This document shows, piece by piece, positions 1 to 64,000 of a stretch of 64,000 bases of DNA. The DNA is from Psychrobacter sp. JB385 (lineage in GTDB: Bacteria; Pseudomonadota; Gammaproteobacteria; Pseudomonadales; Moraxellaceae): assembly GCF_900163785.1 (NCBI RefSeq), contig NZ_FUKN01000014.1, forward strand, positions 496,001 to 560,000, read 5' to 3'. The notes beneath the pieces were generated by a model that worked only from the letters and a program-made list of their open reading frames with translations, was not told the DNA's origin and made no database searches. The position numbers were made by a program, and so were the translations under genes. Each line of letters begins with the position of its first letter. Positions within the stretch are counted from its first letter, which is position 1.

Positions 1-135
1 AAGTAGGGGTGACTTACGTAGCTTGATTGGTTGATTGGCAACAAATATCGCTGTGGTCTTGGTACGCTCAGCGGTTTTGATAATCAAGTCTTTGGCAATC
101 AAAGGTACAGAATCTGCATCTACCCAAATCTGCAT
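1..135 (-). CDS. UPF0178/YaiI-YqxD family protein, N-terminal 45 codons only
   Basis: Partial gene running off the left edge. The visible protein starts MQIWVDADSVP and later has VANQPIKLR. This matches the opening of the UPF0178 (YaiI/YqxD) family, which typically begins K-I-W-V-D-A-D-A and has a VANQ segment about 30 residues on. The family has a PIN/NYN-like nuclease fold, but its role is not well established. The ATG overlaps the purK stop by one base (TAATG), so the gene is probably translationally coupled to purK on the same minus-strand transcript. The family assignment rests on about 45 residues. Confidence 0.75.
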   Translation of the reverse strand, partial: MQIWVDADSVPLIAKDLIIKTAERTKTTAIFVANQPIKLRKSPLL

Positions 136-1457
136 TATTTTTGAGCCTCATCTGATTGAGAGTCTTCGCTCTGGGTATTAGTTTTGTCCAAAGTGTCATC
201 AGTGTCAGAAATGCTCAGCTCATCTGTCATCTTTGGCTGGTCGTCAACGGCAACGATTTTTTTATCCAAACCCACTTTATTGGGCAATATGGCGACAAGC
301 TTGGCTAAAGCAGGTTCTAAATCGGCCACGTCATTGGGCATCAACGTGATATGGGCAATTTTTCGATCTTCACGCTCAGCTTTTTGATAACTGTGATAAT
401 GAGCGCCATCAATTTTGAGAACTTCGCTGATATCAGGATATTGTCCCAATACATTGAGCATGATTGCTGGGTGCACATTGTCTGTATCGCCCAGCGGTAG
501 GTTGACCACCGCGCGAATGTGATTTTCAAATTGGCTGGTGATAGCGCCTTCGATACTCCAATGCCCAGAATTGTGCACACGCGGCGCAATCTCGTTAGCG
601 AGGACGGTGTCGTTGCCACGTGCATCTTTAACCACGAATAGCTCAAGCGCCATCACGCCAACATAATCCAAATGATTCATGACGGTCGTGATCGCATCAG
701 TGGCCTGCTTGAGCAAATGACTGGTGCCCACGGCAGGCGCCTGAGTCTTGGCTAAAATCCCTTGATGATGATGGTTTTCGACCAAATCATAACCACGCAC
801 CTGACCGTTTTGTCCTCGCACCGCAATGATAGAAACCTCACGGCTAAAATTAATGAAACCTTCTGCTATCAGTGGGGCAGGCGTTGGTGTTAACGCGCCT
901 TTACCACTGACTGCATCTTTAAGATCCTGCCAAGCGGCTTTAATGTCATTGTCTTCTTTGATGACAGACTGACCTTTACCGTCATAACCGCCACGGCTGG
1001 TTTTTAGAACGATAGGTAGACCCAGTGTTTGACAAGCTTGCTGCAACTCAGATTCAGAATTGACCGCCATAAACGGGACAGTCGCAATATCGAGCGTCTG
1101 GAACATCTGCTTTTCTTTTAAGCGATCTTGGGCGATATCAAGCGCAATCAATGGAGGAAACATGCCTTGCTTGCTACCCGCTATTGATAAGTTGGTCAGA
1201 TGCTCAACAGTAGAAGTGGGTGTGTTTTCAAACTCTAGTGTGAAAACGTCTGTGGCTTCAATAAATGCGTCTAATTGGTCGCTGTGAAAAACGCGTCCAT
1301 ATAGGCTGGCAGGGCAATCGGCATTGTCTTCTAAAAACACGCACTGATACCCTAGAGGGATGGCAGCTTCGGCAAGCATCATACCAAGCTGACCACCGCC
1401 TAAAATACCGATGGTACGAATGGTTTGGGTAGTAGGGTAAGCGTTCGCTGTAGTCAT
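135..1457 (-). CDS. purK: N5-carboxyaminoimidazole ribonucleotide synthase (PurK)
   Basis: Cytoplasmic ATP-grasp enzyme of purine biosynthesis that converts AIR, bicarbonate and ATP to N5-CAIR, the substrate of PurE. The N-terminus has the glycine-rich motif IGILGGGQLGMM (residues 17-28). The ATP-grasp core includes KTSRGGYDGKGQ near residue 153, and EIAPRVHNSGHW appears near 289. At 440 aa it is longer than the usual 355-400. The last 35 or so residues are an acidic Ser/Asp/Thr-rich tail with no obvious domain. It lies downstream of purE on the same strand with a 230-base gap that holds a small hairpin. The gene after it overlaps its stop codon by one base. Confidence 0.95.
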   Translation of the reverse strand: MTTANAYPTTQTIRTIGILGGGQLGMMLAEAAIPLGYQCVFLEDNADCPASLYGRVFHSDQLDAFIEATDVFTLEFENTPTSTVEHLTNLSIAGSKQGMFPPLIALDIAQDRLKEKQMFQTLDIATVPFMAVNSESELQQACQTLGLPIVLKTSRGGYDGKGQSVIKEDNDIKAAWQDLKDAVSGKGALTPTPAPLIAEGFINFSREVSIIAVRGQNGQVRGYDLVENHHHQGILAKTQAPAVGTSHLLKQATDAITTVMNHLDYVGVMALELFVVKDARGNDTVLANEIAPRVHNSGHWSIEGAITSQFENHIRAVVNLPLGDTDNVHPAIMLNVLGQYPDISEVLKIDGAHYHSYQKAEREDRKIAHITLMPNDVADLEPALAKLVAILPNKVGLDKKIVAVDDQPKMTDELSISDTDDTLDKTNTQSEDSQSDEAQK

Positions 1458-1530
1458 GGCAGGCTCTTTAAATTAAAAATGAAAGATGTTTTGGTGTGGC
1501 GCAATTTAAAAATTTATCTAGTAAAATAGG

Positions 1531-1553
1531 AAAAGGTGCACTGTATGCACCTT
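1531..1553 (-). terminator. Hairpin between purE and purK, possible attenuator
   Basis: An 8-bp perfect stem (AAGGTGCA / TGCACCTT, loop of 5) lies in the purE-purK gap. Read on the minus strand it is followed by a short T-rich stretch. It could reduce read-through from purE to purK. The stem is short and the T run is weak. Confidence 0.35.
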
Positions 1554-1687
1554 ATATTCAGTCAAGCTTCATTAAGACTCATCTAATCATACGTATACTA
1601 TCAAAATTATTTTCTATCAAAATGATTTAAGGTGATAGGACACGTATCAATAAGGTCTGACAACCATTAATCATTTCATAGCGATGA

Positions 1688-2248
1688 TCAATGATTGATA
1701 ATACCCGGTGTTGGGCTAGCAAGAATGGTATCAGTTTGCGTCGTACGCAATGTATCTAGCTGAGTCGCTACCGATTCATCATGTAGTGCAAGCACTTGGA
1801 TGGCAAGCAAAGCGGCATTGTAAGCGCCAGCGGCGCCAATGGCTAATGTGCCAACGGCAACGCCTTTAGGCATCTGTACAATTGATAACAAGCTATCCCA
1901 GCCGCTAAGCATAGAGGATTTTACCGGAACGCCAAATACAGGTAGTGGCGTTTGGCTGGCACACATACCAGGCAGATGAGCGGCGCCACCTGCACCAGCA
2001 ATAATCACTTGTAAGCCATGAGCTTTTGCATTTTTGGCATAATCAAACAATCGATCAGGCGTACGGTGCGCTGAGACCACTTCACATTCAAAAGCAATAT
2101 CAAAGTCTGCTAGCAACTGCGCTGCGGCGCTCATCGTCGCCCAATCAGATTGTGATCCCATGATAATGCCAACTTTGGGCTGACCAGTAGGAGAGGTGAT
2201 AGGCCCGTTTTGCTCAGCAGCATTGGTGGTAGCCGATGTTGTGCTCAT
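1688..2248 (-). CDS. purE: N5-CAIR mutase (PurE class I)
   Basis: Catalyses N5-CAIR to CAIR in purine biosynthesis, directly after PurK. The class I PurE signatures are present: [11 protein letters not shown] (26-36), VVSAHRTP (58-65), and [11 protein letters not shown] with its active-site histidine (about 85-95). [22 protein letters not shown] follows as the usual substrate loop. Length is 186 aa, with about 25 extra N-terminal residues ahead of the fold compared with the 165-170 aa family norm. The gene order purE then purK, both on the minus strand, is typical, although here they are separated by 439 bases from purE stop region to purK start region including untranslated sequence of 230 bases. 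Confidence 0.95.
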
Positions 2249-2346
2249 GCGTTAATATCCTCAAAAAGACCATCATACAAAAATTTTGCCGCTCTCGTAA
2301 AGCCAAGTTTCAAGTTTAATTAAAAAGCAAAAAGAATCGTGCCGAT

Positions 2347-3312
2347 TTATGGATTTTTATCAGTAGGCTCATCATGACGATGCTGCAAAAAATTACTGGG
2401 TTTTAGAGGCAGAGGCTGCTTAGTATCAAATTGATAACAAGTCAGATAACCACTGTCTATGGCTGCTGAATAATCGGTGCAGACCACTTGATGGCTAAGC
2501 GGTTCAGGCGTACCAGTCAGCCAGTAATGACCCACAAACACAGGTTTATGAGTTTTGATTGCAAAGTCGATGTTTTCGGCCAAGGCATCGCTTGGGATTT
2601 GTGCTAAGGCAGAAGTAGGCGCGCGGGCAACTTCATAAAGCGTGCGCGTGTTCAGCTCATCAAGCCACCAACGCACTCGCACTCGCGTGCGCCTAGTACC
2701 TTCTTTGTCTACCATCGCCATACCTTCAGGCAATGGCGTTTCTACCCCTTTTAATACACGCTCAAGGGCATCAAATGGCACACTAGGCTCGCTTGCAGTG
2801 GCTATCAGGCCTTGCGGTGTCAGACAGTTATCCTCTGTCAAAAAAGGCTGCAATATGTCCATGCTATCAACATCCCAGCAAGCATGGACAAAGCAGGCGT
2901 CATCGCTCTCAAGCCACAAGGGAATCTCATAAAAACGCTGTAACCAATACTGATGTTTGTCTGAACCAAATGGCACTTCCGCCAAAAACGCCTCATGCTG
3001 ACGTTTATGCGCATCGCTATGCGAACGTAAATATTGGGTAGGGTCATTAGGATCAGGCGTGGCAAAAGCCAAAGCGTTGTACTCATGATTGCCCATGACG
3101 GCATCAGCCACATCGGCATCGAGCATGGCAAAAACAATCTCTAAAGTGGCGAGCTGCTGTGGACCGCGGTCAATCAAATCACCAATGAATAAGGCGCGAT
3201 GACCAGCTGGTGGGACATAGTATTGCCCATTATGGCGGTAGCCCAGCTCTGTTAGTAAGCCTGTCAACTTATCTGCATAACCGTGAATGTCACCAATAAT
3301 GTCTATAATCAT
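2347..3312 (-). CDS. Calcineurin-like metallophosphoesterase
   Basis: A binuclear-metal phosphoesterase with the canonical motif series: GDIHG (residues 7-11), GDLIDRGP (44-51) and GNHEYNALAF (about 74-83). These supply the Asp, His and Asn metal ligands. Later histidines lie in FVHACWD (about 167) and FVGHYWLTG (about 261). The layout resembles PrpA/ApaH-type Ser/Thr phosphatases and dinucleoside polyphosphatases, but the true substrate cannot be read from the sequence. Length is 321 aa. It is encoded upstream of purE on the minus strand with a 98-base gap, so co-transcription is possible but there is no functional link. Confidence 0.85.
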   Translation of the reverse strand: MIIDIIGDIHGYADKLTGLLTELGYRHNGQYYVPPAGHRALFIGDLIDRGPQQLATLEIVFAMLDADVADAVMGNHEYNALAFATPDPNDPTQYLRSHSDAHKRQHEAFLAEVPFGSDKHQYWLQRFYEIPLWLESDDACFVHACWDVDSMDILQPFLTEDNCLTPQGLIATASEPSVPFDALERVLKGVETPLPEGMAMVDKEGTRRTRVRVRWWLDELNTRTLYEVARAPTSALAQIPSDALAENIDFAIKTHKPVFVGHYWLTGTPEPLSHQVVCTDYSAAIDSGYLTCYQFDTKQPLPLKPSNFLQHRHDEPTDKNP

Positions 3313-3478
3313 AATAAATCAGCAAGTCTCAATGTAATATATTAAATTAAAGGTCAAAATCTTTATGTAATGCTTTAAAGCTCATTGTCAGTCCAATGAA
3401 TGCTAATGCTAACAAGGTATCATTATTGACGACCTATCTAATGTCGTTTGATAACCACAGGGATATTCATAAAATTGC

Positions 3479-4087
3479 TTAAAAACCAGGCGACAACAAC
3501 GCGTTCAAGAAGTGAGGCAACACTCTTGGCTCTAGAATAATTGTCGCGATGATACCAAACGCACCGCCCCACAAATGCGCCATATGATTGATGTTCGAGC
3601 CACCGCGCTTATCAGCGTAAATACTATAAGCCACATACGCTACCGCAAACAATATCGCTGGGATGGGAATAACCGCAAATAGATAGATTTTTTCCCAAGG
3701 TGCTAGCAAAATAAAAGCAAACAAAACCGCTGACACACCGCCTGAGGCACCAAGACTTAGGTAACTGGCATTGTTTTTATTTTTGATATAGCTTGGAATC
3801 ATCGCAACAACAATGGCCAAGACATAAAATACCACAAAACCATAGCCAAATAAGAAGGGCTGATACAAGCCTTCAATGGCACGGCCAAAAAAGTATAAAG
3901 TAAACATGTTGAACAGCAAATGCATACTGTCAGCATGAATAAAACCATGCGTCACGAAACGATCCCACTGACCAGTATTGACCGCTGGTGGATAAAAAAT
4001 CAGTCGATTGAATAGCGTTTTGTTTTGCCATGCCAATAAGCTAACAATAACGGTAATAATGATGATAAGAGTCGTATGGTTAAACAA
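3479..4087 (-). CDS. Rhomboid-family intramembrane serine protease
   Basis: A six-helix rhomboid of 202 aa that cleaves transmembrane substrates within the membrane. The catalytic serine sits in GASGGVSAV (S115) and the partner histidine in NHMAHLWGG (H171). The oxyanion-region residues are in HADSMHLLFNM (H56, N60). The protein begins directly with a hydrophobic first helix (residues 6-20) and has no cytoplasmic N-terminal domain. It lies alone on the minus strand, 166 bases upstream of the metallophosphoesterase. The substrate is unknown. Confidence 0.9.
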   Translation of the reverse strand: MFNHTTLIIIITVIVSLLAWQNKTLFNRLIFYPPAVNTGQWDRFVTHGFIHADSMHLLFNMFTLYFFGRAIEGLYQPFLFGYGFVVFYVLAIVVAMIPSYIKNKNNASYLSLGASGGVSAVLFAFILLAPWEKIYLFAVIPIPAILFAVAYVAYSIYADKRGGSNINHMAHLWGGAFGIIATIILEPRVLPHFLNALLSPGF

Positions 4088-4465
4088 AGGAAAATCCTTA
4101 GGCCTCGCCTGATGTGTGACAATGTTATATAAAGGTTATAAATGACAATGTTCAACGCCTAAGCGTTACGGCTGAGTGAAAAATAAACATAACCAATGAC
4201 AAATGATTAAACGTTAAGTCTTAATAGTCAGTTCATACTAACAGCAGTTAGAATCTCTAAAAAACATATTGTGTGACAAAACGATGCATTTTTATGCTTT
4301 TATAGTGAATAATAGAGCAAGATGTTAAGTAACGTGAAGAATGCCTCGTATCTTTGGGACAGTAGTGTATGAATAATAGAAATATCTTAGAGTATGGCAC
4401 TAATAAATAAAATAAATACTTAATTTTTTATAAACTTAAAAAAAGGCCGACAGAGGCAATTGTTT
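4088..4465. other. Divergent intergenic region, 378 bases
   Basis: AT-rich spacer between the rhomboid gene (minus) and the first OmpA-like paralogue (plus). It must hold both promoters, but I could not pick a convincing sigma-70 pair. The end at 4446-4457 contains GCCGACAGAGGC, which serves as the ribosome-binding region of the next gene. It happens to match part of the core of the hairpin repeat found at 48.4, 52.1 and 58.1 kb. Confidence 0.5.
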
Positions 4466-6073
4466 ATGAGTATCATCAATCAATTAGAAAAAACGGTTAC
4501 GCCTGCGATAGTAGGCAATAGTAACGATAAAAATAATGTGGCTTATATCAGTTTGCTTGAGCAGTTTTATGCTATTTTGGCAGCGCGTTTGGCATTGCCA
4601 CAAATCTACTCACATATTATGCGTGCTGATGAAGAGCTAACGCCTGATATCTCGGTAGAAAGCCCACTGTTTGAACAGCTATGGCAAGATCAAGCTGTAC
4701 AGCAACTGATTATTCAAGAGTTGGCTGACACCCATCACATTGACTTACTGACGACCTCGCAGCTACTGATTAACGCTGCGCCCTTGGCTTATCGTGAGCT
4801 GAAAATATTGGCTAATGGACAGTTTTTGCCAGCCTTTTTACAGACAGAGCAGCCAGCGCTGCGTCAGTATTTACCGATATGGTCGGCACCCGTCATTGCG
4901 GCTCCTCAAATCTCTAATAGTGACTCATATCCGAAACGTGGCGTCGATGTGGCTACTGTACCTTTGAGCGAGGCTTCTCTGGCTGCAGTAAAAGCGCCCA
5001 ATACAGATCAAGAGGCAGTCGCTACTTCTACAGCGTCTTATGTAGAAAGTGCCAGCTATTTGGAAGGCAAAGATAAAGAGCGTATTGCTAATGATCTAGT
5101 AAATACGGATGGTATTCATGTCAATCCATCAGCGCATCATTGGAACGATAGCAGCAGCATGAAGCGAGAAAAAGTGCGCACTCGCAATCAACGTAATGAC
5201 TTACTGGTACGAGTGTTTTTATTGATCATAGCCATTGCTGGTGTTGGTCTTGCCGCGTGGGCACTATTGATAAAACCTAATAATGTGCCACCCTTAGAAC
5301 CCATAGCCGCAGAGCCTGCCATTGCCTCACCTGTAGAAGTCCCTGCCCAAGTAATGACACCCGTTGAGTTAATCGTTGGGGTAGACAATAGTGGGAGCTT
5401 ATATACTTGTAGCGCAACGGTTGGCAATGAAGCGTTGCAAGCGACATTGCAGCAGGCTCTGAATACCAGCTTTGGTGAGCAAGCAAGTACTTGTGAGTTG
5501 ACTGTCAAGGCTGGGGTGGCAACTGACATTGCCACAATTTCGCCGCAAGTATTGCCAAATATCTTTACGATACTCAGATCAACGCCGTTTGCTCGTCTAC
5601 AACTGCAAAATGACCGTCTCACATTAGAGGCTCCAGACAATATGCTGCTGCAAAAAATGGTCGCGGATATACAGGCTTTGGCACCAACAATGCTGATTGA
5701 TAGTACGGCTCCTTTGCCTCTACCGAATAATGGCAGTGATGGTAACGCTGTCAATAATATGGCAGGTACAAACGGTGCTAACATGCAGTTTGAAAACGGC
5801 GATATAGCACCCAATAGCCAATTCGATAACAACTATAACGGTAGTGGAACTGGAGAGTATCAAGCATCAGATGACAATACGGGCGATAGGGTGACACCTG
5901 TTCTTCCTGCCCCTAACAATGGAAGTTTTAATAATAACAATGTCCCTGCTGACATTCCTAGCAATATTCCCCGCAATACGACACCAAATAGATCGTCAGG
6001 CCCTATATCAGAATCAGAAGTAGATGATATGGCAAATAGTGTTATTGTAGTAGAGCCACAGCAGGTTAGGTAA
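4466..6073 (+). CDS. Membrane-anchored paralogue of the OmpA-domain protein, lacking the OmpA domain
   Basis: 535 aa protein clearly related to its downstream neighbour. Residues 1-145 are a helical N-terminal domain (MSIINQLEKTVTPAIVG, then LLEQFYAILAARLA). There is a single membrane segment at about 247-269. Residues 303-411 form a BON-like region with two cysteines (C315, C343), matching residues 229-335 of the neighbour. From about 415 to the end it is an Asn/Gly/Pro-rich low-complexity tail instead of the OmpA peptidoglycan-binding domain. I chose ATG 4466 because AGAGG at 4452-4456 is correctly spaced and the paralogue starts at the same residue; TTG 4460 would be too close. Function is unknown, and it is probably an envelope protein. 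Confidence 0.8.
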   Translation: MSIINQLEKTVTPAIVGNSNDKNNVAYISLLEQFYAILAARLALPQIYSHIMRADEELTPDISVESPLFEQLWQDQAVQQLIIQELADTHHIDLLTTSQLLINAAPLAYRELKILANGQFLPAFLQTEQPALRQYLPIWSAPVIAAPQISNSDSYPKRGVDVATVPLSEASLAAVKAPNTDQEAVATSTASYVESASYLEGKDKERIANDLVNTDGIHVNPSAHHWNDSSSMKREKVRTRNQRNDLLVRVFLLIIAIAGVGLAAWALLIKPNNVPPLEPIAAEPAIASPVEVPAQVMTPVELIVGVDNSGSLYTCSATVGNEALQATLQQALNTSFGEQASTCELTVKAGVATDIATISPQVLPNIFTILRSTPFARLQLQNDRLTLEAPDNMLLQKMVADIQALAPTMLIDSTAPLPLPNNGSDGNAVNNMAGTNGANMQFENGDIAPNSQFDNNYNGSGTGEYQASDDNTGDRVTPVLPAPNNGSFNNNNVPADIPSNIPRNTTPNRSSGPISESEVDDMANSVIVVEPQQVR

Positions 6074-6138
6074 GCATAGTTCAAATAATAAGAGCAGCAT
6101 TCCTATGCATATAAATGAGTAAAGGTGGCCATCAAATT

Positions 6139-6182
6139 AAACGGGCGGTATGAGTGTTCTCTCATACCGCCCGTTTGTTATT
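6139..6182 (+). terminator. Strong hairpin terminator after the first paralogue
   Basis: A perfect 16-bp inverted repeat (AAACGGGCGGTATGAG at 6139-6154 and its complement at 6161-6176) with a 6-base loop, followed by a T-rich stretch. It separates transcription of the two paralogous genes. Confidence 0.85.
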
Positions 6183-6546
6183 CTTTAGTTTTATCTATGA
6201 TCGCAGTATTAAAATAAGGTCGACAGAACACAGGACAGATTTACGCTCTTTTGAATAATGCTAAGGCAGTGGATTGTCCCTAGTGGTCTTTTTGGTTACG
6301 AGTCATAACTGAAACATTACTTAACGTATCATTTGTACAACACGTGTTGATTGTGAACGTATGCTTAAAATTTTTATAATGACACTGGTCAGATGTAGCC
6401 ATGGACAATATTACCTGTCATGACTTGTCATTTTATATAAGCCGTTGATGGTTTGCGCTATTTTTTCATACCTTTTTAATACCGACTTTATCATTAAAAA
6501 TTTTTGACACTCAAATTATATTAATAATTAATGGAGAAAACATATT
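6183..6546. other. Intergenic region upstream of the OmpA-domain gene
   Basis: About 360 bases without a gene. It probably carries the promoter of the gene at 6547. A TTGACA is present at 6504-6509 but has no well-spaced -10 before the start codon. The ribosome-binding site GGAG lies at 6533-6536. Nothing else was recognised. Confidence 0.4.
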
Positions 6547-8166
6547 ATGGATATTATCAATCATTTGACAAGGACAGTGAGTCCAGCCGTATTAGGAGAC
6601 GATCACAGTCCAACCAAGCAAAATCTGCTTGAGCAGTTCTATGCAGTTTTTGCCGCCCGTCTTGCTGACGAAGACACATATAATCGCTTTGCTAATGAAA
6701 ACATCGGTCGTGACGACCAACAATTTTACAATCGCGTTTGGACAGAGGATGCTCATCGTGATCAAATTGCTCGCGAATTAGCGGCCAAACACAATGTCGA
6801 TCAGACGGCTGCTCGTGGTTTGGTGGCAATGGCAGCGCCACTTGCTTTTCATGAAATTAAAAGCTTAGCAGGCAATACGCCAGTACCGCAGTTTTTAAAT
6901 GACAATCTTGACAGTTATCAGCACCATATACCTGCTTGGGCAAGTACGGTTCTGCCAGCAGGTATGCTAGCTGCCACACCAGCTGCTGGTGAGCGTATTT
7001 CTGATACCGTAAGCACAGCGCCTTTACAGCGCGAAGAAGAACCAAAGGGCAGCTTTTTAAAAGCTTTATTGCCAATTATTGGTTTGATCATTTTAGGGGC
7101 GCTAGCGTGGGCGCTGCTTCGTGGTTGTCAAGAGAATCCCGAACCTGTGGCGACGCCTGCTGTGACCGAGCAGCAAGTAGCTGACGGTGATGAGCAAGTA
7201 GCAGTGGCAGCAGCCATTGAACCTGCCTCATTGAGTATCGCTACAGGGGAAAACAATGAGCTGTACGCTTGCCGCATGAATGTGGGCAATGAGACATTGC
7301 AGACCAACGTCATGAATGCGTTGACCAGTGCGTTTGGTGATGAAGCCAATAAATGTCGCGCTGATGTAGACGATAATTTTGCAGTGGATATGCCAGCAGC
7401 AGCACAGCTTGCTACCATTTTGCCTATCGTCAAAAACGTACCAAATGCTAGCATGATTATTAAAGGCGACAATATCACTGTCAACGCACCAGATGCCACT
7501 GCACTGCAAAAATTAGTGTCTGATCTACAAGCAGCAGCGCCAGCGATGACCGTACAAGCTGAAGGCCCGCTAGACTTACAAGGTGAGATTGATGATAGCT
7601 TGGCTGCGGCTGATGCCGCGATGATGAACTTGGGTGAAAACCCAGATCCTCGTGATGTGGCTCGTGCGTTGAGCATACAAGTTATTAACTTTGAAGTGGA
7701 TAAGGCCGTTATCCCTGATGTGAATAAAGCGTTCCTTGACCGTGCTGCCAAGATTATGGCAAAAGTGCCTGATATGAACTTAATGATTATTGGTCATACA
7801 GACAGTCAAGCGTCAGATGCTTATAACATGGAGTTATCACGTGAGCGTGCTGACGCAGTCAAAGCGTACTTGGTCTCTCAAGGCATTGACGAAAGTAAAC
7901 TGTCTACGAAAGGTATGGGCGAGACTGAGCCTGTCGCTGACAACTCAACTGAACAAGGTCGCTTCCGTAATCGCCGTATTGAGTTTATGGTAAACGATCA
8001 AGATGTGAATGCCAACGAAGCCATGGCTACTGGTACTGGCAACATGGCGATGGGTACGAGCAATACAATGGACCCTGATATGAACCCACTGGATAACAAC
8101 AATGATGATTTGCTACCAGATGGTGATGACGCCACTCAAGGTACAGCGTTAGATCCAACAAACTAA
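6547..8166 (+). CDS. OmpA-family protein with N-terminal helical domain, TM segment and BON-like region
   Basis: 539 aa. The N-terminal helical domain (1-140) contains LLEQFYAVFAARLA. A membrane segment spans 172-192, and a BON-like domain spans about 229-335 with cysteines C242 and C270. The C-terminal OmpA domain (376-483) includes IIGHTDSQASDAYNMELS, RADAVKAYL and NRRIEF, whose Asp and Arg usually contact the diaminopimelate of peptidoglycan. A single N-terminal-side anchor suggests the OmpA domain lies in the periplasm and ties the inner membrane to the wall, rather than forming an outer-membrane barrel. The last 50 residues are Asn/Asp/Met-rich. A paralogue precedes it and a strong terminator follows. 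Confidence 0.88.
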   Translation: MDIINHLTRTVSPAVLGDDHSPTKQNLLEQFYAVFAARLADEDTYNRFANENIGRDDQQFYNRVWTEDAHRDQIARELAAKHNVDQTAARGLVAMAAPLAFHEIKSLAGNTPVPQFLNDNLDSYQHHIPAWASTVLPAGMLAATPAAGERISDTVSTAPLQREEEPKGSFLKALLPIIGLIILGALAWALLRGCQENPEPVATPAVTEQQVADGDEQVAVAAAIEPASLSIATGENNELYACRMNVGNETLQTNVMNALTSAFGDEANKCRADVDDNFAVDMPAAAQLATILPIVKNVPNASMIIKGDNITVNAPDATALQKLVSDLQAAAPAMTVQAEGPLDLQGEIDDSLAAADAAMMNLGENPDPRDVARALSIQVINFEVDKAVIPDVNKAFLDRAAKIMAKVPDMNLMIIGHTDSQASDAYNMELSRERADAVKAYLVSQGIDESKLSTKGMGETEPVADNSTEQGRFRNRRIEFMVNDQDVNANEAMATGTGNMAMGTSNTMDPDMNPLDNNNDDLLPDGDDATQGTALDPTN

Positions 8167-8203
8167 GCCTTTATTCTTCTTGTGAACCACTTATCAATCA
8201 CCA

Positions 8204-8236
8204 AAAAACCGCTCCTTATTCAGGAGCGGTTTTTGT
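8204..8236 (+). terminator. Rho-independent terminator after the OmpA-domain gene
   Basis: A 13-bp stem, AAAAACCGCTCCT (8204-8216) paired with AGGAGCGGTTTTT (8222-8234), with loop TATTC. The symmetric A and T runs would let it act in both directions, so it may also serve nagZ on the opposite strand. Confidence 0.9.
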
Positions 8237-8312
8237 TACGGTACAAAGATAAGCAATGAAGAGGATGTGCTTGATAGACAGAACAATTATCTTTAATAGT
8301 GGTATTAAAGTG

Positions 8313-9401
8313 CTATTTATAATTGGTAGGGTCTATCGATTCAGCCGTATTATCAATTGCTGCCTCTGTTGAAGACTGCGTATCAAAGAACGTTTGCGTG
8401 ACATTTTGTTTTGCTTGTTCCCAATAATCGAACTGCTGGCACGTTGAGATAAGGTCACCTTGCCACATGGGTATCTTGCCACACATGGTTTTGATACGGT
8501 TTTGATGAGGGTAAGACAGTTCTTGAGCGGCGGCAGCGGCTTCATGGGCGGCGACGCGATCATTACAAACCAAGGCAATGTCACATCCGGCCTCAATAGC
8601 CGCTTTGACACGAGCGCCAATATCCCCGACTGCTTTTGCGCCCGCCATGGATAAGTCATCCGAAAAAATGACCCCTTCAAACTTAAGCTGATTGCGAAGG
8701 ATATCTTTTAGCCAAATTTTTGAGAATCCAGCAGGCTTATCATCGACTTGCGAGAAAATCACATGTGCGGGCATAACGGCATCCAACCATGGCAGTGTTT
8801 GCGCAAATGGCTGCATATCGCTATCGATAATATCTGCCAAGCTACGTGTATCAATCGCTTCTGACACATGTGAATCAGGCGCAATAGCACCATGACCGGG
8901 AAAGTGCTTGCCTGTGGTTGCCATACCCGCGGCTTTCATACCGCGCATGAACTGAGCGGCTAGCGCGGCAATAGCAGGTGTCTCGCGATGAAAACTGCGA
9001 TCCCCAATGACTTGACTGATACCATCTCTATCAAGTACTGGCGCAAAGCTTAGGTCGATTCCCACTGCCATTACTTCCGTTGCCATGAGATAGCCACAGT
9101 CATAAGCACAGCTCAGCGAGCGATTTGGATCTTGGTCAAACAAATCTCCCAGTCTACCCATCGCTGGCAATGGGGTAAATCCTTCACGTAGTCGTGCAAC
9201 GCGGCCGCCTTCTTGATCGACCCCAATCAAGATATCAGGGTTGTGATAGCGAATGTCATCGCACAATGCGCGAACTTGTGCCGCATTGGCAACATTGCGA
9301 GCAAACAATATCACGCCGCCAACTTGAGCCTGCTTAATCAAGCTCACGTCCTCAGGAGTCAAGGCGGTACTATCGATATCAATCATTAAAACGCCATACA
9401 T
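8313..9401 (-). CDS. nagZ: Beta-N-acetylhexosaminidase (NagZ), peptidoglycan recycling
   Basis: Glycoside hydrolase family 3 enzyme that removes GlcNAc from anhydromuropeptides in the cytoplasm. Diagnostic motifs are GGVILFARN (28-36), GVDQEGGRVARL (60-71), GKHFPGHG (164-171) followed by the DSH loop with the general acid/base histidine (H178), and IFSDDLSMAGA with the nucleophile aspartate (D248). Length is 362 aa, normal for proteobacterial NagZ. The ATG has AAGGAT upstream at good spacing. It is divergent from prc across a long spacer. Confidence 0.95.
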   Translation of the reverse strand: MYGVLMIDIDSTALTPEDVSLIKQAQVGGVILFARNVANAAQVRALCDDIRYHNPDILIGVDQEGGRVARLREGFTPLPAMGRLGDLFDQDPNRSLSCAYDCGYLMATEVMAVGIDLSFAPVLDRDGISQVIGDRSFHRETPAIAALAAQFMRGMKAAGMATTGKHFPGHGAIAPDSHVSEAIDTRSLADIIDSDMQPFAQTLPWLDAVMPAHVIFSQVDDKPAGFSKIWLKDILRNQLKFEGVIFSDDLSMAGAKAVGDIGARVKAAIEAGCDIALVCNDRVAAHEAAAAAQELSYPHQNRIKTMCGKIPMWQGDLISTCQQFDYWEQAKQNVTQTFFDTQSSTEAAIDNTAESIDPTNYK

Positions 9402-9920
9402 AGCCTAATCCTTATCATGTCTGTTGTATTGTCAGTCTAATGGACAAAAGCGAATGCAAATCAAGGGCTATCGCTATGTCATAATGGCCTTATTATGACA
9501 GTTATTATGACTGGCGTATAATCTGATAACATCATCTGCGAAACGCGTGACATTGCTTCAAGGTAATTTGAGCAAAAACGAGGATAAAAATCGCTAGAAT
9601 AAATATGATAGAAAGTTTGGTATGTGTAGACGTAGGGTGTAAGATTGCTTATACAGTTTGAGACAATTCACTGACTATGCTCATGATAATATTGAATGAT
9701 TTGTAGCGCCACATCGTCAGCTAATGATCGAATGATGAGGTAGTGGTAAAGTCTAGAAACTATAATGAGATAAAGAACCGATAGTTGCTATTGATAATTA
9801 TTAACGGCAAACAAGCAATGGCGTGCAATGTATAAAATAGGGTTGATAAATAGAGATTGACCCCATGATTTTGTTCCTGATAAAACAGACAATATTCACT
9901 TAAAATAACTAGGTACATAT
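9402..9920. other. Long divergent spacer between nagZ and prc
   Basis: 519 bases with no convincing gene on either strand. A good sigma-70 promoter at 9495-9522 points toward prc. If it is the main promoter, the prc messenger would have an untranslated leader of nearly 400 bases. No terminator or clear riboswitch fold was seen within it. Confidence 0.45.
9495..9522 (+). promoter_or_regulatory. Probable sigma-70 promoter upstream of prc
   Basis: ATGACA (9495-9500), a 16-base spacer, and a perfect TATAAT (9517-9522). The -35 matches consensus at five of six positions. It lies almost 400 bases before the prc start. Confidence 0.55.
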
Positions 9921-12131
9921 ATGAAAAAACAACCAGCGCAGTGGTTACTCAGTGCAGCGTCAGTGGGTGTAGCCGGTATTATACTTGCTCAAAGCTATGG
10001 CACCGCAGTAGCAGAAACCAATACTGAGGGTTTTGTCCAGACACCAGAACAGAAGATCACCACTCGTCAGGTTGCAGCCTTGCTGGATCGTAGTCATTAT
10101 CTCAATCAGCCCTTGGATAGCAAAACGGGTAGCGAGATTTTGTCTATGTATATTGACAGTCTCGATACCAACCACACGTTATTTTTACAGTCTGACGTGG
10201 ATGAATTTAAGAAAAAATACGGTGATGATTTTGGCGATCGTCTCAAGCGTGGTGATTTGTCTGCAGGGGTAGACGTTTTTGAGCGTTATCGCAAACGTTC
10301 AAATGAGTACTTTACCATGGCAAGTAAAATGCTAAAGACAGACATTGATTTGACTGGTAATGAAACCATCGTGCTCGATCGCGAAAAAATGGATCACTTT
10401 AAAACCAAAAAAGAGCAGCGTGATTATTGGACGCGTCAACTAAAATTCCAGTTGATGAGTATCACCTTGGGCCAAGAAGATGAGAAGGCCAAAGAAAAAG
10501 TATTTTTGAGTAATCCAGATATCACGCGTGGACAGGATTTGGTACGTAACGATCAACGTACACCTAGTGAGATTTTACAAAATCGTTTGTCTCGTCAGCA
10601 AGAGCAGTTTACTCGTCTTACCAATGACGAGATTATGGAAACCATCCTAAACACAGCGATGTTGACCTATGATCCACACAGTAATTACTATGCCCCCATT
10701 CAGGCCAATGAGCTACAAATCCAGTCTAGTCTGCAATTAGAAGGTATTGGTGTCTCCATTCGCCCTGATCGTAAAAATCCAGATTATACCCGTATTGTCA
10801 CATTAGTCGATGGTGGCCCAGCCGCCAAGTCAGGTCAAATTAAACCCAATGATCTGATCATTGGTATCGCAAAAGACGGCGAAAACATGACCGATGTGGT
10901 TGGCTGGTCAACACGTGAGATTGTTGGTTTGATTCGCGGTAAACGCGGTACGCCAGTGACCATCAAGGTGCGTCAGCCTAATGCGCCTGACGCTAGTGCC
11001 CGTAATGTGACCGTGGTTCGTGACATTATTCAACAAGAAGAATCTGGTGTCACCCATCGCGTGGTAGAAGTACAGCGACCCAACATTGATAAAACGCCAA
11101 AGCGCATAGGCGTTCTTGAGATACCCAGTTTCTATTTGAATTATCGTGCTCGCCGCAATGGAGAAGACTATCGTAGCGTGAGTATCGATACCGAAAAAGC
11201 CTTGAAGGCATTAAATAAAGAAAATATCGATGGTCTGGTTGTCGATTTGCGCAATAACCCAGGTGGCTCATTGGATGAAGTTGCCAAGATGCTGGGCTTC
11301 TTTATCAAGAGTGGGCCGATGGTACAAATCCGTGACAACCGCGGCAATGTTCAGGTCTATCGTGATGACGATGGCGGTGAGCAGCTCTATGACGGCAAGA
11401 TGACCGTGATTACCAATTTGGCGTCGGCTTCTGCCAGTGAAATATTTGCCGCTGCCATTCAAGACTATGGTCGCGGATTGATTGTTGGTAGCACGACCAC
11501 AGGTAAGGGTTCGGCTCAGATTCAGCTCGATAATTTAGCGCTAGGCTCAGCGACATTGACCCAGCGTAAATTCTACCGTGTCACTGGTGGTAGTACGCAA
11601 AATAAAGGGGTCGTGCCTGATGTTGAACTAGTCAATATCTATGATGACGCAACCTTTGGCGAGCGAGCACAAAAAAATGCGCTACCTTGGGACACCATCA
11701 AAACAGCACCGTATAAGCCTGAAGGTAAGTTTACCGATAAAACGCTTGCAACACTCAATCAGCAATCTAAAATCCGTCAAGAGCAAAACCCACAGTTTGT
11801 GTATCTGTCTTCATTGAACGATATTCGCGATATGGAAGACGAGAAAAAACCCATCCGCCTTGATATCAATAGTCGCCGCGCGAAGATGAAGTTGATCGAA
11901 AAGCGTTCGTTGGAAGCTGAAAACAAACGCCTTGTTGCAACTGGTGAACGCCCATATGCCAATTGGAACACATATCAAGCGGCAATGGATGCAAAATTCG
12001 AAGAGCGTAGTCGAATGAAAGCCACTGAGCGCCCAGAGTTGCCTGAAGACGAAGCCTTCATTAATGAAGCCGCTTATCTCATGTTGAGTGCTGATCCTGA
12101 AGAAACACTGAGTCCTAAAGAAAAGCTATAA
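9921..12131 (+). CDS. prc: Tail-specific carboxy-terminal protease (Prc/Tsp)
   Basis: Periplasmic S41 protease that degrades proteins from exposed nonpolar C-termini and, in relatives, controls peptidoglycan hydrolases and lipoprotein turnover. A signal peptide covers residues 1-31 and ends AVA. An N-terminal Tsp domain is followed by a PDZ domain (about 274-355, with DGGPAAKSGQIKPNDLI). In the protease domain, SASASEIFAAAIQDYGRG supplies the catalytic serine (S504 by alignment to E. coli S452) and TTTGKGSAQ the lysine (K529). The C-terminal region resembles the DUF3340 extension of Prc. Length is 736 aa, against about 680 in E. coli. Confidence 0.95.
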   Translation: MKKQPAQWLLSAASVGVAGIILAQSYGTAVAETNTEGFVQTPEQKITTRQVAALLDRSHYLNQPLDSKTGSEILSMYIDSLDTNHTLFLQSDVDEFKKKYGDDFGDRLKRGDLSAGVDVFERYRKRSNEYFTMASKMLKTDIDLTGNETIVLDREKMDHFKTKKEQRDYWTRQLKFQLMSITLGQEDEKAKEKVFLSNPDITRGQDLVRNDQRTPSEILQNRLSRQQEQFTRLTNDEIMETILNTAMLTYDPHSNYYAPIQANELQIQSSLQLEGIGVSIRPDRKNPDYTRIVTLVDGGPAAKSGQIKPNDLIIGIAKDGENMTDVVGWSTREIVGLIRGKRGTPVTIKVRQPNAPDASARNVTVVRDIIQQEESGVTHRVVEVQRPNIDKTPKRIGVLEIPSFYLNYRARRNGEDYRSVSIDTEKALKALNKENIDGLVVDLRNNPGGSLDEVAKMLGFFIKSGPMVQIRDNRGNVQVYRDDDGGEQLYDGKMTVITNLASASASEIFAAAIQDYGRGLIVGSTTTGKGSAQIQLDNLALGSATLTQRKFYRVTGGSTQNKGVVPDVELVNIYDDATFGERAQKNALPWDTIKTAPYKPEGKFTDKTLATLNQQSKIRQEQNPQFVYLSSLNDIRDMEDEKKPIRLDINSRRAKMKLIEKRSLEAENKRLVATGERPYANWNTYQAAMDAKFEERSRMKATERPELPEDEAFINEAAYLMLSADPEETLSPKEKL

Positions 12132-12142
12132 ATAGCATTATC

Positions 12143-12174
12143 CAATTCATGTAAGCATATGCTTACATGAATTG
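12143..12174. repeat. Perfect 32-bp palindrome just after prc
   Basis: The sequence reads the same on both strands with no mismatch. The half-site is CAATTCATGTAAGCAT, centred at 12158/12159. It begins 12 bases after the prc stop. No T run follows, so it is not a classical terminator. It could be a protein-binding site, an RNA 3'-end stabiliser, or a Rho-independent stop of unusual form. Confidence 0.7.
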
Positions 12175-12390
12175 ACGCTTCAACCTCTTACTAACCATGC
12201 ACCAATCTGCGATTATAAACGTACGGCATGATTGAACGGAACGGTTCATTGGTACTAGGGATTGGTATCTTAAAGGTCGCATCAGGGATAGATGGTTTAG
12301 TAATTAAGGATGATAAGGCTGGATGCCTGTCAGTTATAAGATATCTCGGGATTAGGTGTCGTATAACGTTAACATGGATGGTTGGTGATA

Positions 12391-12426
12391 AAAGCCGCAT
12401 GATGCTTGTCATTATGCGGCTTTGTT
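12391..12426 (+). terminator. Second hairpin downstream of prc
   Basis: A 14-bp stem with one G-U pair: AAAGCCGCATGATG (12391-12404) against 12410-12423, with loop CTTGT. It is GC-rich at its base and followed by a short T-containing stretch. It is a possible distal terminator for prc. Confidence 0.5.
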
Positions 12427-12511
12427 ACGTCTGGAAAAGCATAATTTGCAGTAGTCTGACACTATTTTAATGGCGTCAACCTTATCATGTATTGCTCATC
12501 TTTAGCCCATA

Positions 12512-12545
12512 AAAAAGGCCAGTAGACATCGCTACCGACCTTTTT
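12512..12545 (-). terminator. Terminator of the SlyD-like gene
   Basis: A 14-bp stem with two G-U pairs and a 6-base loop. On the minus strand the 3' arm ends in a run of six T. It lies 60 bases past the stop codon of the prolyl isomerase gene. Confidence 0.8.
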
Positions 12546-12605
12546 AGATTAAATAACCTTTTCAATAAGAAAAAGCCAATTAATACTTTATTACTTTAGA
12601 AGAGA

Positions 12606-13091
12606 TTAGTGCTCAACGCCGCCTGCACCATGTACATGGCCATGGTTTAGCTCGTCTTCAGTTGCGGCACGTACTTCTTGGATTTCAACATCAAAAGTCA
12701 AACGCTTACCAGCCAATGGATGGTTGGCATCAACGGTTACTTCTTGATCGTTTACATCAGTCACAGTCACTAGCATAACTTGGCCACCAGCTTCTGACTG
12801 GAATTGCATACCAGGCTGAATGTCGTCAACGCCTTGGAAGTTATCACGTGGTACATGTTGTACCGCTTGTTCTTGATACTCGCCATAACCGTCAGCAGGC
12901 TCAACAACGGCGTTTACTTTTTCGCCAGCAGATTTGCCTTCTAGTTGCTGCTCAAGACCTGGAATGATGTTGCTATGGCCGTGTAAATAAGCAAGTGGCT
13001 GACCTTCTGGTGATTGGTCAAGGATGTTGCCTTCGTCGTCTTTTAGAGTGTAATTGAATGTGACGGCGGTGTCTTTTGCGATAGTAGTCAT
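12606..13091 (-). CDS. FKBP-type peptidyl-prolyl isomerase, SlyD family
   Basis: Cytoplasmic prolyl cis-trans isomerase and chaperone of 161 aa. The FKBP half-domains are YTLKDDEGNILDQS (residues 15-28) and PLAYLHGHSNIIPGLEQQL. The SlyD-specific insert-in-flap domain lies at about 70-125, followed by VTVDANHPLAGKRLTFDVE, which is characteristic of SlyD. The C-terminus ends in a short His-rich stretch, HGHVHGAGGVEH, a reduced form of the metal-binding tail of E. coli SlyD. It is a single gene with its own terminator. Confidence 0.92.
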   Translation of the reverse strand: MTTIAKDTAVTFNYTLKDDEGNILDQSPEGQPLAYLHGHSNIIPGLEQQLEGKSAGEKVNAVVEPADGYGEYQEQAVQHVPRDNFQGVDDIQPGMQFQSEAGGQVMLVTVTDVNDQEVTVDANHPLAGKRLTFDVEIQEVRAATEDELNHGHVHGAGGVEH

Positions 13092-13422
13092 AAATTATCC
13101 TAAATATATCTATGTAAAAAATTAAATACGGTTGCAATAAACCTAAAAAATCCAATCAGCAAGCCCAATAGGCACGTCATTAGTCAATTATCATCAGTTT
13201 ATTTAAGTAACTTTAGCAGTTAGCATCTTTAATTGCGATGGGTCCTATAACTTTCAAGGCAAAAATAAGAAAAAATGCTATTTAATCTAAATAAATGGTT
13301 TATTTTCTTAAAATAGAAGCGGTTTTTTATAGTTTGACTGCGTGAAACTGCTGTTCACGGTTTGTCAGTTGCGTTTTTGGGTCAGTGCTTCTACCATGAA
13401 GATAAAAATAAGGATAAAAAAT
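13092..13422. other. AT-rich divergent spacer between the SlyD-like gene and the M61 peptidase
   Basis: 331 bases holding the two divergent promoters, which I could not place with confidence. A small inverted repeat of AAATAAA/TTTATTT near 13290-13306 is the only structure seen. An upstream GTG at 13342 keeps the peptidase frame open but has no ribosome-binding site. Confidence 0.4.
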
Positions 13423-15381
13423 ATGACTTCCATTAACGCTAAACACCTATCAGTGGACACGACTACCGATGTGACCCACGCAAACAACAGTACAACATCT
13501 GATATTCGTTATCAGTTCAACTTTGAGCGCTTTTTGGAACATCTGGTTGATGTATCGCTGAGCTTTACCGCATTGACAGCATCGCCTAAGCTTTGGTTAC
13601 CAGCATGGATACCAGGCAGTTATTTGATGCGTGAGTTCGCTCGAAATATCACTACAGTGCAGTATCGAATTTTTGATGGAGACACGCTCTCTGACGCTTA
13701 CCGCGCGCAAAAAAGAGACAAAAACACATGGCAGCTGCCACAAGTCAACGCAGGGCAGACAGTAGTTGTAGACTATGAAGTCTACTGCTACGATTTATCT
13801 GTGCGAACCGCTTACGTCGATCAACAACGTCTCTATGGAAACTTTACCTCGTTGGCGCTTGCAGTAGAAGAGCAGGAGCTGCTGCCAATCAAGGCAACCT
13901 TACTGGTGCCTGCCACGTTTTTGGCGGACAAAGAAACCAGCCTTGTATGCTTATCATGTGGTTTAACCTCGACCCATTTGACTCTTGAGGAATCACAAGG
14001 CGATGGCCAACATAGCTATGGGTTACAAGCAGATAACTATCATGAATTTATCGATTATCCGTTTGAGATTGCAGAGCAAGACGCGTTTGATTTCATTGTT
14101 CATGATGATACCCATCAGACGCTACCGCATCGGTTTTTTCTTTCAGGTAAGCACCATGCCAATATGGGCAGATTGCAGCAAGATGTGACGCAGATTTGTC
14201 AGACGTATCTAAACTGGCTGGGTGACGCACCTTTTAAAGACTATACCTTTATGACGTTTGCCAGCGGTCAGGATTATGGCGGCCTAGAGCATATCAATTC
14301 TACTAGCTTGATCACGCCGCGCCGTGACTTACCAAATATCGATGAGCCAGCGATACCCAGTAGTGATTACCAACGGTTTTTGGGACTTTGCAGCCATGAG
14401 TATTTTCATGCATGGTGGGTCAAGACCGTACGCCCCGATGTCATGTTAGAGGTCGATTTGCGCCGTGAGGCTTTTACGCCACTATTATGGGTCTTTGAAG
14501 GATTCACTTCTTATATCGATGATTTTATGTTGCAAGCATCAGGGGTGGTCGATAAAGCAAGTTATCTTAAGCTGCTGGCTGAGCAAATCAACCGCTACTA
14601 TCAAACCCCAGGTCGCGCTTATCAAAGCGTTGCAGAGTCGAGTTTTGATGCGTGGATTAAGCTGTACCGCAGCGATGAAAACACAGGCAATGCAGGCATC
14701 AGTTATTATAATAAAGGGGCGCTGGTTGCGTTGTGCTTGGATTTGATGCTGCTACAAAAGAGCGCTGGTCGCTACCGTTTATTTGACGTGGTCAAAGCTT
14801 TCTATAATCAAGCTAAGCAAAATGACAATAAACGCATCGGTATCAGTAGTGCTGATATGGGCGTGGTGATTGGTCAATTTATACCACTTGCAGATTGGGA
14901 AGATTTTGAGCGTCGCTATGTCAATGGCGTTGAAGAGCTGCCCATTGAAGCCATGCTGAGAGAAAGTGGGGTCAAACTGCGTACCAATACCAAAGAGACT
15001 TTTGATAAACACGTGCCTTGGGGCATACGATGTACTGAAACACCAGCAGGCCTTAAGATCAATCGCGTACAGCGTGATAGCGCGGCTGCCAAAGCTGGCT
15101 TTTCAGCCAATGATGTGATCATTGCCATCGATGGCATCAAAGCCACCAGTAAGCAATTGGTATCACTCAGTCAGGCAAATCGCGATGTCGAATGTCATCT
15201 GTTTCGTCGTGACGAGCTGATAGCAGTTAATGTACGACCTAAATCGGCGAAAGCCATCGATAATGAGGCTTTAACACCTTATAAGGTCAGCCTACATTTA
15301 AATGAAGAGAGCGATGAGCCGTCACAAAATGTGGGCAGCTGGCAGACATGGTTAAACGCTATGGAGCGTCATCAAAATTAA
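13423..15381 (+). CDS. M61-family peptidase (glycyl aminopeptidase type) with C-terminal PDZ domain
   Basis: Zinc metallopeptidase of the M61 family. The zinc motif is SHEYFHAWW (H325, E326, H329, counted from ATG 13423), with the third ligand probably E359 in VFEGFTSYIDD. The N-terminal beta domain includes LPAWIPGSYLMREFARN, typical of the family. The C-terminal PDZ domain contains NRVQRDSAAAKAGFSANDVI. No signal peptide is visible. I chose ATG 13423 because AGGA at 13411-13414 is 8 bases upstream; earlier in-frame starts (13342, 13396) lack one. The natural substrate is not known. A strong terminator follows. Confidence 0.88.
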   Translation: MTSINAKHLSVDTTTDVTHANNSTTSDIRYQFNFERFLEHLVDVSLSFTALTASPKLWLPAWIPGSYLMREFARNITTVQYRIFDGDTLSDAYRAQKRDKNTWQLPQVNAGQTVVVDYEVYCYDLSVRTAYVDQQRLYGNFTSLALAVEEQELLPIKATLLVPATFLADKETSLVCLSCGLTSTHLTLEESQGDGQHSYGLQADNYHEFIDYPFEIAEQDAFDFIVHDDTHQTLPHRFFLSGKHHANMGRLQQDVTQICQTYLNWLGDAPFKDYTFMTFASGQDYGGLEHINSTSLITPRRDLPNIDEPAIPSSDYQRFLGLCSHEYFHAWWVKTVRPDVMLEVDLRREAFTPLLWVFEGFTSYIDDFMLQASGVVDKASYLKLLAEQINRYYQTPGRAYQSVAESSFDAWIKLYRSDENTGNAGISYYNKGALVALCLDLMLLQKSAGRYRLFDVVKAFYNQAKQNDNKRIGISSADMGVVIGQFIPLADWEDFERRYVNGVEELPIEAMLRESGVKLRTNTKETFDKHVPWGIRCTETPAGLKINRVQRDSAAAKAGFSANDVIIAIDGIKATSKQLVSLSQANRDVECHLFRRDELIAVNVRPKSAKAIDNEALTPYKVSLHLNEESDEPSQNVGSWQTWLNAMERHQN

Positions 15382-15422
15382 AGTGGTGTTTTAATGACTC
15401 TCTACAATGATGTCTAAAGACA

Positions 15423-15462
15423 AAACCCCCTGCTAACCAAGCACTGTTAGCAGGGGGTTTCT
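15423..15462 (+). terminator. Strong terminator after the M61 peptidase
   Basis: A perfect 15-bp stem: AAACCCCCTGCTAAC (15423-15437) against 15446-15460, with an 8-base loop. It lies between converging genes and may act on both strands. Confidence 0.9.
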
Positions 15463-15556
15463 ATTATATTTATTCCGTCTTTTGATAATTCATAGTTGAG
15501 TTAAAAATAAACGCGTTAACAACAAGCGTCTGAGCATTAAGGTTTTAAGAAATACT

Positions 15557-16396
15557 CTATTGTGCGCTGTCTTCGGTCTTACTGAGCGTTCCGTTTTCTT
15601 CAGATTTAGAATTTCCGCTTACTTCTTCAGGTTTATCAAGTTCATTGCTCGTACTTTCATTTGCCTCAACGTCTGCAATCCACTTTTGCATCAAGTCAAT
15701 CTCTGGTTGTTGAGTATTGATAATATCTTGTGCCAACTGACGCATTTCCTCATCAGTACCATATTTTAGTTGAATCTCGGCCATTTCTACCGCACCAATG
15801 TGATGGGGCAGCATACCGCGTACAAACGCCACGTCAGGCACAGGGTCAGCAATACCCAATACCATTTTGCCGTTCAATATGTCCATACTTCTTGCATACG
15901 CTTGCTGCATGGCTGCGGTATTGGGTTTGGGTTTGGAGACATCAGGGTGGCTGGCAAGCCATTTGTTTAAAATATCAACTTCAGCTTGCTCAGTGTCAAT
16001 AATGTTTTGAGCCAGTTGGCGCATGGCATCATTGGTGCCGTATTTCAGCTGAATTTTTGCCATGTCTATCGCGCCATGATGATGACCAAGCATGGCTTTG
16101 GCAAAAGCCGTATCAGGATCGTTATACCCCATGCCAATCATCATCTCATCGTGCATTCTGGTCATGGCTCTTGTGTAATCTCTTAGCACGTCGGTCATTT
16201 GCGTGTCATTGACGTCATCTTGATTTTCTATCGCCGTCTCATCTTCGTTACTGGTTTCTGTAACCTCAGGGACTGGTGGCGCAGTGATTTCTTCAGAAGC
16301 GGCTTCATTGTCTTGCGTTGTCGGCTGGCAAGCACTCAGCATGAGTCCAACAGAAAAGCTGGTAGCCAACAAGACAAAACGACGAGAAGCAATCAT
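15557..16396 (-). CDS. Lipoprotein with two tandem DUF305 domains
   Basis: 279 aa. A lipoprotein signal (hydrophobic 8-22) ends in LSAC, giving lipidated C23. An acidic linker is followed by two repeated DUF305 units at about 75-155 and 168-250. Each has a His-rich motif (AMLGHHHGAIDMAKIQLKYG in the first, MLPHHIGAVEMAEIQLKYG in the second) and an equivalent tail (RQLAQNIIDTEQ versus RQLAQDIINTQQ). DUF305 proteins are four-helix ferritin-like folds often found with copper-handling genes. Metal binding through the His/Met clusters is likely but not shown. The two copies arose by internal duplication. No metal-efflux gene is adjacent. Confidence 0.88.
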   Translation of the reverse strand: MIASRRFVLLATSFSVGLMLSACQPTTQDNEAASEEITAPPVPEVTETSNEDETAIENQDDVNDTQMTDVLRDYTRAMTRMHDEMMIGMGYNDPDTAFAKAMLGHHHGAIDMAKIQLKYGTNDAMRQLAQNIIDTEQAEVDILNKWLASHPDVSKPKPNTAAMQQAYARSMDILNGKMVLGIADPVPDVAFVRGMLPHHIGAVEMAEIQLKYGTDEEMRQLAQDIINTQQPEIDLMQKWIADVEANESTSNELDKPEEVSGNSKSEENGTLSKTEDSAQ

Positions 16397-16583
16397 GACA
16401 TATCCCTATTATAAAAATTTCAATGCAAATGGATGAAAGTGATCACACAATCCATAAGGGTTTAAATTCTAGCAGATGAACCTTACTGATTCGAGACTCT
16501 ATGTTTAACCAGTCGTAATATATTTACTTAGTATCACCAGTCGTATCTGTAGTCGCCAAACATGAGTTGTTGAGCAAAATGAC

Positions 16584-17198
16584 TCAAGTGGTAAGTCCTA
16601 ACTGCTGACAGCGCTCGTTATTGAGATGAATACGCACAAACTCACCCACGGCTAAATCACCCAATTCAAACCCAGCGACCGACCAGCGAATCAAGCGTAA
16701 GCAAGGTAGGCCGACGTGCGCGGTCATGCGCCTGACTTGACGGTTTTTACCTTCATAAATCGTTAGCATCAGCCAAGAGTCTGGCACACTTTTGCGTTCG
16801 CGTATGGGCGGATTGCGCGGCCAAAGTGGCATTGGTAATGTCTCTTCACTGATGTGTTTGATATCGGATGGTAAGGTTTTACCATCTTTAAGAATGACGC
16901 CACGACGAAGCATATCAAGTTGCTCAGTAGTAGGAACGCCTTCAACTTGTACCAAATAGGTCTTACCTTGTTTACGTCCAGCATTGGCTTTTGGTGGATG
17001 TGTAATCGCTTTGTTCACTCGGCCATCGTCAGTCAAAATCAATAAGCCTTCTGACGTCGCATCCAATCTACCTGCGACTCGCAATGATTTGTCCGTAAAA
17101 TAGTCAGATAAGGTAGTGTGGTCATTATTGCTATCATTACGAAATTGACTTTGTACCCCATACGGCTTATTGAATAGAATGAGACTGGACGTCGACAT
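16584..17198 (-). CDS. rluE: 23S rRNA pseudouridine synthase, RluE-type
   Basis: RsuA/RluB/E/F-family synthase without an S4 domain. Catalytic motif AGRLDATSEGLLILTDDG (residues 42-59) contains the essential aspartate. GKTYLVQVEG and GKNRQVRRMTAHVGLPCLRLIR are the other family signatures. The start LILFNKPYGVQSQF and the 204 aa length fit RluE, which modifies U2457 in E. coli 23S rRNA. Specificity for that base is inferred from family resemblance; RluB or RluF would carry an S4 domain. It is a single gene on the minus strand. Confidence 0.9.
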   Translation of the reverse strand: MSTSSLILFNKPYGVQSQFRNDSNNDHTTLSDYFTDKSLRVAGRLDATSEGLLILTDDGRVNKAITHPPKANAGRKQGKTYLVQVEGVPTTEQLDMLRRGVILKDGKTLPSDIKHISEETLPMPLWPRNPPIRERKSVPDSWLMLTIYEGKNRQVRRMTAHVGLPCLRLIRWSVAGFELGDLAVGEFVRIHLNNERCQQLGLTT

Positions 17199-17669
17199 AA
17201 AATGGTATTTCCTGAAGGTAAATCATGGATGAATCAGCGCAAAATATCTCTGACCAAACGGCGATTGATACTCACAATTGAGCCGAAAAGGCCGACTGTG
17301 AATTACTATAGTTTACATATTGGCCCATAAAAATCAGGCATCATCATTATGGCAGTGGTATCTATATAAGCCATTCCCGCCTACAAGCGCTACGCTAGCA
17401 AACGAATGGCTCAGCCCTCTATTTTAGTACAATATTCAAGACAGTTTGTGTCTTTTTCTATATTGCTTATGCCAGAGCCGATCGATTTGATAAACAGTCA
17501 AATAAGGAAAAGCTCGTGGTTATTATAATAGGCAATACTATATCGCAATGGTTTTACTCATCAATGTTTTTAGCGAACGAGCGTTCTCATCACAGTAGAA
17601 TTGCCCGAACTGGCAAAAAAGTACCAAATATGCTTGTGATACCTGATATACAACTAAGGAGATTTATCC
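17199..17669. other. Divergent spacer between rluE and icd
   Basis: 471 bases without a gene. A TATAAT occurs at 17524-17529, about 140 bases before icd, but lacks a matching -35. The icd ribosome-binding site is AAGGAG at 17656-17661. No terminator or riboswitch was recognised. Confidence 0.4.
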
Positions 17670-18929
17670 ATGGCCTATGATAAGGTGATCGTACCAAGAG
17701 ACGGAGAAAAAATTACTGTCAATGCTGATTTTTCATTGAACGTGCCTAACAATCCTATCATTCCATTTATCGAAGGAGATGGCATTGGGATTGATATCAC
17801 ACCTGTTATGATAAAAGTGGTGAATGGGGCGGTAGACAAGGCCTATCACGGTAAACGATCCATCATTTGGATGGAAGTGTATTTGGGTGAAAAAGCGACT
17901 AAGGTCTATGATGGTGAATACTTACCCAGTGAGACGCTAGAGGTTTTAAAAGATTATGTCGTCAGTATTAAAGGCCCATTGACCACGCCAGTTGGTGGGG
18001 GTTTTCGTTCATTGAACGTGGCGGTACGTCAGGAGCTTGACTTGTATGTGTGTCAGCGTCCAGTACGCTGGTTTGAAGGGGTGCCAAGCCCTGTTCGTCA
18101 ACCTGAACTGACTGATATGGTAATCTTCCGCGAAAACTCAGAAGATATCTATGCAGGTATTGAATGGAAAGCCGGCAGCAATGAGGCCAAAAAAGTCATT
18201 AACTTCTTAGAGAATGAGATGGGTGTGACCAAAATCCGTTTCTCAGAGGACTGCGGTATCGGCATTAAGCCTGTATCAAAAGAAGGCTCACAGCGACTTG
18301 TGCAGAAAGCCATTCAGCATGCTATTGATAATGACCTACCAAGTGTGACCTTGGTGCACAAAGGTAATATTATGAAATTTACTGAAGGCGCATTTAAAGA
18401 GTGGGGTTATGAGGTAGGGGCAGAGCGTTTTGGTGCAGTATTATTGGATGGTGGCCCTTGGATGACCTTAGCCAACCCGAAAACAGGTAATGAGATTATT
18501 ATCAAAGATGTCATCGCTGATGCGTTCTTACAACAAATCTTGATGCGACCTGCCGATTATTCCGTGGTGGCAACCTTAAATCTAAATGGCGATTATATTT
18601 CTGATGCGCTCGCGGCACAAGTAGGCGGCATCGGTATCGCACCAGGTGCCAATAAGGGCAGTGATGTTTTTGTCTACGAGGCGACTCATGGCACAGCGCC
18701 TAAATATACTGGGCAGGATAAAGTCAATCCAGGCTCGTTGATTCTGTCTGCTGAAATGATGCTACGCGATATGGGATGGACGGAAGCGGCTGATCTTATT
18801 ATTGGTGGTATCCAAGGCGCGATTGCACAGAAGACAGTGACTTATGATTTTGAACGCTTAATGCCAAAGGCGACCTTGCTCAGCACGTCTGAATTTGGTG
18901 ATGCGGTGATTAAACATATGGATGCTTAA
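17670..18929 (+). CDS. icd: NADP-dependent isocitrate dehydrogenase, homodimeric (Icd)
   Basis: TCA-cycle enzyme of the E. coli type, 419 aa. Visible signatures are [14 protein letters not shown] (32-45), the substrate loop [17 protein letters not shown] with S114, which corresponds to the AceK phosphorylation serine 113 of E. coli, [14 protein letters not shown] and [16 protein letters not shown] specificity is supported by HGTAPKY and by the Tyr/Arg pair in YDFERLM near the C-terminus. It has a strong ribosome-binding site and its own terminator. It converges with a second, monomeric isocitrate dehydrogenase. No aceK is in the window. Confidence 0.96.
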
Positions 18930-18986
18930 TCCATCATCGAGCTGAGGAAGCAGTTATCAAACACGAAAGAGTCTAAGCAGACCCCT

Positions 18987-19024
18987 AAAAAAGCCATCTC
19001 CCCTTAGGTAGATGGCTTTTTTTA
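18987..19024 (+). terminator. icd terminator
   Basis: A 13-bp perfect stem (AAAAAAGCCATCT against AGATGGCTTTTTT), a 10-base loop and a continuing T run. Confidence 0.9.
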
Positions 19025-19068
19025 TGACAGGTGTTATGCAGAGAGATTGATTTAAAAATAGAGTGCAC

Positions 19069-19104
19069 AAAAAAACACCCCGCAGATTTAATATCTTTGG
19101 GGTG
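19069..19104 (-). terminator. idh terminator
   Basis: On the minus strand, CACCCC and GGGGTG form a stem that continues through a 2-base internal loop into AGAT/ATCT. It is followed by seven T. It lies 100 bases past the idh stop, back to back with the icd terminator. Confidence 0.85.
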
Positions 19105-19203
19105 CCTTTGATTGATTCTGACTGATGCTGGGATGAGAGCTTTTAAATAATCATCCCTTAACCCAGCTCAGCACATGATCAAAACATTGTCATTCTGAAG
19201 CGC

Positions 19204-21423
19204 TTACAAAGAAGCCAAGGCCTCATTGAATAACTTGCTTGGACGCATGACTTGTTCAGCGATTTTTTCATCTGCCAAGTAATAGCCTTTGATATCCACT
19301 GATTTGTTTTGCGCATCATTTAGCTCTTTAACGATGGCCGCTTCGTTAGACTCAAGGTTTTTTGACAGCGAAGAGAACTTCTCTTTTAGCTCAGCGTCTT
19401 GATCTTGTGCTGCCAGCTCTTCTGCCCAGTACATTGCTAGATAGAAATGACTGCCGCGGTTGTCAAGCTCACCTGTTTTGCGTGATGGCGACTTGTCATT
19501 TAGCAACAGTTTTTCGGTTGCCTTATCAAGCGTGTCTGCCAAGATTTGCGCTTTTGCATTGTTGTCGTTTTTGGCCAAATGCTCCAAAGACACGTTCAAT
19601 GCTAAAAACTCACCAAGTGAATCCCAACGTAAGTGGTTTTCTTCGATAAGCTGCTGTACATGCTTCGGTGCAGAACCACCAGCGCCCGTCTCAAATAAAC
19701 CGCCGCCCTTCATTAATGGTACCACTGACAGCATTTTGGCACTGGTGCCTAGCTCTAAAATTGGGAACAAGTCAGTGAGGTAATCGCGTAAAATGTTACC
19801 GGTCGCAGAAATCGTATCAAGACCACGAGCAACACGCTCTAGGGTATAACGCATGGCACGAACCTGAGACATGATTTCGATGTGTAGACCTTCGGTGTCA
19901 TAGTCTTTTAGATACGTTTTCACCTTTTTGATGAGCTCGTTCTCGTGTGGACGGTATGGGTCTAACCAGAAAATGACTGGCGTATTAGATTCGCGCGCAC
20001 GGCTGACGGCAAGTTTTACCCAATCTTGGATAGGCTCGTCTTTGGTCTGACACATACGCCAGATATCGCCTTCTTCAACACGCTGCTCAAGCAAGACTTC
20101 TTCAGTCTCAACATCGACAATACGCGCGATGCCGTTGTCGCTTGACTCAAATGTTTTGTCATGTGAGCCGTACTCTTCTGCTTTTTGAGCCATCAAACCT
20201 ACGTTCGGTACAGTACCCATCGTGGTTGGATCAAAATTGCCATGCCATTTACAGAAATTGATCATTTCTTGATAAATACGGGCAAAGGTAGACTCTGGCA
20301 TGACCGCTTTACAATCATACATTTTGCCATCAGCGCCCCACATTTTACCGCCTGCGCGGATCATGGCTGGCATAGAGGCGTCAACAATGACGTCGCTTGG
20401 CGAATGGAAGTTGGTGATGCCTTTGGCTGAATCAACCATCGCAAGGCGTGGGCGATGCTCTTGGCAAGCATGCAAATCGTTTTCGATCTCTTCACGTTTG
20501 CTGGCTGGTAGCTCAGCGATTTTTTCGTACAAGCTGGCCATACCGTTGTTGACGTTGATACCCAACTCTTCAAACAGTGCCGCGTGCTTTTTAAAAGCGT
20601 CTTTATAATAAATGCGAACCGCATGACCAAATACGATAGGATGCGATACTTTCATCATGGTAGCTTTTACATGCAATGAAAACAAGATACCGGCTTCGCG
20701 GCAATCTTCCATTTCTTGCTCATAAAAATCAAGCAACGCTTTTTTGCTCATGAACATAAGATCGATAACTTCTTTGTCAAGCAAAGCGATTTTGGGCTTT
20801 AATACTTTGGTTTCGCCAGCATCAGTCAACAATTCCATACGTACAGTGCGTGCTTTGTCTAGAGTGATAGACTGCTCGCCATCATAAAAATCGCCACTGT
20901 GCATGTGTGATACGTGTGTGCTTGACCACTGTTTCCATTCACCCATAGAATGCGGATGTTTGCGAGCGTAGTTTTTTACCGCTTTTGGCGCACGGCGGTC
21001 TGAGTTACCTTCACGCAAAACAGGGTTTACAGAGCTGCCCAAGCTTTTGCCATAACGTTTACGAATTTCTTGTTCTTCTTCCGTTTTAGGATCATCTGGA
21101 AAATCAGGAATGGCGTAGCCTTTGCCTTGTAGTTCTTTGATAGCAGCGCGTAGCTGTTGTACAGAGGCACTGATATTAGGCAGTTTGATGATGTTGGTGT
21201 TTGGGTCTTGCGTCAGACGACCCAGCTCAGCCAAGTTGTCTGGAACACGTTGCTCTTCGGTTAAGTAATCAGGGAATTCGGCCAATATGCGCGCGGCAAC
21301 AGAAATATCACTGGTTTCGACAGAAACGCCTGCTGTCTGCGTGAAGGCTTTAACAATAGGTAAAAATGATAGGGTGGCAAGCGCTGGGGCTTCGTCAGTT
21401 TTTGTATAAATAATTTTTGACAT
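19204..21423 (-). CDS. idh: NADP-dependent isocitrate dehydrogenase, monomeric type
   Basis: Large single-chain isocitrate dehydrogenase (739 aa), unrelated at sequence level to the dimeric enzyme across the spacer. It catalyses the same oxidation of isocitrate to 2-oxoglutarate. Family segments include [15 protein letters not shown] at the start, [19 protein letters not shown] (about 125-145), [46 protein letters not shown] and [19 protein letters not shown] chose the ATG at 21423 because AGGAAG precedes it; an upstream in-frame ATG adds 15 residues and lacks support. In cold-adapted gammaproteobacteria such as Colwellia this isozyme is the thermolabile, cold-active form. Confidence 0.96.
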
Positions 21424-22177
21424 TTTAGTAGTGTCTTCCTTTAGGCTAGAGTTAAAAATAAAGCACAAATATGATGTTGGATATGTTTAACGACAGCTAT
21501 GTTTTAGCAAAGTTTTACAATCTACTCTACATTTACAACCTACTATACAGTGGTGAACGGCGCGATTGAGCTCATCGTATTTGGCTCTCAATTTTCTTGA
21601 AACGGCTGAACATGTCTCTTTTTAATTTTCACTAAACGTGTGCTTCGAGACGGCATACTACTGCCAGGCTGCTCATCCACTATAAATAATCTTTGCTGTC
21701 AATCTTATATAGTGAACTAAGTATACTGTTTTCGCTCATATCCTATGTATTTGAATTATATTAAGCTAACAACAGCCTTATTCTACCAGCCATCGGCTTC
21801 AATATCATCTTTTCCATACAACTACTGACAGTTGGCTTGACGAAAAAGGCGGTATGACTAAAAAGGGTTTTTGAAGATTTTAAGTAATAATCCTTATAAA
21901 ATTTCAGTGCAACTAGCCCAGCACGACGTGGTTTCAATGGCGTTGCTTCTATTTTAGAGCGACCAAATGGTCTTTTTATTGAGCGTTAAACAAAGCTTTA
22001 TAAAGCCGCCACATCAATATAATAAATAATCACAATAAAAAACCACCTATATAGCTGTAGGTGGTTTTTTGTTGATGCGGCTATCAATTTTGCAAATTGT
22101 GACAGCAAATGGGTAAAAATTTGCTAGGCTAGATGACTGATCGATAGAATATCGGCAAACATAGAGTAAGCAAAAGT
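21424..22177. other. 754-base gene-free region, possible small RNA
   Basis: No credible open frame on either strand. The idh promoter must lie at the left side. At the right, a well-formed terminator (22037-22073) has no upstream gene on the plus strand. This suggests a noncoding transcript of about 200 bases in 21865-22073. A weak promoter candidate is TTGACG (21837-21842) followed 16 bases later by TAAAAA. The alternative is that the terminator acts on an RNA from further away or is a stray element. Confidence 0.35.
22037..22073 (+). terminator. Orphan terminator upstream of the DUF482 gene
   Basis: A perfect 13-bp stem (AAAAAACCACCTA, 22037-22049, against 22058-22070) with an 8-base loop. 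It has A and T runs on both sides, so it could work in either direction. No gene lies directly upstream in either direction. Confidence 0.8.
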
Positions 22178-23536
22178 ATGAATTTAAAATACGCATTGAT
22201 GAACGATACCAGTTGGCAAGACCAAGCAGATTGGCAGACACCAGACACGCCTTTTATGTCATTTGCTTTTTGGCAAGCGCTCAGCGATACAGGAGCGATA
22301 GGTGAACAGGCTGGCTGGTTGCCCATATTCATTTTGGTCTATCGTGATACAGACAGCTCAGTAGATGCTGCACTAAATGAGTCTGTAGAGAGTGACAGTC
22401 AGGATATTGCCGACATTCCTATCACACCAATTGCAGTGTTGCCCGTATTTATAAAAGGTCATCATCGCGGCGAGTTTGTGTTTGATCATTCATGGGCAGA
22501 AGCCTATGCGCGTTACGGGGTGGATTACTATCCTCGACTGGTAACCAGTGTGCCTTATACGCCGATTACAGGTCAGCGGCTTTGGTTGGCAAAAGGGGAG
22601 ACCTTAGATAATGATATTCTAAAGACTGCCATGGCAGGCGTTGATGACATTGCGCAGCAAGTCGGCGCATCAAGCTGGCATGGACTATTTGTCACATCAG
22701 AGATGGCTGATGTTGCAACCGATTCAATGCCGACAGGTCTGGATGTAGAACTTGCTATTGCAGCACAAGATAAGGGCATAGAACCTGTGCCTATTGAGAT
22801 GCCGATACTGGAGCGACAAGGATGTCAGTTTTTGTGGCAAAATAAAGACTTACTCAAAGACAGTCAGCCTTTTGCAGATTTTGATGCGTTTTTGATGACC
22901 CTAAAAGCCAAAAAGCGCAAGACCATCCGCGCTGAGCGCCGTAAAGTATTTGAGCAAGGTATTACTTGTCAACGCAAACGCGGCGATGCGATCACTGATG
23001 AGGATTGGAAAGCTTTTTATCATTGTTATGTCATGACATATGCTGTGCGCGGTCAGCAGCCTTATTTGACGATAGATTTTTTTATGGCATTGGCGCAAAA
23101 TATGTCTGAGCACTTGATGCTCGCGCAAGCGTTAGACGCACGCGGTGAGATTATTGCCAGCAGTTTGTTCTTATATGATGATCCTAACAGTGACAGTACT
23201 GATCGACCTACATTATATGGCCGTTATTGGGGCGCGCTTGGTGAGTACGACAGCTTGCACTTTGAGTTGTGTTACTATCAAGGTATTGAGTTTGCTATCG
23301 AACAAAACCTGACGTATTTTGATCCCGGTACGCAAGGCGAGCATAAGCTGATTCGAGGTTTTATTCCAACAATGACGCACTCCCTGCATCGCATTTATGA
23401 TGCGCGATTTGTACCAGCGATTAGTAATTTTTGTACGCAAGATCGACAGCATATGGCACAGTACCGTCAGCAAGCGTTTGAAGCCTTGCCATTTAACGCC
23501 GATAATATGCCTGACTTTGATACCGATCGTTTTTGA
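22178..23536 (+). CDS. DUF482/COG3146-type GNAT-superfamily N-acyltransferase
   Basis: 452 aa cytoplasmic protein of the family once labelled 'peptidogalycan biosynthesis/recognition', which has tandem GNAT/Fem-like acyltransferase folds. Supporting segments are LPVFIKGHHRGEFVFDHSWA (about 90-109), YYPRLVTSVPYTPITGQR, TLKAKKRKTIRAERRKVFEQ (a basic helix), and the C-terminal GTQGEHKLIRGF. The acceptor substrate is unknown. The start is taken at ATG 22178; ATG 22199 is also possible. It is followed after 53 bases by ubiC on the same strand, so the two may be co-transcribed. Confidence 0.8.
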   Translation: MNLKYALMNDTSWQDQADWQTPDTPFMSFAFWQALSDTGAIGEQAGWLPIFILVYRDTDSSVDAALNESVESDSQDIADIPITPIAVLPVFIKGHHRGEFVFDHSWAEAYARYGVDYYPRLVTSVPYTPITGQRLWLAKGETLDNDILKTAMAGVDDIAQQVGASSWHGLFVTSEMADVATDSMPTGLDVELAIAAQDKGIEPVPIEMPILERQGCQFLWQNKDLLKDSQPFADFDAFLMTLKAKKRKTIRAERRKVFEQGITCQRKRGDAITDEDWKAFYHCYVMTYAVRGQQPYLTIDFFMALAQNMSEHLMLAQALDARGEIIASSLFLYDDPNSDSTDRPTLYGRYWGALGEYDSLHFELCYYQGIEFAIEQNLTYFDPGTQGEHKLIRGFIPTMTHSLHRIYDARFVPAISNFCTQDRQHMAQYRQQAFEALPFNADNMPDFDTDRF

Positions 23537-23589
23537 TGCTCAGAACTGTATTTACCTTTATTCTACTACTTCTTAACTAGCTAACGCCT

Positions 23590-24093
23590 ATGCCCAGTAA
23601 GCCTCTTTCTTGTTGTAATCATCTCTCTGCTCCCACCGAGCTGTTGCCATGGTTAACTGTCGATGGCTCGTTGACTGCTGTGCTAGAAATCAAAGCAGGG
23701 CAGCCGCTGCGCGTAGAGCGCACCTTTGAAGGGTATCGGTCGATGTCGTTGACCCAAAAAAAACAGTTAGGGGTACAAGGTGCGATGCTGGCTCGCCCTA
23801 TGCTGGCTTGGGTGCGTGAAGTCGAGTTGTATGGCAATGATGAGCAGCCATGGGTAAAAGCGCAAAGTATTTTTCCCATTCCCAGTCTGACAGGTCGGGC
23901 ACGCCGTCTGCAACAACTCAAAGGTACGCCGATCGGCTACGTATTATTTAAGCGCAGTCGCACCTTGCCACATCAACGCTTTATCCAACAGACAAGTGAG
24001 GGCTGGCAACGCCAGACGCGATACGATTGGTATGGTCGAAAATTAATGATTAGCGAAATATTTTTGCCTGCCTTTTCGCCTAGTGAGACGTAA
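23590..24093 (+). CDS. ubiC: Chorismate pyruvate-lyase (UbiC)
   Basis: Removes pyruvate from chorismate to give 4-hydroxybenzoate, the first committed step of ubiquinone synthesis. 167 aa. The catalytic arginine is in AWVREVELYG (R76) and the conserved glutamate in ISEIFLPAF (E156), matching R76 and E155 of the E. coli enzyme. PWVKAQSIFPI and the C-terminal RQTRYDWYGRKLMISE also fit. ubiA, often the next gene elsewhere, is absent here. A terminator follows about 110 bases downstream. Confidence 0.92.
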   Translation: MPSKPLSCCNHLSAPTELLPWLTVDGSLTAVLEIKAGQPLRVERTFEGYRSMSLTQKKQLGVQGAMLARPMLAWVREVELYGNDEQPWVKAQSIFPIPSLTGRARRLQQLKGTPIGYVLFKRSRTLPHQRFIQQTSEGWQRQTRYDWYGRKLMISEIFLPAFSPSET

Positions 24094-24539
24094 AAGTCTT
24101 TTATGACTATATAAATATAAAAAACCGTAGAATAGGAGATGTATAGTGAGTAAATCCTTTATTCTATTGGCTATTTATCTGTATGATATCGCCATTTAAT
24201 TCGCTCATCTTAAGGTGAGCTTTTTTGCGCTCGTCACACAAATTTTCATGTTACACTTACGCTTTCGCGATGATGTCGATGCCAATGTATATCGATTTTA
24301 TTGACGGATCGGTCAAGTTAATGGCAGGTCAATTGCCTGCGTTTATTCTTATTTTAATCTTTGCTAATAGACTCATTCACAATGATGGTCATACCAGAAA
24401 CAGCATGCAAAAACAGAGTGTGCAGAAGTATCAAACATACTTCGGGCGACGTTGACGCAGTAGTTGTCTTATTGTGAGCAGGCTATCAGCTTTTTTTTCA
24501 ATGATACATCCAACGACAGTCACTACTTAGGACATTACT
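24094..24539. other. Spacer between ubiC and glyA
   Basis: 446 bases containing the ubiC terminator and the glyA promoter region. A 76-codon open frame at 24225-24455 begins inside the terminator's T run, has no ribosome-binding site and no recognisable domain; I do not call it. No glycine riboswitch or SAM-type fold was recognised upstream of glyA. Confidence 0.45.
24203..24226 (+). terminator. Terminator downstream of ubiC
   Basis: A 7-bp stem with one G-U pair (GCTCATC against GGTGAGC), loop TTAA, followed by six T. Confidence 0.8.
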
Positions 24540-25796
24540 ATGTTTAAAGATATTTCTATCAAATCGTTTGATCCCGTACTTGCTGAAGCGATGGCCGCAG
24601 AAAGCGTGCGTCAAGAAAATCATATCGAATTGATTGCCTCTGAAAACTACTGCTCACAAGCAGTGATGGAAGCGCAAGGCACTGATCTAACCAACAAATA
24701 CGCTGAAGGCTATCCTGGTAAGCGTTACTATGGTGGTTGTGAGCATGTCGACGTGATTGAGCAATTGGCCATTGATCGTGCAAAAGAGTTGTTCGGTGCT
24801 GAGTACGTCAACGTCCAGCCGCATTCAGGTAGTCAAGCAAACTCTGCGGTATTTTTAGCATTGCTAGAAGCCAATGATACGGTACTTGGTATGAGCCTAG
24901 ACGCTGGCGGTCACTTGACGCATGGCGCGCACATCAACTTCTCAGGTCTGAACTACAATGCCGTACAGTACGGATTGGTAGATGGCACAGGTCTTATCGA
25001 CTATGATCAAGTAGAGAGCTTGGCGCGTGAGCATAAGCCAAAAATGATCATCGCGGGTTTCTCAGCGTACTCACAAGTGGTTGATTGGCAGCGTTTCCGT
25101 GACATCGCTGACGAAGTCGGCGCGTATCTACTAGTAGACATGGCGCACGTTGCTGGTCTGGTTGCTGGCGGCGTATACCCAAGCCCAGTACCTTTCGCTG
25201 ATGTCGTGACTACTACAACGCATAAAACCCTACGTGGCCCGCGTTCAGGTCTGATCTTGTCTCGTGATGAAGTGCTGGCTAAAAAACTAAACTCAGCGGT
25301 ATTCCCAGGCAACCAAGGTGGCCCTTTGATGCATGTTATCGCGGCAAAAGCGGTTTGCTTCAAAGAAGCGCTAGAAGATAACTTCAAAACCTATCAGCAG
25401 CAAGTGGTCAAAAACGCGCAAGCTATGGCAAAAGTTATCCAAGATCGTGGCTACGAAATCATCTCTGGTGGCACTGAAAACCATCTGATGCTGATCAGCC
25501 TAGTGAAGCAAGAAATGACGGGCAAAGAAGCAGACAAATGGCTTGGTGATGCACATATCACTGTCAATAAAAACGCCGTACCAAACGATCCAAAATCACC
25601 ATTTGTCACCTCTGGTATCCGTATCGGTACGCCAGCGATTACCACTCGCGGCTTCAATGAAGCGCAAGCGGGCGACTTGGCAGGTTGGATCTGTGACGTG
25701 CTAGACAGTCGTGGTGATGAAGCGGTTGCAGCTGAAGTACGCGGTAAAGTAGAAGCAATCTGCAAAGAGCTTCCTGTTTATGAGAAAAACCAGTAA
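24540..25796 (+). CDS. glyA: Serine hydroxymethyltransferase (GlyA)
   Basis: PLP enzyme that interconverts serine and glycine with tetrahydrofolate, the main source of one-carbon units. 418 aa. Key motifs are LIASENYCS (31-39), [13 protein letters not shown] (54-66), [11 protein letters not shown] (91-101) and the PLP-binding lysine K229 in [14 protein letters not shown]. Codon use is noticeably more GC-rich at third positions than in some neighbours, as expected for a highly expressed gene. It is a single gene followed by a strong terminator. Confidence 0.97.
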
Positions 25797-25831
25797 GCGT
25801 TAATTGGCTTTAACTTGTGCTGTATTCAATA

Positions 25832-25869
25832 AAAAACCGCTTAGCGTTTGCTAGGCGGTTTTTATTTTT
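25832..25869 (+). terminator. glyA terminator (first of a duplicated pair)
   Basis: The stem pairs CCGCTTAGC with GCTAGGCGG around loop GTTT, with flanking A and T runs. A 32-base core (25832-25863) recurs exactly at 26708-26739, on the other side of the next gene. Confidence 0.92.
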
Positions 25870-25887
25870 TAATAAAAGGAGCATTTG

Positions 25888-26628
25888 ATGACGCTACGAA
25901 TCCATGCGCTCTACCATGTTGATTTTGAAGAGCTTAGTTTTATTAAGCAATGGGCAGATAATAAAGGTCATCGTATTACGGTGACGCGCTTTTATGAAAA
26001 TGATCCGCTGCCCGCGCAAGACAGTTTTGATTGGCTAATCATTATGGGTGGGCCAATGAGTATTCATGATGAAAATGACTTTGAGTGGCTAGCCGATGAG
26101 AAAGCCTTTATTCAGCAAAGTATTAATGATGGAAAAACCGTGATTGGTGTTTGCTTGGGTGCACAACTAATTGCAGATAGTTTGGGGGCAAAAGTTGCGC
26201 CATCGGGCATCAAAGAGGTTGGCTGGCTGCCTATTCAATTGACAGAACAAGGGCTTGCGCATCCGCTGTTAGCAGGGTTACCAAAGAATGAATTCACTGT
26301 ATTTCATTGGCATGGTGATGGTTTTGAATGTCCCAAAGGCGCGACGCCAATTGCCACGTCACATACTTGGGCCAATCAAGGGTTTATTTATCAAACACCA
26401 AAACACAAAGAATTAGATACGTGGGTGCTCGGCTGGCAATGTCATTTTGAAGTGACTAACCAGAGTATGGTAGATATGGTGTCGCATGGACAGACGTATA
26501 TACAAGAAGCGATGAGTGATCATCCTGACTCTGTGCAAGCGGCTGATGAGATCTTGGCGCTAGGAGAGACGTATATTGCCGATAACAATGCATGGCTCTC
26601 TACAATGCTAGATAACTTGGCAAAATGA
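25888..26628 (+). CDS. Class I glutamine amidotransferase (stand-alone GuaA-like domain)
   Basis: 246 aa stand-alone GATase1. The triad is visible: C89 in IGVCLGAQLIADSLGA, H186 and E188 in GWQCHFEVT. FHWHGDGFECPKGA is a further family motif, and the oxyanion segment MGGPMSIHDE lies at 53-62. It resembles uncharacterised 'GMP synthase-like' proteins such as YfeJ. No ATP-pyrophosphatase domain or partner synthetase is adjacent, so the acceptor is unknown. I use ATG 25888, with AGGAG at 25877-25881; TTG 25885 is three bases earlier. It is flanked on both sides by copies of the same terminator. Confidence 0.85.
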   Translation: MTLRIHALYHVDFEELSFIKQWADNKGHRITVTRFYENDPLPAQDSFDWLIIMGGPMSIHDENDFEWLADEKAFIQQSINDGKTVIGVCLGAQLIADSLGAKVAPSGIKEVGWLPIQLTEQGLAHPLLAGLPKNEFTVFHWHGDGFECPKGATPIATSHTWANQGFIYQTPKHKELDTWVLGWQCHFEVTNQSMVDMVSHGQTYIQEAMSDHPDSVQAADEILALGETYIADNNAWLSTMLDNLAK

Positions 26629-26707
26629 TATTAATGAGTTATGAATAAAGTATTTTCAATGTCAAAGCATGGGAAGAATGACAGAAAAGTAAGTGACTTA
26701 AGATTTA

Positions 26708-26745
26708 AAAAAACCGCTTAGCGTTTGCTAGGCGGTTTTTATTTT
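26708..26745 (+). terminator. Second copy of the glyA-type terminator
   Basis: Repeats 32 bases of the glyA terminator exactly (26708-26739), then diverges by one extra T in the T run. It lies 80 bases after the amidotransferase stop and could also end gltS transcription from the other strand. Confidence 0.9.
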
Positions 26746-26780
26746 GTTTATTTAACTTTTGAGTTTATCGCGATAGCTAG

Positions 26781-28055
26781 TTACATAAACGGCAGTTTAG
26801 TAAATATCTGCAATACCGTAGCGTTGACAATATCGACAAAGAAAGCACCAACCATCGGCACAATCAAAAATGCTTTAGGTGAAGGCAAATAACGGTCAGT
26901 CACCGCCTGCATATTGGCAATCGCCGTTGGAGTTGCACCCATACCGAACCCACAATGTCCTGCTGATAGGACAGCCGCATCATAATCTTTGCCCATGACT
27001 TTGAACGTAATAAAGTAAACATAAACAATCATAATGACCGTTTGTACAAGCAAGATCACCAAGACAGGACCTGCCAAGTCAGTCAGCTGCCAAAGTTTTA
27101 GAGACAACAGCGCCATGGCCAAAAATAGACTCAAAGAAGCATTACCGAATACATCGATAGAGCGATCAAACATATCAAAATTGAATACCGTGGTTAAGAC
27201 ATTACGAATGATAACCCCGCCCGCTAGTGCCCAAACGAAGGTAGGCAGCTCAAACCATGTGCCCTCAGCGACAAGTGTCATTACCTCAGCGAAAGCCAAC
27301 GCCCCTGCAAACAACGCAAGTGTCTCAATCGTAGAGGAGGCCGTAATAAAGCGCATGCTATCAGGTCTCTCAAAGATCTCTTTATTACTGTGTGCCGAGT
27401 CTTCGTCGTGCTTGGTACTATAAAGTGATTGCGCGTTTGCAACCTTCTCGATGTCACTAGGGTTTTGATTGGCAGGGGTCGGTTTTAGACCAAGGTTTTG
27501 AATCAAACGCTTTGCCACTGGTCCACCGATAATACCACCAGCGACCAGACCATAAGTGGCCACTGCGATACCAAGCGTCGTTGCGCCAACCACGCCATAT
27601 TCTTGTTCTAGGGTAATGCCCCATGCACCAGCCGTACCATGACCACCCGTCAGAGCGATAGAACCTGTTACCAATCCAAGTAACGGATCAAGACCCAGTA
27701 CGCTTGCCATAGCGACACCAACGATGTCTTGCAATACAATGAAGACCGACACCACAATCGTAAAGATTAATAACGGTGTCCCACCTGCTTTTAATCGACT
27801 GAAATCAGCACTCAAACCGATAGACGCAAAGAACATCAGCATCGTCGCTGTCTGCAACCCTTGATGAAAGTTAAAACTGTATCCCCAAACGATATTGAGA
27901 ACATAAACCACAATGGCTGCAACCAAACCACCAGCGACCGGCTCTGGAATGTTGAAGTCCTCTAGGAACTTAATTCTTCTTACTAAAACGCGCCCAAGTA
28001 GTAGCACTAAGGTGGCCAATATCAGCGTGTAATAGCCGTTTAAGGTAATTTCCAT
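26781..28055 (-). CDS. gltS: Sodium/glutamate symporter (GltS)
   Basis: Inner-membrane Na+-coupled glutamate importer of the ESS family, 424 aa, with about ten hydrophobic segments. Family signatures are FNIPEPVAGGLVAA (residues 34-47), ASIGLSADF, and the two re-entrant-loop glycine motifs TGGHGTAGAWG (about 136-146) and SAGHCGFGMGATPTAIAN near the C-terminus. A hydrophilic loop at about 195-230 separates the two halves. Downstream of the RNase/barstar pair on the same strand, 108 bases away. Together with the two ABC systems in the window, it points to strong capacity for acidic amino-acid uptake. Confidence 0.94.
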   Translation of the reverse strand: MEITLNGYYTLILATLVLLLGRVLVRRIKFLEDFNIPEPVAGGLVAAIVVYVLNIVWGYSFNFHQGLQTATMLMFFASIGLSADFSRLKAGGTPLLIFTIVVSVFIVLQDIVGVAMASVLGLDPLLGLVTGSIALTGGHGTAGAWGITLEQEYGVVGATTLGIAVATYGLVAGGIIGGPVAKRLIQNLGLKPTPANQNPSDIEKVANAQSLYSTKHDEDSAHSNKEIFERPDSMRFITASSTIETLALFAGALAFAEVMTLVAEGTWFELPTFVWALAGGVIIRNVLTTVFNFDMFDRSIDVFGNASLSLFLAMALLSLKLWQLTDLAGPVLVILLVQTVIMIVYVYFITFKVMGKDYDAAVLSAGHCGFGMGATPTAIANMQAVTDRYLPSPKAFLIVPMVGAFFVDIVNATVLQIFTKLPFM

Positions 28056-28163
28056 ATGTTAATCCTTTCTATACAAATGAATTAACCCGCATTCGGGATA
28101 AATATGGCTTTATCTCGAATTCAGGTTGATATGATGATTCGCAGTTAAGCCGTTTTTGTCAGA

Positions 28164-28538
28164 TTAAACGCTGTCCGCGGGCGGCATAATAACCCACAAT
28201 TGCGGCTTACCAAAATCTCTGTAAGCATCTTCAATGATGCGCTTAAAAGTATTGAAATCTTCAGTATTGATCGTGTCTACTGTTGCTAGGTTCAGCGTCA
28301 AATAGGACACTGAGCTGTCTGTAAGACAATCCCATGCGCTATCCCAGTTAAGTGAGAAGTAGCTGGGAAAATCACAAGCATGTGCCAAATTCGTTAATAA
28401 GGTGGTTTTATTTAATACCTTGTTTACAGGTATGTTAACAGCCTGTGCCAAGATGCTAGCACTTAGTGCTGTACCTTTTTGGTTAATGCAGTTTTGATCA
28501 AGACAGCTTTGACTGACATAGTAAATGGCTTGGCTCAT
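28164..28538 (-). CDS. Barstar-family RNase inhibitor (immunity partner)
   Basis: 124 aa. The central segment DFPSYFSLNWDSAWDCL (56-72) matches the barnase-binding helix and loop of barstar. Y60, D66, W69, D70 and C71 correspond to barstar Y29, D35, W38, D39 and C40. LWVIMPP near the C-terminus fits the last strand. I chose ATG 28538, which lies one base after the RNase stop (TAA-A-ATG), with AGG just upstream; an earlier ATG at 28571 would overlap the RNase gene by 32 bases. The tight coupling and partner identity indicate that it neutralises the upstream RNase in the cytoplasm. Confidence 0.88.
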   Translation of the reverse strand: MSQAIYYVSQSCLDQNCINQKGTALSASILAQAVNIPVNKVLNKTTLLTNLAHACDFPSYFSLNWDSAWDCLTDSSVSYLTLNLATVDTINTEDFNTFKRIIEDAYRDFGKPQLWVIMPPADSV

Positions 28539-28539
28539 T

Positions 28540-29298
28540 TTATTGTACCTGTAATCTGCGAAAGCTCTCATAGTGGTCGACAGTCAGATAGTAGACGGTC
28601 GGAGGATAGCCACCAGTGACGATGCGCCTCGCACCGCGATGTGACAAGCCAGGGGTAGGGACGGTATATTCGCGGTAATAGCCTTGCGACTGTGCTGGCA
28701 GTTTGCCTTCACGATTATAAAAGGTTGTGCCGTCTTTTTGCGGATACGGAAATGGGCCGCCTTGTTGAATCAGCGCAATCGTCTTATCGACTTGCGCATC
28801 ACCCGTGATATTGAGAGTAGGCGCTTGGTCTGAAGTTTCGGAGAATGAGTGTGATACCGCAGGCGTGGCATTATCAGCAAAGAGAGAAGAGGTGAAGTCC
28901 CCAAAGGCATACACGGCAACCGCGATAAAGGCCATGAGAATAAATAAAGTAGATACAACGCTCTTTTTGGGTTGCTCATGGCGGCGAGTGCTTAGATCGT
29001 CTTGAGAATAATGCTTGCCTTGAGAGTACTGATTTCGGGCAGTAGGGCTAAATGCATGCTGAGGAGGGGCTACGTCCATATCCTCGACTATACTCAAGGA
29101 AGTAGAGGTAACTTCTGTGGCTCTTAACTGGTTTTTCGCATTGCGTTCACTATTGAAGTATACCTGTTGGCCGATAGAGATAGGATACGATAAGCGAACC
29201 TTACTCACGTGAAAAAACACGTCTTCACTTTGGTTATCTACCTCGATAAAGCCATAGCCTTTTTCTTGATACCAGCGTTTAATTTTGCCACTCTGCAT
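28540..29298 (-). CDS. Cold-shock domain / transmembrane / microbial RNase (Sa-barnase type) fusion
   Basis: 252 aa with three parts. Residues 1-66 are a cold-shock domain with RNP motifs KGYGFIEV (13-20) and DVFFH (26-30). A polar linker (70-112) ends in a basic cluster, then a single membrane segment at about 113-132. Residues 165-252 match guanyl-specific RNases: GGPFPYPQKDGTTFYNREG, then E210 in YYREYTV, R221 and R225 in HRGARR, and H242 in VDHYESF, aligning with E54, R65, R69 and H85 of RNase Sa. The basic residues before the membrane segment predict N-inside, RNase-outside topology. The next gene encodes a barstar homologue. This looks like a membrane-tethered RNase toxin or exported nuclease with cytoplasmic immunity. 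Confidence 0.88.
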   Translation of the reverse strand: MQSGKIKRWYQEKGYGFIEVDNQSEDVFFHVSKVRLSYPISIGQQVYFNSERNAKNQLRATEVTSTSLSIVEDMDVAPPQHAFSPTARNQYSQGKHYSQDDLSTRRHEQPKKSVVSTLFILMAFIAVAVYAFGDFTSSLFADNATPAVSHSFSETSDQAPTLNITGDAQVDKTIALIQQGGPFPYPQKDGTTFYNREGKLPAQSQGYYREYTVPTPGLSHRGARRIVTGGYPPTVYYLTVDHYESFRRLQVQ

Positions 29299-29371
29299 GG
29301 GCCCGTTTCCTCTAAACTCGTCTATGATGCAAAAAATACTGATACGGCTGCCAAATATATCGAGCGTTAAT

Positions 29372-29405
29372 AAAAAAACGCCAGCGATTGGGCTGACGTT
29401 TTTTT
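29372..29405 (-). terminator. proA terminator
   Basis: A 14-bp stem with one G-U pair (AAAAAAACGCCAGC against GCTGACGTTTTTTT, loop GATTGG). It lies between proA and the RNase gene, so the RNase/barstar pair is transcribed from its own promoter in 29299-29371. Confidence 0.88.
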
Positions 29406-29470
29406 TATCAATTATACTGTAAATTAGACGCTATATGGTAGGTTACCAGCCAAAATGCAGAGGCCATACA

Positions 29471-30772
29471 TTAAGCACGCGTCTCACCATGACCATAAAC
29501 AATCCATTTTTGTGATGTGAGACCTTCAAGACCAACAGGGCCACGAGCATGGATCTTATCAGTTGAGATACCAATCTCTGCACCCAATCCGTACTCAAAA
29601 CCATCTGCAAAACGGCTAGAGGCATTGATCATCACGCTTGCAGAGTCCACTTCACGGATGAAGCGCTGCGACTTAGTATAGTTGTCAGTAATAATCACAT
29701 CCGTATGATGACTGCCATGAGTGTTGATGTGATCAATTGCCTCGTCAATACCTGATACGACTTTGACAGCCAAGATAGGCGCTAAGTATTCAGTGTCCCA
29801 ATCTTCAGCGGTCGCGGCAGATAGATGACCTTTTAAGGCATTATTGTCGTTTAAAATAGCCTGAGACTTGTCGTCAAGGCGCAGTTGCATGGCATCATCA
29901 GCCGCAATAATCGCTTCAGCAATTTTTGGTAATAGATTATCGGCGACTGATTCATCAACCAACAGTGTCTCCATAGTGTTACAAGTACCATAGCGGTGCG
30001 TTTTTGCATTGACGCTCACCTTGATAGCGATTTGGGCATCTGCATCACTATCAATAAAGGTATGGCAGTTACCATCTAGATGCTTAATCACAGGCACACG
30101 CGCGTCACGACTGATACGTTCAATCAGACCTTTACCACCGCGTGGTACGATAACGTCGACATAATCAGTCATGGTAATCAGTTCACCGACAGCGGCGCGA
30201 TCAGTCGTTTGTAAGACTTGCACAATGTGCTCAGACAGCCCAACTTTTTGTAGACCCTCCAAGATACACTTGGCAATCGCTTGATTGGATTCAAACGCTT
30301 CTGAACCGCCTCGCAAGATAATCGCATTACCTGATTTTAGGGCCAGTGACGCCGCCTCTAACGTCACATTAGGACGCGACTCATAGATCATACCAACCAC
30401 GCCAAGCGGCACGCGCATTTTTCCCAAATGAATGCCTGATGGCTGATAAGTCATGTCAGTGACTTCACCAATAGGATCTGGTAACGCCGCCACATCCTTT
30501 AAACCTTGTAACATGCCATCAAAACGCGCGTCGTTTAGTTCAAGACGATCAAGTAACGCGGCATCCAAATCGTTGCTTTTACCCTTATCCATGTCAATTT
30601 TATTGGCAGATAAGATATCTTGTTTCGCCGCTTCTAATACATCGTGAATTGCCATTAGCGCTGAGTTTTTATCACCCGTATTGGCAGCAGCGAGCGCCCG
30701 TGAAGCAGCTCGGGCCTGTTTGCCAACAGTGTGCATATAAGTGGTTACGTCTGTGGTATTCGCTTGGCTCAT
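29471..30772 (-). CDS. proA: Gamma-glutamyl phosphate reductase (ProA)
   Basis: Second enzyme of proline biosynthesis, reducing gamma-glutamyl phosphate to glutamate-5-semialdehyde with NADPH. 433 aa aldehyde-dehydrogenase fold. Evidence includes [17 protein letters not shown] (121-137), [25 protein letters not shown], and the catalytic cysteine C264 in [13 protein letters not shown]. The C-terminal [21 protein letters not shown] is typical. It stands alone; proB is not in the window. It has its own terminator. Confidence 0.95.
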
Positions 30773-31143
30773 AAATTATTTTCCTTATATAGTGATTGAT
30801 GTTTTAAATATGAAAAAGTGCCTAAAGGCAAAAATGTAACAGAAAGAAAATTTGTATGCCCATAAGACATTATGCTATTTAACATAGAGGAGATTGGGGC
30901 GATAGTAAAGATGGTTTTGTGAACAAATACCTTTCATAAAAGGTAATTATTTTTCTTTTTACACTCATCTTGTCCGTTTTGTCTGTGACTTCCCTATGAT
31001 GTCACAATATAGGCAATATCCGTTGCATCGTTACGAGCCTTAACAGAACTGAGGTGTAACTACTAAGGTAGACTTGAATAATCCTGAGTATAGTGAGGCA
31101 TTAGTACCAATCAGATACTCGTAATTATTAATGGAGCAGAACA
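30773..31143. other. Divergent spacer between proA and a small lipoprotein gene
   Basis: 371 AT-rich bases with the two divergent promoters, neither clearly resolved. Ribosome-binding site GGAG at 31133-31136 serves the lipoprotein. No other structure was recognised. Confidence 0.4.
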
Positions 31144-31461
31144 ATGAAGATTAACAATAATAGTGGCAAAAAAACTTGGATGACCGTGGGTTTGGTGGCG
31201 GCCGCATTAACATTGGGCGCTTGTGGTAAAAAAGATGAAGCACCCATGGAGACCGAAACGGCAGTTGACGCACAGACAGCGGTAGAAGATGGCGCAACTG
31301 GTGTAGCAACAGCAAATGATGATGTGGCAGTCGCTAGTGCCAATGATGGCAGCACAGATGATGTGGCGGTGGCAAGTGCCAACGATGAAGTCACCGTAGG
31401 CGCTGATGACAAAGAAATGCTCGATGGTACTGAAGATTCAGAGCACGTTTCGACCTACTAA
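31144..31461 (+). CDS. Small acidic lipoprotein of unknown function
   Basis: 105 aa. A lipoprotein signal (hydrophobic 13-26) ends in LGAC, giving lipidated C27. The mature part is highly acidic and Ala/Val/Asp-rich, with DDVAVASAND occurring twice (about 59-68 and 76-85). No domain is recognisable. A GGAG ribosome-binding site and a strong terminator make it a genuine single gene. Its function cannot be inferred; it may be an abundant envelope lipoprotein. Confidence 0.75.
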   Translation: MKINNNSGKKTWMTVGLVAAALTLGACGKKDEAPMETETAVDAQTAVEDGATGVATANDDVAVASANDGSTDDVAVASANDEVTVGADDKEMLDGTEDSEHVSTY

Positions 31462-31505
31462 GCCCTCGCTCAGATAACGTCACGTCCAGTACATTTAAAT
31501 GATAA

Positions 31506-31549
31506 AATAAAGCCCAAAGCTGTCAATGCAGTTTGGGCTTTATTTTTTT
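31506..31549 (+). terminator. Terminator of the small lipoprotein gene
   Basis: A 13-bp stem (AATAAAGCCCAAA against TTTGGGCTTTATT), extended inward by CTG/CAG with one bulge, followed by a T run. Confidence 0.9.
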
Positions 31550-31761
31550 GTTTGCTTAGACCGACTAGGCTTATACAAGATTTGCCTTTTTACCGCTCAA
31601 TAAGAGACAATATGACATTTTACTTTTTGTCTTGTCAGTCATAGTGGTATCACCATAATACTATGGTTGACAGTTATACTATGTAAAACGAATCTGTATA
31701 CGACATGTCTGTCTCTTTTTATTGACGTTTTCACTCATATTTATTGGAAGTCTGCTAAACC

Positions 31762-32559
31762 ATGCTTGATACTGCAAAAAATCCGACTCGGCCTATCGCC
31801 TTAGATTTACAAGACGTCCATAAAAGCTACGGCTCACTCGCAGTGCTAAAAGGGGTGTCACTCACTGCATACGATGGTGATGTTATCTCTATTTTGGGCT
31901 CCTCTGGCTCAGGCAAATCTACTTTGCTACGCTGCATCAATTTGCTCGAAAAGCCAAATCAAGGTCGTATCATTATTGGTAATGATGAGCTGATTTTGAA
32001 ACCTGCTAAATCAGGTGAGTTGCAAGCCGCAGACACAAAGCAGCTCGAAAGCCTGCGTGCTCGGGTAGGGTTTGTTTTTCAGAACTTTAACTTGTGGCCG
32101 CACAAAACAATTTTGCAAAACATTATTGAAGGGCCAACGCAGGTTCTCAAGATCAAGAAAGCCCAAGCGATTAGTGATGCAGAAAAGCTACTGGATAAAG
32201 TCGGTTTGCTGGATAAAAAAGATGCGTATCCAGCGAATCTCTCTGGTGGTCAACGCCAGCGTGTGGCTATCGCTCGAGCGCTTGCCATGCAGCCACAAGT
32301 CCTCTTGTTTGATGAGCCGACCTCAGCGCTAGACCCTGAGCTGGTCAATGAGGTACTGGCTGTTATGAGAGAGTTGGCGGAAGAAGGCCGTACCATGCTG
32401 ATTGTCACTCATGAGATGCGTTTTGCTCGAGAAGTCTCTAGCAAAGTCGTTTTTTTACATCAAGGCGTGATTGAGGAGATTGGTACTCCTGAGCAAGTAT
32501 TTGATAATCCTACCTCTGAGCGTGTCAAAGACTTCATGGCATCGCATCGTCAGAACTAG
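31762..32559 (+). CDS. Polar amino-acid ABC transporter, ATP-binding protein
   Basis: ATPase of the HisP/GlnQ/ArtP class, 265 aa. Walker A is GSSGSGKST (about 48-56), the Q-loop lies in [11 protein letters not shown], the ABC signature is [17 protein letters not shown], Walker B is [14 protein letters not shown], and the H-loop lies in IVTHEM. It begins a locus with three binding lipoproteins and two permeases on the same strand. The 347-base gap after it holds a hairpin, so stoichiometry with the downstream genes may be set by processing or separate promoters. Histidine or arginine-type substrates are likely from family, but not proven. Confidence 0.92.
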
Positions 32560-32632
32560 TCTTATATTTAAGCGTATAGTCTTTAAAAGACTGGTATTCA
32601 AAAATCTGGTCCTCAAACACCGTATTCAAAGC

Positions 32633-32661
32633 CTAGGGTGATAACAATTTTATCATCCTAG
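32633..32661 (+). promoter_or_regulatory. Hairpin between ABC ATPase and first binding protein
   Basis: A 12-bp stem with one G-U pair: CTAGGGTGATAA (32633-32644) against 32650-32661, loop CAATT. No T run follows, so it is more likely an mRNA stability or processing element than a terminator. The rest of the 347-base gap (32560-32906) shows no gene. Confidence 0.5.
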
Positions 32662-32906
32662 TGTCTTGCAGAACCCGTCAATAAATACTTCATAAGTCAC
32701 GCTCACTGTTTATTACACTTTAATGACAGTTGGTATGCAAAATGTTTGTTTTTGATATTTGAGTCAGGTATTATCAGAAAGCTTACCGACAGCCAGTGAT
32801 AGTAGGCTTCGGTATATTCTACGCTTTATATTGCTTGTCTGGCAGGGACGTCAGAAAACAAAACATCAGAACCTCGTATTAAAACCCATCAGAATTTAAG
32901 GAATAT

Positions 32907-33707
32907 ATGATGTCGAATTCTCGCCTATTGTGGTCATCGATGACTATTACCGCCGCGTTAATGCTAAGTGCTTGTAGTCAACCTGCTAATGATGCTACGG
33001 ATGCCGGCGCTGATGCAGCGGCAGCAGACACGTCTGGCAAGACCATTCGTATCGCAACCGAGGGCGCTTACCCTCCTTTTAACTATACCAATGCCGATGG
33101 CAGCTTGGCAGGTTATGATATAGATGTGGCTAACGCTTTGTGTAAGCAGATGGAAGCCAAATGTGAAATCGTTGCTCAAGATTGGGACGGTATCATTCCT
33201 GGTCTGTTGGCACAAAAATATGACGCGGTTGTGGCGGGTATGTCGATCACGCCTGAACGCCAAGAAAAGGTTGATTTTACCGAACCTTACTTCGCCAATA
33301 CCATGGTTTGGCTGACCAGTACCGACGGCAAATTTGATCCGAAGGCGATTAGTAACTTGACGCTTGGTGGTCAACGTTCAACCACGCCTGGTGCGTATCT
33401 ACAAGACAACTATGAAGGCAAAAACGGTAATACCGTGCAGTTGTATGACAATTACGACAATGCCTATCTAGATTTGAAGTCTGGTCGTAGTGATGCCGTA
33501 TTGGCAGAAAAAGTATCTGCAAAATCATGGTTGGCAGACAACCCTGAAGGCTTCGGTATTGTTGGTGATGAAATCGACAATGACGATAATATTGCCATTG
33601 CTGTTCGTAAAGGTGATGCCCTCAGAGACGACTTTAATAAAGCGCTTAGTGAAATCCGTAGTAATGGTGAACTGGCACGTCTTGAGCAAGCGAACTTTGG
33701 TCAATAA
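32907..33707 (+). CDS. Polar amino-acid ABC transporter binding lipoprotein, copy 1
   Basis: 266 aa cluster-3 solute-binding protein. The lipoprotein signal ends in LSAC. The mature protein opens IRIATEGAYPPFNYTNADG, then AGYDIDVANALC, QDWDGIIPGLLAQKYDAVVAGMSITPERQ and VDFTEPYF. These are the ligand-pocket landmarks of Lys/Arg/Orn- and His-binding proteins. It is the first of three tandem paralogues. AAGGA precedes the ATGATG start; either ATG is possible. It is tethered to the inner membrane and delivers ligand to the permease pair at 36.2-37.7 kb. Confidence 0.9.
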   Translation: MMSNSRLLWSSMTITAALMLSACSQPANDATDAGADAAAADTSGKTIRIATEGAYPPFNYTNADGSLAGYDIDVANALCKQMEAKCEIVAQDWDGIIPGLLAQKYDAVVAGMSITPERQEKVDFTEPYFANTMVWLTSTDGKFDPKAISNLTLGGQRSTTPGAYLQDNYEGKNGNTVQLYDNYDNAYLDLKSGRSDAVLAEKVSAKSWLADNPEGFGIVGDEIDNDDNIAIAVRKGDALRDDFNKALSEIRSNGELARLEQANFGQ

Positions 33708-33757
33708 TCCTCTATTGGTCCATAATCTTCTGATTGAAAAACGAAGGAATAGCAAAC

Positions 33758-34717
33758 ATGACAATATCCATGACATCATCTTTAAAACATAAGTCTCTAA
33801 AAAGCAAAGCGTTTTGGCTGGCACCACTCAGTGCCGCGCTATTAATGCTGGCAGGCTGTAACAATAGCTCAGCGCCAGAAGAAGGTGCTGCTACTGATAC
33901 GCAAGCTGATGCACCATTGAACATAAAAATTGCCACCGAATCGAGCTATAAGCCATTTAGCTATACAGATGCTGATGGCAAATTGATTGGCTATGAGATC
34001 GAGCTGGTCGATGCTTTGTGTGCGCAAATGCAGGCGAAGTGTGACATTATTTCTCAAGATTGGGATGGCCTGATTCCAGGACTAAACGCGCAGAAATTTG
34101 ATGCCGTTATCGCTGGTATGACAATCACCCCTGAACGTCAAGAAGTCGTCGAATTTAGCGACCCGTATTTTCATACTGGTATTATTTTGATCGGTAAAAA
34201 AGGCGATGACGTCAGTGTGGCAGATTTAAAGGGCCAGCCTATCGCTTCACAGCGTTCAACCGTCGCCTCACAATACCTGCAAGATGAGCATGCCGATGCT
34301 GACATCAAGCTTTATGATACCCAAGACAATGCGTATCTGGATCTGACGTCAGGTCGTGTACGTGCCATGATGTCTGATAAAGTCACGGGTGTGGATTGGT
34401 TAAAAACCGACGCGGGCAAAGGTTATGAAATAAAAGGCCAAGAAATCATTACTGACCAAGATGCCATGGGTATTGCGTTCCGTAAGGGTGATCCACTGAT
34501 TGCTAAGTTCAACAAAGCGTTGGCTGAGTTAAAAGAAAAAGGGACTTATGATCAGATCACTGGCAGTTATTTTGGCACCAGCTCAACCGCTGCTGCACAA
34601 AAAGCAGCCGCTACTACAGGCGTAGAAAAAGCCGTAGTGGTTGAAGGGGACAACGCCAATGTTGATGGCAATGCTGTTATTGCCAAAGAAGAGCAAGCAG
34701 AAGTCGCGACCAACTAA
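33758..34717 (+). CDS. Polar amino-acid ABC transporter binding lipoprotein, copy 2
   Basis: 319 aa paralogue of the flanking binding proteins. The lipobox is LAGC. Core motifs are IKIATESSYKPFSYTDADGK, QDWDGLIPGLNAQKFDAVIAGMTITPERQ and VEFSDPYF. It is the most diverged of the three: E-S-S-Y replaces E-G-A-Y in the pocket-facing first motif. It also carries an extra Ala/Val-rich C-terminal tail of about 45 residues after the domain. I chose ATG 33758, with AAGGA at 33744-33748; a TTG at 33734 lies upstream of that site. The motif changes suggest a different ligand preference. Confidence 0.9.
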   Translation: MTISMTSSLKHKSLKSKAFWLAPLSAALLMLAGCNNSSAPEEGAATDTQADAPLNIKIATESSYKPFSYTDADGKLIGYEIELVDALCAQMQAKCDIISQDWDGLIPGLNAQKFDAVIAGMTITPERQEVVEFSDPYFHTGIILIGKKGDDVSVADLKGQPIASQRSTVASQYLQDEHADADIKLYDTQDNAYLDLTSGRVRAMMSDKVTGVDWLKTDAGKGYEIKGQEIITDQDAMGIAFRKGDPLIAKFNKALAELKEKGTYDQITGSYFGTSSTAAAQKAAATTGVEKAVVVEGDNANVDGNAVIAKEEQAEVATN

Positions 34718-34764
34718 TACTGTTGTGCCGTTTATAGAAGCAACTTTAAATGATGAGCAGATCT

Positions 34765-34793
34765 GGCAATGCGTGTATCGCATTGCCATTTTA
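34765..34793 (+). terminator. Hairpin between binding proteins 2 and 3
   Basis: A perfect 9-bp stem, GGCAATGCG/CGCATTGCC, loop TGTAT, followed by ATTTTAT. The T run is weak, so it could be a partial terminator tuning expression of copy 3. Confidence 0.55.
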
Positions 34794-34836
34794 TAATGTG
34801 AAGCGTTATTTTTATTGGTAAATATCAAGGATGATC

Positions 34837-35757
34837 ATGAGCGTTCGTTTTGACCACTATGCGGTAACCAAAAAATCTGTAACCGAAAAAGCAGCCGTTG
34901 CTACAGGTATAAAGGCACGACATTTACCCCTGTCGTTAGCCGCAATGATGGTGGTATTTGCATTGACAGGTTGTGGTAATGGTCAAAATAATACTACGGA
35001 TACAGCGACTCAGGATAAAGCCGCATCAGGCGATATCTTGCGTATCGCTACCGAAGGCGCGTATGCACCTTTTAACTATACCAGTCCTGATGGCACACTT
35101 GGCGGTTTTGATGTCGATATTGCCAATGCGTTATGTGCGGATATGAAAGTGACTTGTGACATCACCTCACAAGATTGGGACGGTATCATTCCTGGTCTAA
35201 AAGCGGGTAAATACGATGCGATTGTGGCTGCTATGTCAGTGACGCCTGAGCGCGCGCAACAAGTGAGCTTTACAGAGCCGTATTTTAGCAATACGCTGGT
35301 TTTTTTGGCCAAAAAAGACAGTAGCTTTGATCCGAGCAAAAGTGAAGATATCAATTCGCACTCAATCGCGGCTCAGCGCTCCACCATCTCTTCACAGTGG
35401 CTTGAAAAGGCATACCCAAAAGCGGAAATGAAACTTTATGACACTTTAAGTAATGCGTTTTTGGATTTGGGCTCAAGTCGGGTTGATGCAATGGTTTCTG
35501 ATAAGTTGCCAGCGTTAGAGTGGCTTGGCACCAAATCAGGCAGTGCTTATGCACTTAAAGGGGAAGAGATTGATATCAATGATAATTTTGCCATTGCTGT
35601 ACGTCCAAACGATGCATTACAAGCAAAGCTCAATCAGGCGTTGACCCATATCAAAGCTGATGGCACCTATGACAAAATCCATCAAAAGTATTTTGCGATT
35701 CCAAAAACAAGTGCAGCAGAAAATACAGCAACAGAGACAGACAAGCCAGCTGGATAA
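34837..35757 (+). CDS. Polar amino-acid ABC transporter binding lipoprotein, copy 3
   Basis: 306 aa. An unusually long N-terminal segment (about 28 residues) precedes the hydrophobic signal, which ends in LTGC. The mature domain has LRIATEGAYAPFNYTSPDG, GGFDVDIANALC, QDWDGIIPGLKAGKYDAIVAAMSVTPERAQ and VSFTEPYF, closest to copy 1. ATG 34837 is preferred because AAGG at 34827-34830 is 6 bases before it; ATG 34831 touches that site. A terminator follows, separating it from the permease genes. Confidence 0.88.
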   Translation: MSVRFDHYAVTKKSVTEKAAVATGIKARHLPLSLAAMMVVFALTGCGNGQNNTTDTATQDKAASGDILRIATEGAYAPFNYTSPDGTLGGFDVDIANALCADMKVTCDITSQDWDGIIPGLKAGKYDAIVAAMSVTPERAQQVSFTEPYFSNTLVFLAKKDSSFDPSKSEDINSHSIAAQRSTISSQWLEKAYPKAEMKLYDTLSNAFLDLGSSRVDAMVSDKLPALEWLGTKSGSAYALKGEEIDINDNFAIAVRPNDALQAKLNQALTHIKADGTYDKIHQKYFAIPKTSAAENTATETDKPAG

Positions 35758-35819
35758 TGATTAATCGTTTTGCACCATGATTGTTCTATGATTATTATGC
35801 TGCTGCTTAGGTTCATTTC

Positions 35820-35856
35820 AAAAAAGATATTGTCCCAGCGGCCGTATCTTTTTTTA
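35820..35856 (+). terminator. Terminator after the third binding protein
   Basis: A 10-bp AT-rich stem (AAAAAAGATA against TATCTTTTTT) with a 15-base GC-rich loop and a T run. Confidence 0.75.
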
Positions 35857-36194
35857 TGGGTCATTAAAATGCGCTGATTATGCCGTACTGATCGCCAGAT
35901 TTTTGTGAATATGGCTGATTTAACTCACGTTTAGGCGCATAAGTACCTATTTAGACACAGCTTTTACGCGTGAGTATTAACATAGCGCGTAGTGATTATG
36001 ATAAAATCAGCGCTCATTTCTACTGTGTCAATTTTCGCAGCCGTCATCGTATTGATTTGACGTCAGTTTATGACGCATAAGACCACCATGTGATCGGTCT
36101 AACATACGACTGTCAGCAGCGCTCAGCCATTGATGCTGATTCTTTTAACTCATATTTTGCAAATTGCTAATATAAAGAGACTGAGTGGATAATT
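35857..36194. other. Gap upstream of the permease genes
   Basis: About 340 bases without a gene. It probably contains the promoter of the permease pair, since a terminator stands on its left. I found no clear -35/-10 pair and no riboswitch. Confidence 0.4.
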
Positions 36195-36929
36195 GTGTTT
36201 GATTTACAAGGATTTGGCGCGCTATTACTAAGCGGCGCTACTGTCACCATCAAACTTGCCGTGACCAGTCTGGTCATTGGTATGGTTTTGGGACTACTCG
36301 GTGCCACAGCGAAGCTGTCAAATATTTGGCTGCTGCGTAAGATTGCGACTGTCTATACGGCGACCATGCGCGGTATTCCAGAGCTGTTGTTGGTACTGTT
36401 TATCTATTATGGCGGCTCTATACTGCTGATGACACTGCTCAAAAAATTCGGCTATAACGAATATATCGAGATCAGTGCATTCTGGGGCGGCGTTATGGCG
36501 CTGTCTATCGCTTTTGGTGCTTATGCGACCGAAATTTTTCGTATGTCGATTCAAGAGATTCCGATAGGGCAGAGTGAGGCGGCGCAAGCAATTGGTATGC
36601 GTCCTTTGCAGACGTTTTATCGTATTACTTTACCGCAAGTGTGGCAGATTGCTTTACCTGGTTTGGGTAACTTGTTTTTGGTATTGCTAAAAGATACGGC
36701 ATTGGTGTCGGTTGTGGGTCTAAAAGACATTATGTATCAGTCATCGCGTGCTGCTCAGTCAACGCAGCAGCCATTTACCTTTTATATGGCAGCCGCGATT
36801 ATTTATTTGGGTTTGACCATGTTGATTACCGGTTTTATGATGTGGCTTGAGTGGCGCGCCAATCCAGCGGCACGCTATGCCAAAAAAATAAGCCGTCAAT
36901 CAACTCACCGTCAATCGACCATAGGATAG
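36195..36929 (+). CDS. Polar amino-acid ABC transporter permease (HisQ/ArtQ type)
   Basis: 244 aa inner-membrane permease with about five hydrophobic segments. The start MFDLQGFGALLLSGATVTIKL is typical of HisQ/ArtQ. The EAA loop, which contacts the ATPase, reads EAAQAIGMRPLQTFYRITLPQ (about 131-151). TMRGIPELLLVLFIYYGG is the conserved R-G-[TI]-P segment. It starts with GTG and has only a weak ribosome-binding site. Twelve bases separate its stop from the second permease, so the two form an operon. Confidence 0.92.
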   Translation: MFDLQGFGALLLSGATVTIKLAVTSLVIGMVLGLLGATAKLSNIWLLRKIATVYTATMRGIPELLLVLFIYYGGSILLMTLLKKFGYNEYIEISAFWGGVMALSIAFGAYATEIFRMSIQEIPIGQSEAAQAIGMRPLQTFYRITLPQVWQIALPGLGNLFLVLLKDTALVSVVGLKDIMYQSSRAAQSTQQPFTFYMAAAIIYLGLTMLITGFMMWLEWRANPAARYAKKISRQSTHRQSTIG

Positions 36930-36941
36930 AGGAGAGATACT

Positions 36942-37667
36942 ATGGATTGGAATTGGCAGGTCATTTTCGATAATATTCCTGAGCTCTTAAATGGGGCGGT
37001 TCTGACCGTACAGCTGGTCGTACTTTCGGGTGTGATTGGACTGTTTTTCGGTTTGGTTTTGGCACAGCTGCGTTTGTCAAAAAGCTGGTTAGTACAGATA
37101 CTACCGTTTTCTTATATCTTCTTTTTCCGTGGCACACCGCTACTGGTACAGATATTTTTGATTTACTATGGTTTGGGTCAGTTTGAAGCCGTACGTAATT
37201 CGTTCTTGTGGGAGCCTGTGCTGAGCCAAGCGTATTGGTGTGCCATCATTGCGTTCACCATGAATACCAGTGCGTACTTAGCCGAAATCATTCGCGGCGC
37301 GATTCAGACGATTCCTGTTGGTGAGCTAGAAGCTGCTGATGCTATTGGTATGTCAAAATGGCAAAAGCTCACGCGCATCACGCTACCTCGTGCCTTTGGC
37401 ATCGTGATTCCTGCCTATAGTAACGAAGTGATTTTTATGCTCAAGGGCAGTGCGCTGGCATCCACCATTGCATTGATGGATATTACAGGGGTTGCTCGTA
37501 CCATTAGTGCGCGTACTTATACCTTGATGGAGTTGTTCTTTGCGGCTGGTGTGATTTACCTTTTATTGTCGTGGGTCATATTATTTAGCTTTAGATTGTT
37601 TGAAAGAAGAATGAATCGCCATGCAAGCTATGTACCGCCAGATGTGATTACCAATACCATACCTTAA
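36942..37667 (+). CDS. Polar amino-acid ABC transporter permease (HisM/ArtM type)
   Basis: 241 aa partner permease. FFFRGTPLLVQIFLIYYGLG is the conserved R-G-T-P segment, and ELEAADAIGMSKWQKLTRI is the EAA loop. The C-terminal half has FMLKGSALASTIALMDITG, usual for HisM-type proteins. GAGGAG precedes the ATG. With the preceding permease it would form the heterodimeric channel served by the ATPase at 31.8 kb and one or more of the three receptors. Confidence 0.92.
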   Translation: MDWNWQVIFDNIPELLNGAVLTVQLVVLSGVIGLFFGLVLAQLRLSKSWLVQILPFSYIFFFRGTPLLVQIFLIYYGLGQFEAVRNSFLWEPVLSQAYWCAIIAFTMNTSAYLAEIIRGAIQTIPVGELEAADAIGMSKWQKLTRITLPRAFGIVIPAYSNEVIFMLKGSALASTIALMDITGVARTISARTYTLMELFFAAGVIYLLLSWVILFSFRLFERRMNRHASYVPPDVITNTIP

Positions 37668-37701
37668 TGATTGGCCTAAAAATAGTCTTAAAAAACACAC
37701 G

Positions 37702-37744
37702 AAATAGCGGGTTAATATTCATATATTAATCCGCTATTTTTTTG
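37702..37744 (+). terminator. Terminator of the permease operon
   Basis: A 17-bp stem with one G-U pair (AAATAGCGGGTTAATAT against 37723-37739), loop TCAT, then a T run. Confidence 0.9.
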
Positions 37745-37867
37745 TTGGACGGTCACTTATTTTGTTTTTAGGACTAGCTTTAAAATGAAGACAAGCTCTA
37801 GAAAAATAGTGACAGATAGTGCAGTATGTATGACCTACTTATCTATAATCTGCTGTGAGCGCCTAAT

Positions 37868-38584
37868 ATGAGTCAATCACCACATCTGTCTTTAGTCGAT
37901 GCCATTACTGATAATGCCAATGCTGATACGAGCACTACCAATATCAATGACAACGTACGTGCCTCTATTGGTAAAGTAGTCTGCGTTGGTCGCAACTATG
38001 CCGAGCATGCTCGCGAACTTGGTAACGAAGTCCCAAAATCGCCTATATTGTTTATGAAACCTGCGTCCTCAGTCGTCAGTGTACGTCATGATATTGTTCG
38101 CCCCAGTCCTGAGATATATGGCGACACGCATTATGAAGCGGAGCTTTGTATTCAACTGTCAGCGGATTTGTCAGCGGCAACTGCTGAGCAAGCAAAGCAA
38201 GCGATTGGTGGGGTGACGTTGGGGCTGGATTTAACCTTACGTGACCTGCAAAGTAAGCTGAAAGAAAAGGGCCATCCGTGGGAGCGTGCTAAGTGTTTTG
38301 ATGGGGCGTGCGTGCTTGCTGATTGGCTCAAGCCAGAGGCGTTTGGGGATTTTAGCCAAGTAAACTACCAACTCACTATCAATGATGAGCTGGCGCAAGA
38401 TGGCGATAGTGCGATGATGCTGTTTTCAGTTTATGAGCTGTTGGCAGAGATTAGTCACGCTTTTAGCTTGCAGGCAGGGGATGTGATTATGACTGGCACG
38501 CCAAGTGGCGTTGGTATTTTAAAAGCAAATGACGAATTAAAATTAACGCTTGGCGCTCATGAGTGGCAGGTAAACGTTCGCTAA
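37868..38584 (+). CDS. Fumarylacetoacetate hydrolase-family protein (YcgM/FAHD1-like)
   Basis: 238 aa single FAH domain. Key segments are VVCVGRNYAEHARELGNE (about 37-54), ILFMKPASSVV, HYEAELCIQLS with the metal-binding glutamates, GLDLTLRDLQSKLKEKGHPW, KCFDGACVLADW, and GDVIMTGTPSGVG near the C-terminus. These fit the acylpyruvase/oxaloacetate decarboxylase-like branch. The exact substrate cannot be read from sequence. About 30 residues of extra N-terminal sequence precede the domain. It is a single gene with a terminator. Confidence 0.88.
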   Translation: MSQSPHLSLVDAITDNANADTSTTNINDNVRASIGKVVCVGRNYAEHARELGNEVPKSPILFMKPASSVVSVRHDIVRPSPEIYGDTHYEAELCIQLSADLSAATAEQAKQAIGGVTLGLDLTLRDLQSKLKEKGHPWERAKCFDGACVLADWLKPEAFGDFSQVNYQLTINDELAQDGDSAMMLFSVYELLAEISHAFSLQAGDVIMTGTPSGVGILKANDELKLTLGAHEWQVNVR

Positions 38585-38638
38585 TTTTGTTGTATCAGCA
38601 CTGCGTTATCTTTTTGATGTAAATCAGTTTTATAAAAG

Positions 38639-38665
38639 TCCCAGCACTCGCTTGGGATTTTTTTT
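38639..38665 (+). terminator. Terminator of the FAH-family gene
   Basis: TCCCA pairs with TGGGA, continued inward by GC/GC with one bulged base, followed by a run of eight T. Confidence 0.8.
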
Positions 38666-38724
38666 ATTCCAACATTTTATCTTTATACGTTATTTAGATA
38701 GATTCACTATAAAATTTCAACGTA

Positions 38725-38742
38725 CTGTCATAAACCAGCAGT
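38725..38742 (+). promoter_or_regulatory. Possible Pho-box-like half-site upstream of the phosphatase gene
   Basis: CTGTCATAAAC matches the first half and spacer of the enterobacterial PhoB box. The second half (expected CTGTCAY) is poorly matched. It sits 109 bases before the PhoX-like gene, a family often controlled by phosphate starvation. Suggestive only. Confidence 0.3.
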
Positions 38743-38833
38743 AAACTTGGACGTAATTCGTACTTTAGCGGTCAAGAATCTTAGCCGCATTTATCCTTTT
38801 ACGCCAATCCAGCCAACTGCAAGGTGACTGATA

Positions 38834-41056
38834 ATGACATTGTTAAATAAAGAGCTAGAACTCGCGCACGAAATCGTTGAAGATTCAAATCCTACCAATA
38901 ACACTGATTTTCAGACCATTATCAATCGTCGTCTGAATCGCCGTAGTATTTTAAAAGGCGGTACAGGATTGACGGCAGCCGCGTTCTTTGGGGCGCTACC
39001 TTTGGTGGGCTGTAGCGATGACGACGACAATAGCCGTCCTATCGTAGAAAACGGCAATGATGCAGCCATCCCTGCGCAAGGCGATTTAAAACGCCCTGAA
39101 ACCTTAAAGTTCAATGCCGTAGCGCATTCAACGGCTGAGGCAATGACGGTAGCAGACGGTTATAAAGCCGAAATCATATTGCCACTTGGCACGCCACTGA
39201 TGCCTGGGATTGAGGATTGGAAAGACAATCGTGAGCAATCAGCTGAGTCTTTTGAATGGCGCATGGGTGACAATCATGATGGCATGTGGTTTTTTGGCAA
39301 AAAAGGCAACGGCTATGACGCCAAGGCGGCAGAAAATGGTCTGCTGGTGATGAATCATGAATATGTGAACAGTGAAGAGTTGAGCCCATTTGGGTATTAC
39401 GTCATTCAAGATAAGGATGCCGCGCCTTTATTTCAAAGCCGTCGTCTTGCCAGTGATATCCGCCGTGAGGTCAACTGTCACGGCGTGGCAGTGGTTGAGA
39501 TGACTCGCCGAGCAGACGGCAAAGGCTATGAGATGGTATCAACGTCAAAATACAATCGCCGTATTACCAGCAGTACGACGTCGCAGTTGGCTGGCCCCGT
39601 GGCTGGATCTGACTTGGTAAAGACCAAGTTCGATCCAACAGGGTATCAAACTCGCGGTATCAACAATAACTGCGGCGCAGGGTTGTCACCTTGGGGCACA
39701 TACCTCACCACAGAAGAAAACTTCTTAGGTGTGTTCGCACGTGGGCAAGATGCCAGTCAGTTAAGCGCTGGACACAACCATGGTCGCGAGCGCTATGGGG
39801 CATCAGAAAACTCTCCAGGCTCCAGATATTTATGGCATACCCCTGACGCAAAAGACGCCATCATACCAGATGAGTTTTCACGCTGGGATATGACAGCCGT
39901 TGGGACAAATGCCACTGAAGATTACCGTAATGGCTTTAATACCTTTGGTTATATCACAGAGATCGATCCTTTTGATCCAAAATCTATGCCACAAAAGCGC
40001 ACAGCAATGGGACGTTTTGCTCATGAGAACTGCGCCTATGCGCCCGTGGAACAAGGTAAGCCCGTCGTTTTTTATATGGGTGATGATGCCCGTGGCGAGT
40101 ATATCTATAAGTTTGTCTCAAACGCTGTGTGGTCGAACAGTGATATTGGTGGTGGCTTAAAAGCAGGCGATAAATATCTGAATGACGGCACGCTATATGT
40201 TGCTATTTTTAATGAAGATGGCAGTGGTGAATGGAAAGCCTTGATTCATGGTCAAAATGGCTTAGATGCGTCTAATAGTGAGCTGCCTTTTAGCGGACAA
40301 GATGAGGTATTGATTTTTGCCCGTGCAGCAGCTGATGTGGTTGGTGCTACCAAGATGGATCGACCTGAATGGGTGTCAGTCAGTCCGATGACAGGCGAGG
40401 TTTATGTGACCTTGACCAATAACACCAATCGCGGCGTCAAGGAAGATCAACCGCTTTCAGCTTCTAATCCTCGTAGCTATCAAGTTGACGGCAAAAATCG
40501 TGGTAATGAAAATGGCCATATTATTCGCTGGGCAGAAGCAGGTGGTGATCATGCGGCCATGAGTTTTGAGTGGGATATTTATCTGTTTGCCACGCCTTAT
40601 GATCTGACCGCAGAAAACTTGTCACAATTGAATGATAGTAATGACTTGTCATCTCCTGATGGTCTGTACTTCGATCCACGCGGTGTGTTGTGGATACAGA
40701 CAGATGATGGCGCTTACACTGATACCACCAGCTGTATGTTGCTGGCAGCATTGCCTGGTAAAGTCAGTGATGGGACTGCCATAACGACCTCAGCAGGGCA
40801 ACAAACACGAGTTGGAATGCCTGCCAGTAACGATAATATCAAACGTTTCTTTGTCGGTCCCGAAGGCTGCGAAGTGACAGGTATTACCATGACGCCAGAC
40901 TTCAAAACGCTCTTTATTAATATCCAGCATCCAGGGAATAGTTGGGGAGCCATCAAAGGCGGTAAAATTCCGCGCTCAGCAACAGTCATGATCACTCGTG
41001 ATGATGGCGGTGTCATACTGGCAGAGTCATTTGACACAGCAGAGGGTGTGGCTTAA
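38834..41056 (+). CDS. PhoX/DUF839-family phosphatase, Tat-exported lipoprotein
   Basis: 740 aa. The N-terminus has a twin-arginine motif, NRRSILKGG (R36, R37), then a hydrophobic stretch ending in LVGC (C60), so it is probably exported folded and then lipidated. The catalytic region has LVMNHEYVNSEE, NCHGVAVVEM, NNNCGAGLSPWGTYLTTEENF, GRFAHENCAYAP and MGDDARGEYIYKFVS. These fit PhoX-type calcium/iron-dependent alkaline phosphatases, and DGLYFDPRGVLWIQTDDG also fits. It would release phosphate from esters outside the cytoplasm. A possible Pho-box half-site lies upstream. A weak terminator follows. Confidence 0.88.
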   Translation: MTLLNKELELAHEIVEDSNPTNNTDFQTIINRRLNRRSILKGGTGLTAAAFFGALPLVGCSDDDDNSRPIVENGNDAAIPAQGDLKRPETLKFNAVAHSTAEAMTVADGYKAEIILPLGTPLMPGIEDWKDNREQSAESFEWRMGDNHDGMWFFGKKGNGYDAKAAENGLLVMNHEYVNSEELSPFGYYVIQDKDAAPLFQSRRLASDIRREVNCHGVAVVEMTRRADGKGYEMVSTSKYNRRITSSTTSQLAGPVAGSDLVKTKFDPTGYQTRGINNNCGAGLSPWGTYLTTEENFLGVFARGQDASQLSAGHNHGRERYGASENSPGSRYLWHTPDAKDAIIPDEFSRWDMTAVGTNATEDYRNGFNTFGYITEIDPFDPKSMPQKRTAMGRFAHENCAYAPVEQGKPVVFYMGDDARGEYIYKFVSNAVWSNSDIGGGLKAGDKYLNDGTLYVAIFNEDGSGEWKALIHGQNGLDASNSELPFSGQDEVLIFARAAADVVGATKMDRPEWVSVSPMTGEVYVTLTNNTNRGVKEDQPLSASNPRSYQVDGKNRGNENGHIIRWAEAGGDHAAMSFEWDIYLFATPYDLTAENLSQLNDSNDLSSPDGLYFDPRGVLWIQTDDGAYTDTTSCMLLAALPGKVSDGTAITTSAGQQTRVGMPASNDNIKRFFVGPEGCEVTGITMTPDFKTLFINIQHPGNSWGAIKGGKIPRSATVMITRDDGGVILAESFDTAEGVA

Positions 41057-41146
41057 CAATCTAAGTGCTTAAAAAGAATGACTCAGAATTAGAGGCTTAG
41101 AGAGTTTAGTAGTCAGTAATAAAATGACCAAAGAATTAAGCTATCC

Positions 41147-41177
41147 AAAAACCCCAAGCTAAGGTTTGGGATTTTTT
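41147..41177 (+). terminator. Terminator after the PhoX-like gene
   Basis: CCCAA pairs with TTGGG, extended by A/T pairs across one mismatch, and is followed by a run of six T. Confidence 0.7.
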
Positions 41178-41275
41178 GTTTTTATCCCTTTGATAATAAA
41201 CCACTTACCGATCAAATCATTCGCTTTTATTTCATGCGTTTAAAGGATAGTATAGGCAACTATTCTCTTCATTGA

Positions 41276-42802
41276 ATGTGCAACGTCATGAATGCTACGA
41301 GTAGTCCCGATCTATTTTATAATAACTGTGCCAATCAAAATGGCGCTACCAGCGATGGCAATCTCAATGTCGATGCATATACAGATGCAAGTCAGGCGCT
41401 TGAAACCCAGTCAAAACCAGATGCCAGCGCGCCTTTACACAGCGATTTGTACGAGCAAATCGACCAGCTAGAAGCCATCGACGTCGATGAACTGCTTAAA
41501 TTACTGGCAGATGAAGGGGATGAGACAACCACCCAATATGTGACGTTGGCCGATTTTTTTGAAGGATTGGCACAGCTTGCAACGATGGGAGTGGTTGAGA
41601 TTACTGATATCGTGGAAGCCATCCACCGTGAAGTTATCTTACGCCCTTTGGGGCTTTTCAATGAAAAGTACCTTAACAGCTGGCAGCGCGGTATCACTGG
41701 ACGTATCTACGGTACGGTACGTCGTATTGTACTGTTGGTGGGCAACAATCTTGCCTCAGTGCTGCGCTTATACAAAAATAACGTGCGCCAAAAAACGGCA
41801 CGACCACTGCCTGATGTCTTAAAAAAACTGGTACATGTGCTCAATGGCGTCATGGGCGACCATCTTGTCACGCATAAAAACGTCCTTGCTGTACCTATGA
41901 AGCTCTACGATAGAGAGGGCAAGCTGCAAAGCAATACGCTATCAGGTCGTGTCACTATTTTATGTCATGGCTTGTGTATGAGTCATTTGAGCTGGCAATC
42001 ACAAGACGATCATATTGGCTTGGGGGATGCTATTGCTAAAAGTCAGCCAGAGACGACGGTTTTATATCTTGATTATAATACAGGTCGGCGTATCTCGCGT
42101 AGCGGTCGTCAGTTTTCACAATTATTACAAAACTTGGTCGATGACAATCCCAATATCAGTCAGATAGATTTGGTCGGGCATAGCATGGGCGGCTTGGTTT
42201 CGCGCAGTGCGCTATTTTATGCCGAACAAGAGCATTTAGATTGGATCATGCGTGTCGGTAATCTGATCACATTAGGCTCACCGCATCACGGTGCCGTGCT
42301 TGAGCGTATTGGCAATCATGTGCAAGACATCATTGCCAAGTTGCCGTTTGCAGGGTCACTTGCCAAGCTTGGGGATATGCGTAGTGCGGGCATTATTGAT
42401 TTGCGTCATGGCAGTATCCGAGATGCCGATTGGAATGCACTAGAAGGTCGTAGCGTACTGCCACAAGATTTTCGCCATCCTGCGCGCTTGCCAAGTGGTA
42501 TCAAAACGTATTTTGCCGCCAGTGCTTTGATTGAAACGCATTATGACTCCAAGATGACAAGCCTATTGGGTGATGGCTTGGTATCAGTAGCATCAGCGCT
42601 TGGGGAAGATGATGTCGAACACGCGTTGTTTGTACCAGACGGACACAAAGCGGTGTTTTATGGCGTAAGTCACATGAACTTAATCCAAAGTAGACGGGTG
42701 CGTGAACAGGTAGTGGAGTGGCTCTTGGACAATGGACACAGTGATTATGCGGACAGACCTCGGATATACTCTTACCCCAGAAGTTTGGCGCTTGCGTTGT
42801 AA
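41276..42802 (+). CDS. Alpha/beta hydrolase, lipase/PGAP1-like esterase
   Basis: 508 aa. The hydrolase core has VTILCHGLCMSHLSWQ (oxyanion region), then IDLVGHSMGGLVSRSALFYA with the nucleophile serine in GHSMGG, and ITLGSPHHGAVLERIG. The Asp/His partners are probably in GDGLVSVASAL and SHMNLIQS. About 200 N-terminal residues are helical and of unknown role. No signal peptide is visible. Neither candidate start (ATG 41276 or 41288) has a good ribosome-binding site, so the exact N-terminus is uncertain. The substrate is unknown. Confidence 0.82.
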   Translation: MCNVMNATSSPDLFYNNCANQNGATSDGNLNVDAYTDASQALETQSKPDASAPLHSDLYEQIDQLEAIDVDELLKLLADEGDETTTQYVTLADFFEGLAQLATMGVVEITDIVEAIHREVILRPLGLFNEKYLNSWQRGITGRIYGTVRRIVLLVGNNLASVLRLYKNNVRQKTARPLPDVLKKLVHVLNGVMGDHLVTHKNVLAVPMKLYDREGKLQSNTLSGRVTILCHGLCMSHLSWQSQDDHIGLGDAIAKSQPETTVLYLDYNTGRRISRSGRQFSQLLQNLVDDNPNISQIDLVGHSMGGLVSRSALFYAEQEHLDWIMRVGNLITLGSPHHGAVLERIGNHVQDIIAKLPFAGSLAKLGDMRSAGIIDLRHGSIRDADWNALEGRSVLPQDFRHPARLPSGIKTYFAASALIETHYDSKMTSLLGDGLVSVASALGEDDVEHALFVPDGHKAVFYGVSHMNLIQSRRVREQVVEWLLDNGHSDYADRPRIYSYPRSLALAL

Positions 42803-42835
42803 AAGAGGAATTTTACTAGATATAAGAAATTTATA

Positions 42836-43468
42836 ATGAAAAAAATATCACTGTGTTTGGTAAGTTTGTTCTTATTGATTAGCTGTGCCAAGCCAAATGT
42901 ACACGACCCTAATGCTCAAATTAAAGTAGATGTAGAGGGAGACAAATACGTCATTCCGTTAAACCATATTGTCAGGCCAGACACAGGTAGTTACGCAAGC
43001 TTTGAGACGGATATGGGTCATGGTTATTTCTTTTGGCCAAGTGGTCGAGGGCTAAATAATAATGATAAAAACCCAAATATCTTTGATTATGACAATAATA
43101 TTATAGAGTTTTACTGGACAGCTAAAAATTCGCAAATTGAAGGTGCTGATATTCTGACTAGAATAAACACTATCAAACAGGAAGAAAATAGAGATTTTGA
43201 TAGAGACGCTTATGAATTAGAAGCATATATCGGGTCAGGCGATACCTACGCTATATACTACATAGGAAATATTGATTTACAATCACCTATTATGATTCGC
43301 TGTATGCCTACAATTAATGAAGACCAAGATCGAATGTGCCAAATGGAATATATGTATCCTGAATATAATAACTATGTAAGAATTCAGTTTTCAAAAAAAC
43401 ATTTAGCTGACTGGCAAGCAATCAATGCAATGGCGATTGATTATATAGAAAAATGGCATCAAGACTGA
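42836..43468 (+). CDS. Lipoprotein of unknown function
   Basis: 210 aa. A short signal peptide ends in LISC (C17), indicating lipidation. I do not recognise a domain. The mature protein is rich in Asp, Asn, Ile and Tyr. It contains paired cysteines in MIRCMPTINEDQDRMCQ. Its coding sequence is clearly more AT-rich than the hydrolase upstream and hslO downstream, which suggests recent acquisition or weak expression. It begins 33 bases after the hydrolase stop, so the two may be co-transcribed. Confidence 0.7.
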   Translation: MKKISLCLVSLFLLISCAKPNVHDPNAQIKVDVEGDKYVIPLNHIVRPDTGSYASFETDMGHGYFFWPSGRGLNNNDKNPNIFDYDNNIIEFYWTAKNSQIEGADILTRINTIKQEENRDFDRDAYELEAYIGSGDTYAIYYIGNIDLQSPIMIRCMPTINEDQDRMCQMEYMYPEYNNYVRIQFSKKHLADWQAINAMAIDYIEKWHQD

Positions 43469-43519
43469 AGATGGTTTGATATCAAAGCAATGATGTACCT
43501 TTCAAAATTGCAAAAACAA

Positions 43520-43549
43520 AAACCCCTAAGCATCACACTTAGGGGGTTT
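43520..43549. terminator. Bidirectional terminator between the lipoprotein gene and hslO
   Basis: AAACCCCTAAG pairs with CTTAGGGGGTTT with one bulged G, loop CATCACA. It lies between converging genes and could stop both. Confidence 0.75.
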
Positions 43550-43582
43550 AATATAAGCGTCAGCCTAAATTATTTGCAAAAC

Positions 43583-44563
43583 CTACTCAGCAAATATTGC
43601 TGCTACATCGTCTTTATCAAACGTATAGACTTCACCACAGAATCCGCAGTCCATCTCAAACGTACCGCCTTGTTCTTCAACGATCTCAAGCGCTTCCGCT
43701 TCGCCAATTTGCTCGATTGCCATCTCACATTTCTCGCGTGAGCAAGTACAGCCAAAGGATAATGGCACAGGGTCAGGCGCGACGACACTTTCTTCGTGGT
43801 ACAAGCGATACAAAATTTCGTTGGCATCAAGCGTGGTCAGCTCTTCTGCTTTGAGCGTTCGTGTCAACACACTCAGACGTATCCACAAATCATCATCGAT
43901 ACCAGCGTCTTCGTTTTGCTCAACTTCATACGTTTCTTCTGCTGTACGAGGTAACATCTGTACCAATATGCCGCCCGCTTGTAAGCCATCAGAAGCCAAG
44001 TTAATCAGTGTTGGAATCTGCGCTGATTGTTTCTGATAATGGGCCAAGCAATCTGCCAAATTGTCATGACTGCGTTCAACAATACCTTGATACGGCTCGC
44101 CGCCTTCAGGTTGGATATTGATAAACAATACGCCTTGACCGGGTGCACCAAGCTCTGCAAATGCTTCTTTGGCATGGGTCATGTTTTCCCACGCCTGCAC
44201 TTGCTCGTCCGTCTCGCCTTTCCAGCTGGCAAGCGCGCGAATGATACCGTCTTGATCGCACTCTGCCATCGCCCAATTGAGCAAGCTGTCACTGTCTGAT
44301 GATTGCAGTTGAATCGACAAGCGGCCGTTTATTTTAACGGTACTGATGAGCAAACTTGCTGCCGTCAGCATCTCGCCTAACAAGCGTTTGATGGCTTCAG
44401 GATAAGGCTTTTGAGAGATGGTGCTCGCGTAGCTTCGTGATAGGCGCACCACATCACCGCGCACTGGCGAATCCTCGATAAAGAAGCGCTGACGTATGTC
44501 ATTATCGCTATGGTGGCCAGTGGCTTGGCTGTCTGTGTTAGGGACTTGAGTATCTTGTGTCAT
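43583..44563 (-). CDS. hslO: Redox-regulated chaperone Hsp33 (HslO)
   Basis: Holdase chaperone activated when oxidation releases its zinc. 326 aa. The C-terminal redox switch shows C272-x-C274 in FGCTCSREKC and C306-xx-C309 in DCGFCGEVY, the classic CxC...CxxC layout, with an additional cysteine at 279. Core motifs include EMLTAASLL and INGRLSIQLQ near residues 66-86. It is a single minus-strand gene. Confidence 0.95.
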   Translation of the reverse strand: MTQDTQVPNTDSQATGHHSDNDIRQRFFIEDSPVRGDVVRLSRSYASTISQKPYPEAIKRLLGEMLTAASLLISTVKINGRLSIQLQSSDSDSLLNWAMAECDQDGIIRALASWKGETDEQVQAWENMTHAKEAFAELGAPGQGVLFINIQPEGGEPYQGIVERSHDNLADCLAHYQKQSAQIPTLINLASDGLQAGGILVQMLPRTAEETYEVEQNEDAGIDDDLWIRLSVLTRTLKAEELTTLDANEILYRLYHEESVVAPDPVPLSFGCTCSREKCEMAIEQIGEAEALEIVEEQGGTFEMDCGFCGEVYTFDKDDVAAIFAE

Positions 44564-44949
44564 AGGTCATTTGTAGTATTAAGAAGTTGTTAGCTTTATG
44601 GGGATTGATCCCGATTTATCAATTGGCCTTTATAGATTGAATCGTTGTTTTGAGCGATTTATCCAGCAAAAATAAGCGCATTTTCTTATAAATAACAGAG
44701 AATATAAGACGTCATCAGACACACTTTATTTGAAGATAGAAAGATAAACAACGGGCGAGCCACAAAATAATAGTATCAGTAAAAAAAACTTCCCTACGCC
44801 TGTTAATTTGTTGTACAGTAACATTAAGTTGCATTGTGATAAATACTAGCAACAACCACAGGGATGCGTGGCAATAGGGTCGATTTCTATGACCTGTGTC
44901 GTCAAAGCACTCATTCAATCTTGTGTAATGTGATAAAAGGATGTGTTTC
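44564..44949. other. Divergent spacer between hslO and the glutamate/aspartate transporter
   Basis: 386 bases with the promoters of hslO and of the binding-protein gene. No reliable -35/-10 pair, terminator or riboswitch could be identified. The ribosome-binding site AAGG lies at 44937-44940. Confidence 0.4.
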
Positions 44950-45933
44950 ATGAGCTATTCATTTTCCAAACCGTTGACGTTGGCTGCCTTTATGGCATTA
45001 GGCCTAGTGGGTTGTAATAACAGCAATCAAACTGCCACTGAGACAGCGCCAGCTGATGACGCCACAACAACAGAACCTGCAGCAAACACCAACGGCACGC
45101 TCCAAAAAATCAAAGACTCTGGCACTATCGTTGTCGGTCACCGTGACTCCTCTATTCCTTTTTCTTATATTGCTGATGATCCTAATCAACCTATCGGCTA
45201 CGCGCATGATTTAGAAATGAAAGTGGTCGAGGCCGTTAAGCAAAAGCTTGATATGCCAGATCTAAAAATCCGCTATAACTTAATCACCTCACAAACCCGT
45301 ATTCCATTGGTACAAAATGGCACGGTAGATTTTGAGTGTGGTTCAACGACCAACAATGAAGAGCGCCAAAAACAAGTGGCATTCTCAAATGGTTTCTTTG
45401 AAATTGGTACGCGTCTACTGACCAGTAAAGATTCAGGCATCAAAGATTTTGCGGATCTAAAAGGCAAAACTTTGGTCACCACCGCTGGTACAACATCAGA
45501 GCGTTATATCCGTCAGTACAATGATGACAACAAGCTGGGCATGAATATCATTTCAGCAAAAGATCATGGTGAAGCCTTCTTAATGTTAGAAAATGGCCGT
45601 GCCGATGCCTTTATGATGGATGATGTGTTATTGGCTGGCGAAAAAGCCAAAGCAAAAAATCCAGATGAGTGGGTTATCGTGGGTGAGCCGCAATCATTTG
45701 AGATCTATGGTTGTATGATGCGTAAAGATGATCCTGAGTTCAAAGCGGTTGTCGATGAAGCATTAAACAATGTCTTTAGCTCAGGCGAGATCAATAGTAT
45801 CTATGATAAGTGGTTCTTAAACCCAGTCCCACCGAAGAACGTCAACCTAAACTTTGAGATGTCAGACAACTTAAAAGCGTTGATTGCCAATCCTCATGAC
45901 GGTGCTCAGCCAAAAGCTGCGACCGCGCAATAA
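44950..45933 (+). CDS. gltI: Glutamate/aspartate ABC transporter binding lipoprotein (GltI-like)
   Basis: 327 aa. The lipoprotein signal ends in LVGC. The mature protein opens TLQKIKDSGTIVVGHRDSSI, followed by PFSYIADDPNQPIGYAHDLE, LVQNGTVDFECGSTTNNEER and VAFSNGFFEIGTRLL. These closely resemble E. coli GltI, the Glu/Asp receptor. I chose ATG 44950 because AAGG at 44937-44940 has proper spacing; ATG 44941 touches it. It heads the order receptor, permease, permease, ATPase. Confidence 0.92.
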   Translation: MSYSFSKPLTLAAFMALGLVGCNNSNQTATETAPADDATTTEPAANTNGTLQKIKDSGTIVVGHRDSSIPFSYIADDPNQPIGYAHDLEMKVVEAVKQKLDMPDLKIRYNLITSQTRIPLVQNGTVDFECGSTTNNEERQKQVAFSNGFFEIGTRLLTSKDSGIKDFADLKGKTLVTTAGTTSERYIRQYNDDNKLGMNIISAKDHGEAFLMLENGRADAFMMDDVLLAGEKAKAKNPDEWVIVGEPQSFEIYGCMMRKDDPEFKAVVDEALNNVFSSGEINSIYDKWFLNPVPPKNVNLNFEMSDNLKALIANPHDGAQPKAATAQ

Positions 45934-46028
45934 TCGTTTGTCCTTCACTATAGCGTCGCTTACGTATTTGCCTGACATCTTGTTACGCTCATACGTAAGC
46001 TTTTTAATCGTTGCTCGGAGAGACAATC

Positions 46029-46775
46029 ATGAATTATAGCTGGAACTGGGGTGTGCTCTTTGAGCAAACTGGTATCGGTAACGAGCTGTATATCCATTGG
46101 ATAATTACCGGTCTTGGCTGGCTGTTGTTGATTGGCAGTATCGCATGGGCTATCGCCATGGTTGTGGGTACCATCTTTGGCATTATGCGTACTTTACCCA
46201 ATAAGACGGCTCGTGCAATCGGTACGGCTTATGTGACATTTTTTCGTAATATTCCATTGCTCGTTCAACTGTTTTTTTGGTTTTATATTGCCCCTGGATG
46301 GTTGACGCCTGCGATTCAAGACTGGTGGTATAAAGATCTATCGCCAAATACATCCGCTATGTTGTCGGCCAGTATTGGTCTTGGGTTATTTACGGCCGCT
46401 CGTATTGTCGAGCAGGTGCGTACTGGTATCGAATCATTGCCCAAGGGACAGGTCAATGCCGCTTATGCGCTTGGCTTCAATGTCTCACAAGTTTATAAAG
46501 AAGTGTTATTACCGCAAGCCTTTCGTATTATTTTGCCGCCACTCAGCTCTGAGCTGACCAACTGTTTCAAAAACGCGTCTGTCGCATCATTGGTTGGGGT
46601 AATGGAGCTGATCAGTCAAACCAAAACCATCAGTGAATATACTCAAAATAGTATTGAAATCTATACGTACGCGACGATTATCTATTTGGTATTCAATCTG
46701 TCTTTGATTGCAATTATGGGTTTCATTGAGCGTAAGCTGCGCGTACCTGGACTGATTGCAGGAGGTCGCAAATGA
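46029..46775 (+). CDS. gltJ: Glutamate/aspartate ABC transporter permease (GltJ-like)
   Basis: 248 aa. MNYSWNWGVLFEQTG at the start matches GltJ. The membrane domain includes YVTFFRNIPLLVQLFFWFY, and the EAA loop reads NAAYALGFNVSQVYKEVLLP. The C-terminal EYTQNSIEIYTYATIIYL is typical. GGAGAG precedes the chosen ATG; a TTG 18 bases upstream also keeps the frame open. Its stop overlaps the next start by four bases (ATGA). Confidence 0.93.
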   Translation: MNYSWNWGVLFEQTGIGNELYIHWIITGLGWLLLIGSIAWAIAMVVGTIFGIMRTLPNKTARAIGTAYVTFFRNIPLLVQLFFWFYIAPGWLTPAIQDWWYKDLSPNTSAMLSASIGLGLFTAARIVEQVRTGIESLPKGQVNAAYALGFNVSQVYKEVLLPQAFRIILPPLSSELTNCFKNASVASLVGVMELISQTKTISEYTQNSIEIYTYATIIYLVFNLSLIAIMGFIERKLRVPGLIAGGRK

Positions 46776-47443
46776 CTATGATGACCGAATTGGCGACTGC
46801 CTATCCTGGCCTGATGGGCGGCATGATGACCACCTTGAAAGTGCTGGTGTTGGCGATTATTGGTGGTATCAGTTTAGGAACAATACTGGCATTGATGCGC
46901 TTGTCTGGTATCAAAGCCCTTGAGATACCTGCAAAATTGTACGTCAACTATTTCCGTTCAGTGCCGCTGCTACTGGTATTGCTATGGTTTTATTTTGCCG
47001 TACCGATGATTTATTTTTGGATAGCAGGCAAATATCTGCAACTGGATGCGGCTTTTGCGTCTTGTGTGGTTGCCTTTATGATGTTTGAGGCCGCTTACTT
47101 CTCAGAAGTGGTACGAGCGGGTATTCAGTCGATTGGTAGCGGGCAGGTCAACGCTGCAAAAGCGCTTGGCATGACTTATGGTCAGACCATGCGATTGGTG
47201 ATTTTGCCACAAGCATTTCGAAAAATGCTGCCATTGATTTTGCAGCAATGTATTATTTTATTCCAAGACACGACACTGGTATTTGCCATTGGCTTGACGG
47301 ATTTTTTCCGCGCCGCCTACGTTCGAGGTGAGCTCATGGGCTTACTCACGCCTTATATTTTAGGCGCTGGTGCGATTTACTTTGTCATCAGTTTGAGTGC
47401 GTCTATTGGCGTACAGCAGCTACAAAAACGGTTAAGATTTTAA
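46772..47443 (+). CDS. gltK: Glutamate/aspartate ABC transporter permease (GltK-like)
   Basis: 223 aa partner permease. MTTLKVLVLAIIGGISLGT begins the first membrane helix, YVNYFRSVPLLLVLLWFYF is the conserved segment, and NAAKALGMTYGQTMRLVILP is the EAA loop. AGGAGG at 46760-46765 lies six bases before the ATG, inside the end of gltJ. The four-base overlap indicates translational coupling and a fixed 1:1 ratio. Confidence 0.93.
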   Translation: MTMMTELATAYPGLMGGMMTTLKVLVLAIIGGISLGTILALMRLSGIKALEIPAKLYVNYFRSVPLLLVLLWFYFAVPMIYFWIAGKYLQLDAAFASCVVAFMMFEAAYFSEVVRAGIQSIGSGQVNAAKALGMTYGQTMRLVILPQAFRKMLPLILQQCIILFQDTTLVFAIGLTDFFRAAYVRGELMGLLTPYILGAGAIYFVISLSASIGVQQLQKRLRF

Positions 47444-47537
47444 GGCCGTTTTTGTACCAGTTTTTTCGTGTTAACACTTTTATTGAGTATCGACTATCAA
47501 TGACAATTATCAAAAATAATGTGGTTAGGAGCCAGTG

Positions 47538-48341
47538 ATGAGTAATGCTGATACGTATATAAACGCTTTTGGTGGACTGGTCACCAATAATGGTCATGCG
47601 AGCGACGAGATAGTCATTCAAATGAGTGAAGTCAGCAAATGGTATGGCGATTTTCAAGTACTAAAAGACTGTACCGCCCACGTTCATAAAGGCGATGTGG
47701 TGGTTGTTTGTGGTCCATCGGGTAGTGGTAAATCAACTCTGATTAAGACAGCTAACGGATTAGAGCCTTTTCAGAAAGGTAAAATCATGGTCAATGGCAT
47801 CTCTGTGGGTGACCCAAAGACCAATTTGCCTCAATTGCGCAGCCGCGTCGGCATGGTGTTTCAGCATTTTGAGTTGTTTCCGCATCTGACCATTATCGAT
47901 AATTTGACAGTGGCGCAGATCAAGGTGTTGGGACGCAAAGAATCTGAGGCCAAGCAAAAAGCCATGGCGTATCTAGATCGCGTTGGTCTGACGGTGCAAG
48001 CCGCCAAATACCCAGCGGAGCTATCAGGCGGACAGCAGCAACGTGTGGCAATCGCTCGTGCACTTGCCATGGATCCGGTGGCGATGCTGTTTGACGAACC
48101 AACGTCGGCGCTTGACCCCGAAATGATTCAGGAAGTACTGGATGTCATGGTGGAGCTGACCCGTGATGGCATGACCATGATGTGTGTCACTCACGAAATG
48201 GGTTTTGCTAGTCAGGTAGCCAACCGCATCATCTTTATGGATGAAGGCAATATCGTTGAAAACTGTAGTAAAGATGAGTTCTTTGAAGGCGCAAAAAGTG
48301 AGCGTGCGCAAATGTTCTTATCGAAGATTCTCAACCATTAA
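47538..48341 (+). CDS. gltL: Glutamate/aspartate ABC transporter ATP-binding protein (GltL-like)
   Basis: 267 aa ATPase. Walker A is GPSGSGKST, the Q-loop lies in VFQHFELFPH, the signature motif is [16 protein letters not shown], Walker B is [14 protein letters not shown], and the H-loop is CVTHEMGF. An N-terminal extension of about 30 residues precedes the usual start. ATG 47538 has AGGAG at 47527-47531. It lies 94 bases after gltK and completes the transporter. Confidence 0.93.
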   Translation: MSNADTYINAFGGLVTNNGHASDEIVIQMSEVSKWYGDFQVLKDCTAHVHKGDVVVVCGPSGSGKSTLIKTANGLEPFQKGKIMVNGISVGDPKTNLPQLRSRVGMVFQHFELFPHLTIIDNLTVAQIKVLGRKESEAKQKAMAYLDRVGLTVQAAKYPAELSGGQQQRVAIARALAMDPVAMLFDEPTSALDPEMIQEVLDVMVELTRDGMTMMCVTHEMGFASQVANRIIFMDEGNIVENCSKDEFFEGAKSERAQMFLSKILNH

Positions 48342-48403
48342 AAACTTGCATTATAGTCAGTGCTAAATAAAAAGGGTCACACATTATTACGTGCGACTGA
48401 CAC

Positions 48404-48479
48404 GCGCTACTGAAACAAATTTTTCTTGCTTGCTGTGCCTTCGCAGACAGAGGCGACGCAAAATTTATCTCAGTAGCGC
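48404..48479 (+). repeat. Hairpin repeat family, copy A
   Basis: 76 bases bounded by perfect 10-bp inverted arms (GCGCTACTGA and its complement). The inner core, from TTGCTTGCTG through GCAGACAGAGGC, is shared with copies at 52114-52179 (opposite orientation) and 58066-58133. The arms differ in sequence among the copies, yet each pairs with itself. Confidence 0.8.
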
Positions 48480-48555
48480 TGTCTGAATCTTATAGTAGAT
48501 TATCTATATGTTGATATTTGCAGTGTCTATTTAACTTATCTATGAGCTGTCTAAT

Positions 48556-48585
48556 AAAAAGCGTCTATTTATAGGCGCTTTTTTA
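48556..48585 (+). terminator. Distal terminator of the gltIJKL operon
   Basis: A 12-bp stem with one G-U pair (AAAAAGCGTCTA against TAGGCGCTTTTT), loop TTTA, then further T. Confidence 0.85.
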
Positions 48586-48708
48586 TGCGATTGACTATTT
48601 GCCCCTAGTACCTCTCACTGTTGAGGTGAGTGCATGTCTGTTTACTGGTACAATGGCTGACATGATTTTTGATAATTAAAATAATTCTTTATTGATACTG
48701 GAGCTACT

Positions 48709-49974
48709 ATGAACGCAGAAACCCTATCGGTAACATCATCAGACAATGGTGTCGTCATCATCGGAGCAGGCTTGGCAGGTTGGCATGTCATTGATGCCAT
48801 TCGTGCAAAAGACAAAGAGATTCCAATCACGTTGGTCACGACTGATAGTGGCGATCGTTACCATAAACCCATGCTCACGATGGCAATTAGCCAAAACAAA
48901 CGCGCATCAGATTTGGTACGTGCATCTGGTAGCGATGCGGCAAAAACCGCAGGCGTGACGTTGCTTGCCGACACACAGGTCACAGATATTGATACGGCTA
49001 CCCAGCAGTTACAGCTTATCTCTGCTAATAGACCAGATCCCGCCCACACGGATTATGCGACGATCAGCTATGGTAAGTTGGTGCTAGCAATGGGCGCACA
49101 TCCTATATTCCCTAAAAGCTTACCAGAGGATTTGGTTTGGCACGTCAATCATATTGAGCGCTTTGGTCAGCTGCAAGAAAAGCTCGCCACTGGCAGTCAG
49201 CATGTGGCTATTGTGGGCGCTGGCATGGTCGGTACTGAAATTGCCGAAGACTTACTCAAAGCAGGTCATCAGGTGACATTGATTGACCTAAATGACGCGC
49301 CACTCTCGCAAATGCTACCGCCAAAAGCCACGGCTCGTATTGCCAAAGCGGTACAATCACAGGGCATTAACTTTTTAGGTGGTTATCAGGTGTCTGGCGT
49401 CCGTCGTATTAATGATGGCGACAATACTAATGGCGTTAATGCTCATGAGAATGAAGGCAAGCTACAAGTCAGCTATGAACCGATTGCTTCATCTTCAGGC
49501 GGCAATAATGACTCATCGTCTCAAACAGTAATAGTTGACCATGTGATTGCCAGTACAGGTTTGACGGTGGATGATAAATTACCAATAGCTGCAGGCGTTG
49601 AGTTCGATCGTCGTACCGGTATCGTGGTTGACGCGCCCACATTGCGCACCCATGCTGCCAATATTTATGCTATTGGCGATTGCATGTCGATCAATGGGGT
49701 TGCTTGTCGCTACGTCGCACCATTGCGTGCGCAGGCGGCGACTATTGCTGATGATATCTTAGGTCTAGAACATGGTGGCTATGATCATAAACCACCCATG
49801 ATACGCCTAAAAAACAAGGCCATCTCTGTCATGGCAACGGGTGTCCCGCAGGCGAATGGCAATTGGCAAGTCAAGAGTGAAAGCGATGATGAGCTCATCA
49901 TGGAATTGCTTGACGATAACAATGATATCAGCGCAACCGTAACCATCAAAGCACCAGCGACACCCAGCGCGTAA
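48709..49974 (+). CDS. Rubredoxin-NAD(+) reductase-like FAD oxidoreductase
   Basis: 421 aa pyridine-nucleotide disulfide-oxidoreductase fold. FAD binding is indicated by GVVIIGAGLAGWHVIDAIR (14-32), NAD binding by VAIVGAGMVGTEIAEDLLK (about 165-183), and the second FAD motif by IYAIGDCMSI (about 321-330). The segment RYHKPMLTMAISQNK matches rubredoxin reductases (AlkT/RubB), which feed electrons to rubredoxin for alkane hydroxylases or oxidative-stress enzymes. No rubredoxin or hydroxylase gene is in the window, so the partner must be elsewhere. A Ser/Asn-rich insert lies at about 238-280. Confidence 0.82.
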   Translation: MNAETLSVTSSDNGVVIIGAGLAGWHVIDAIRAKDKEIPITLVTTDSGDRYHKPMLTMAISQNKRASDLVRASGSDAAKTAGVTLLADTQVTDIDTATQQLQLISANRPDPAHTDYATISYGKLVLAMGAHPIFPKSLPEDLVWHVNHIERFGQLQEKLATGSQHVAIVGAGMVGTEIAEDLLKAGHQVTLIDLNDAPLSQMLPPKATARIAKAVQSQGINFLGGYQVSGVRRINDGDNTNGVNAHENEGKLQVSYEPIASSSGGNNDSSSQTVIVDHVIASTGLTVDDKLPIAAGVEFDRRTGIVVDAPTLRTHAANIYAIGDCMSINGVACRYVAPLRAQAATIADDILGLEHGGYDHKPPMIRLKNKAISVMATGVPQANGNWQVKSESDDELIMELLDDNNDISATVTIKAPATPSA

Positions 49975-50041
49975 AGACAATCATCACACCCAAATTATAA
50001 AGTCAAATGAGACAGCTGTTTGATCGTTGTCTCTCACGACT

Positions 50042-50077
50042 AAGCCAGTCATCCTAAAATAGCGTGACTGGCTTTTT
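50042..50077 (+). terminator. Terminator of the oxidoreductase gene
   Basis: AAGCCAGTCA pairs with TGACTGGCTT across a 13-base loop, followed by T4. Confidence 0.85.
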
Positions 50078-50168
50078 TGTGTCAAATATTCGTCATGTTT
50101 TTATGGTATTGTTAATGAATACCATAAACTGACAACTCGATTAAATGATACATTTTGTATTGATATTG

Positions 50169-50198
50169 TTGACAGTCTTTCGTTTATGGCGGTATAGT
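50169..50198 (+). promoter_or_regulatory. Sigma-70 promoter upstream of the acyl-CoA ligase
   Basis: Consensus TTGACA at 50169-50174, an 18-base spacer, and TATAGT at 50193-50198. It lies about 90 bases before the start and is probably the main promoter of the liu cluster. Confidence 0.6.
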
Positions 50199-50287
50199 AA
50201 TTGACATTATATAAAAGCTGTTCAAGGAAGAGTGGTTTATTTTAAGCTATTAATACGTATCATAAAAGTAAAACGAAAGGACTCGTT

Positions 50288-52042
50288 ATGACTCAAACCC
50301 CTGATTTTGAAAACATCCTCAATACTATTCCTAGTGTTAATATGGGCGCGCGCTCAGCCAATGCCCCGCTTACTCAAAGTTATGATAAAGGCCCTGATGT
50401 ACCGCTGATTGAAGCGACCATCGGCGACTTTTTTGACGCCATCGTCTTTCAGTATCCTGAGCGTGAAGCACTGGTGTCGTGCCATCAAAATATCCGTTGG
50501 ACCTACCGAGAGCTACAACAACAAGTCAATCAACTGGCCAGTAGTATGATTGAGATGGGACTTGAGATTGGCGATCGTATTGGCATTTGGTCGCATAACA
50601 ATGCTGAATGGCTCTTGATGCAACTTGCGACTGCCAAAGTCGGTGTTATCTTAGTCAATATCAATCCTGCCTATCGTACCTTTGAACTGCAATATGCCCT
50701 CAATAAACTCGGCTGTTCAGCGCTCGTGCTTATGCGTCATTTCAAAAGTAGTGATTATGCCAGCCTGATCCGTGAGCTGTGTCCTGAGATTTATCATAAA
50801 GATTATACCCAGCTTGATTTGGTCGAGATTCCAACGATCGAGCGTATCATTTGGATTGATGAGCCGAACAGTGATGAAGAATTTGGCTTTATGCAAAAGT
50901 TCTCGGCGTGGATGAGTGAGGGCGACGCCAACGATCCGCGTGTTGCCGAGCGTCAAGCACAGCTTAAAAACACTGATGCGATTAATGTGCAATTTACCAG
51001 TGGTACGACAGGCACGCCAAAAGGCGCAACGCTCAGCCATCGCAATATCTTAAACAACGGCTACTTCATCGGTGAGGCAATGAATCTCACGGAAGTCGAT
51101 AGACTCTGCATCCCAGTACCGCTATATCATTGTTTTGGCATGGTACTTGGTAATCTCGCGATTCTCACGCATGGTGGCTGCATCGTTTATCCAAACGACG
51201 GTTTTGAGCCGTTGACGGTATTAAAAGCCGTCGAAGAAGAAAAATGTACAGGTCTACATGGCGTGCCCACGATGTTTATCGCCGAGCTTGATCATCCTGA
51301 ATTTGAAAACTTTGATTTGTCTACCCTGCGTACGGGCATCATGGCAGGCTCCAGCTGTCCGATTGAGGTTATGCGCCGTGTCATCGATAAGATGCATATG
51401 AGCGAGGTAACGATCGCTTATGGTATGACCGAGACCAGTCCGGTGTCTTGTCAGACTAATGAGCATACGCCACTTGAGAAGCAAGTATCGACCGTCGGAT
51501 TGGTGCAGCCTGCGCTTGAGGTAAAAGTCGTCGATACCGAGACGGGTGAGATAGTGCCACTTGGCGAGACGGGCGAGCTACTTACGCGAGGTTATTCGGT
51601 GATGAAAGGCTATTGGGGCAGTCGTTTTAAGACGCGCGAAGCCATTAAAGATGGGTGGATGCTGACGGGTGATTTGGCCACGATGGACGAAGAGGGTTAT
51701 GTCAAAATCGTTGGTCGTAGCAAAGACATGGTGATCCGTGGCGGCGAGAATATCTATCCGGTTGAGATCGAAAACTACCTTTACCGTCATCCTAAGATTC
51801 GTGACGTACAGATCGTTGGCATACCTGATGAGCGTTATGGTGAAGTATTGGCGGCATGGATTATTGCAAAAGAGCCGGACAGTCTGACCGAAGAAGAAGT
51901 GCGTCAATTCTGTAGTGAGCACATTGCTCATTATAAAGTGCCCACCTACTATCGATTCGTGACGGAATATCCCATGACCATCACGGGCAAGATTCAAAAG
52001 TATAAAATCATTGAACAAATGAAAGAAGAGCTGGGTTTATAA
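50288..52042 (+). CDS. AMP-binding acyl-CoA ligase of the leucine-degradation cluster
   Basis: 584 aa adenylate-forming enzyme. The P-loop is [18 protein letters not shown] (about 237-254), followed by the A5 motif [35 protein letters not shown], and the catalytic lysine in [10 protein letters not shown] near the C-terminus. It activates a carboxylic acid with ATP and CoA. The position before liuB suggests a branched-chain or short/medium-chain acid such as isovalerate, but substrate preference cannot be read directly. AAAGGA precedes the ATG. Hairpin repeat B lies between it and liuB. Confidence 0.88.
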
Positions 52043-52113
52043 AGAAGCAACTGCCCAATTTACCTTTTAAAAACTTTTATATGATCGATTCAATGTACAA
52101 AGAGTACCGTGCT

Positions 52114-52179
52114 GCTGGTATGAATTTTTCCAAGCCTCTGTCGGCGTAGGCGCAGCAAGCGAGAAACATTCATACCGGC
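52114..52179 (-). repeat. Hairpin repeat family, copy B (inverted)
   Basis: 66 bases, reading on the minus strand as the same core found in copies A and C (CTCGCTTGCTG, then CCGACAGAGGCTT). The arms GCTGGTATGAAT and ATTCATACCGGC pair with one G-U. It lies between the acyl-CoA ligase and liuB. Confidence 0.8.
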
Positions 52180-52296
52180 ATAACCGTTTTTAGTTCTCTT
52201 TTTCATTTTGGAATGATGATATAAGTAACAACGACAACGATGAGTAAAGACTAAAATAAAAAGATACTCACATTTATATATGAAAAAAGGGATGTC

Positions 52297-53907
52297 ATGA
52301 GCAATATTATCACCAGTAAACTGAGTCCAAACTCAAGCGACTTTCAGCAAAACAGTGCGGCGATGCAAGCGATCGTTGATGATTTATATGTGCACCTGCG
52401 TAAAGTTGCCCAAGGCGGCTCAGAGCGCGCCCGTGCCAAGCATCTAGCACGCGGTAAGTTGCTACCACGCGAGCGTGTCGAGCGTTTGCTGGATGTGGGT
52501 ACGCCGTTTTTGGAAGTTGCGCCAATGGCAGCGCATGACATGTATGGTGAAGATATTCCAGCAGCAGGCGTGATTGCGGGTATTGGCCGTATCAATGGCG
52601 TCGAGTGTATGATTGTCTGTAATGATGCCACGGTAAAAGGCGGCACGTACTACCCAATGACGGTCAAAAAGCATTTGCGCGCCCAAGAGATTGCACAAGA
52701 AAATCATCTGCCGTGTGTTTATTTGGTCGATTCAGGTGGTGCCAACTTACCGAACCAAGATGATGTGTTCCCTGATAAAGAACATTTTGGCCGTATCTTT
52801 TTTAATCAAGCCAACCTAAGTGCGGCAGGTATTCCACAGATTGCTGTCGTGATGGGTAGCTGTACAGCTGGCGGTGCGTATGTGCCTGCCATGAGTGATG
52901 AGTCTATCATTGTCAAAGACCAAGGCACTATCTTTTTGGGTGGGCCGCCACTGGTAAAGGCCGCAACAGGCGAAGAGGTGACCGCAGAGGATTTGGGCGG
53001 CGGCGATGTGCATACGCGGCTCTCAGGTGTGGTCGATCATTTAGCGCAAAACGACACCCATGCGTTATCCATCGCTCGTAATATCGTCAGTCATTTGAAT
53101 CGCCCTGCCAAACATATCCCCAATCAAATCACACCGCGTCCGCCACGTTATGACGCCAAAGAATTATACGGCGTGATTCCAACGGACAAGCGCAAGCCAT
53201 TTGATATCAAAGAAATTATCGCCCGTATCGTTGATGACAGTGCCTTTGATGAATTCAAAGCGCGTTTTGGTACGACGTTAGTTTGTGGGTTTGCTCATAT
53301 CGAAGGGATGCCTGTTGGTATCATTGCTAATAACGGTATCCTATTTAGCGAGTCAGCGCAAAAAGGCACGCACTTCATTGAGCTGTGCTGCAAGCGCAAA
53401 ATTCCATTAGTATTCCTGCAAAACATCACAGGCTTCATGGTCGGGCGTAAATACGAAAACGAAGGTATTGCCCGTCACGGTGCCAAGATGGTGATGGCGG
53501 TTGCCAATGCCAAAGTACCAAAATTCACCATCATCGTTGGTGGCTCGTTCGGCGCTGGTAACTACGGTATGTGCGGCCGCTCTTATAGTCCACGTTTCTT
53601 ATGGATGTGGCCAAATGCCCGTATCTCTGTGATGGGCGGTGAGCAGGCTGCTTCAGTATTGGCAACGGTCAAACGTGATAACTTTGATCGTAAAGGCGAG
53701 GCGTGGAGTGACGAAGACGAAGCAGCCTTTAAAGCGCCCATCCGTGAGATGTACGAAGCGCAAGGTCATCCATATTATGCCACCGCGCGCATGTGGGATG
53801 ATGGCGTGATTGACCCTGCTGATACCCGTCATGTGCTGGCATTGGGTCTGAGCGCCGCTTATAACGCTCCGATTGAAGAAACGAAATTTGGGGTCTTTAG
53901 AATGTAG
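52297..53907 (+). CDS. liuB: Methylcrotonyl-CoA carboxylase, carboxyltransferase (beta) subunit
   Basis: Transfers CO2 from biotin on LiuD to 3-methylcrotonyl-CoA in leucine breakdown. 536 aa with two crotonase-like halves. Evidence includes [23 protein letters not shown] (about 48-70), [52 protein letters not shown], and in the second half [17 protein letters not shown] and [22 protein letters not shown] and the whole layout fit MCC beta rather than propionyl-CoA carboxylase. It is followed by liuC after 172 bases. Confidence 0.95.
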
Positions 53908-54079
53908 CTGTTTATATAACAGCTTGTCTAAAATCACGATTGGCTGTGTCAGTGATTAAGCGATGTCCGTCATCAAAAATTCAAAAACTATGGTTATAGT
54001 GGCGTGTGGTTGAGTAATAGAATTTCTTAGCCATAGGGTTTTTATCTAAATACAATAACAGCGACGAAAAGAGAGAGTC

Positions 54080-54886
54080 ATGCAAAAAGAGACAAATAAT
54101 TATAAAAGCCTGCTGGTCAGCGTTGAGCAGCATGTGGCAACGGTAACATTGAACCGTCCTGAGATACGTAATGCCTTTAATGATGAAATGATTGCCGAGC
54201 TGACAGATGTTTTCACTGTGCTTGGTACTGACGATGACGTACGAGTCATTGTATTAGCAGCTGCTGGTAAAGCATTTTGTGCGGGCGCTGATCTTAATTG
54301 GATGCGCGCCATGGCGGACTATAGCTATGAAGAAAATCTAGCAGATGCGGATAAATTGGCGCAAATGCTCAAGACGATTTATGAATGCCCCAAGCCGACG
54401 ATTGCGGCGATACAAGGCGATGTCTATGCTGGTGGCATGGGTCTCGTTGCCGTTTGTGATGTGGCCATCGCGGTGAAGATTGCTAACTTTTGCCTCAGTG
54501 AAGTGCGTTTGGGATTGGCACCTGCAACCATTAGTCCTTATGTCATACGAGCAATGGGCGCTCGAGCCGCGCAGCGTTATTTCTTAAGTGCAGAAGTGTT
54601 CGATGCCAAAAAAGCACGTCAGCTTGGCTTTATTCATGAACGCGTTAGCGAAGAATGGCTGGATGACGAGGTCGCAACACTTTGTGCCAAAATGGTCAAA
54701 AACAGTCCCGATGCGGTTAAAACCTGTAAGCAACTTCTACACGATGTCGCTGGCGCGCCCATTACTGATGACTTGATTGCGGATACCGTCAAAGGAATTG
54801 CTGATATTCGCGCGTCAACGCAAGGTCGCGAGGGTGTGCAAGCATTTTTGCAAAAGCGTAAGCCGGATTGGTTGACAGCAGACTAA
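54080..54886 (+). CDS. liuC: Methylglutaconyl-CoA hydratase (enoyl-CoA hydratase family)
   Basis: Hydrates 3-methylglutaconyl-CoA to HMG-CoA. 268 aa crotonase fold. The oxyanion-hole motifs are KAFCAGADLNWM (about 64-75) and GDVYAGGMGLVAVCD (about 113-127), and SEVRLGLAPATISPYV supplies a catalytic carboxylate. The specific reaction is assigned from position between liuB and liuD; the fold alone would allow other enoyl-CoA substrates. A GAGAGAG ribosome-binding site precedes the ATG. Confidence 0.88.
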   Translation: MQKETNNYKSLLVSVEQHVATVTLNRPEIRNAFNDEMIAELTDVFTVLGTDDDVRVIVLAAAGKAFCAGADLNWMRAMADYSYEENLADADKLAQMLKTIYECPKPTIAAIQGDVYAGGMGLVAVCDVAIAVKIANFCLSEVRLGLAPATISPYVIRAMGARAAQRYFLSAEVFDAKKARQLGFIHERVSEEWLDDEVATLCAKMVKNSPDAVKTCKQLLHDVAGAPITDDLIADTVKGIADIRASTQGREGVQAFLQKRKPDWLTAD

Positions 54887-54963
54887 CTAGCAGCAGAATA
54901 ATGATAGATAAATGAAAAAATAGACAAGACGTCAAATAATAACGACAAGACACAGGGATAGTT

Positions 54964-57084
54964 ATGTTTTCTAAAATTCTAATTGCCAACCGTGGTGAAA
55001 TTGCGTGCCGAGTGGCGGCGACCGCTAAGCGTCTTGGCGTCAGTACCGTCGCTGTTTATTCTGATGCTGACCGCGAGGCCAAGCACGTGGCTGTCTGTGA
55101 TGAAGCGATTTATTTGGGTGGTTCAGCGCCAAAAGACAGCTATCTCAAGGGTGATACCATTATTGCCATCGCTAAGCAAACGGGCGCTGAGGCCATTCAT
55201 CCAGGCTATGGATTCTTAAGTGAAAACGCCGATTTTGCACAGGCGTGCCAAGATGCTGGCTTGGTCTTTATAGGACCGTCTGCTGAGGCGATTCGCGCCA
55301 TGGGCGGCAAGTCTGAGTCTAAGCGTTTGATGGAGTCGGCTGGTGTACCGCTGATACCGGGCTATCATGGTGACAATCAAGATGCACAGTTTTTGCAGCA
55401 GCAAGCAGATGCTATTGGCTATCCAGTCTTAATCAAAGCGAGTGCAGGCGGCGGCGGTAAAGGTATGCGTATCGTTGAGCAAAGCAGCGATTTTATTGAC
55501 TTATTAGACTCGTGTCGCCGTGAAGCAATTACCAGTTTTGGTAATGATCAAGTGTTGATCGAAAAATATGCGCTCAAACCTCGTCATATTGAAATCCAAG
55601 TATTTGGTGATACGCATGGCAACTATGTGCATCTGTTTGAGCGTGATTGTTCCGTGCAGCGTCGCCATCAAAAAGTACTAGAAGAAGCGCCAGCGCCGGG
55701 TGTCGATACTGCCATGCGTCAAGCGATGGGTACAGCGGCAATCGAAGCAGCTCGTGCGGTTGATTACGTTGGTGCAGGCACGGTTGAGTTCATCGTTGAG
55801 CAGCGCGAAGGCACGATGAATTTCTATTTCATGGAGATGAACACGCGCTTGCAAGTTGAACATCCCGTTAGTGAAGCCATTACTGGTGTAGATTTGGTCG
55901 AGTGGCAGCTATTGGTCGCTGCGGGTCAGTCATTGCCAAAATCGCAAGACGAGCTGACAATTAACGGCCATGCAATTGAGGCGCGCATCTGCGCTGAAAA
56001 CCCTGACAATGATTTCTTACCAGCGACAGGGACTTTATTTACTTATCAAAAGCCTGAGCACAGTACTTTTAACATCACTGACGTGCGTATCGATGATGGT
56101 GTACGCGAGGGCGATGTGATCAGCCCTTTCTACGACTCTATGATTGCCAAACTTATCGTTCATGCACCCACGCGCGAGCAAGCACTGGCAAAGCTCGACC
56201 GCGCCTTAGCCCAGACGCGTATCGTTGGTTTGCCAAACAACGTGGCATTTTTGCGTTATATTTTAAATACCGATTCATTTATCAAAGTCAATCTCGATAC
56301 GGCGCTGATAGAGCGCGAGCAGGACAAGCTGTTTGATCAGCATCCGCTTGGGTTATCGACGCTTGTGGTGACGGCTATCGCGCAGCAGCTTGCGAGCGAA
56401 GCCGTATCGCAAAAGACAGACAACGACCCTTTTAGCAAGCCGACAGGGTTCCGTGCTTATAGCGACTATACTCGTTCATTTAGTTTGGTTTACGATGAGC
56501 AGTCATATATTGCTCGTATCAGCAATTGGCACAATGCGAGCTGCGCTGATCATAAAAAAGGTGGTGATAACCTCAGTCACTTTACGCTTGTCATCGAAAA
56601 AGAAATCGCGAATACGCAGGATGATCGCAATATCAATGTCGCTGCTCAGACCGAAACGGTTTATGAAGGACAAGTCAGTTATGACAGCAGTGATGCGCAC
56701 AATCATACCTTATGGTTAGAGGGTGCACGTATCAGTGCCCAAAGCTGGGTCAATAATGAGACGGTCTATGTGTTTACAGATAGCGGACGCGATGAGATTA
56801 CCTTAATTGACATCATGGCACATGTGGGTGAGGATACGGCAGCGGTCGGTAGCCTAAAATCACCGATGCCAGGTCAAGTGGTTGCCTTTAAAGTGGCTGT
56901 TGGCGATACTGTTAAAAAAGGCGAGCCGCTTGCGGTCATTGAGGCCATGAAAATCGAACATACCATTACCGCACCGACTGATGGTGTGGTAGCAGAGTTA
57001 TTATTTGCAGCAGGTGACTTAGTTGCTGACGGTGATGAATTACTGCGTATCGATAATGGTAGTGATAGTAGCGACAGTGAGTAA
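54964..57084 (+). CDS. liuD: Methylcrotonyl-CoA carboxylase, biotin-carrying (alpha) subunit
   Basis: 706 aa. A biotin carboxylase domain (1-445) has KILIANRGEIACRV, HPGYGFLSENADFA, SAGGGGKGMRIV and EMNTRLQVEHPVSEAITG. A middle linking region (about 460-630) carries a low-complexity insertion. The C-terminal biotin carrier domain has the motif IEAMKIEHT with biotinyl lysine K663, lying in SPMPGQVVAFKVAVGD to the end. BirA at 60.95 kb is the expected biotinylating enzyme. The stop is followed after 13 bases by the start of hmgL. Confidence 0.95.
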   Translation: MFSKILIANRGEIACRVAATAKRLGVSTVAVYSDADREAKHVAVCDEAIYLGGSAPKDSYLKGDTIIAIAKQTGAEAIHPGYGFLSENADFAQACQDAGLVFIGPSAEAIRAMGGKSESKRLMESAGVPLIPGYHGDNQDAQFLQQQADAIGYPVLIKASAGGGGKGMRIVEQSSDFIDLLDSCRREAITSFGNDQVLIEKYALKPRHIEIQVFGDTHGNYVHLFERDCSVQRRHQKVLEEAPAPGVDTAMRQAMGTAAIEAARAVDYVGAGTVEFIVEQREGTMNFYFMEMNTRLQVEHPVSEAITGVDLVEWQLLVAAGQSLPKSQDELTINGHAIEARICAENPDNDFLPATGTLFTYQKPEHSTFNITDVRIDDGVREGDVISPFYDSMIAKLIVHAPTREQALAKLDRALAQTRIVGLPNNVAFLRYILNTDSFIKVNLDTALIEREQDKLFDQHPLGLSTLVVTAIAQQLASEAVSQKTDNDPFSKPTGFRAYSDYTRSFSLVYDEQSYIARISNWHNASCADHKKGGDNLSHFTLVIEKEIANTQDDRNINVAAQTETVYEGQVSYDSSDAHNHTLWLEGARISAQSWVNNETVYVFTDSGRDEITLIDIMAHVGEDTAAVGSLKSPMPGQVVAFKVAVGDTVKKGEPLAVIEAMKIEHTITAPTDGVVAELLFAAGDLVADGDELLRIDNGSDSSDSE

Positions 57085-57097
57085 AAAGGATAAAAAA

Positions 57098-58018
57098 ATG
57101 AATATCTCGTACCCCGATCATGTTTCAATCGTCGATGTCAGCCCACGTGATGGCTTACAAAATGAATCCATGACCGTGCCGACAGCGGTGAAACAAGCAT
57201 TAATCAATGATTTGATTGACGCAGGGATTAAAAAACTGGAAGCGACCAGTTTTGTGTCGCCTAAGTGGGTACCGCAGATGGGCGATAACAGCACGCTACT
57301 CGAAGCGCTTGCGCCAACGCGGCAGACGGACGTTTGCTACTCGGTACTCGTGCCCAATATGCGCGGCTTTGAAAATGCTATTTTGCACCGTCCTGATGAG
57401 ATCGTCATTTTTGGCTCAGCCAGCGAAACCTTTAGCCAAAAAAATATCAACTGCAGTATCGATGAAAGTATTGAGCGTTTCGCGCCCGTTGCCGCGGCAG
57501 CAAAAGCGCAAGGCATTAAAGTACGCGGCGTTATCTCTTGCACCGTTGGCTGTCCTTATGAAGGTGAGATTAATCCTAGCCAAGTAGCCTACGTCACCAA
57601 ACGCTTGATTGAAATTGGTTCAGAGCAGATTGGTATTGCCGATACGATTGGTGTGGGTACACCCCTCAAAGTGCAGCGTGCCCTACAAGCAGCGCTTGAG
57701 TACGCCGATATCAGCATGTTATCAGGTCACTTTCATGATACTTACGGTCAAGCACTCAGCAATACCTTGGCTGCATTACAAATGGGGGTCAGCGAATTTG
57801 ATACCTCGGTGGCGGGCCTTGGTGGTTGTCCGTATGCCAAAGGCGCAACGGGTAATGTCGCGACCGAAGATGTCGTCTATATGCTGCATGGCATGGGTAT
57901 TAGTACAGGGATTGATTTGGACAAGTTGGTCGTGGCAGGCGAGCGTATCAGTGCGTTCTTGGGTCGTGCCAATGGCTCAAACGTGGCCCACGCCTTAATC
58001 AATAAACGTCGGTCTTAA
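57098..58018 (+). CDS. liuE: Hydroxymethylglutaryl-CoA lyase
   Basis: Cleaves HMG-CoA to acetoacetate and acetyl-CoA, the last step of leucine breakdown. 306 aa TIM barrel. DVSPRDGLQNE holds the metal-binding and catalytic residues, KKLEATSFVSPKWVPQM follows, GHFHDTYGQ has the metal-binding histidines, and GLGGCPYAKGATGN has the catalytic cysteine. I chose ATG 57098, with AAAGGA eight bases upstream; an open frame upstream overlaps liuD but has no site. Confidence 0.95.
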   Translation: MNISYPDHVSIVDVSPRDGLQNESMTVPTAVKQALINDLIDAGIKKLEATSFVSPKWVPQMGDNSTLLEALAPTRQTDVCYSVLVPNMRGFENAILHRPDEIVIFGSASETFSQKNINCSIDESIERFAPVAAAAKAQGIKVRGVISCTVGCPYEGEINPSQVAYVTKRLIEIGSEQIGIADTIGVGTPLKVQRALQAALEYADISMLSGHFHDTYGQALSNTLAALQMGVSEFDTSVAGLGGCPYAKGATGNVATEDVVYMLHGMGISTGIDLDKLVVAGERISAFLGRANGSNVAHALINKRRS

Positions 58019-58065
58019 CAAATAAGCGGCAACAAATAAAATGCAAACGTGATCATCTTTTTGGT

Positions 58066-58133
58066 AGCTGGGATTCATTTTCCTCGCTTGCTGAGCCGTT
58101 GCAGACAGAGGCTTCGAAAAATCAATCCCAGCT
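58066..58133 (+). repeat. Hairpin repeat family, copy C
   Basis: 68 bases with 10-bp perfect arms AGCTGGGATT and AATCCCAGCT. The core CTCGCTTGCTG, then GCAGACAGAGGCTTCG, is shared with copies A and B. It lies between hmgL and liuA. Confidence 0.8.
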
Positions 58134-58227
58134 TCATTTATGATGCTTGCTTGGAACCGATGCAATATTCTTCTTAAACAGAATCAACTTTATTAATAAA
58201 TAAAATATCAAAACACAAGGAATGGTT

Positions 58228-59415
58228 ATGAGTTTACCTGGATTGAACTTTCAGCTTGGCGAAGACATTGACGCGCTACGCGATGTCGTACAGCAGTTTG
58301 CGGCCAATGAGATCGCCCCACGTGCCAGCGAGATCGATAGTAGCGATGAATTCCCAATGGATCTGTGGCAAAAGATGGGCGATCTTGGTTTACATGGCAT
58401 CACCGTCCCTGAAGAGTACGGCGGCTCCAACATGGGCTATGTCGCCCATATGGTCGCGATGGAAGAAATCAGCCGTGTGTCGGCATCGGTAGCGCTTAGC
58501 TATGGTGCGCACTCTAATCTATGTATCAATCAAATCAAACGTAATGGCTCTGAGGCACAAAAACAAAAATATTTGCCAAAACTCATTAGCGGCGAGTTCA
58601 TCGGTGCCTTGGCAATGAGTGAGACCGGTGCTGGCTCAGATGTGGTCAGTATGAAGCTCAAAGCCGAAGAAAAAGATGGTAGCTACGTGCTGAACGGCAG
58701 CAAAATGTGGATCACCAATGGTCCTGATGCCGATGTGATGGTGGTCTATGCCAAGACCAATCCTGAGCTTGGTGCCAAAGGTATGACCGCCTTTATCATC
58801 GAAAAAGGTATGGAAGGCTTTGGTACCGCGCAAAAGCTAGATAAACTCGGTATGCGCGGTAGCCATACGGGTGAGATGACCTTTAACAATGTGACCGTAC
58901 CAAGCGAAAATATCTTGGGCGGTCTTAATGAAGGTGTCAAGGTACTCATGAGCGGTCTAGATTATGAGCGTGCCGTATTGGCGGCGGGCCCTATTGGTAT
59001 TATGCAAGCGGTCATGGACAATGTCGTCCCTTATATCCATGATCGTAAACAGTTTGGTCAAGCCATCGGCGAGTTTCAACTTATCCAAGGCAAAGTGGCT
59101 GACATGTATACCATACTGCAAGCAGGACGCAGCTTCTTATATACCGTCGGTAAGAACCTCGATATGTTGGACGCGCGCGGTGCAGGACACAGCCGAGAAG
59201 TGCGTAAAGATTGCGCTAGCGTGATTCTATGGTGTGCCGAAAAAGCCACATGGGTGGCAGGTGAAGGTATCCAAATATTTGGCGGTAATGGCTATACCAA
59301 CGAGTATCCACTGGGGCGCTACTGGCGTGATGCCAAGCTCTATGAGATTGGCGCGGGCACCAGTGAGATTCGCCGTATGCTGGTCGGTCGTGAGCTGTTT
59401 AATGAGACCAAGTAA
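58228..59415 (+). CDS. liuA: Isovaleryl-CoA dehydrogenase
   Basis: FAD enzyme that oxidises isovaleryl-CoA to 3-methylcrotonyl-CoA, the substrate of LiuB/D. 395 aa acyl-CoA dehydrogenase. [13 protein letters not shown] and [11 protein letters not shown] are FAD-binding signatures. [18 protein letters not shown] carries the glutamate in the position used by isovaleryl-CoA dehydrogenases. [19 protein letters not shown] ends the protein. ATG 58228 is preferred, with AAGG at 58217-58220; ATG 58222 is too close. It lies last in the cluster, after a 200-base gap, whereas liuA leads the operon in Pseudomonas. Confidence 0.93.
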
Positions 59416-59539
59416 ACATTATTGGTTATTTAAAAGCTAACTTTTATCGAATAATTTTTGTTTTAAGTCATAAGAATGTGTTACGTTATGCGTTCGTTAG
59501 CGTTGCACATTTTAATGACTTGAATAAAAGACTTCTATA

Positions 59540-60052
59540 ATGACCAGTAAACTACATACTAAACCTACCTTTAATGCCACTTCTAATAACATAGACTCTA
59601 AATTTACAACTCATATCACAGCGATAGGTAAGCACAGTTTACTATCTATCTTATTGACCTTCTTTACCTTGATAGCAAGTACAAAAACAGCACAGGCAGA
59701 GTTGGTTGATTTGTCTAATCCTGAACCTGTTATTCAATTCTCTACTCAAGACGCTAGTTGGCTGAAACAACCAGAATTTTATTTTAGAGAAGGTTCACTT
59801 CGTTGTTCAGACAGTGTAACTGGTGAACCAATTAGAGTTAGGAGCGGGCAAATACTTGAAGTTACATTGAGCTTGTTGGTTGACGAACAAGGTAGCATAA
59901 CTCATGTAAATGTTAGAGAAAGTAGTGGTAATAGGTGTTTCGATAGAAAAGCTACTAGGCAGGTAAAAACAGGAATTATGAAGCCATTTTTTATTAAAGG
60001 GAAAAAAGTAACTGGACGAGTTACTTTACCTATTAAGTTTAAAGTACCGTAG
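59540..60052 (+). CDS. TonB C-terminal-domain-like periplasmic protein
   Basis: 170 aa. A hydrophobic segment at about 34-49 followed by TAQAE looks like a signal peptide, but about 32 residues precede it. The C-terminal part (90-170) resembles the TonB carboxy domain: ILEVTLSLLVDEQGSITHVNVRESSGNRCFDRKA. Two cysteines (in LRCSD and NRCFD) might pair. No proline-rich TonB linker, ExbB or ExbD is present, so I do not call it an energy transducer. The start has no visible ribosome-binding site, and the gene is more AT-rich than the liu genes. Confidence 0.6.
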   Translation: MTSKLHTKPTFNATSNNIDSKFTTHITAIGKHSLLSILLTFFTLIASTKTAQAELVDLSNPEPVIQFSTQDASWLKQPEFYFREGSLRCSDSVTGEPIRVRSGQILEVTLSLLVDEQGSITHVNVRESSGNRCFDRKATRQVKTGIMKPFFIKGKKVTGRVTLPIKFKVP

Positions 60053-60086
60053 TATTTAATAAAAACTTCGGTGTTTTTATAAGACT

Positions 60087-60123
60087 AAAAAAGCAGTACG
60101 TGTGAGGCGTACTGCTTTTTTTA
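60087..60123. terminator. Terminator between the TonB-like gene and coaX
   Basis: A 14-bp perfect stem (AAAAAAGCAGTACG against CGTACTGCTTTTTT) with a 7-base loop. The symmetric A/T runs suggest it acts for both converging genes. Confidence 0.92.
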
Positions 60124-60151
60124 TGATCAATGTAAAAGTATCTATTGAATA

Positions 60152-60880
60152 TTACGACTGCTTGGTATGATCAAAATAACGTGCTAATCCATTTAACAAC
60201 AAATCATCACGCAAGCGTACTGGGCGATTGACATGCTGTGAGATGATCACTGCATCACCGCCTGTCATAATCAGTTCAAAGTTGGGGTGACGATGGCTAA
60301 TCTCATTGATGGCACCAACAATCGATAATAATATCCCGCGATGGACGGCATCTTGCGTGGTTATGCCTTGACCAACGCTATCAAAAGTCCCATTAGAGAT
60401 AGTAATCTGCTTAGTACCTGAAAACAATGATTCACGTTGTAGATAGATACTGGGGAAAATATAACCACCCAAATGCTCCGCATGATCAATCAAATCAATC
60501 GTCACTGCTGTACCGCAACCGATGATGCATTGGCGCTTTTTCTTATCAACCGCGCCCAGCATCTGTAACCAGCGATCACAGCCTAACTGTTTGTCGTTAT
60601 AAGCACTTTTCATTAGCGGGTGCGCGGCATCGACATGCACAAATTCAAATGGCGTATTCAGACGCCCCAAGGTATCTGACACCTTCATATTCAAATCATC
60701 GCCCAGTACAGAGGAGATACCAATAAAGTCAGGGGCATAACGCTCAAAGCGATCGGTCAGACCCATGAGCAGCTCGGCAGGTGCTTGCAGATGTTGTTTG
60801 GCATCATGCGCCACTATCTGCCCGATGTCGTCAGTGAGCCAATATTTTAGACGAGTGTTCCCAAGATCAAGCCAGAGCAT
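60152..60880 (-). CDS. coaX: Type III pantothenate kinase (CoaX)
   Basis: First step of coenzyme A synthesis, phosphorylating pantothenate. 243 aa ASKHA fold. The phosphate-binding motif is MLWLDLGNTRLKYW at the start, then LGCDRWLQMLGA and GCGTAVTIDLI. MTGGDAVII is the second nucleotide motif. I chose the ATG at 60880, with AAGGGA upstream; a further ATG adds nine residues. It lies 73 bases downstream of birA on the same strand, an arrangement seen in several gammaproteobacteria. Confidence 0.92.
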   Translation of the reverse strand: MLWLDLGNTRLKYWLTDDIGQIVAHDAKQHLQAPAELLMGLTDRFERYAPDFIGISSVLGDDLNMKVSDTLGRLNTPFEFVHVDAAHPLMKSAYNDKQLGCDRWLQMLGAVDKKKRQCIIGCGTAVTIDLIDHAEHLGGYIFPSIYLQRESLFSGTKQITISNGTFDSVGQGITTQDAVHRGILLSIVGAINEISHRHPNFELIMTGGDAVIISQHVNRPVRLRDDLLLNGLARYFDHTKQS

Positions 60881-60953
60881 AAAAATCCCTTTATATAGTG
60901 CAGCCATTATCAGTAGATATGCAGCTCACGTGAGTGCTCATTAAATAGGTGGT

Positions 60954-61952
60954 TTAAACCTGATGAATAACATCGATGCGTCCAGTAAAAAGCGCAGAAA
61001 TCTTACCGTCATCTTGACGCAATTGCAAACACCCATGTGTATCGATACCGCAAGCAAAACCAGTCACGGTTTGTTCTGCATTACCATGATCTTGAGTGAC
61101 GCGTAAGCGCAGCCCCGCCAGCGCATCCATCGAACTAAATTGCTCTAAAAAACGGTCTAAATAATAGGTGTGACCCGTGGGTTTTTCCAATGCCAAATGC
61201 TCAAAGCGTGTCATCGCTGCCATCAGTGCTTTGCTTATTTGCTGATAAAGCACACGCAAACTTGGCAGCGTCACCGCGTTTGGTGGCAGGCGCTCGCAGA
61301 TATCTTGCAAGCTAATTGCTTGATAGCTCATGCCCTCAGACGTTTGTGCTGTCAGTTTGGGCGCTGTTTTTACATTGAGACCGATGCCCATCACAACGCC
61401 GACCAATTTGCCAGATTGTGTGACGGGCTCTATTAAGATGCCTGCTAGCTTATGAAAAGGGAGTGTTTGTGCGGTGGGTTCAGAATCATCCAGAGTGGAT
61501 TGATCTTGCTGTCGAGAGTGGTTTTGAGACTTATCAGAAAGTTGATAAAAGCCCAAATCATTTGCCCATTTTACACCAATGGTCGCCAAGCCTTGTGCGC
61601 GCAATTGTTCATTTAGCATTTGAATAACGGACATTTTTGCCAGCTCAAGCCCAATGATTAACGACAGTAATCCGCTGATTGGCATGGACATCGGGTGATA
61701 TAAAGACAGATAGACATTGCCGTGCGGCGATTGCCAAGAGCGTCCGTGCTGTCCACGACCTGAGCTTTGGGTTTCTGCGGTCAATAGGTGCATGTTGGTT
61801 GTATCTAATACACCAGTTTGCAAGGCATCGATAAGCTCACTGTTGGTCGAGCCGCTGGTCACGAGATGCCGGTGGTTAAGCTCAGGAAAATGATCAAGCG
61901 TGAGGGATTCGGGTTGGGCTAAACAGTCAGATTGAGAGGCAGGTAATGGCAT
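60954..61952 (-). CDS. birA: Biotin--protein ligase without a DNA-binding domain (BirA class I)
   Basis: Attaches biotin to carrier lysines such as LiuD K663 and AccB. 332 aa. The adenylate-binding loop is SSGRGQHGRSW (about 67-77), TSGSTNSEL lies at 32-41, GVKWANDLG follows, and GILIEPV plus GIGLNV complete the catalytic domain. No N-terminal helix-turn-helix is visible, so it should not repress a bio operon. A Ser/Gln-rich insert at about 160-185 is unusual. The C-terminal SH3-like domain spans about 280-332. Confidence 0.9.
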   Translation of the reverse strand: MPLPASQSDCLAQPESLTLDHFPELNHRHLVTSGSTNSELIDALQTGVLDTTNMHLLTAETQSSGRGQHGRSWQSPHGNVYLSLYHPMSMPISGLLSLIIGLELAKMSVIQMLNEQLRAQGLATIGVKWANDLGFYQLSDKSQNHSRQQDQSTLDDSEPTAQTLPFHKLAGILIEPVTQSGKLVGVVMGIGLNVKTAPKLTAQTSEGMSYQAISLQDICERLPPNAVTLPSLRVLYQQISKALMAAMTRFEHLALEKPTGHTYYLDRFLEQFSSMDALAGLRLRVTQDHGNAEQTVTGFACGIDTHGCLQLRQDDGKISALFTGRIDVIHQV

Positions 61953-62242
61953 AAATTTGGTCGATGTGATGGCGGTAGTATGAAGAAACTTTGATATACT
62001 GAGCGGTTTTTAGGTTTTTATGAGCGAACAGTATGGAGTAGATAGCATAAAGGTCAGGTTGCCATTTGGCAAATATAAATCATCTTGAATGCGCGCCAGT
62101 AGTTGTGATACAAAAAGCCTTTAAACAGCCTAAGGGGTATAAAGGGTCTAGCTATAAGGTTATATTTATATAATTGGACAAATTTTCGGGCGGAGAAAGG
62201 TTTATTTTCTTACTGTAAATATTACTTTTTTAGGAGATGTGA

Positions 62243-62764
62243 ATGGAAGCATTAATAGCTGGTATAGTCGGTGCTGTGGTTGGTGGAGGAATCTCATTCG
62301 CGACAAGTTATTTTTTGAATTTACAGAATTATAAACGTGATATTGTAAAACAAGACTCTGATCATAATCATAATCTTGTGAAACAGGAGTCTGAGCATAA
62401 ATACGAACGGCAAATCTTTCTAAGGCAAAAGTACGAAGAACTGGCGTTTAGGCTTATTGAGTTTACTAATATTTTAAAAGTGCTGAATTCAAAACTGTCT
62501 CAAGAATTAGGTGAGTCAAATATAAATACTGACGAGTTTTACCGAAAAGGCGCAAAAATTGAAATTCTTACTATTTTGTATTTCCCTGAATTGAGTACTG
62601 ATTGTGAGTCTTTTTTAGCGATTTCGCGTCAGTTTCTCTTGTCCCATAGTCCTAGTCATAGCTCCAATAGTATAAACAATCGAGAATCAATGAACATGAG
62701 GTTTGAAGAAGGTTTTGATCAACTTTATGACAAAATCAAAAAACATATATCAGATTATACTTAA
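62243..62764 (+). CDS. Small membrane-anchored protein of unknown function
   Basis: 173 aa. A glycine-rich N-terminal helix (about 4-26) is followed by a highly charged, probably coiled-coil stretch at 28-75 with an imperfect repeat (KQDSDHNHNLVKQESEHK). The C-terminal half is helical with no recognised domain. AGGAG lies six bases before the ATG. The coding sequence is very AT-rich compared with birA, suggesting horizontally acquired or weakly expressed DNA. I do not recognise the family. Confidence 0.65.
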   Translation: MEALIAGIVGAVVGGGISFATSYFLNLQNYKRDIVKQDSDHNHNLVKQESEHKYERQIFLRQKYEELAFRLIEFTNILKVLNSKLSQELGESNINTDEFYRKGAKIEILTILYFPELSTDCESFLAISRQFLLSHSPSHSSNSINNRESMNMRFEEGFDQLYDKIKKHISDYT

Positions 62765-63050
62765 CAGCTCACAAACCTTAAAAACCCATCAAAATTTCAG
62801 GTAGAATAGCCGCCTATTTTTGCTAGATTTACTAACTATTCATTCGCTTAAAACCTCGAGTATATCAGGCTTCAGACCTTTTACTAATCCAACGAATTTT
62901 ACTTTTTGCCACGAGGTTTGGGTTGGTTATTAGTATGGTGGTTACAGATATGACTGGTAGTACAAGCTTGTATTTATTGAGTGAATTGGGGGTGTTGTAA
63001 TCACTGCACCTCTTTATCGTAAAAAATGTAAACCATGAGACATTATCAGT

Positions 63051-63992
63051 ATGAAAGCGACAGAAAAATATCGCCGTGTTTTTGGTTCAATGAGCCATTT
63101 AAAAGAGTCGATGCCGTGGACGATGGGGCTATCTAACATGGTAGAGTTTTTGGTGTGGGAGCCGCAGCGAATTCTTGGTGTGAGCAAAAAACAATATGTA
63201 CGCCAAATCATTGAATGGGCAACGGCGCCAGAGCTAAAAAATAAAGAGTTAGAAGAAATAGAGAGCGTCATCAATAAAAAGCTGAACCATAAAATGAGTG
63301 AGTCTGAGCAATTAGAGACATATTCAAAGCAAACGATGGGTATTTGTAGTGCTCGCGAAGCCGTACGCCGAGTCATGTTTTTTTCTGAAGAGTATCTAAA
63401 TAAAGAGCTCGATATTTTTTTGAGTCTGTGCAGCGATAATTATCTCGATCAGTTTTATGGGCAGTTTATGTGCTTTGAGCAAGGCGGATCGTGGTCGACA
63501 CATGGTAACAGCGGGATTTTTGAAGCCAGTACTGAGCTAAAAGCCATGTATATGGACAACTTGGCCTACAACCATCAATCAAATCTACTGGTCGCCAATG
63601 AATTAAAATTCAATGGCAGAAAAAACCCCGATCAACTCTTAAAGTACTGCTTGATGTACGAGCACTTGCTCGAAAAAGGCTTTATCGATAAAGACGCCAA
63701 GTTTTTATTGTTATTTATAGGTGGTAGCGCGTTAGAGAGCAATAAGCAACGCTTGGTGGATCGAGAGCTGGCGCTATGTCACAAAAGACCCAAAAAATAT
63801 CAGTATTTATTAAGACAAGAGCTGCTAGATATTGTGGATTGTTTAGAAGTGGCCAGTATCACGTGGCCGTCGTTGATTGAGTTTAATAATCGCTATTTAG
63901 CCAAAAATAATCTCTGCCAAGTCGAACAAAAACTACTACAAGGGTTCAATCACAGCCTGCAATCAAAATCGTTTATGCACTTATCGCGTTAA
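63051..63992 (+). CDS. Putative PD-(D/E)XK-type nuclease, otherwise unknown
   Basis: 313 aa. I do not recognise a named family. The central part has the motif order of PD-(D/E)XK nucleases: D169 in MYMDNLAYNHQSNLL, E184-x-K186 in VANELKFNGRKN, and Q195-xxx-Y199 in PDQLLKYC, the QxxxY arrangement seen in RecB/Cas4-type enzymes. The N-terminal 100 residues are helical. No signal peptide or membrane segment is visible. The ribosome-binding site is weak. The gene begins 286 bases after the small membrane protein. It ends eight bases before the window edge, so its downstream partner, if any, is not visible. Confidence 0.55.
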   Translation: MKATEKYRRVFGSMSHLKESMPWTMGLSNMVEFLVWEPQRILGVSKKQYVRQIIEWATAPELKNKELEEIESVINKKLNHKMSESEQLETYSKQTMGICSAREAVRRVMFFSEEYLNKELDIFLSLCSDNYLDQFYGQFMCFEQGGSWSTHGNSGIFEASTELKAMYMDNLAYNHQSNLLVANELKFNGRKNPDQLLKYCLMYEHLLEKGFIDKDAKFLLLFIGGSALESNKQRLVDRELALCHKRPKKYQYLLRQELLDIVDCLEVASITWPSLIEFNNRYLAKNNLCQVEQKLLQGFNHSLQSKSFMHLSR

Positions 63993-64000
63993 CCCTAAAA

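Follow-up and report, generated by a model that had tools for sequence, protein, structure and literature searches.

A conserved Psychrobacter protein joining a cold-shock domain, a membrane segment, and an RNase Sa-type domain, encoded next to a barstar homologue

The window, which is the whole analyzed stretch of 64,000 nucleotides from Psychrobacter sp. JB385, contains two adjacent genes on the minus strand, where all domains described below are also encoded. The first gene (28540..29298, stop codon included) starts with ATG and encodes a protein of 252 residues, which consists of a cold-shock domain (CSD), a linker, a membrane segment, a second linker, and an RNase Sa-type domain. The second gene (28164..28538) encodes a barstar homologue of 124 residues. 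The RNase stop codon TAA occupies 28542–28540 and is separated by a single spacer base (28539) from the barstar ATG at 28538, so the one-base linkage in the first-pass annotation was confirmed by the coordinates. A longer barstar start at 28571 is present in the open reading frame list; the ATG at 28538 was taken instead because it agrees with the relatives, in which 56 of 82 Psychrobacter loci have a gap of exactly 1 nt. Such distances depend on the start choice made in this analysis: in 6 of the 7 inspected loci with larger values, an in-frame ATG was found 1 base past the RNase stop, and a value of 511 is an artefact of a stop codon inside L026. Upstream of the pair, an inverted repeat flanked by runs of A and of T (AACGCCAGC...GCTGACGTT; 29371..29407, no strand assigned) was recognized by eye as the proA terminator. 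The terminator scan did not call this repeat, and its stem is also present in relatives. Approximately 70 bases lie between it and the start codon of the CSD-RNase gene.

The CSD (residues 3–65; 29104..29292) matched Pfam family PF00313 with an E value of 1.4e-11 and 44.5 bits against a cut-off of 27. For comparisons within the genus, we used 76 intact proteins, that is, the 82 loci minus G046, G098, G095, G007, G088, and G076, which were broken, cut, N-filled, or frameshifted. In these proteins, RNP1 (K13–I18) and RNP2 (D26–H30) are nearly invariant, in agreement with the motifs previously read at residues 13–20 and 26–30, and the domain has very probably kept its binding to single-stranded nucleic acid. 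It is followed by a cytoplasmic linker (residues 67–112; 28963..29100) of low model confidence, the membrane segment (residues 114–132; 28903..28959), which has a hydropathy of 2.53 over 19 residues, and a predicted periplasmic linker (residues 133–163; 28810..28902). The AlphaFold model has a helix at residues 118–131 within the hydrophobic stretch, in a region of low confidence (block means of 48 and 56). The Pfam matches, the one hydrophobic segment, and this helix together bear out the proposed domain architecture.

The 76 intact proteins have a single hydrophobic peak with a mean of 2.24, and the next best value outside the peak does not exceed 0.84. The number of lysines plus arginines is 6.1 on the CSD side versus 0.5 on the RNase side, with the CSD side higher in 76/76; among 11 further fusion proteins, 10 have the same bias and P0241 is even (3 and 3). 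Hydropathy and charge bias thus favor export of the RNase domain and support, as a prediction, the topology that had been suggested, in which the CSD is inside the cytoplasm and the RNase outside. An A-x-A motif, which is located inside or shortly past the second half of the membrane segment in 68 of the 76 proteins, leaves scope for signal peptidase cleavage, so that the RNase is not certain to stay tethered. At the end of the segment, many members have a small-x-small motif (AVA, GVG, GIG, or AVG), which could be a helix-packing or a peptidase site.

The guanyl-specific-type RNase Sa domain (residues 164–252; 28543..28809) was identified by Pfam and by alignment to PDB structures. It matched the Ribonuclease family PF00545 above the curated cut-off (E 4.3e-21, residues 167–249). 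In the PDB alignment, (i) E210, R221, R225, and H242 fall on RNase Sa E54, R65, R69, and H85, as the first-pass annotation had claimed; and (ii) F193, N195, R196, and E197 fall on the guanine-recognition stretch of RNase Sa. The structural check that had been proposed for this domain gave the RNase Sa fold. The catalytic glutamate, two arginines, and histidine are kept in 76/76 intact genus proteins, and the guanine-recognition residues that a putative guanyl specificity would need are present. The RNase domain of the window protein contains no cysteine.

The barstar homologue matched PF01337 with an E value of 5.3e-11 and 42.8 bits against a cut-off of 23.4. Its alignment to solved barstars is weak (E 0.31) and places Y60, D66, W69, and D70 on the barnase-contacting residues Y29, D35, W38, and D39, as previously assigned; these residues are conserved in 76, 80, 79, and 80, respectively, of 80 genus barstars (the 82 minus two frameshifted ones). 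In a Foldseek search with the barstar model, barstars top the list with probabilities of up to 0.99 and TM-scores of approximately 0.35–0.65, none under an E value of 0.001. The protein has a hydrophobic peak of 1.19 and no segment resembling a transmembrane one; the maximum among relatives is 1.65. In G049, a frameshift affects barstar while the neighboring RNase is intact; in G076, both genes carry one. Because the two assemblies are 84–85% complete, error is likely in each, and G076 was set aside as such; if genuine, G049 would argue against barstar as a needed guard. In five loci of one clade of the genus (L010, L013, L016, L084, and L092), the 5′ end of the gene is an in-frame array of approximately 15-nt units, several of which have their own ATG, with candidate starts 1, 16, 31, 46, 61, and 76 nt past the RNase stop. 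Asn/Gln-rich INQN-like repeats, the number of which varies between species, are present in the barstar N-termini of L069 and L075 and in the window at 28472–28514.

PF00545 is present in 83 of 105 Psychrobacter genomes and the RNase-barstar pair in 82, the remaining one (G073) having PF00545 within a 1469-aa frame of another kind. Barstar sequence adjoins the RNase in 82/82 loci and is truncated at the end of the contig in G081. The search for further CSD-membrane-RNase architectures and their neighbors, which the first-pass annotation had recommended, revealed that the architecture recurs, mostly between proA and gltS in the genus. In the fetched stretches, some of which are short or stop at a contig boundary, proA was found on the same strand in 75/82, gltS in 71/82, and both in 68/82; proA is on another contig in G078, G079, and G088. 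Of the 23 genomes that lack the locus, 22 yielded a stretch (G063 lies at a contig end), and gltS was found in 16/22. Four of these 22 stretches contain barstar pieces (E 3e-10 to 0.013) and two contain weak pieces of the RNase tail (E 0.06 and 0.78). Therefore, the genus appears to have had the pair for a long time and to have lost it more than once. With the window barstar as query, no intact barstar without an RNase was seen in the genus.

Substitution rates from 217 moderately diverged pairs taken together (of 2850 possible) gave dN/dS values of 0.076 for the CSD, 0.068 for the membrane segment (residues 111–133), and 0.053 for the RNase, versus 0.46–0.47 for the linkers (approximately 0.46 for residues 67–110). 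The CSD, the membrane segment, and the RNase are thus alike under strong purifying selection. The value for barstar, from its own set of pairs, is 0.18. Three loci nevertheless lack an intact CSD: in L100 (G007), the frame opens with the usual MQSGK and proceeds almost directly to the anchor and the RNase, giving a protein of 166 residues whose CSD is lost; in L026 (G046), a stop codon lies in the linker behind the CSD; and in L027 (G098), the CSD is frameshifted. All three keep an intact RNase domain and an intact barstar, and compared with the nearest intact relative their pN is approximately one tenth of pS, although much of this divergence may predate the break and an assembly error is possible. 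At an E value of 0.001, G007 has only one more frame that matches the window protein; it is 226 aa long and probably encodes a CSD-DUF1294 protein. The reverse truncation exists in P0009, which has an intact CSD and ends at residue 204, ahead of the RNase active site. The CSD would be best read as selected yet dispensable.

Outside the genus, the pair usually occurs without a CSD. The family search matched 85 of 348 genomes, of which only G337 and G148 are not Psychrobacter; G337 (L063) has a plain RNase and barstar. PF00545 lies within frames of 1469 aa in L115 (G073) and 2144 aa in L116 (G148), which are perhaps contact-type toxins of the same RNase family. A draw from the class matched 15 of 369 genomes, one being the window's own. 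The other 14 loci comprise 10 RNases without a CSD, three loci whose frames the pattern used did not read (L134–L136), and L128 (G495), a CSD-membrane-RNase gene with barstar two bases behind it and with neighbors other than proA and gltS. L240 (G719, of the same genus as G495) reads identically to P0242 from Cardiobacteriaceae bacterium TAE3-ERU3, and we infer that the host of L128 belongs to Cardiobacteriales. Within the order of G495, 3 of 32 genomes matched; the third match is L241 (E 1.4e-14). P0253, P0255, and P0259 form a further group with both domains. Its recurrence throughout the genus and beyond makes the architecture more than a chance combination. The first-pass annotation had called the layout odd for a secreted RNase, which is fair, but the layout is conserved and not unique, given the pair in 82/105 genus genomes and the same set in a probable member of Cardiobacteriales. 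Among the best 80 of 82 outside loci retrieved with L128 as query, a CSD motif was in frame in 0/80, the barstar HMM matched in 77/80 (directly behind the RNase in 45/80 by a set distance rule), and a lipobox-like motif was found in 17/80. Several of the plain RNases of Thauera/Azoarcus (among L138–L158) have a lipobox-like N-terminus and may be lipoproteins, which would be another tether.

In the RNase tree, which was built from 96 columns and has many unresolved forks, 27/27 fusion-locus rows, including L100 with its lost CSD, group together with support of 94/93, and two plain Halomonas RNases (L160 and L175) fall inside the group. A single strict fusion clade was not rejected (p-AU 0.25). 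One row, psy_L111, had been cut too short, to 32 aa, by the extraction pattern. The CSDs of seven fusion proteins score 87–237 among themselves, 84–126 to CSD-DUF1294, and 56–113 to free Csp proteins. The window CSD scores 126 to the CSD-DUF1294 protein, more than to the fusion CSDs of P0241 (110) and P0255 (87), versus 66–79 to the free Csp proteins of its genome, of which there are three. The overlapping ranges and the nearness of the window CSD to CSD-DUF1294 argue against one clean group; one old fusion may have taken place and then been inherited or transferred. The CSD-DUF1294 protein of the same genome (L002) likewise has an N-terminal CSD followed by membrane segments, but has DUF1294 (PF06961) where the window protein has an exported-type enzyme. 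Six other long-frame CSD loci in the class include four that are CSD-DUF1294-like by eye (L270, L275, L276, and L279), the L128 gene again (L268), and one without a frame (L280). CSD-Excalibur fusions are unsupported here, as the five Excalibur frames that were read (L262 and L264–L267) in relatives lack a CSD.

The window protein is probably an inner-membrane-tethered, periplasm-facing RNase of the guanyl type with a cytoplasmic barstar guard and a CSD module. The single hydrophobic segment would act as a signal anchor that takes the RNase domain across the membrane, where the enzyme would cleave RNA outside the cytoplasm, whether a nutrient, a matrix component, or RNA on its way into the envelope. 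Any RNase already folded ahead of export would be bound and inactivated by barstar. The anchor's cytosolic tail would have acquired a CSD on top of an ordinary RNase-barstar arrangement, although "module" may understate a domain whose selection nearly matches that of the RNase. As a guess, the CSD would keep RNA, possibly the mRNA of the protein itself, at the inner membrane face and thereby tune insertion or output. Of the three functions put forward in the first-pass annotation, the guarded exported RNase fits best because the usual form in relatives is the same minus the CSD; a contact-dependent weapon is poorly supported, and a sensing switch lacks positive evidence.

In one alternative, the CSD acts as a sensor of cold or cytosolic RNA that governs either the insertion or the proteolytic shedding of the RNase, with barstar blocking the retained enzyme. 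We consider such a switch improbable, though it fares better than the other alternatives. The selection on the CSD and the membrane segment, which is near that on the enzyme, the intact RNP residues, and the frequent A-x-A motif would suit it, but this motif is absent by eye in P0245, P0247, and P0252, and the three loci with a missing or broken CSD retain the RNase and barstar. No conserved leader or Rfam element was found either: no cspA-like leader was matched by Rfam in 26000–32000, no promoter was called ahead of the CSD-RNase gene, and an upstream alignment of 77/82 loci (omitting L027, L030, L071, L100, and L114, with broken, cut, or shifted starts) revealed little conservation apart from an AGGA resembling a ribosome-binding site and the stem of the terminator. 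The approximately 70 bases ahead of the gene would leave no room for a long cspA-type leader. Slightly less probable still is a transmembrane RNA sensor-effector, in which binding of the CSD to its own mRNA or to a cold-stabilised RNA would decide between insertion and retention with barstar.

It is also unlikely, somewhat more so, that the pair is an intracellular toxin-antitoxin or phage-defence system in which a cytoplasmic RNase is guided to RNA by the CSD. In favor of this reading, the CSD has matches to CSD_V of PADLOC (E 1.8e-8) and, below the cut-off, to an NCBIfam retron Se72 effector (E 2.3e-6); both matches look generic because other Csp models score equally well or better. The strong hydrophobic segment and the N-in charge bias in every intact protein oppose a cytoplasmic enzyme, as do the genus-wide occurrence of the locus and the CSD-less relatives, most of which, by eye, have a hydrophobic or lipoprotein-like segment at the N-terminus.

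That the protein is a polymorphic-toxin effector or a contact-dependent weapon against which barstar gives immunity is very improbable. Barnase and barstar are known toxin and immunity domains, and the Tox-Barnase/Imm-Barstar systems described in PMC3482391 have the same domain pair in the same order; the RNase family also occurs in the two long frames mentioned above. By contrast, the window protein has an anchor where delivery domains would be expected, and neither delivery domains nor a variable toxin tip was found in it; a large delivery protein was not found either. Variable tips and changing neighborhoods were sought, and mostly a single chromosomal place, low dN/dS, and an RNase domain invariable across the genus were found instead. 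Equally doubtful is a dead RNase scaffold whose working part is the membrane CSD, a reading suggested by the CSD-DUF1294 proteins, which are membrane CSDs existing for other reasons, and by the shortened RNase of P0009, and contradicted by the full set of catalytic residues, the ever-present barstar, and the CSD-less loci that retain the RNase.

The known RNase Sa/barnase enzymes are small and secreted. RNase Sa/Sa2/Sa3 and barnase (PF00545), with barstar (PF01337), have in common with the window pair the RNase fold, the catalytic residues, the guanine-recognition stretch, and the adjacent barstar; unlike barnase, described as a small secreted enzyme in PMC8625414, the window enzyme is preceded by a CSD and a membrane anchor. 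The plain proteobacterial pairs (L063, Thauera, and Undibacterium) share the RNase, barstar, and an N-terminal hydrophobic segment, and differ in lacking the CSD. Both domains are already named in databases, as "guanyl-specific ribonuclease Sa/cold shock CspA family protein". A search of the open-licence full texts in PMC gave no paper for cold shock domain with barstar and ribonuclease, for barstar with Psychrobacter, or for cold shock domain with guanyl-specific ribonuclease.

The enzyme-inhibitor pair itself is ordinary, and the CSD fusion is an unusual, conserved variation on it in Psychrobacter, a genus known for cold habitats. In one conserved protein, a domain that binds RNA inside the cell is coupled to one that cuts RNA and is predicted to be outside, and if the sensor-effector alternative were true, the RNA state inside the cell would set the RNase dose outside. 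The locus offers a simple test case for why CSDs occur on membrane proteins, for which relatives with the same RNase-barstar pair minus the CSD provide natural controls.
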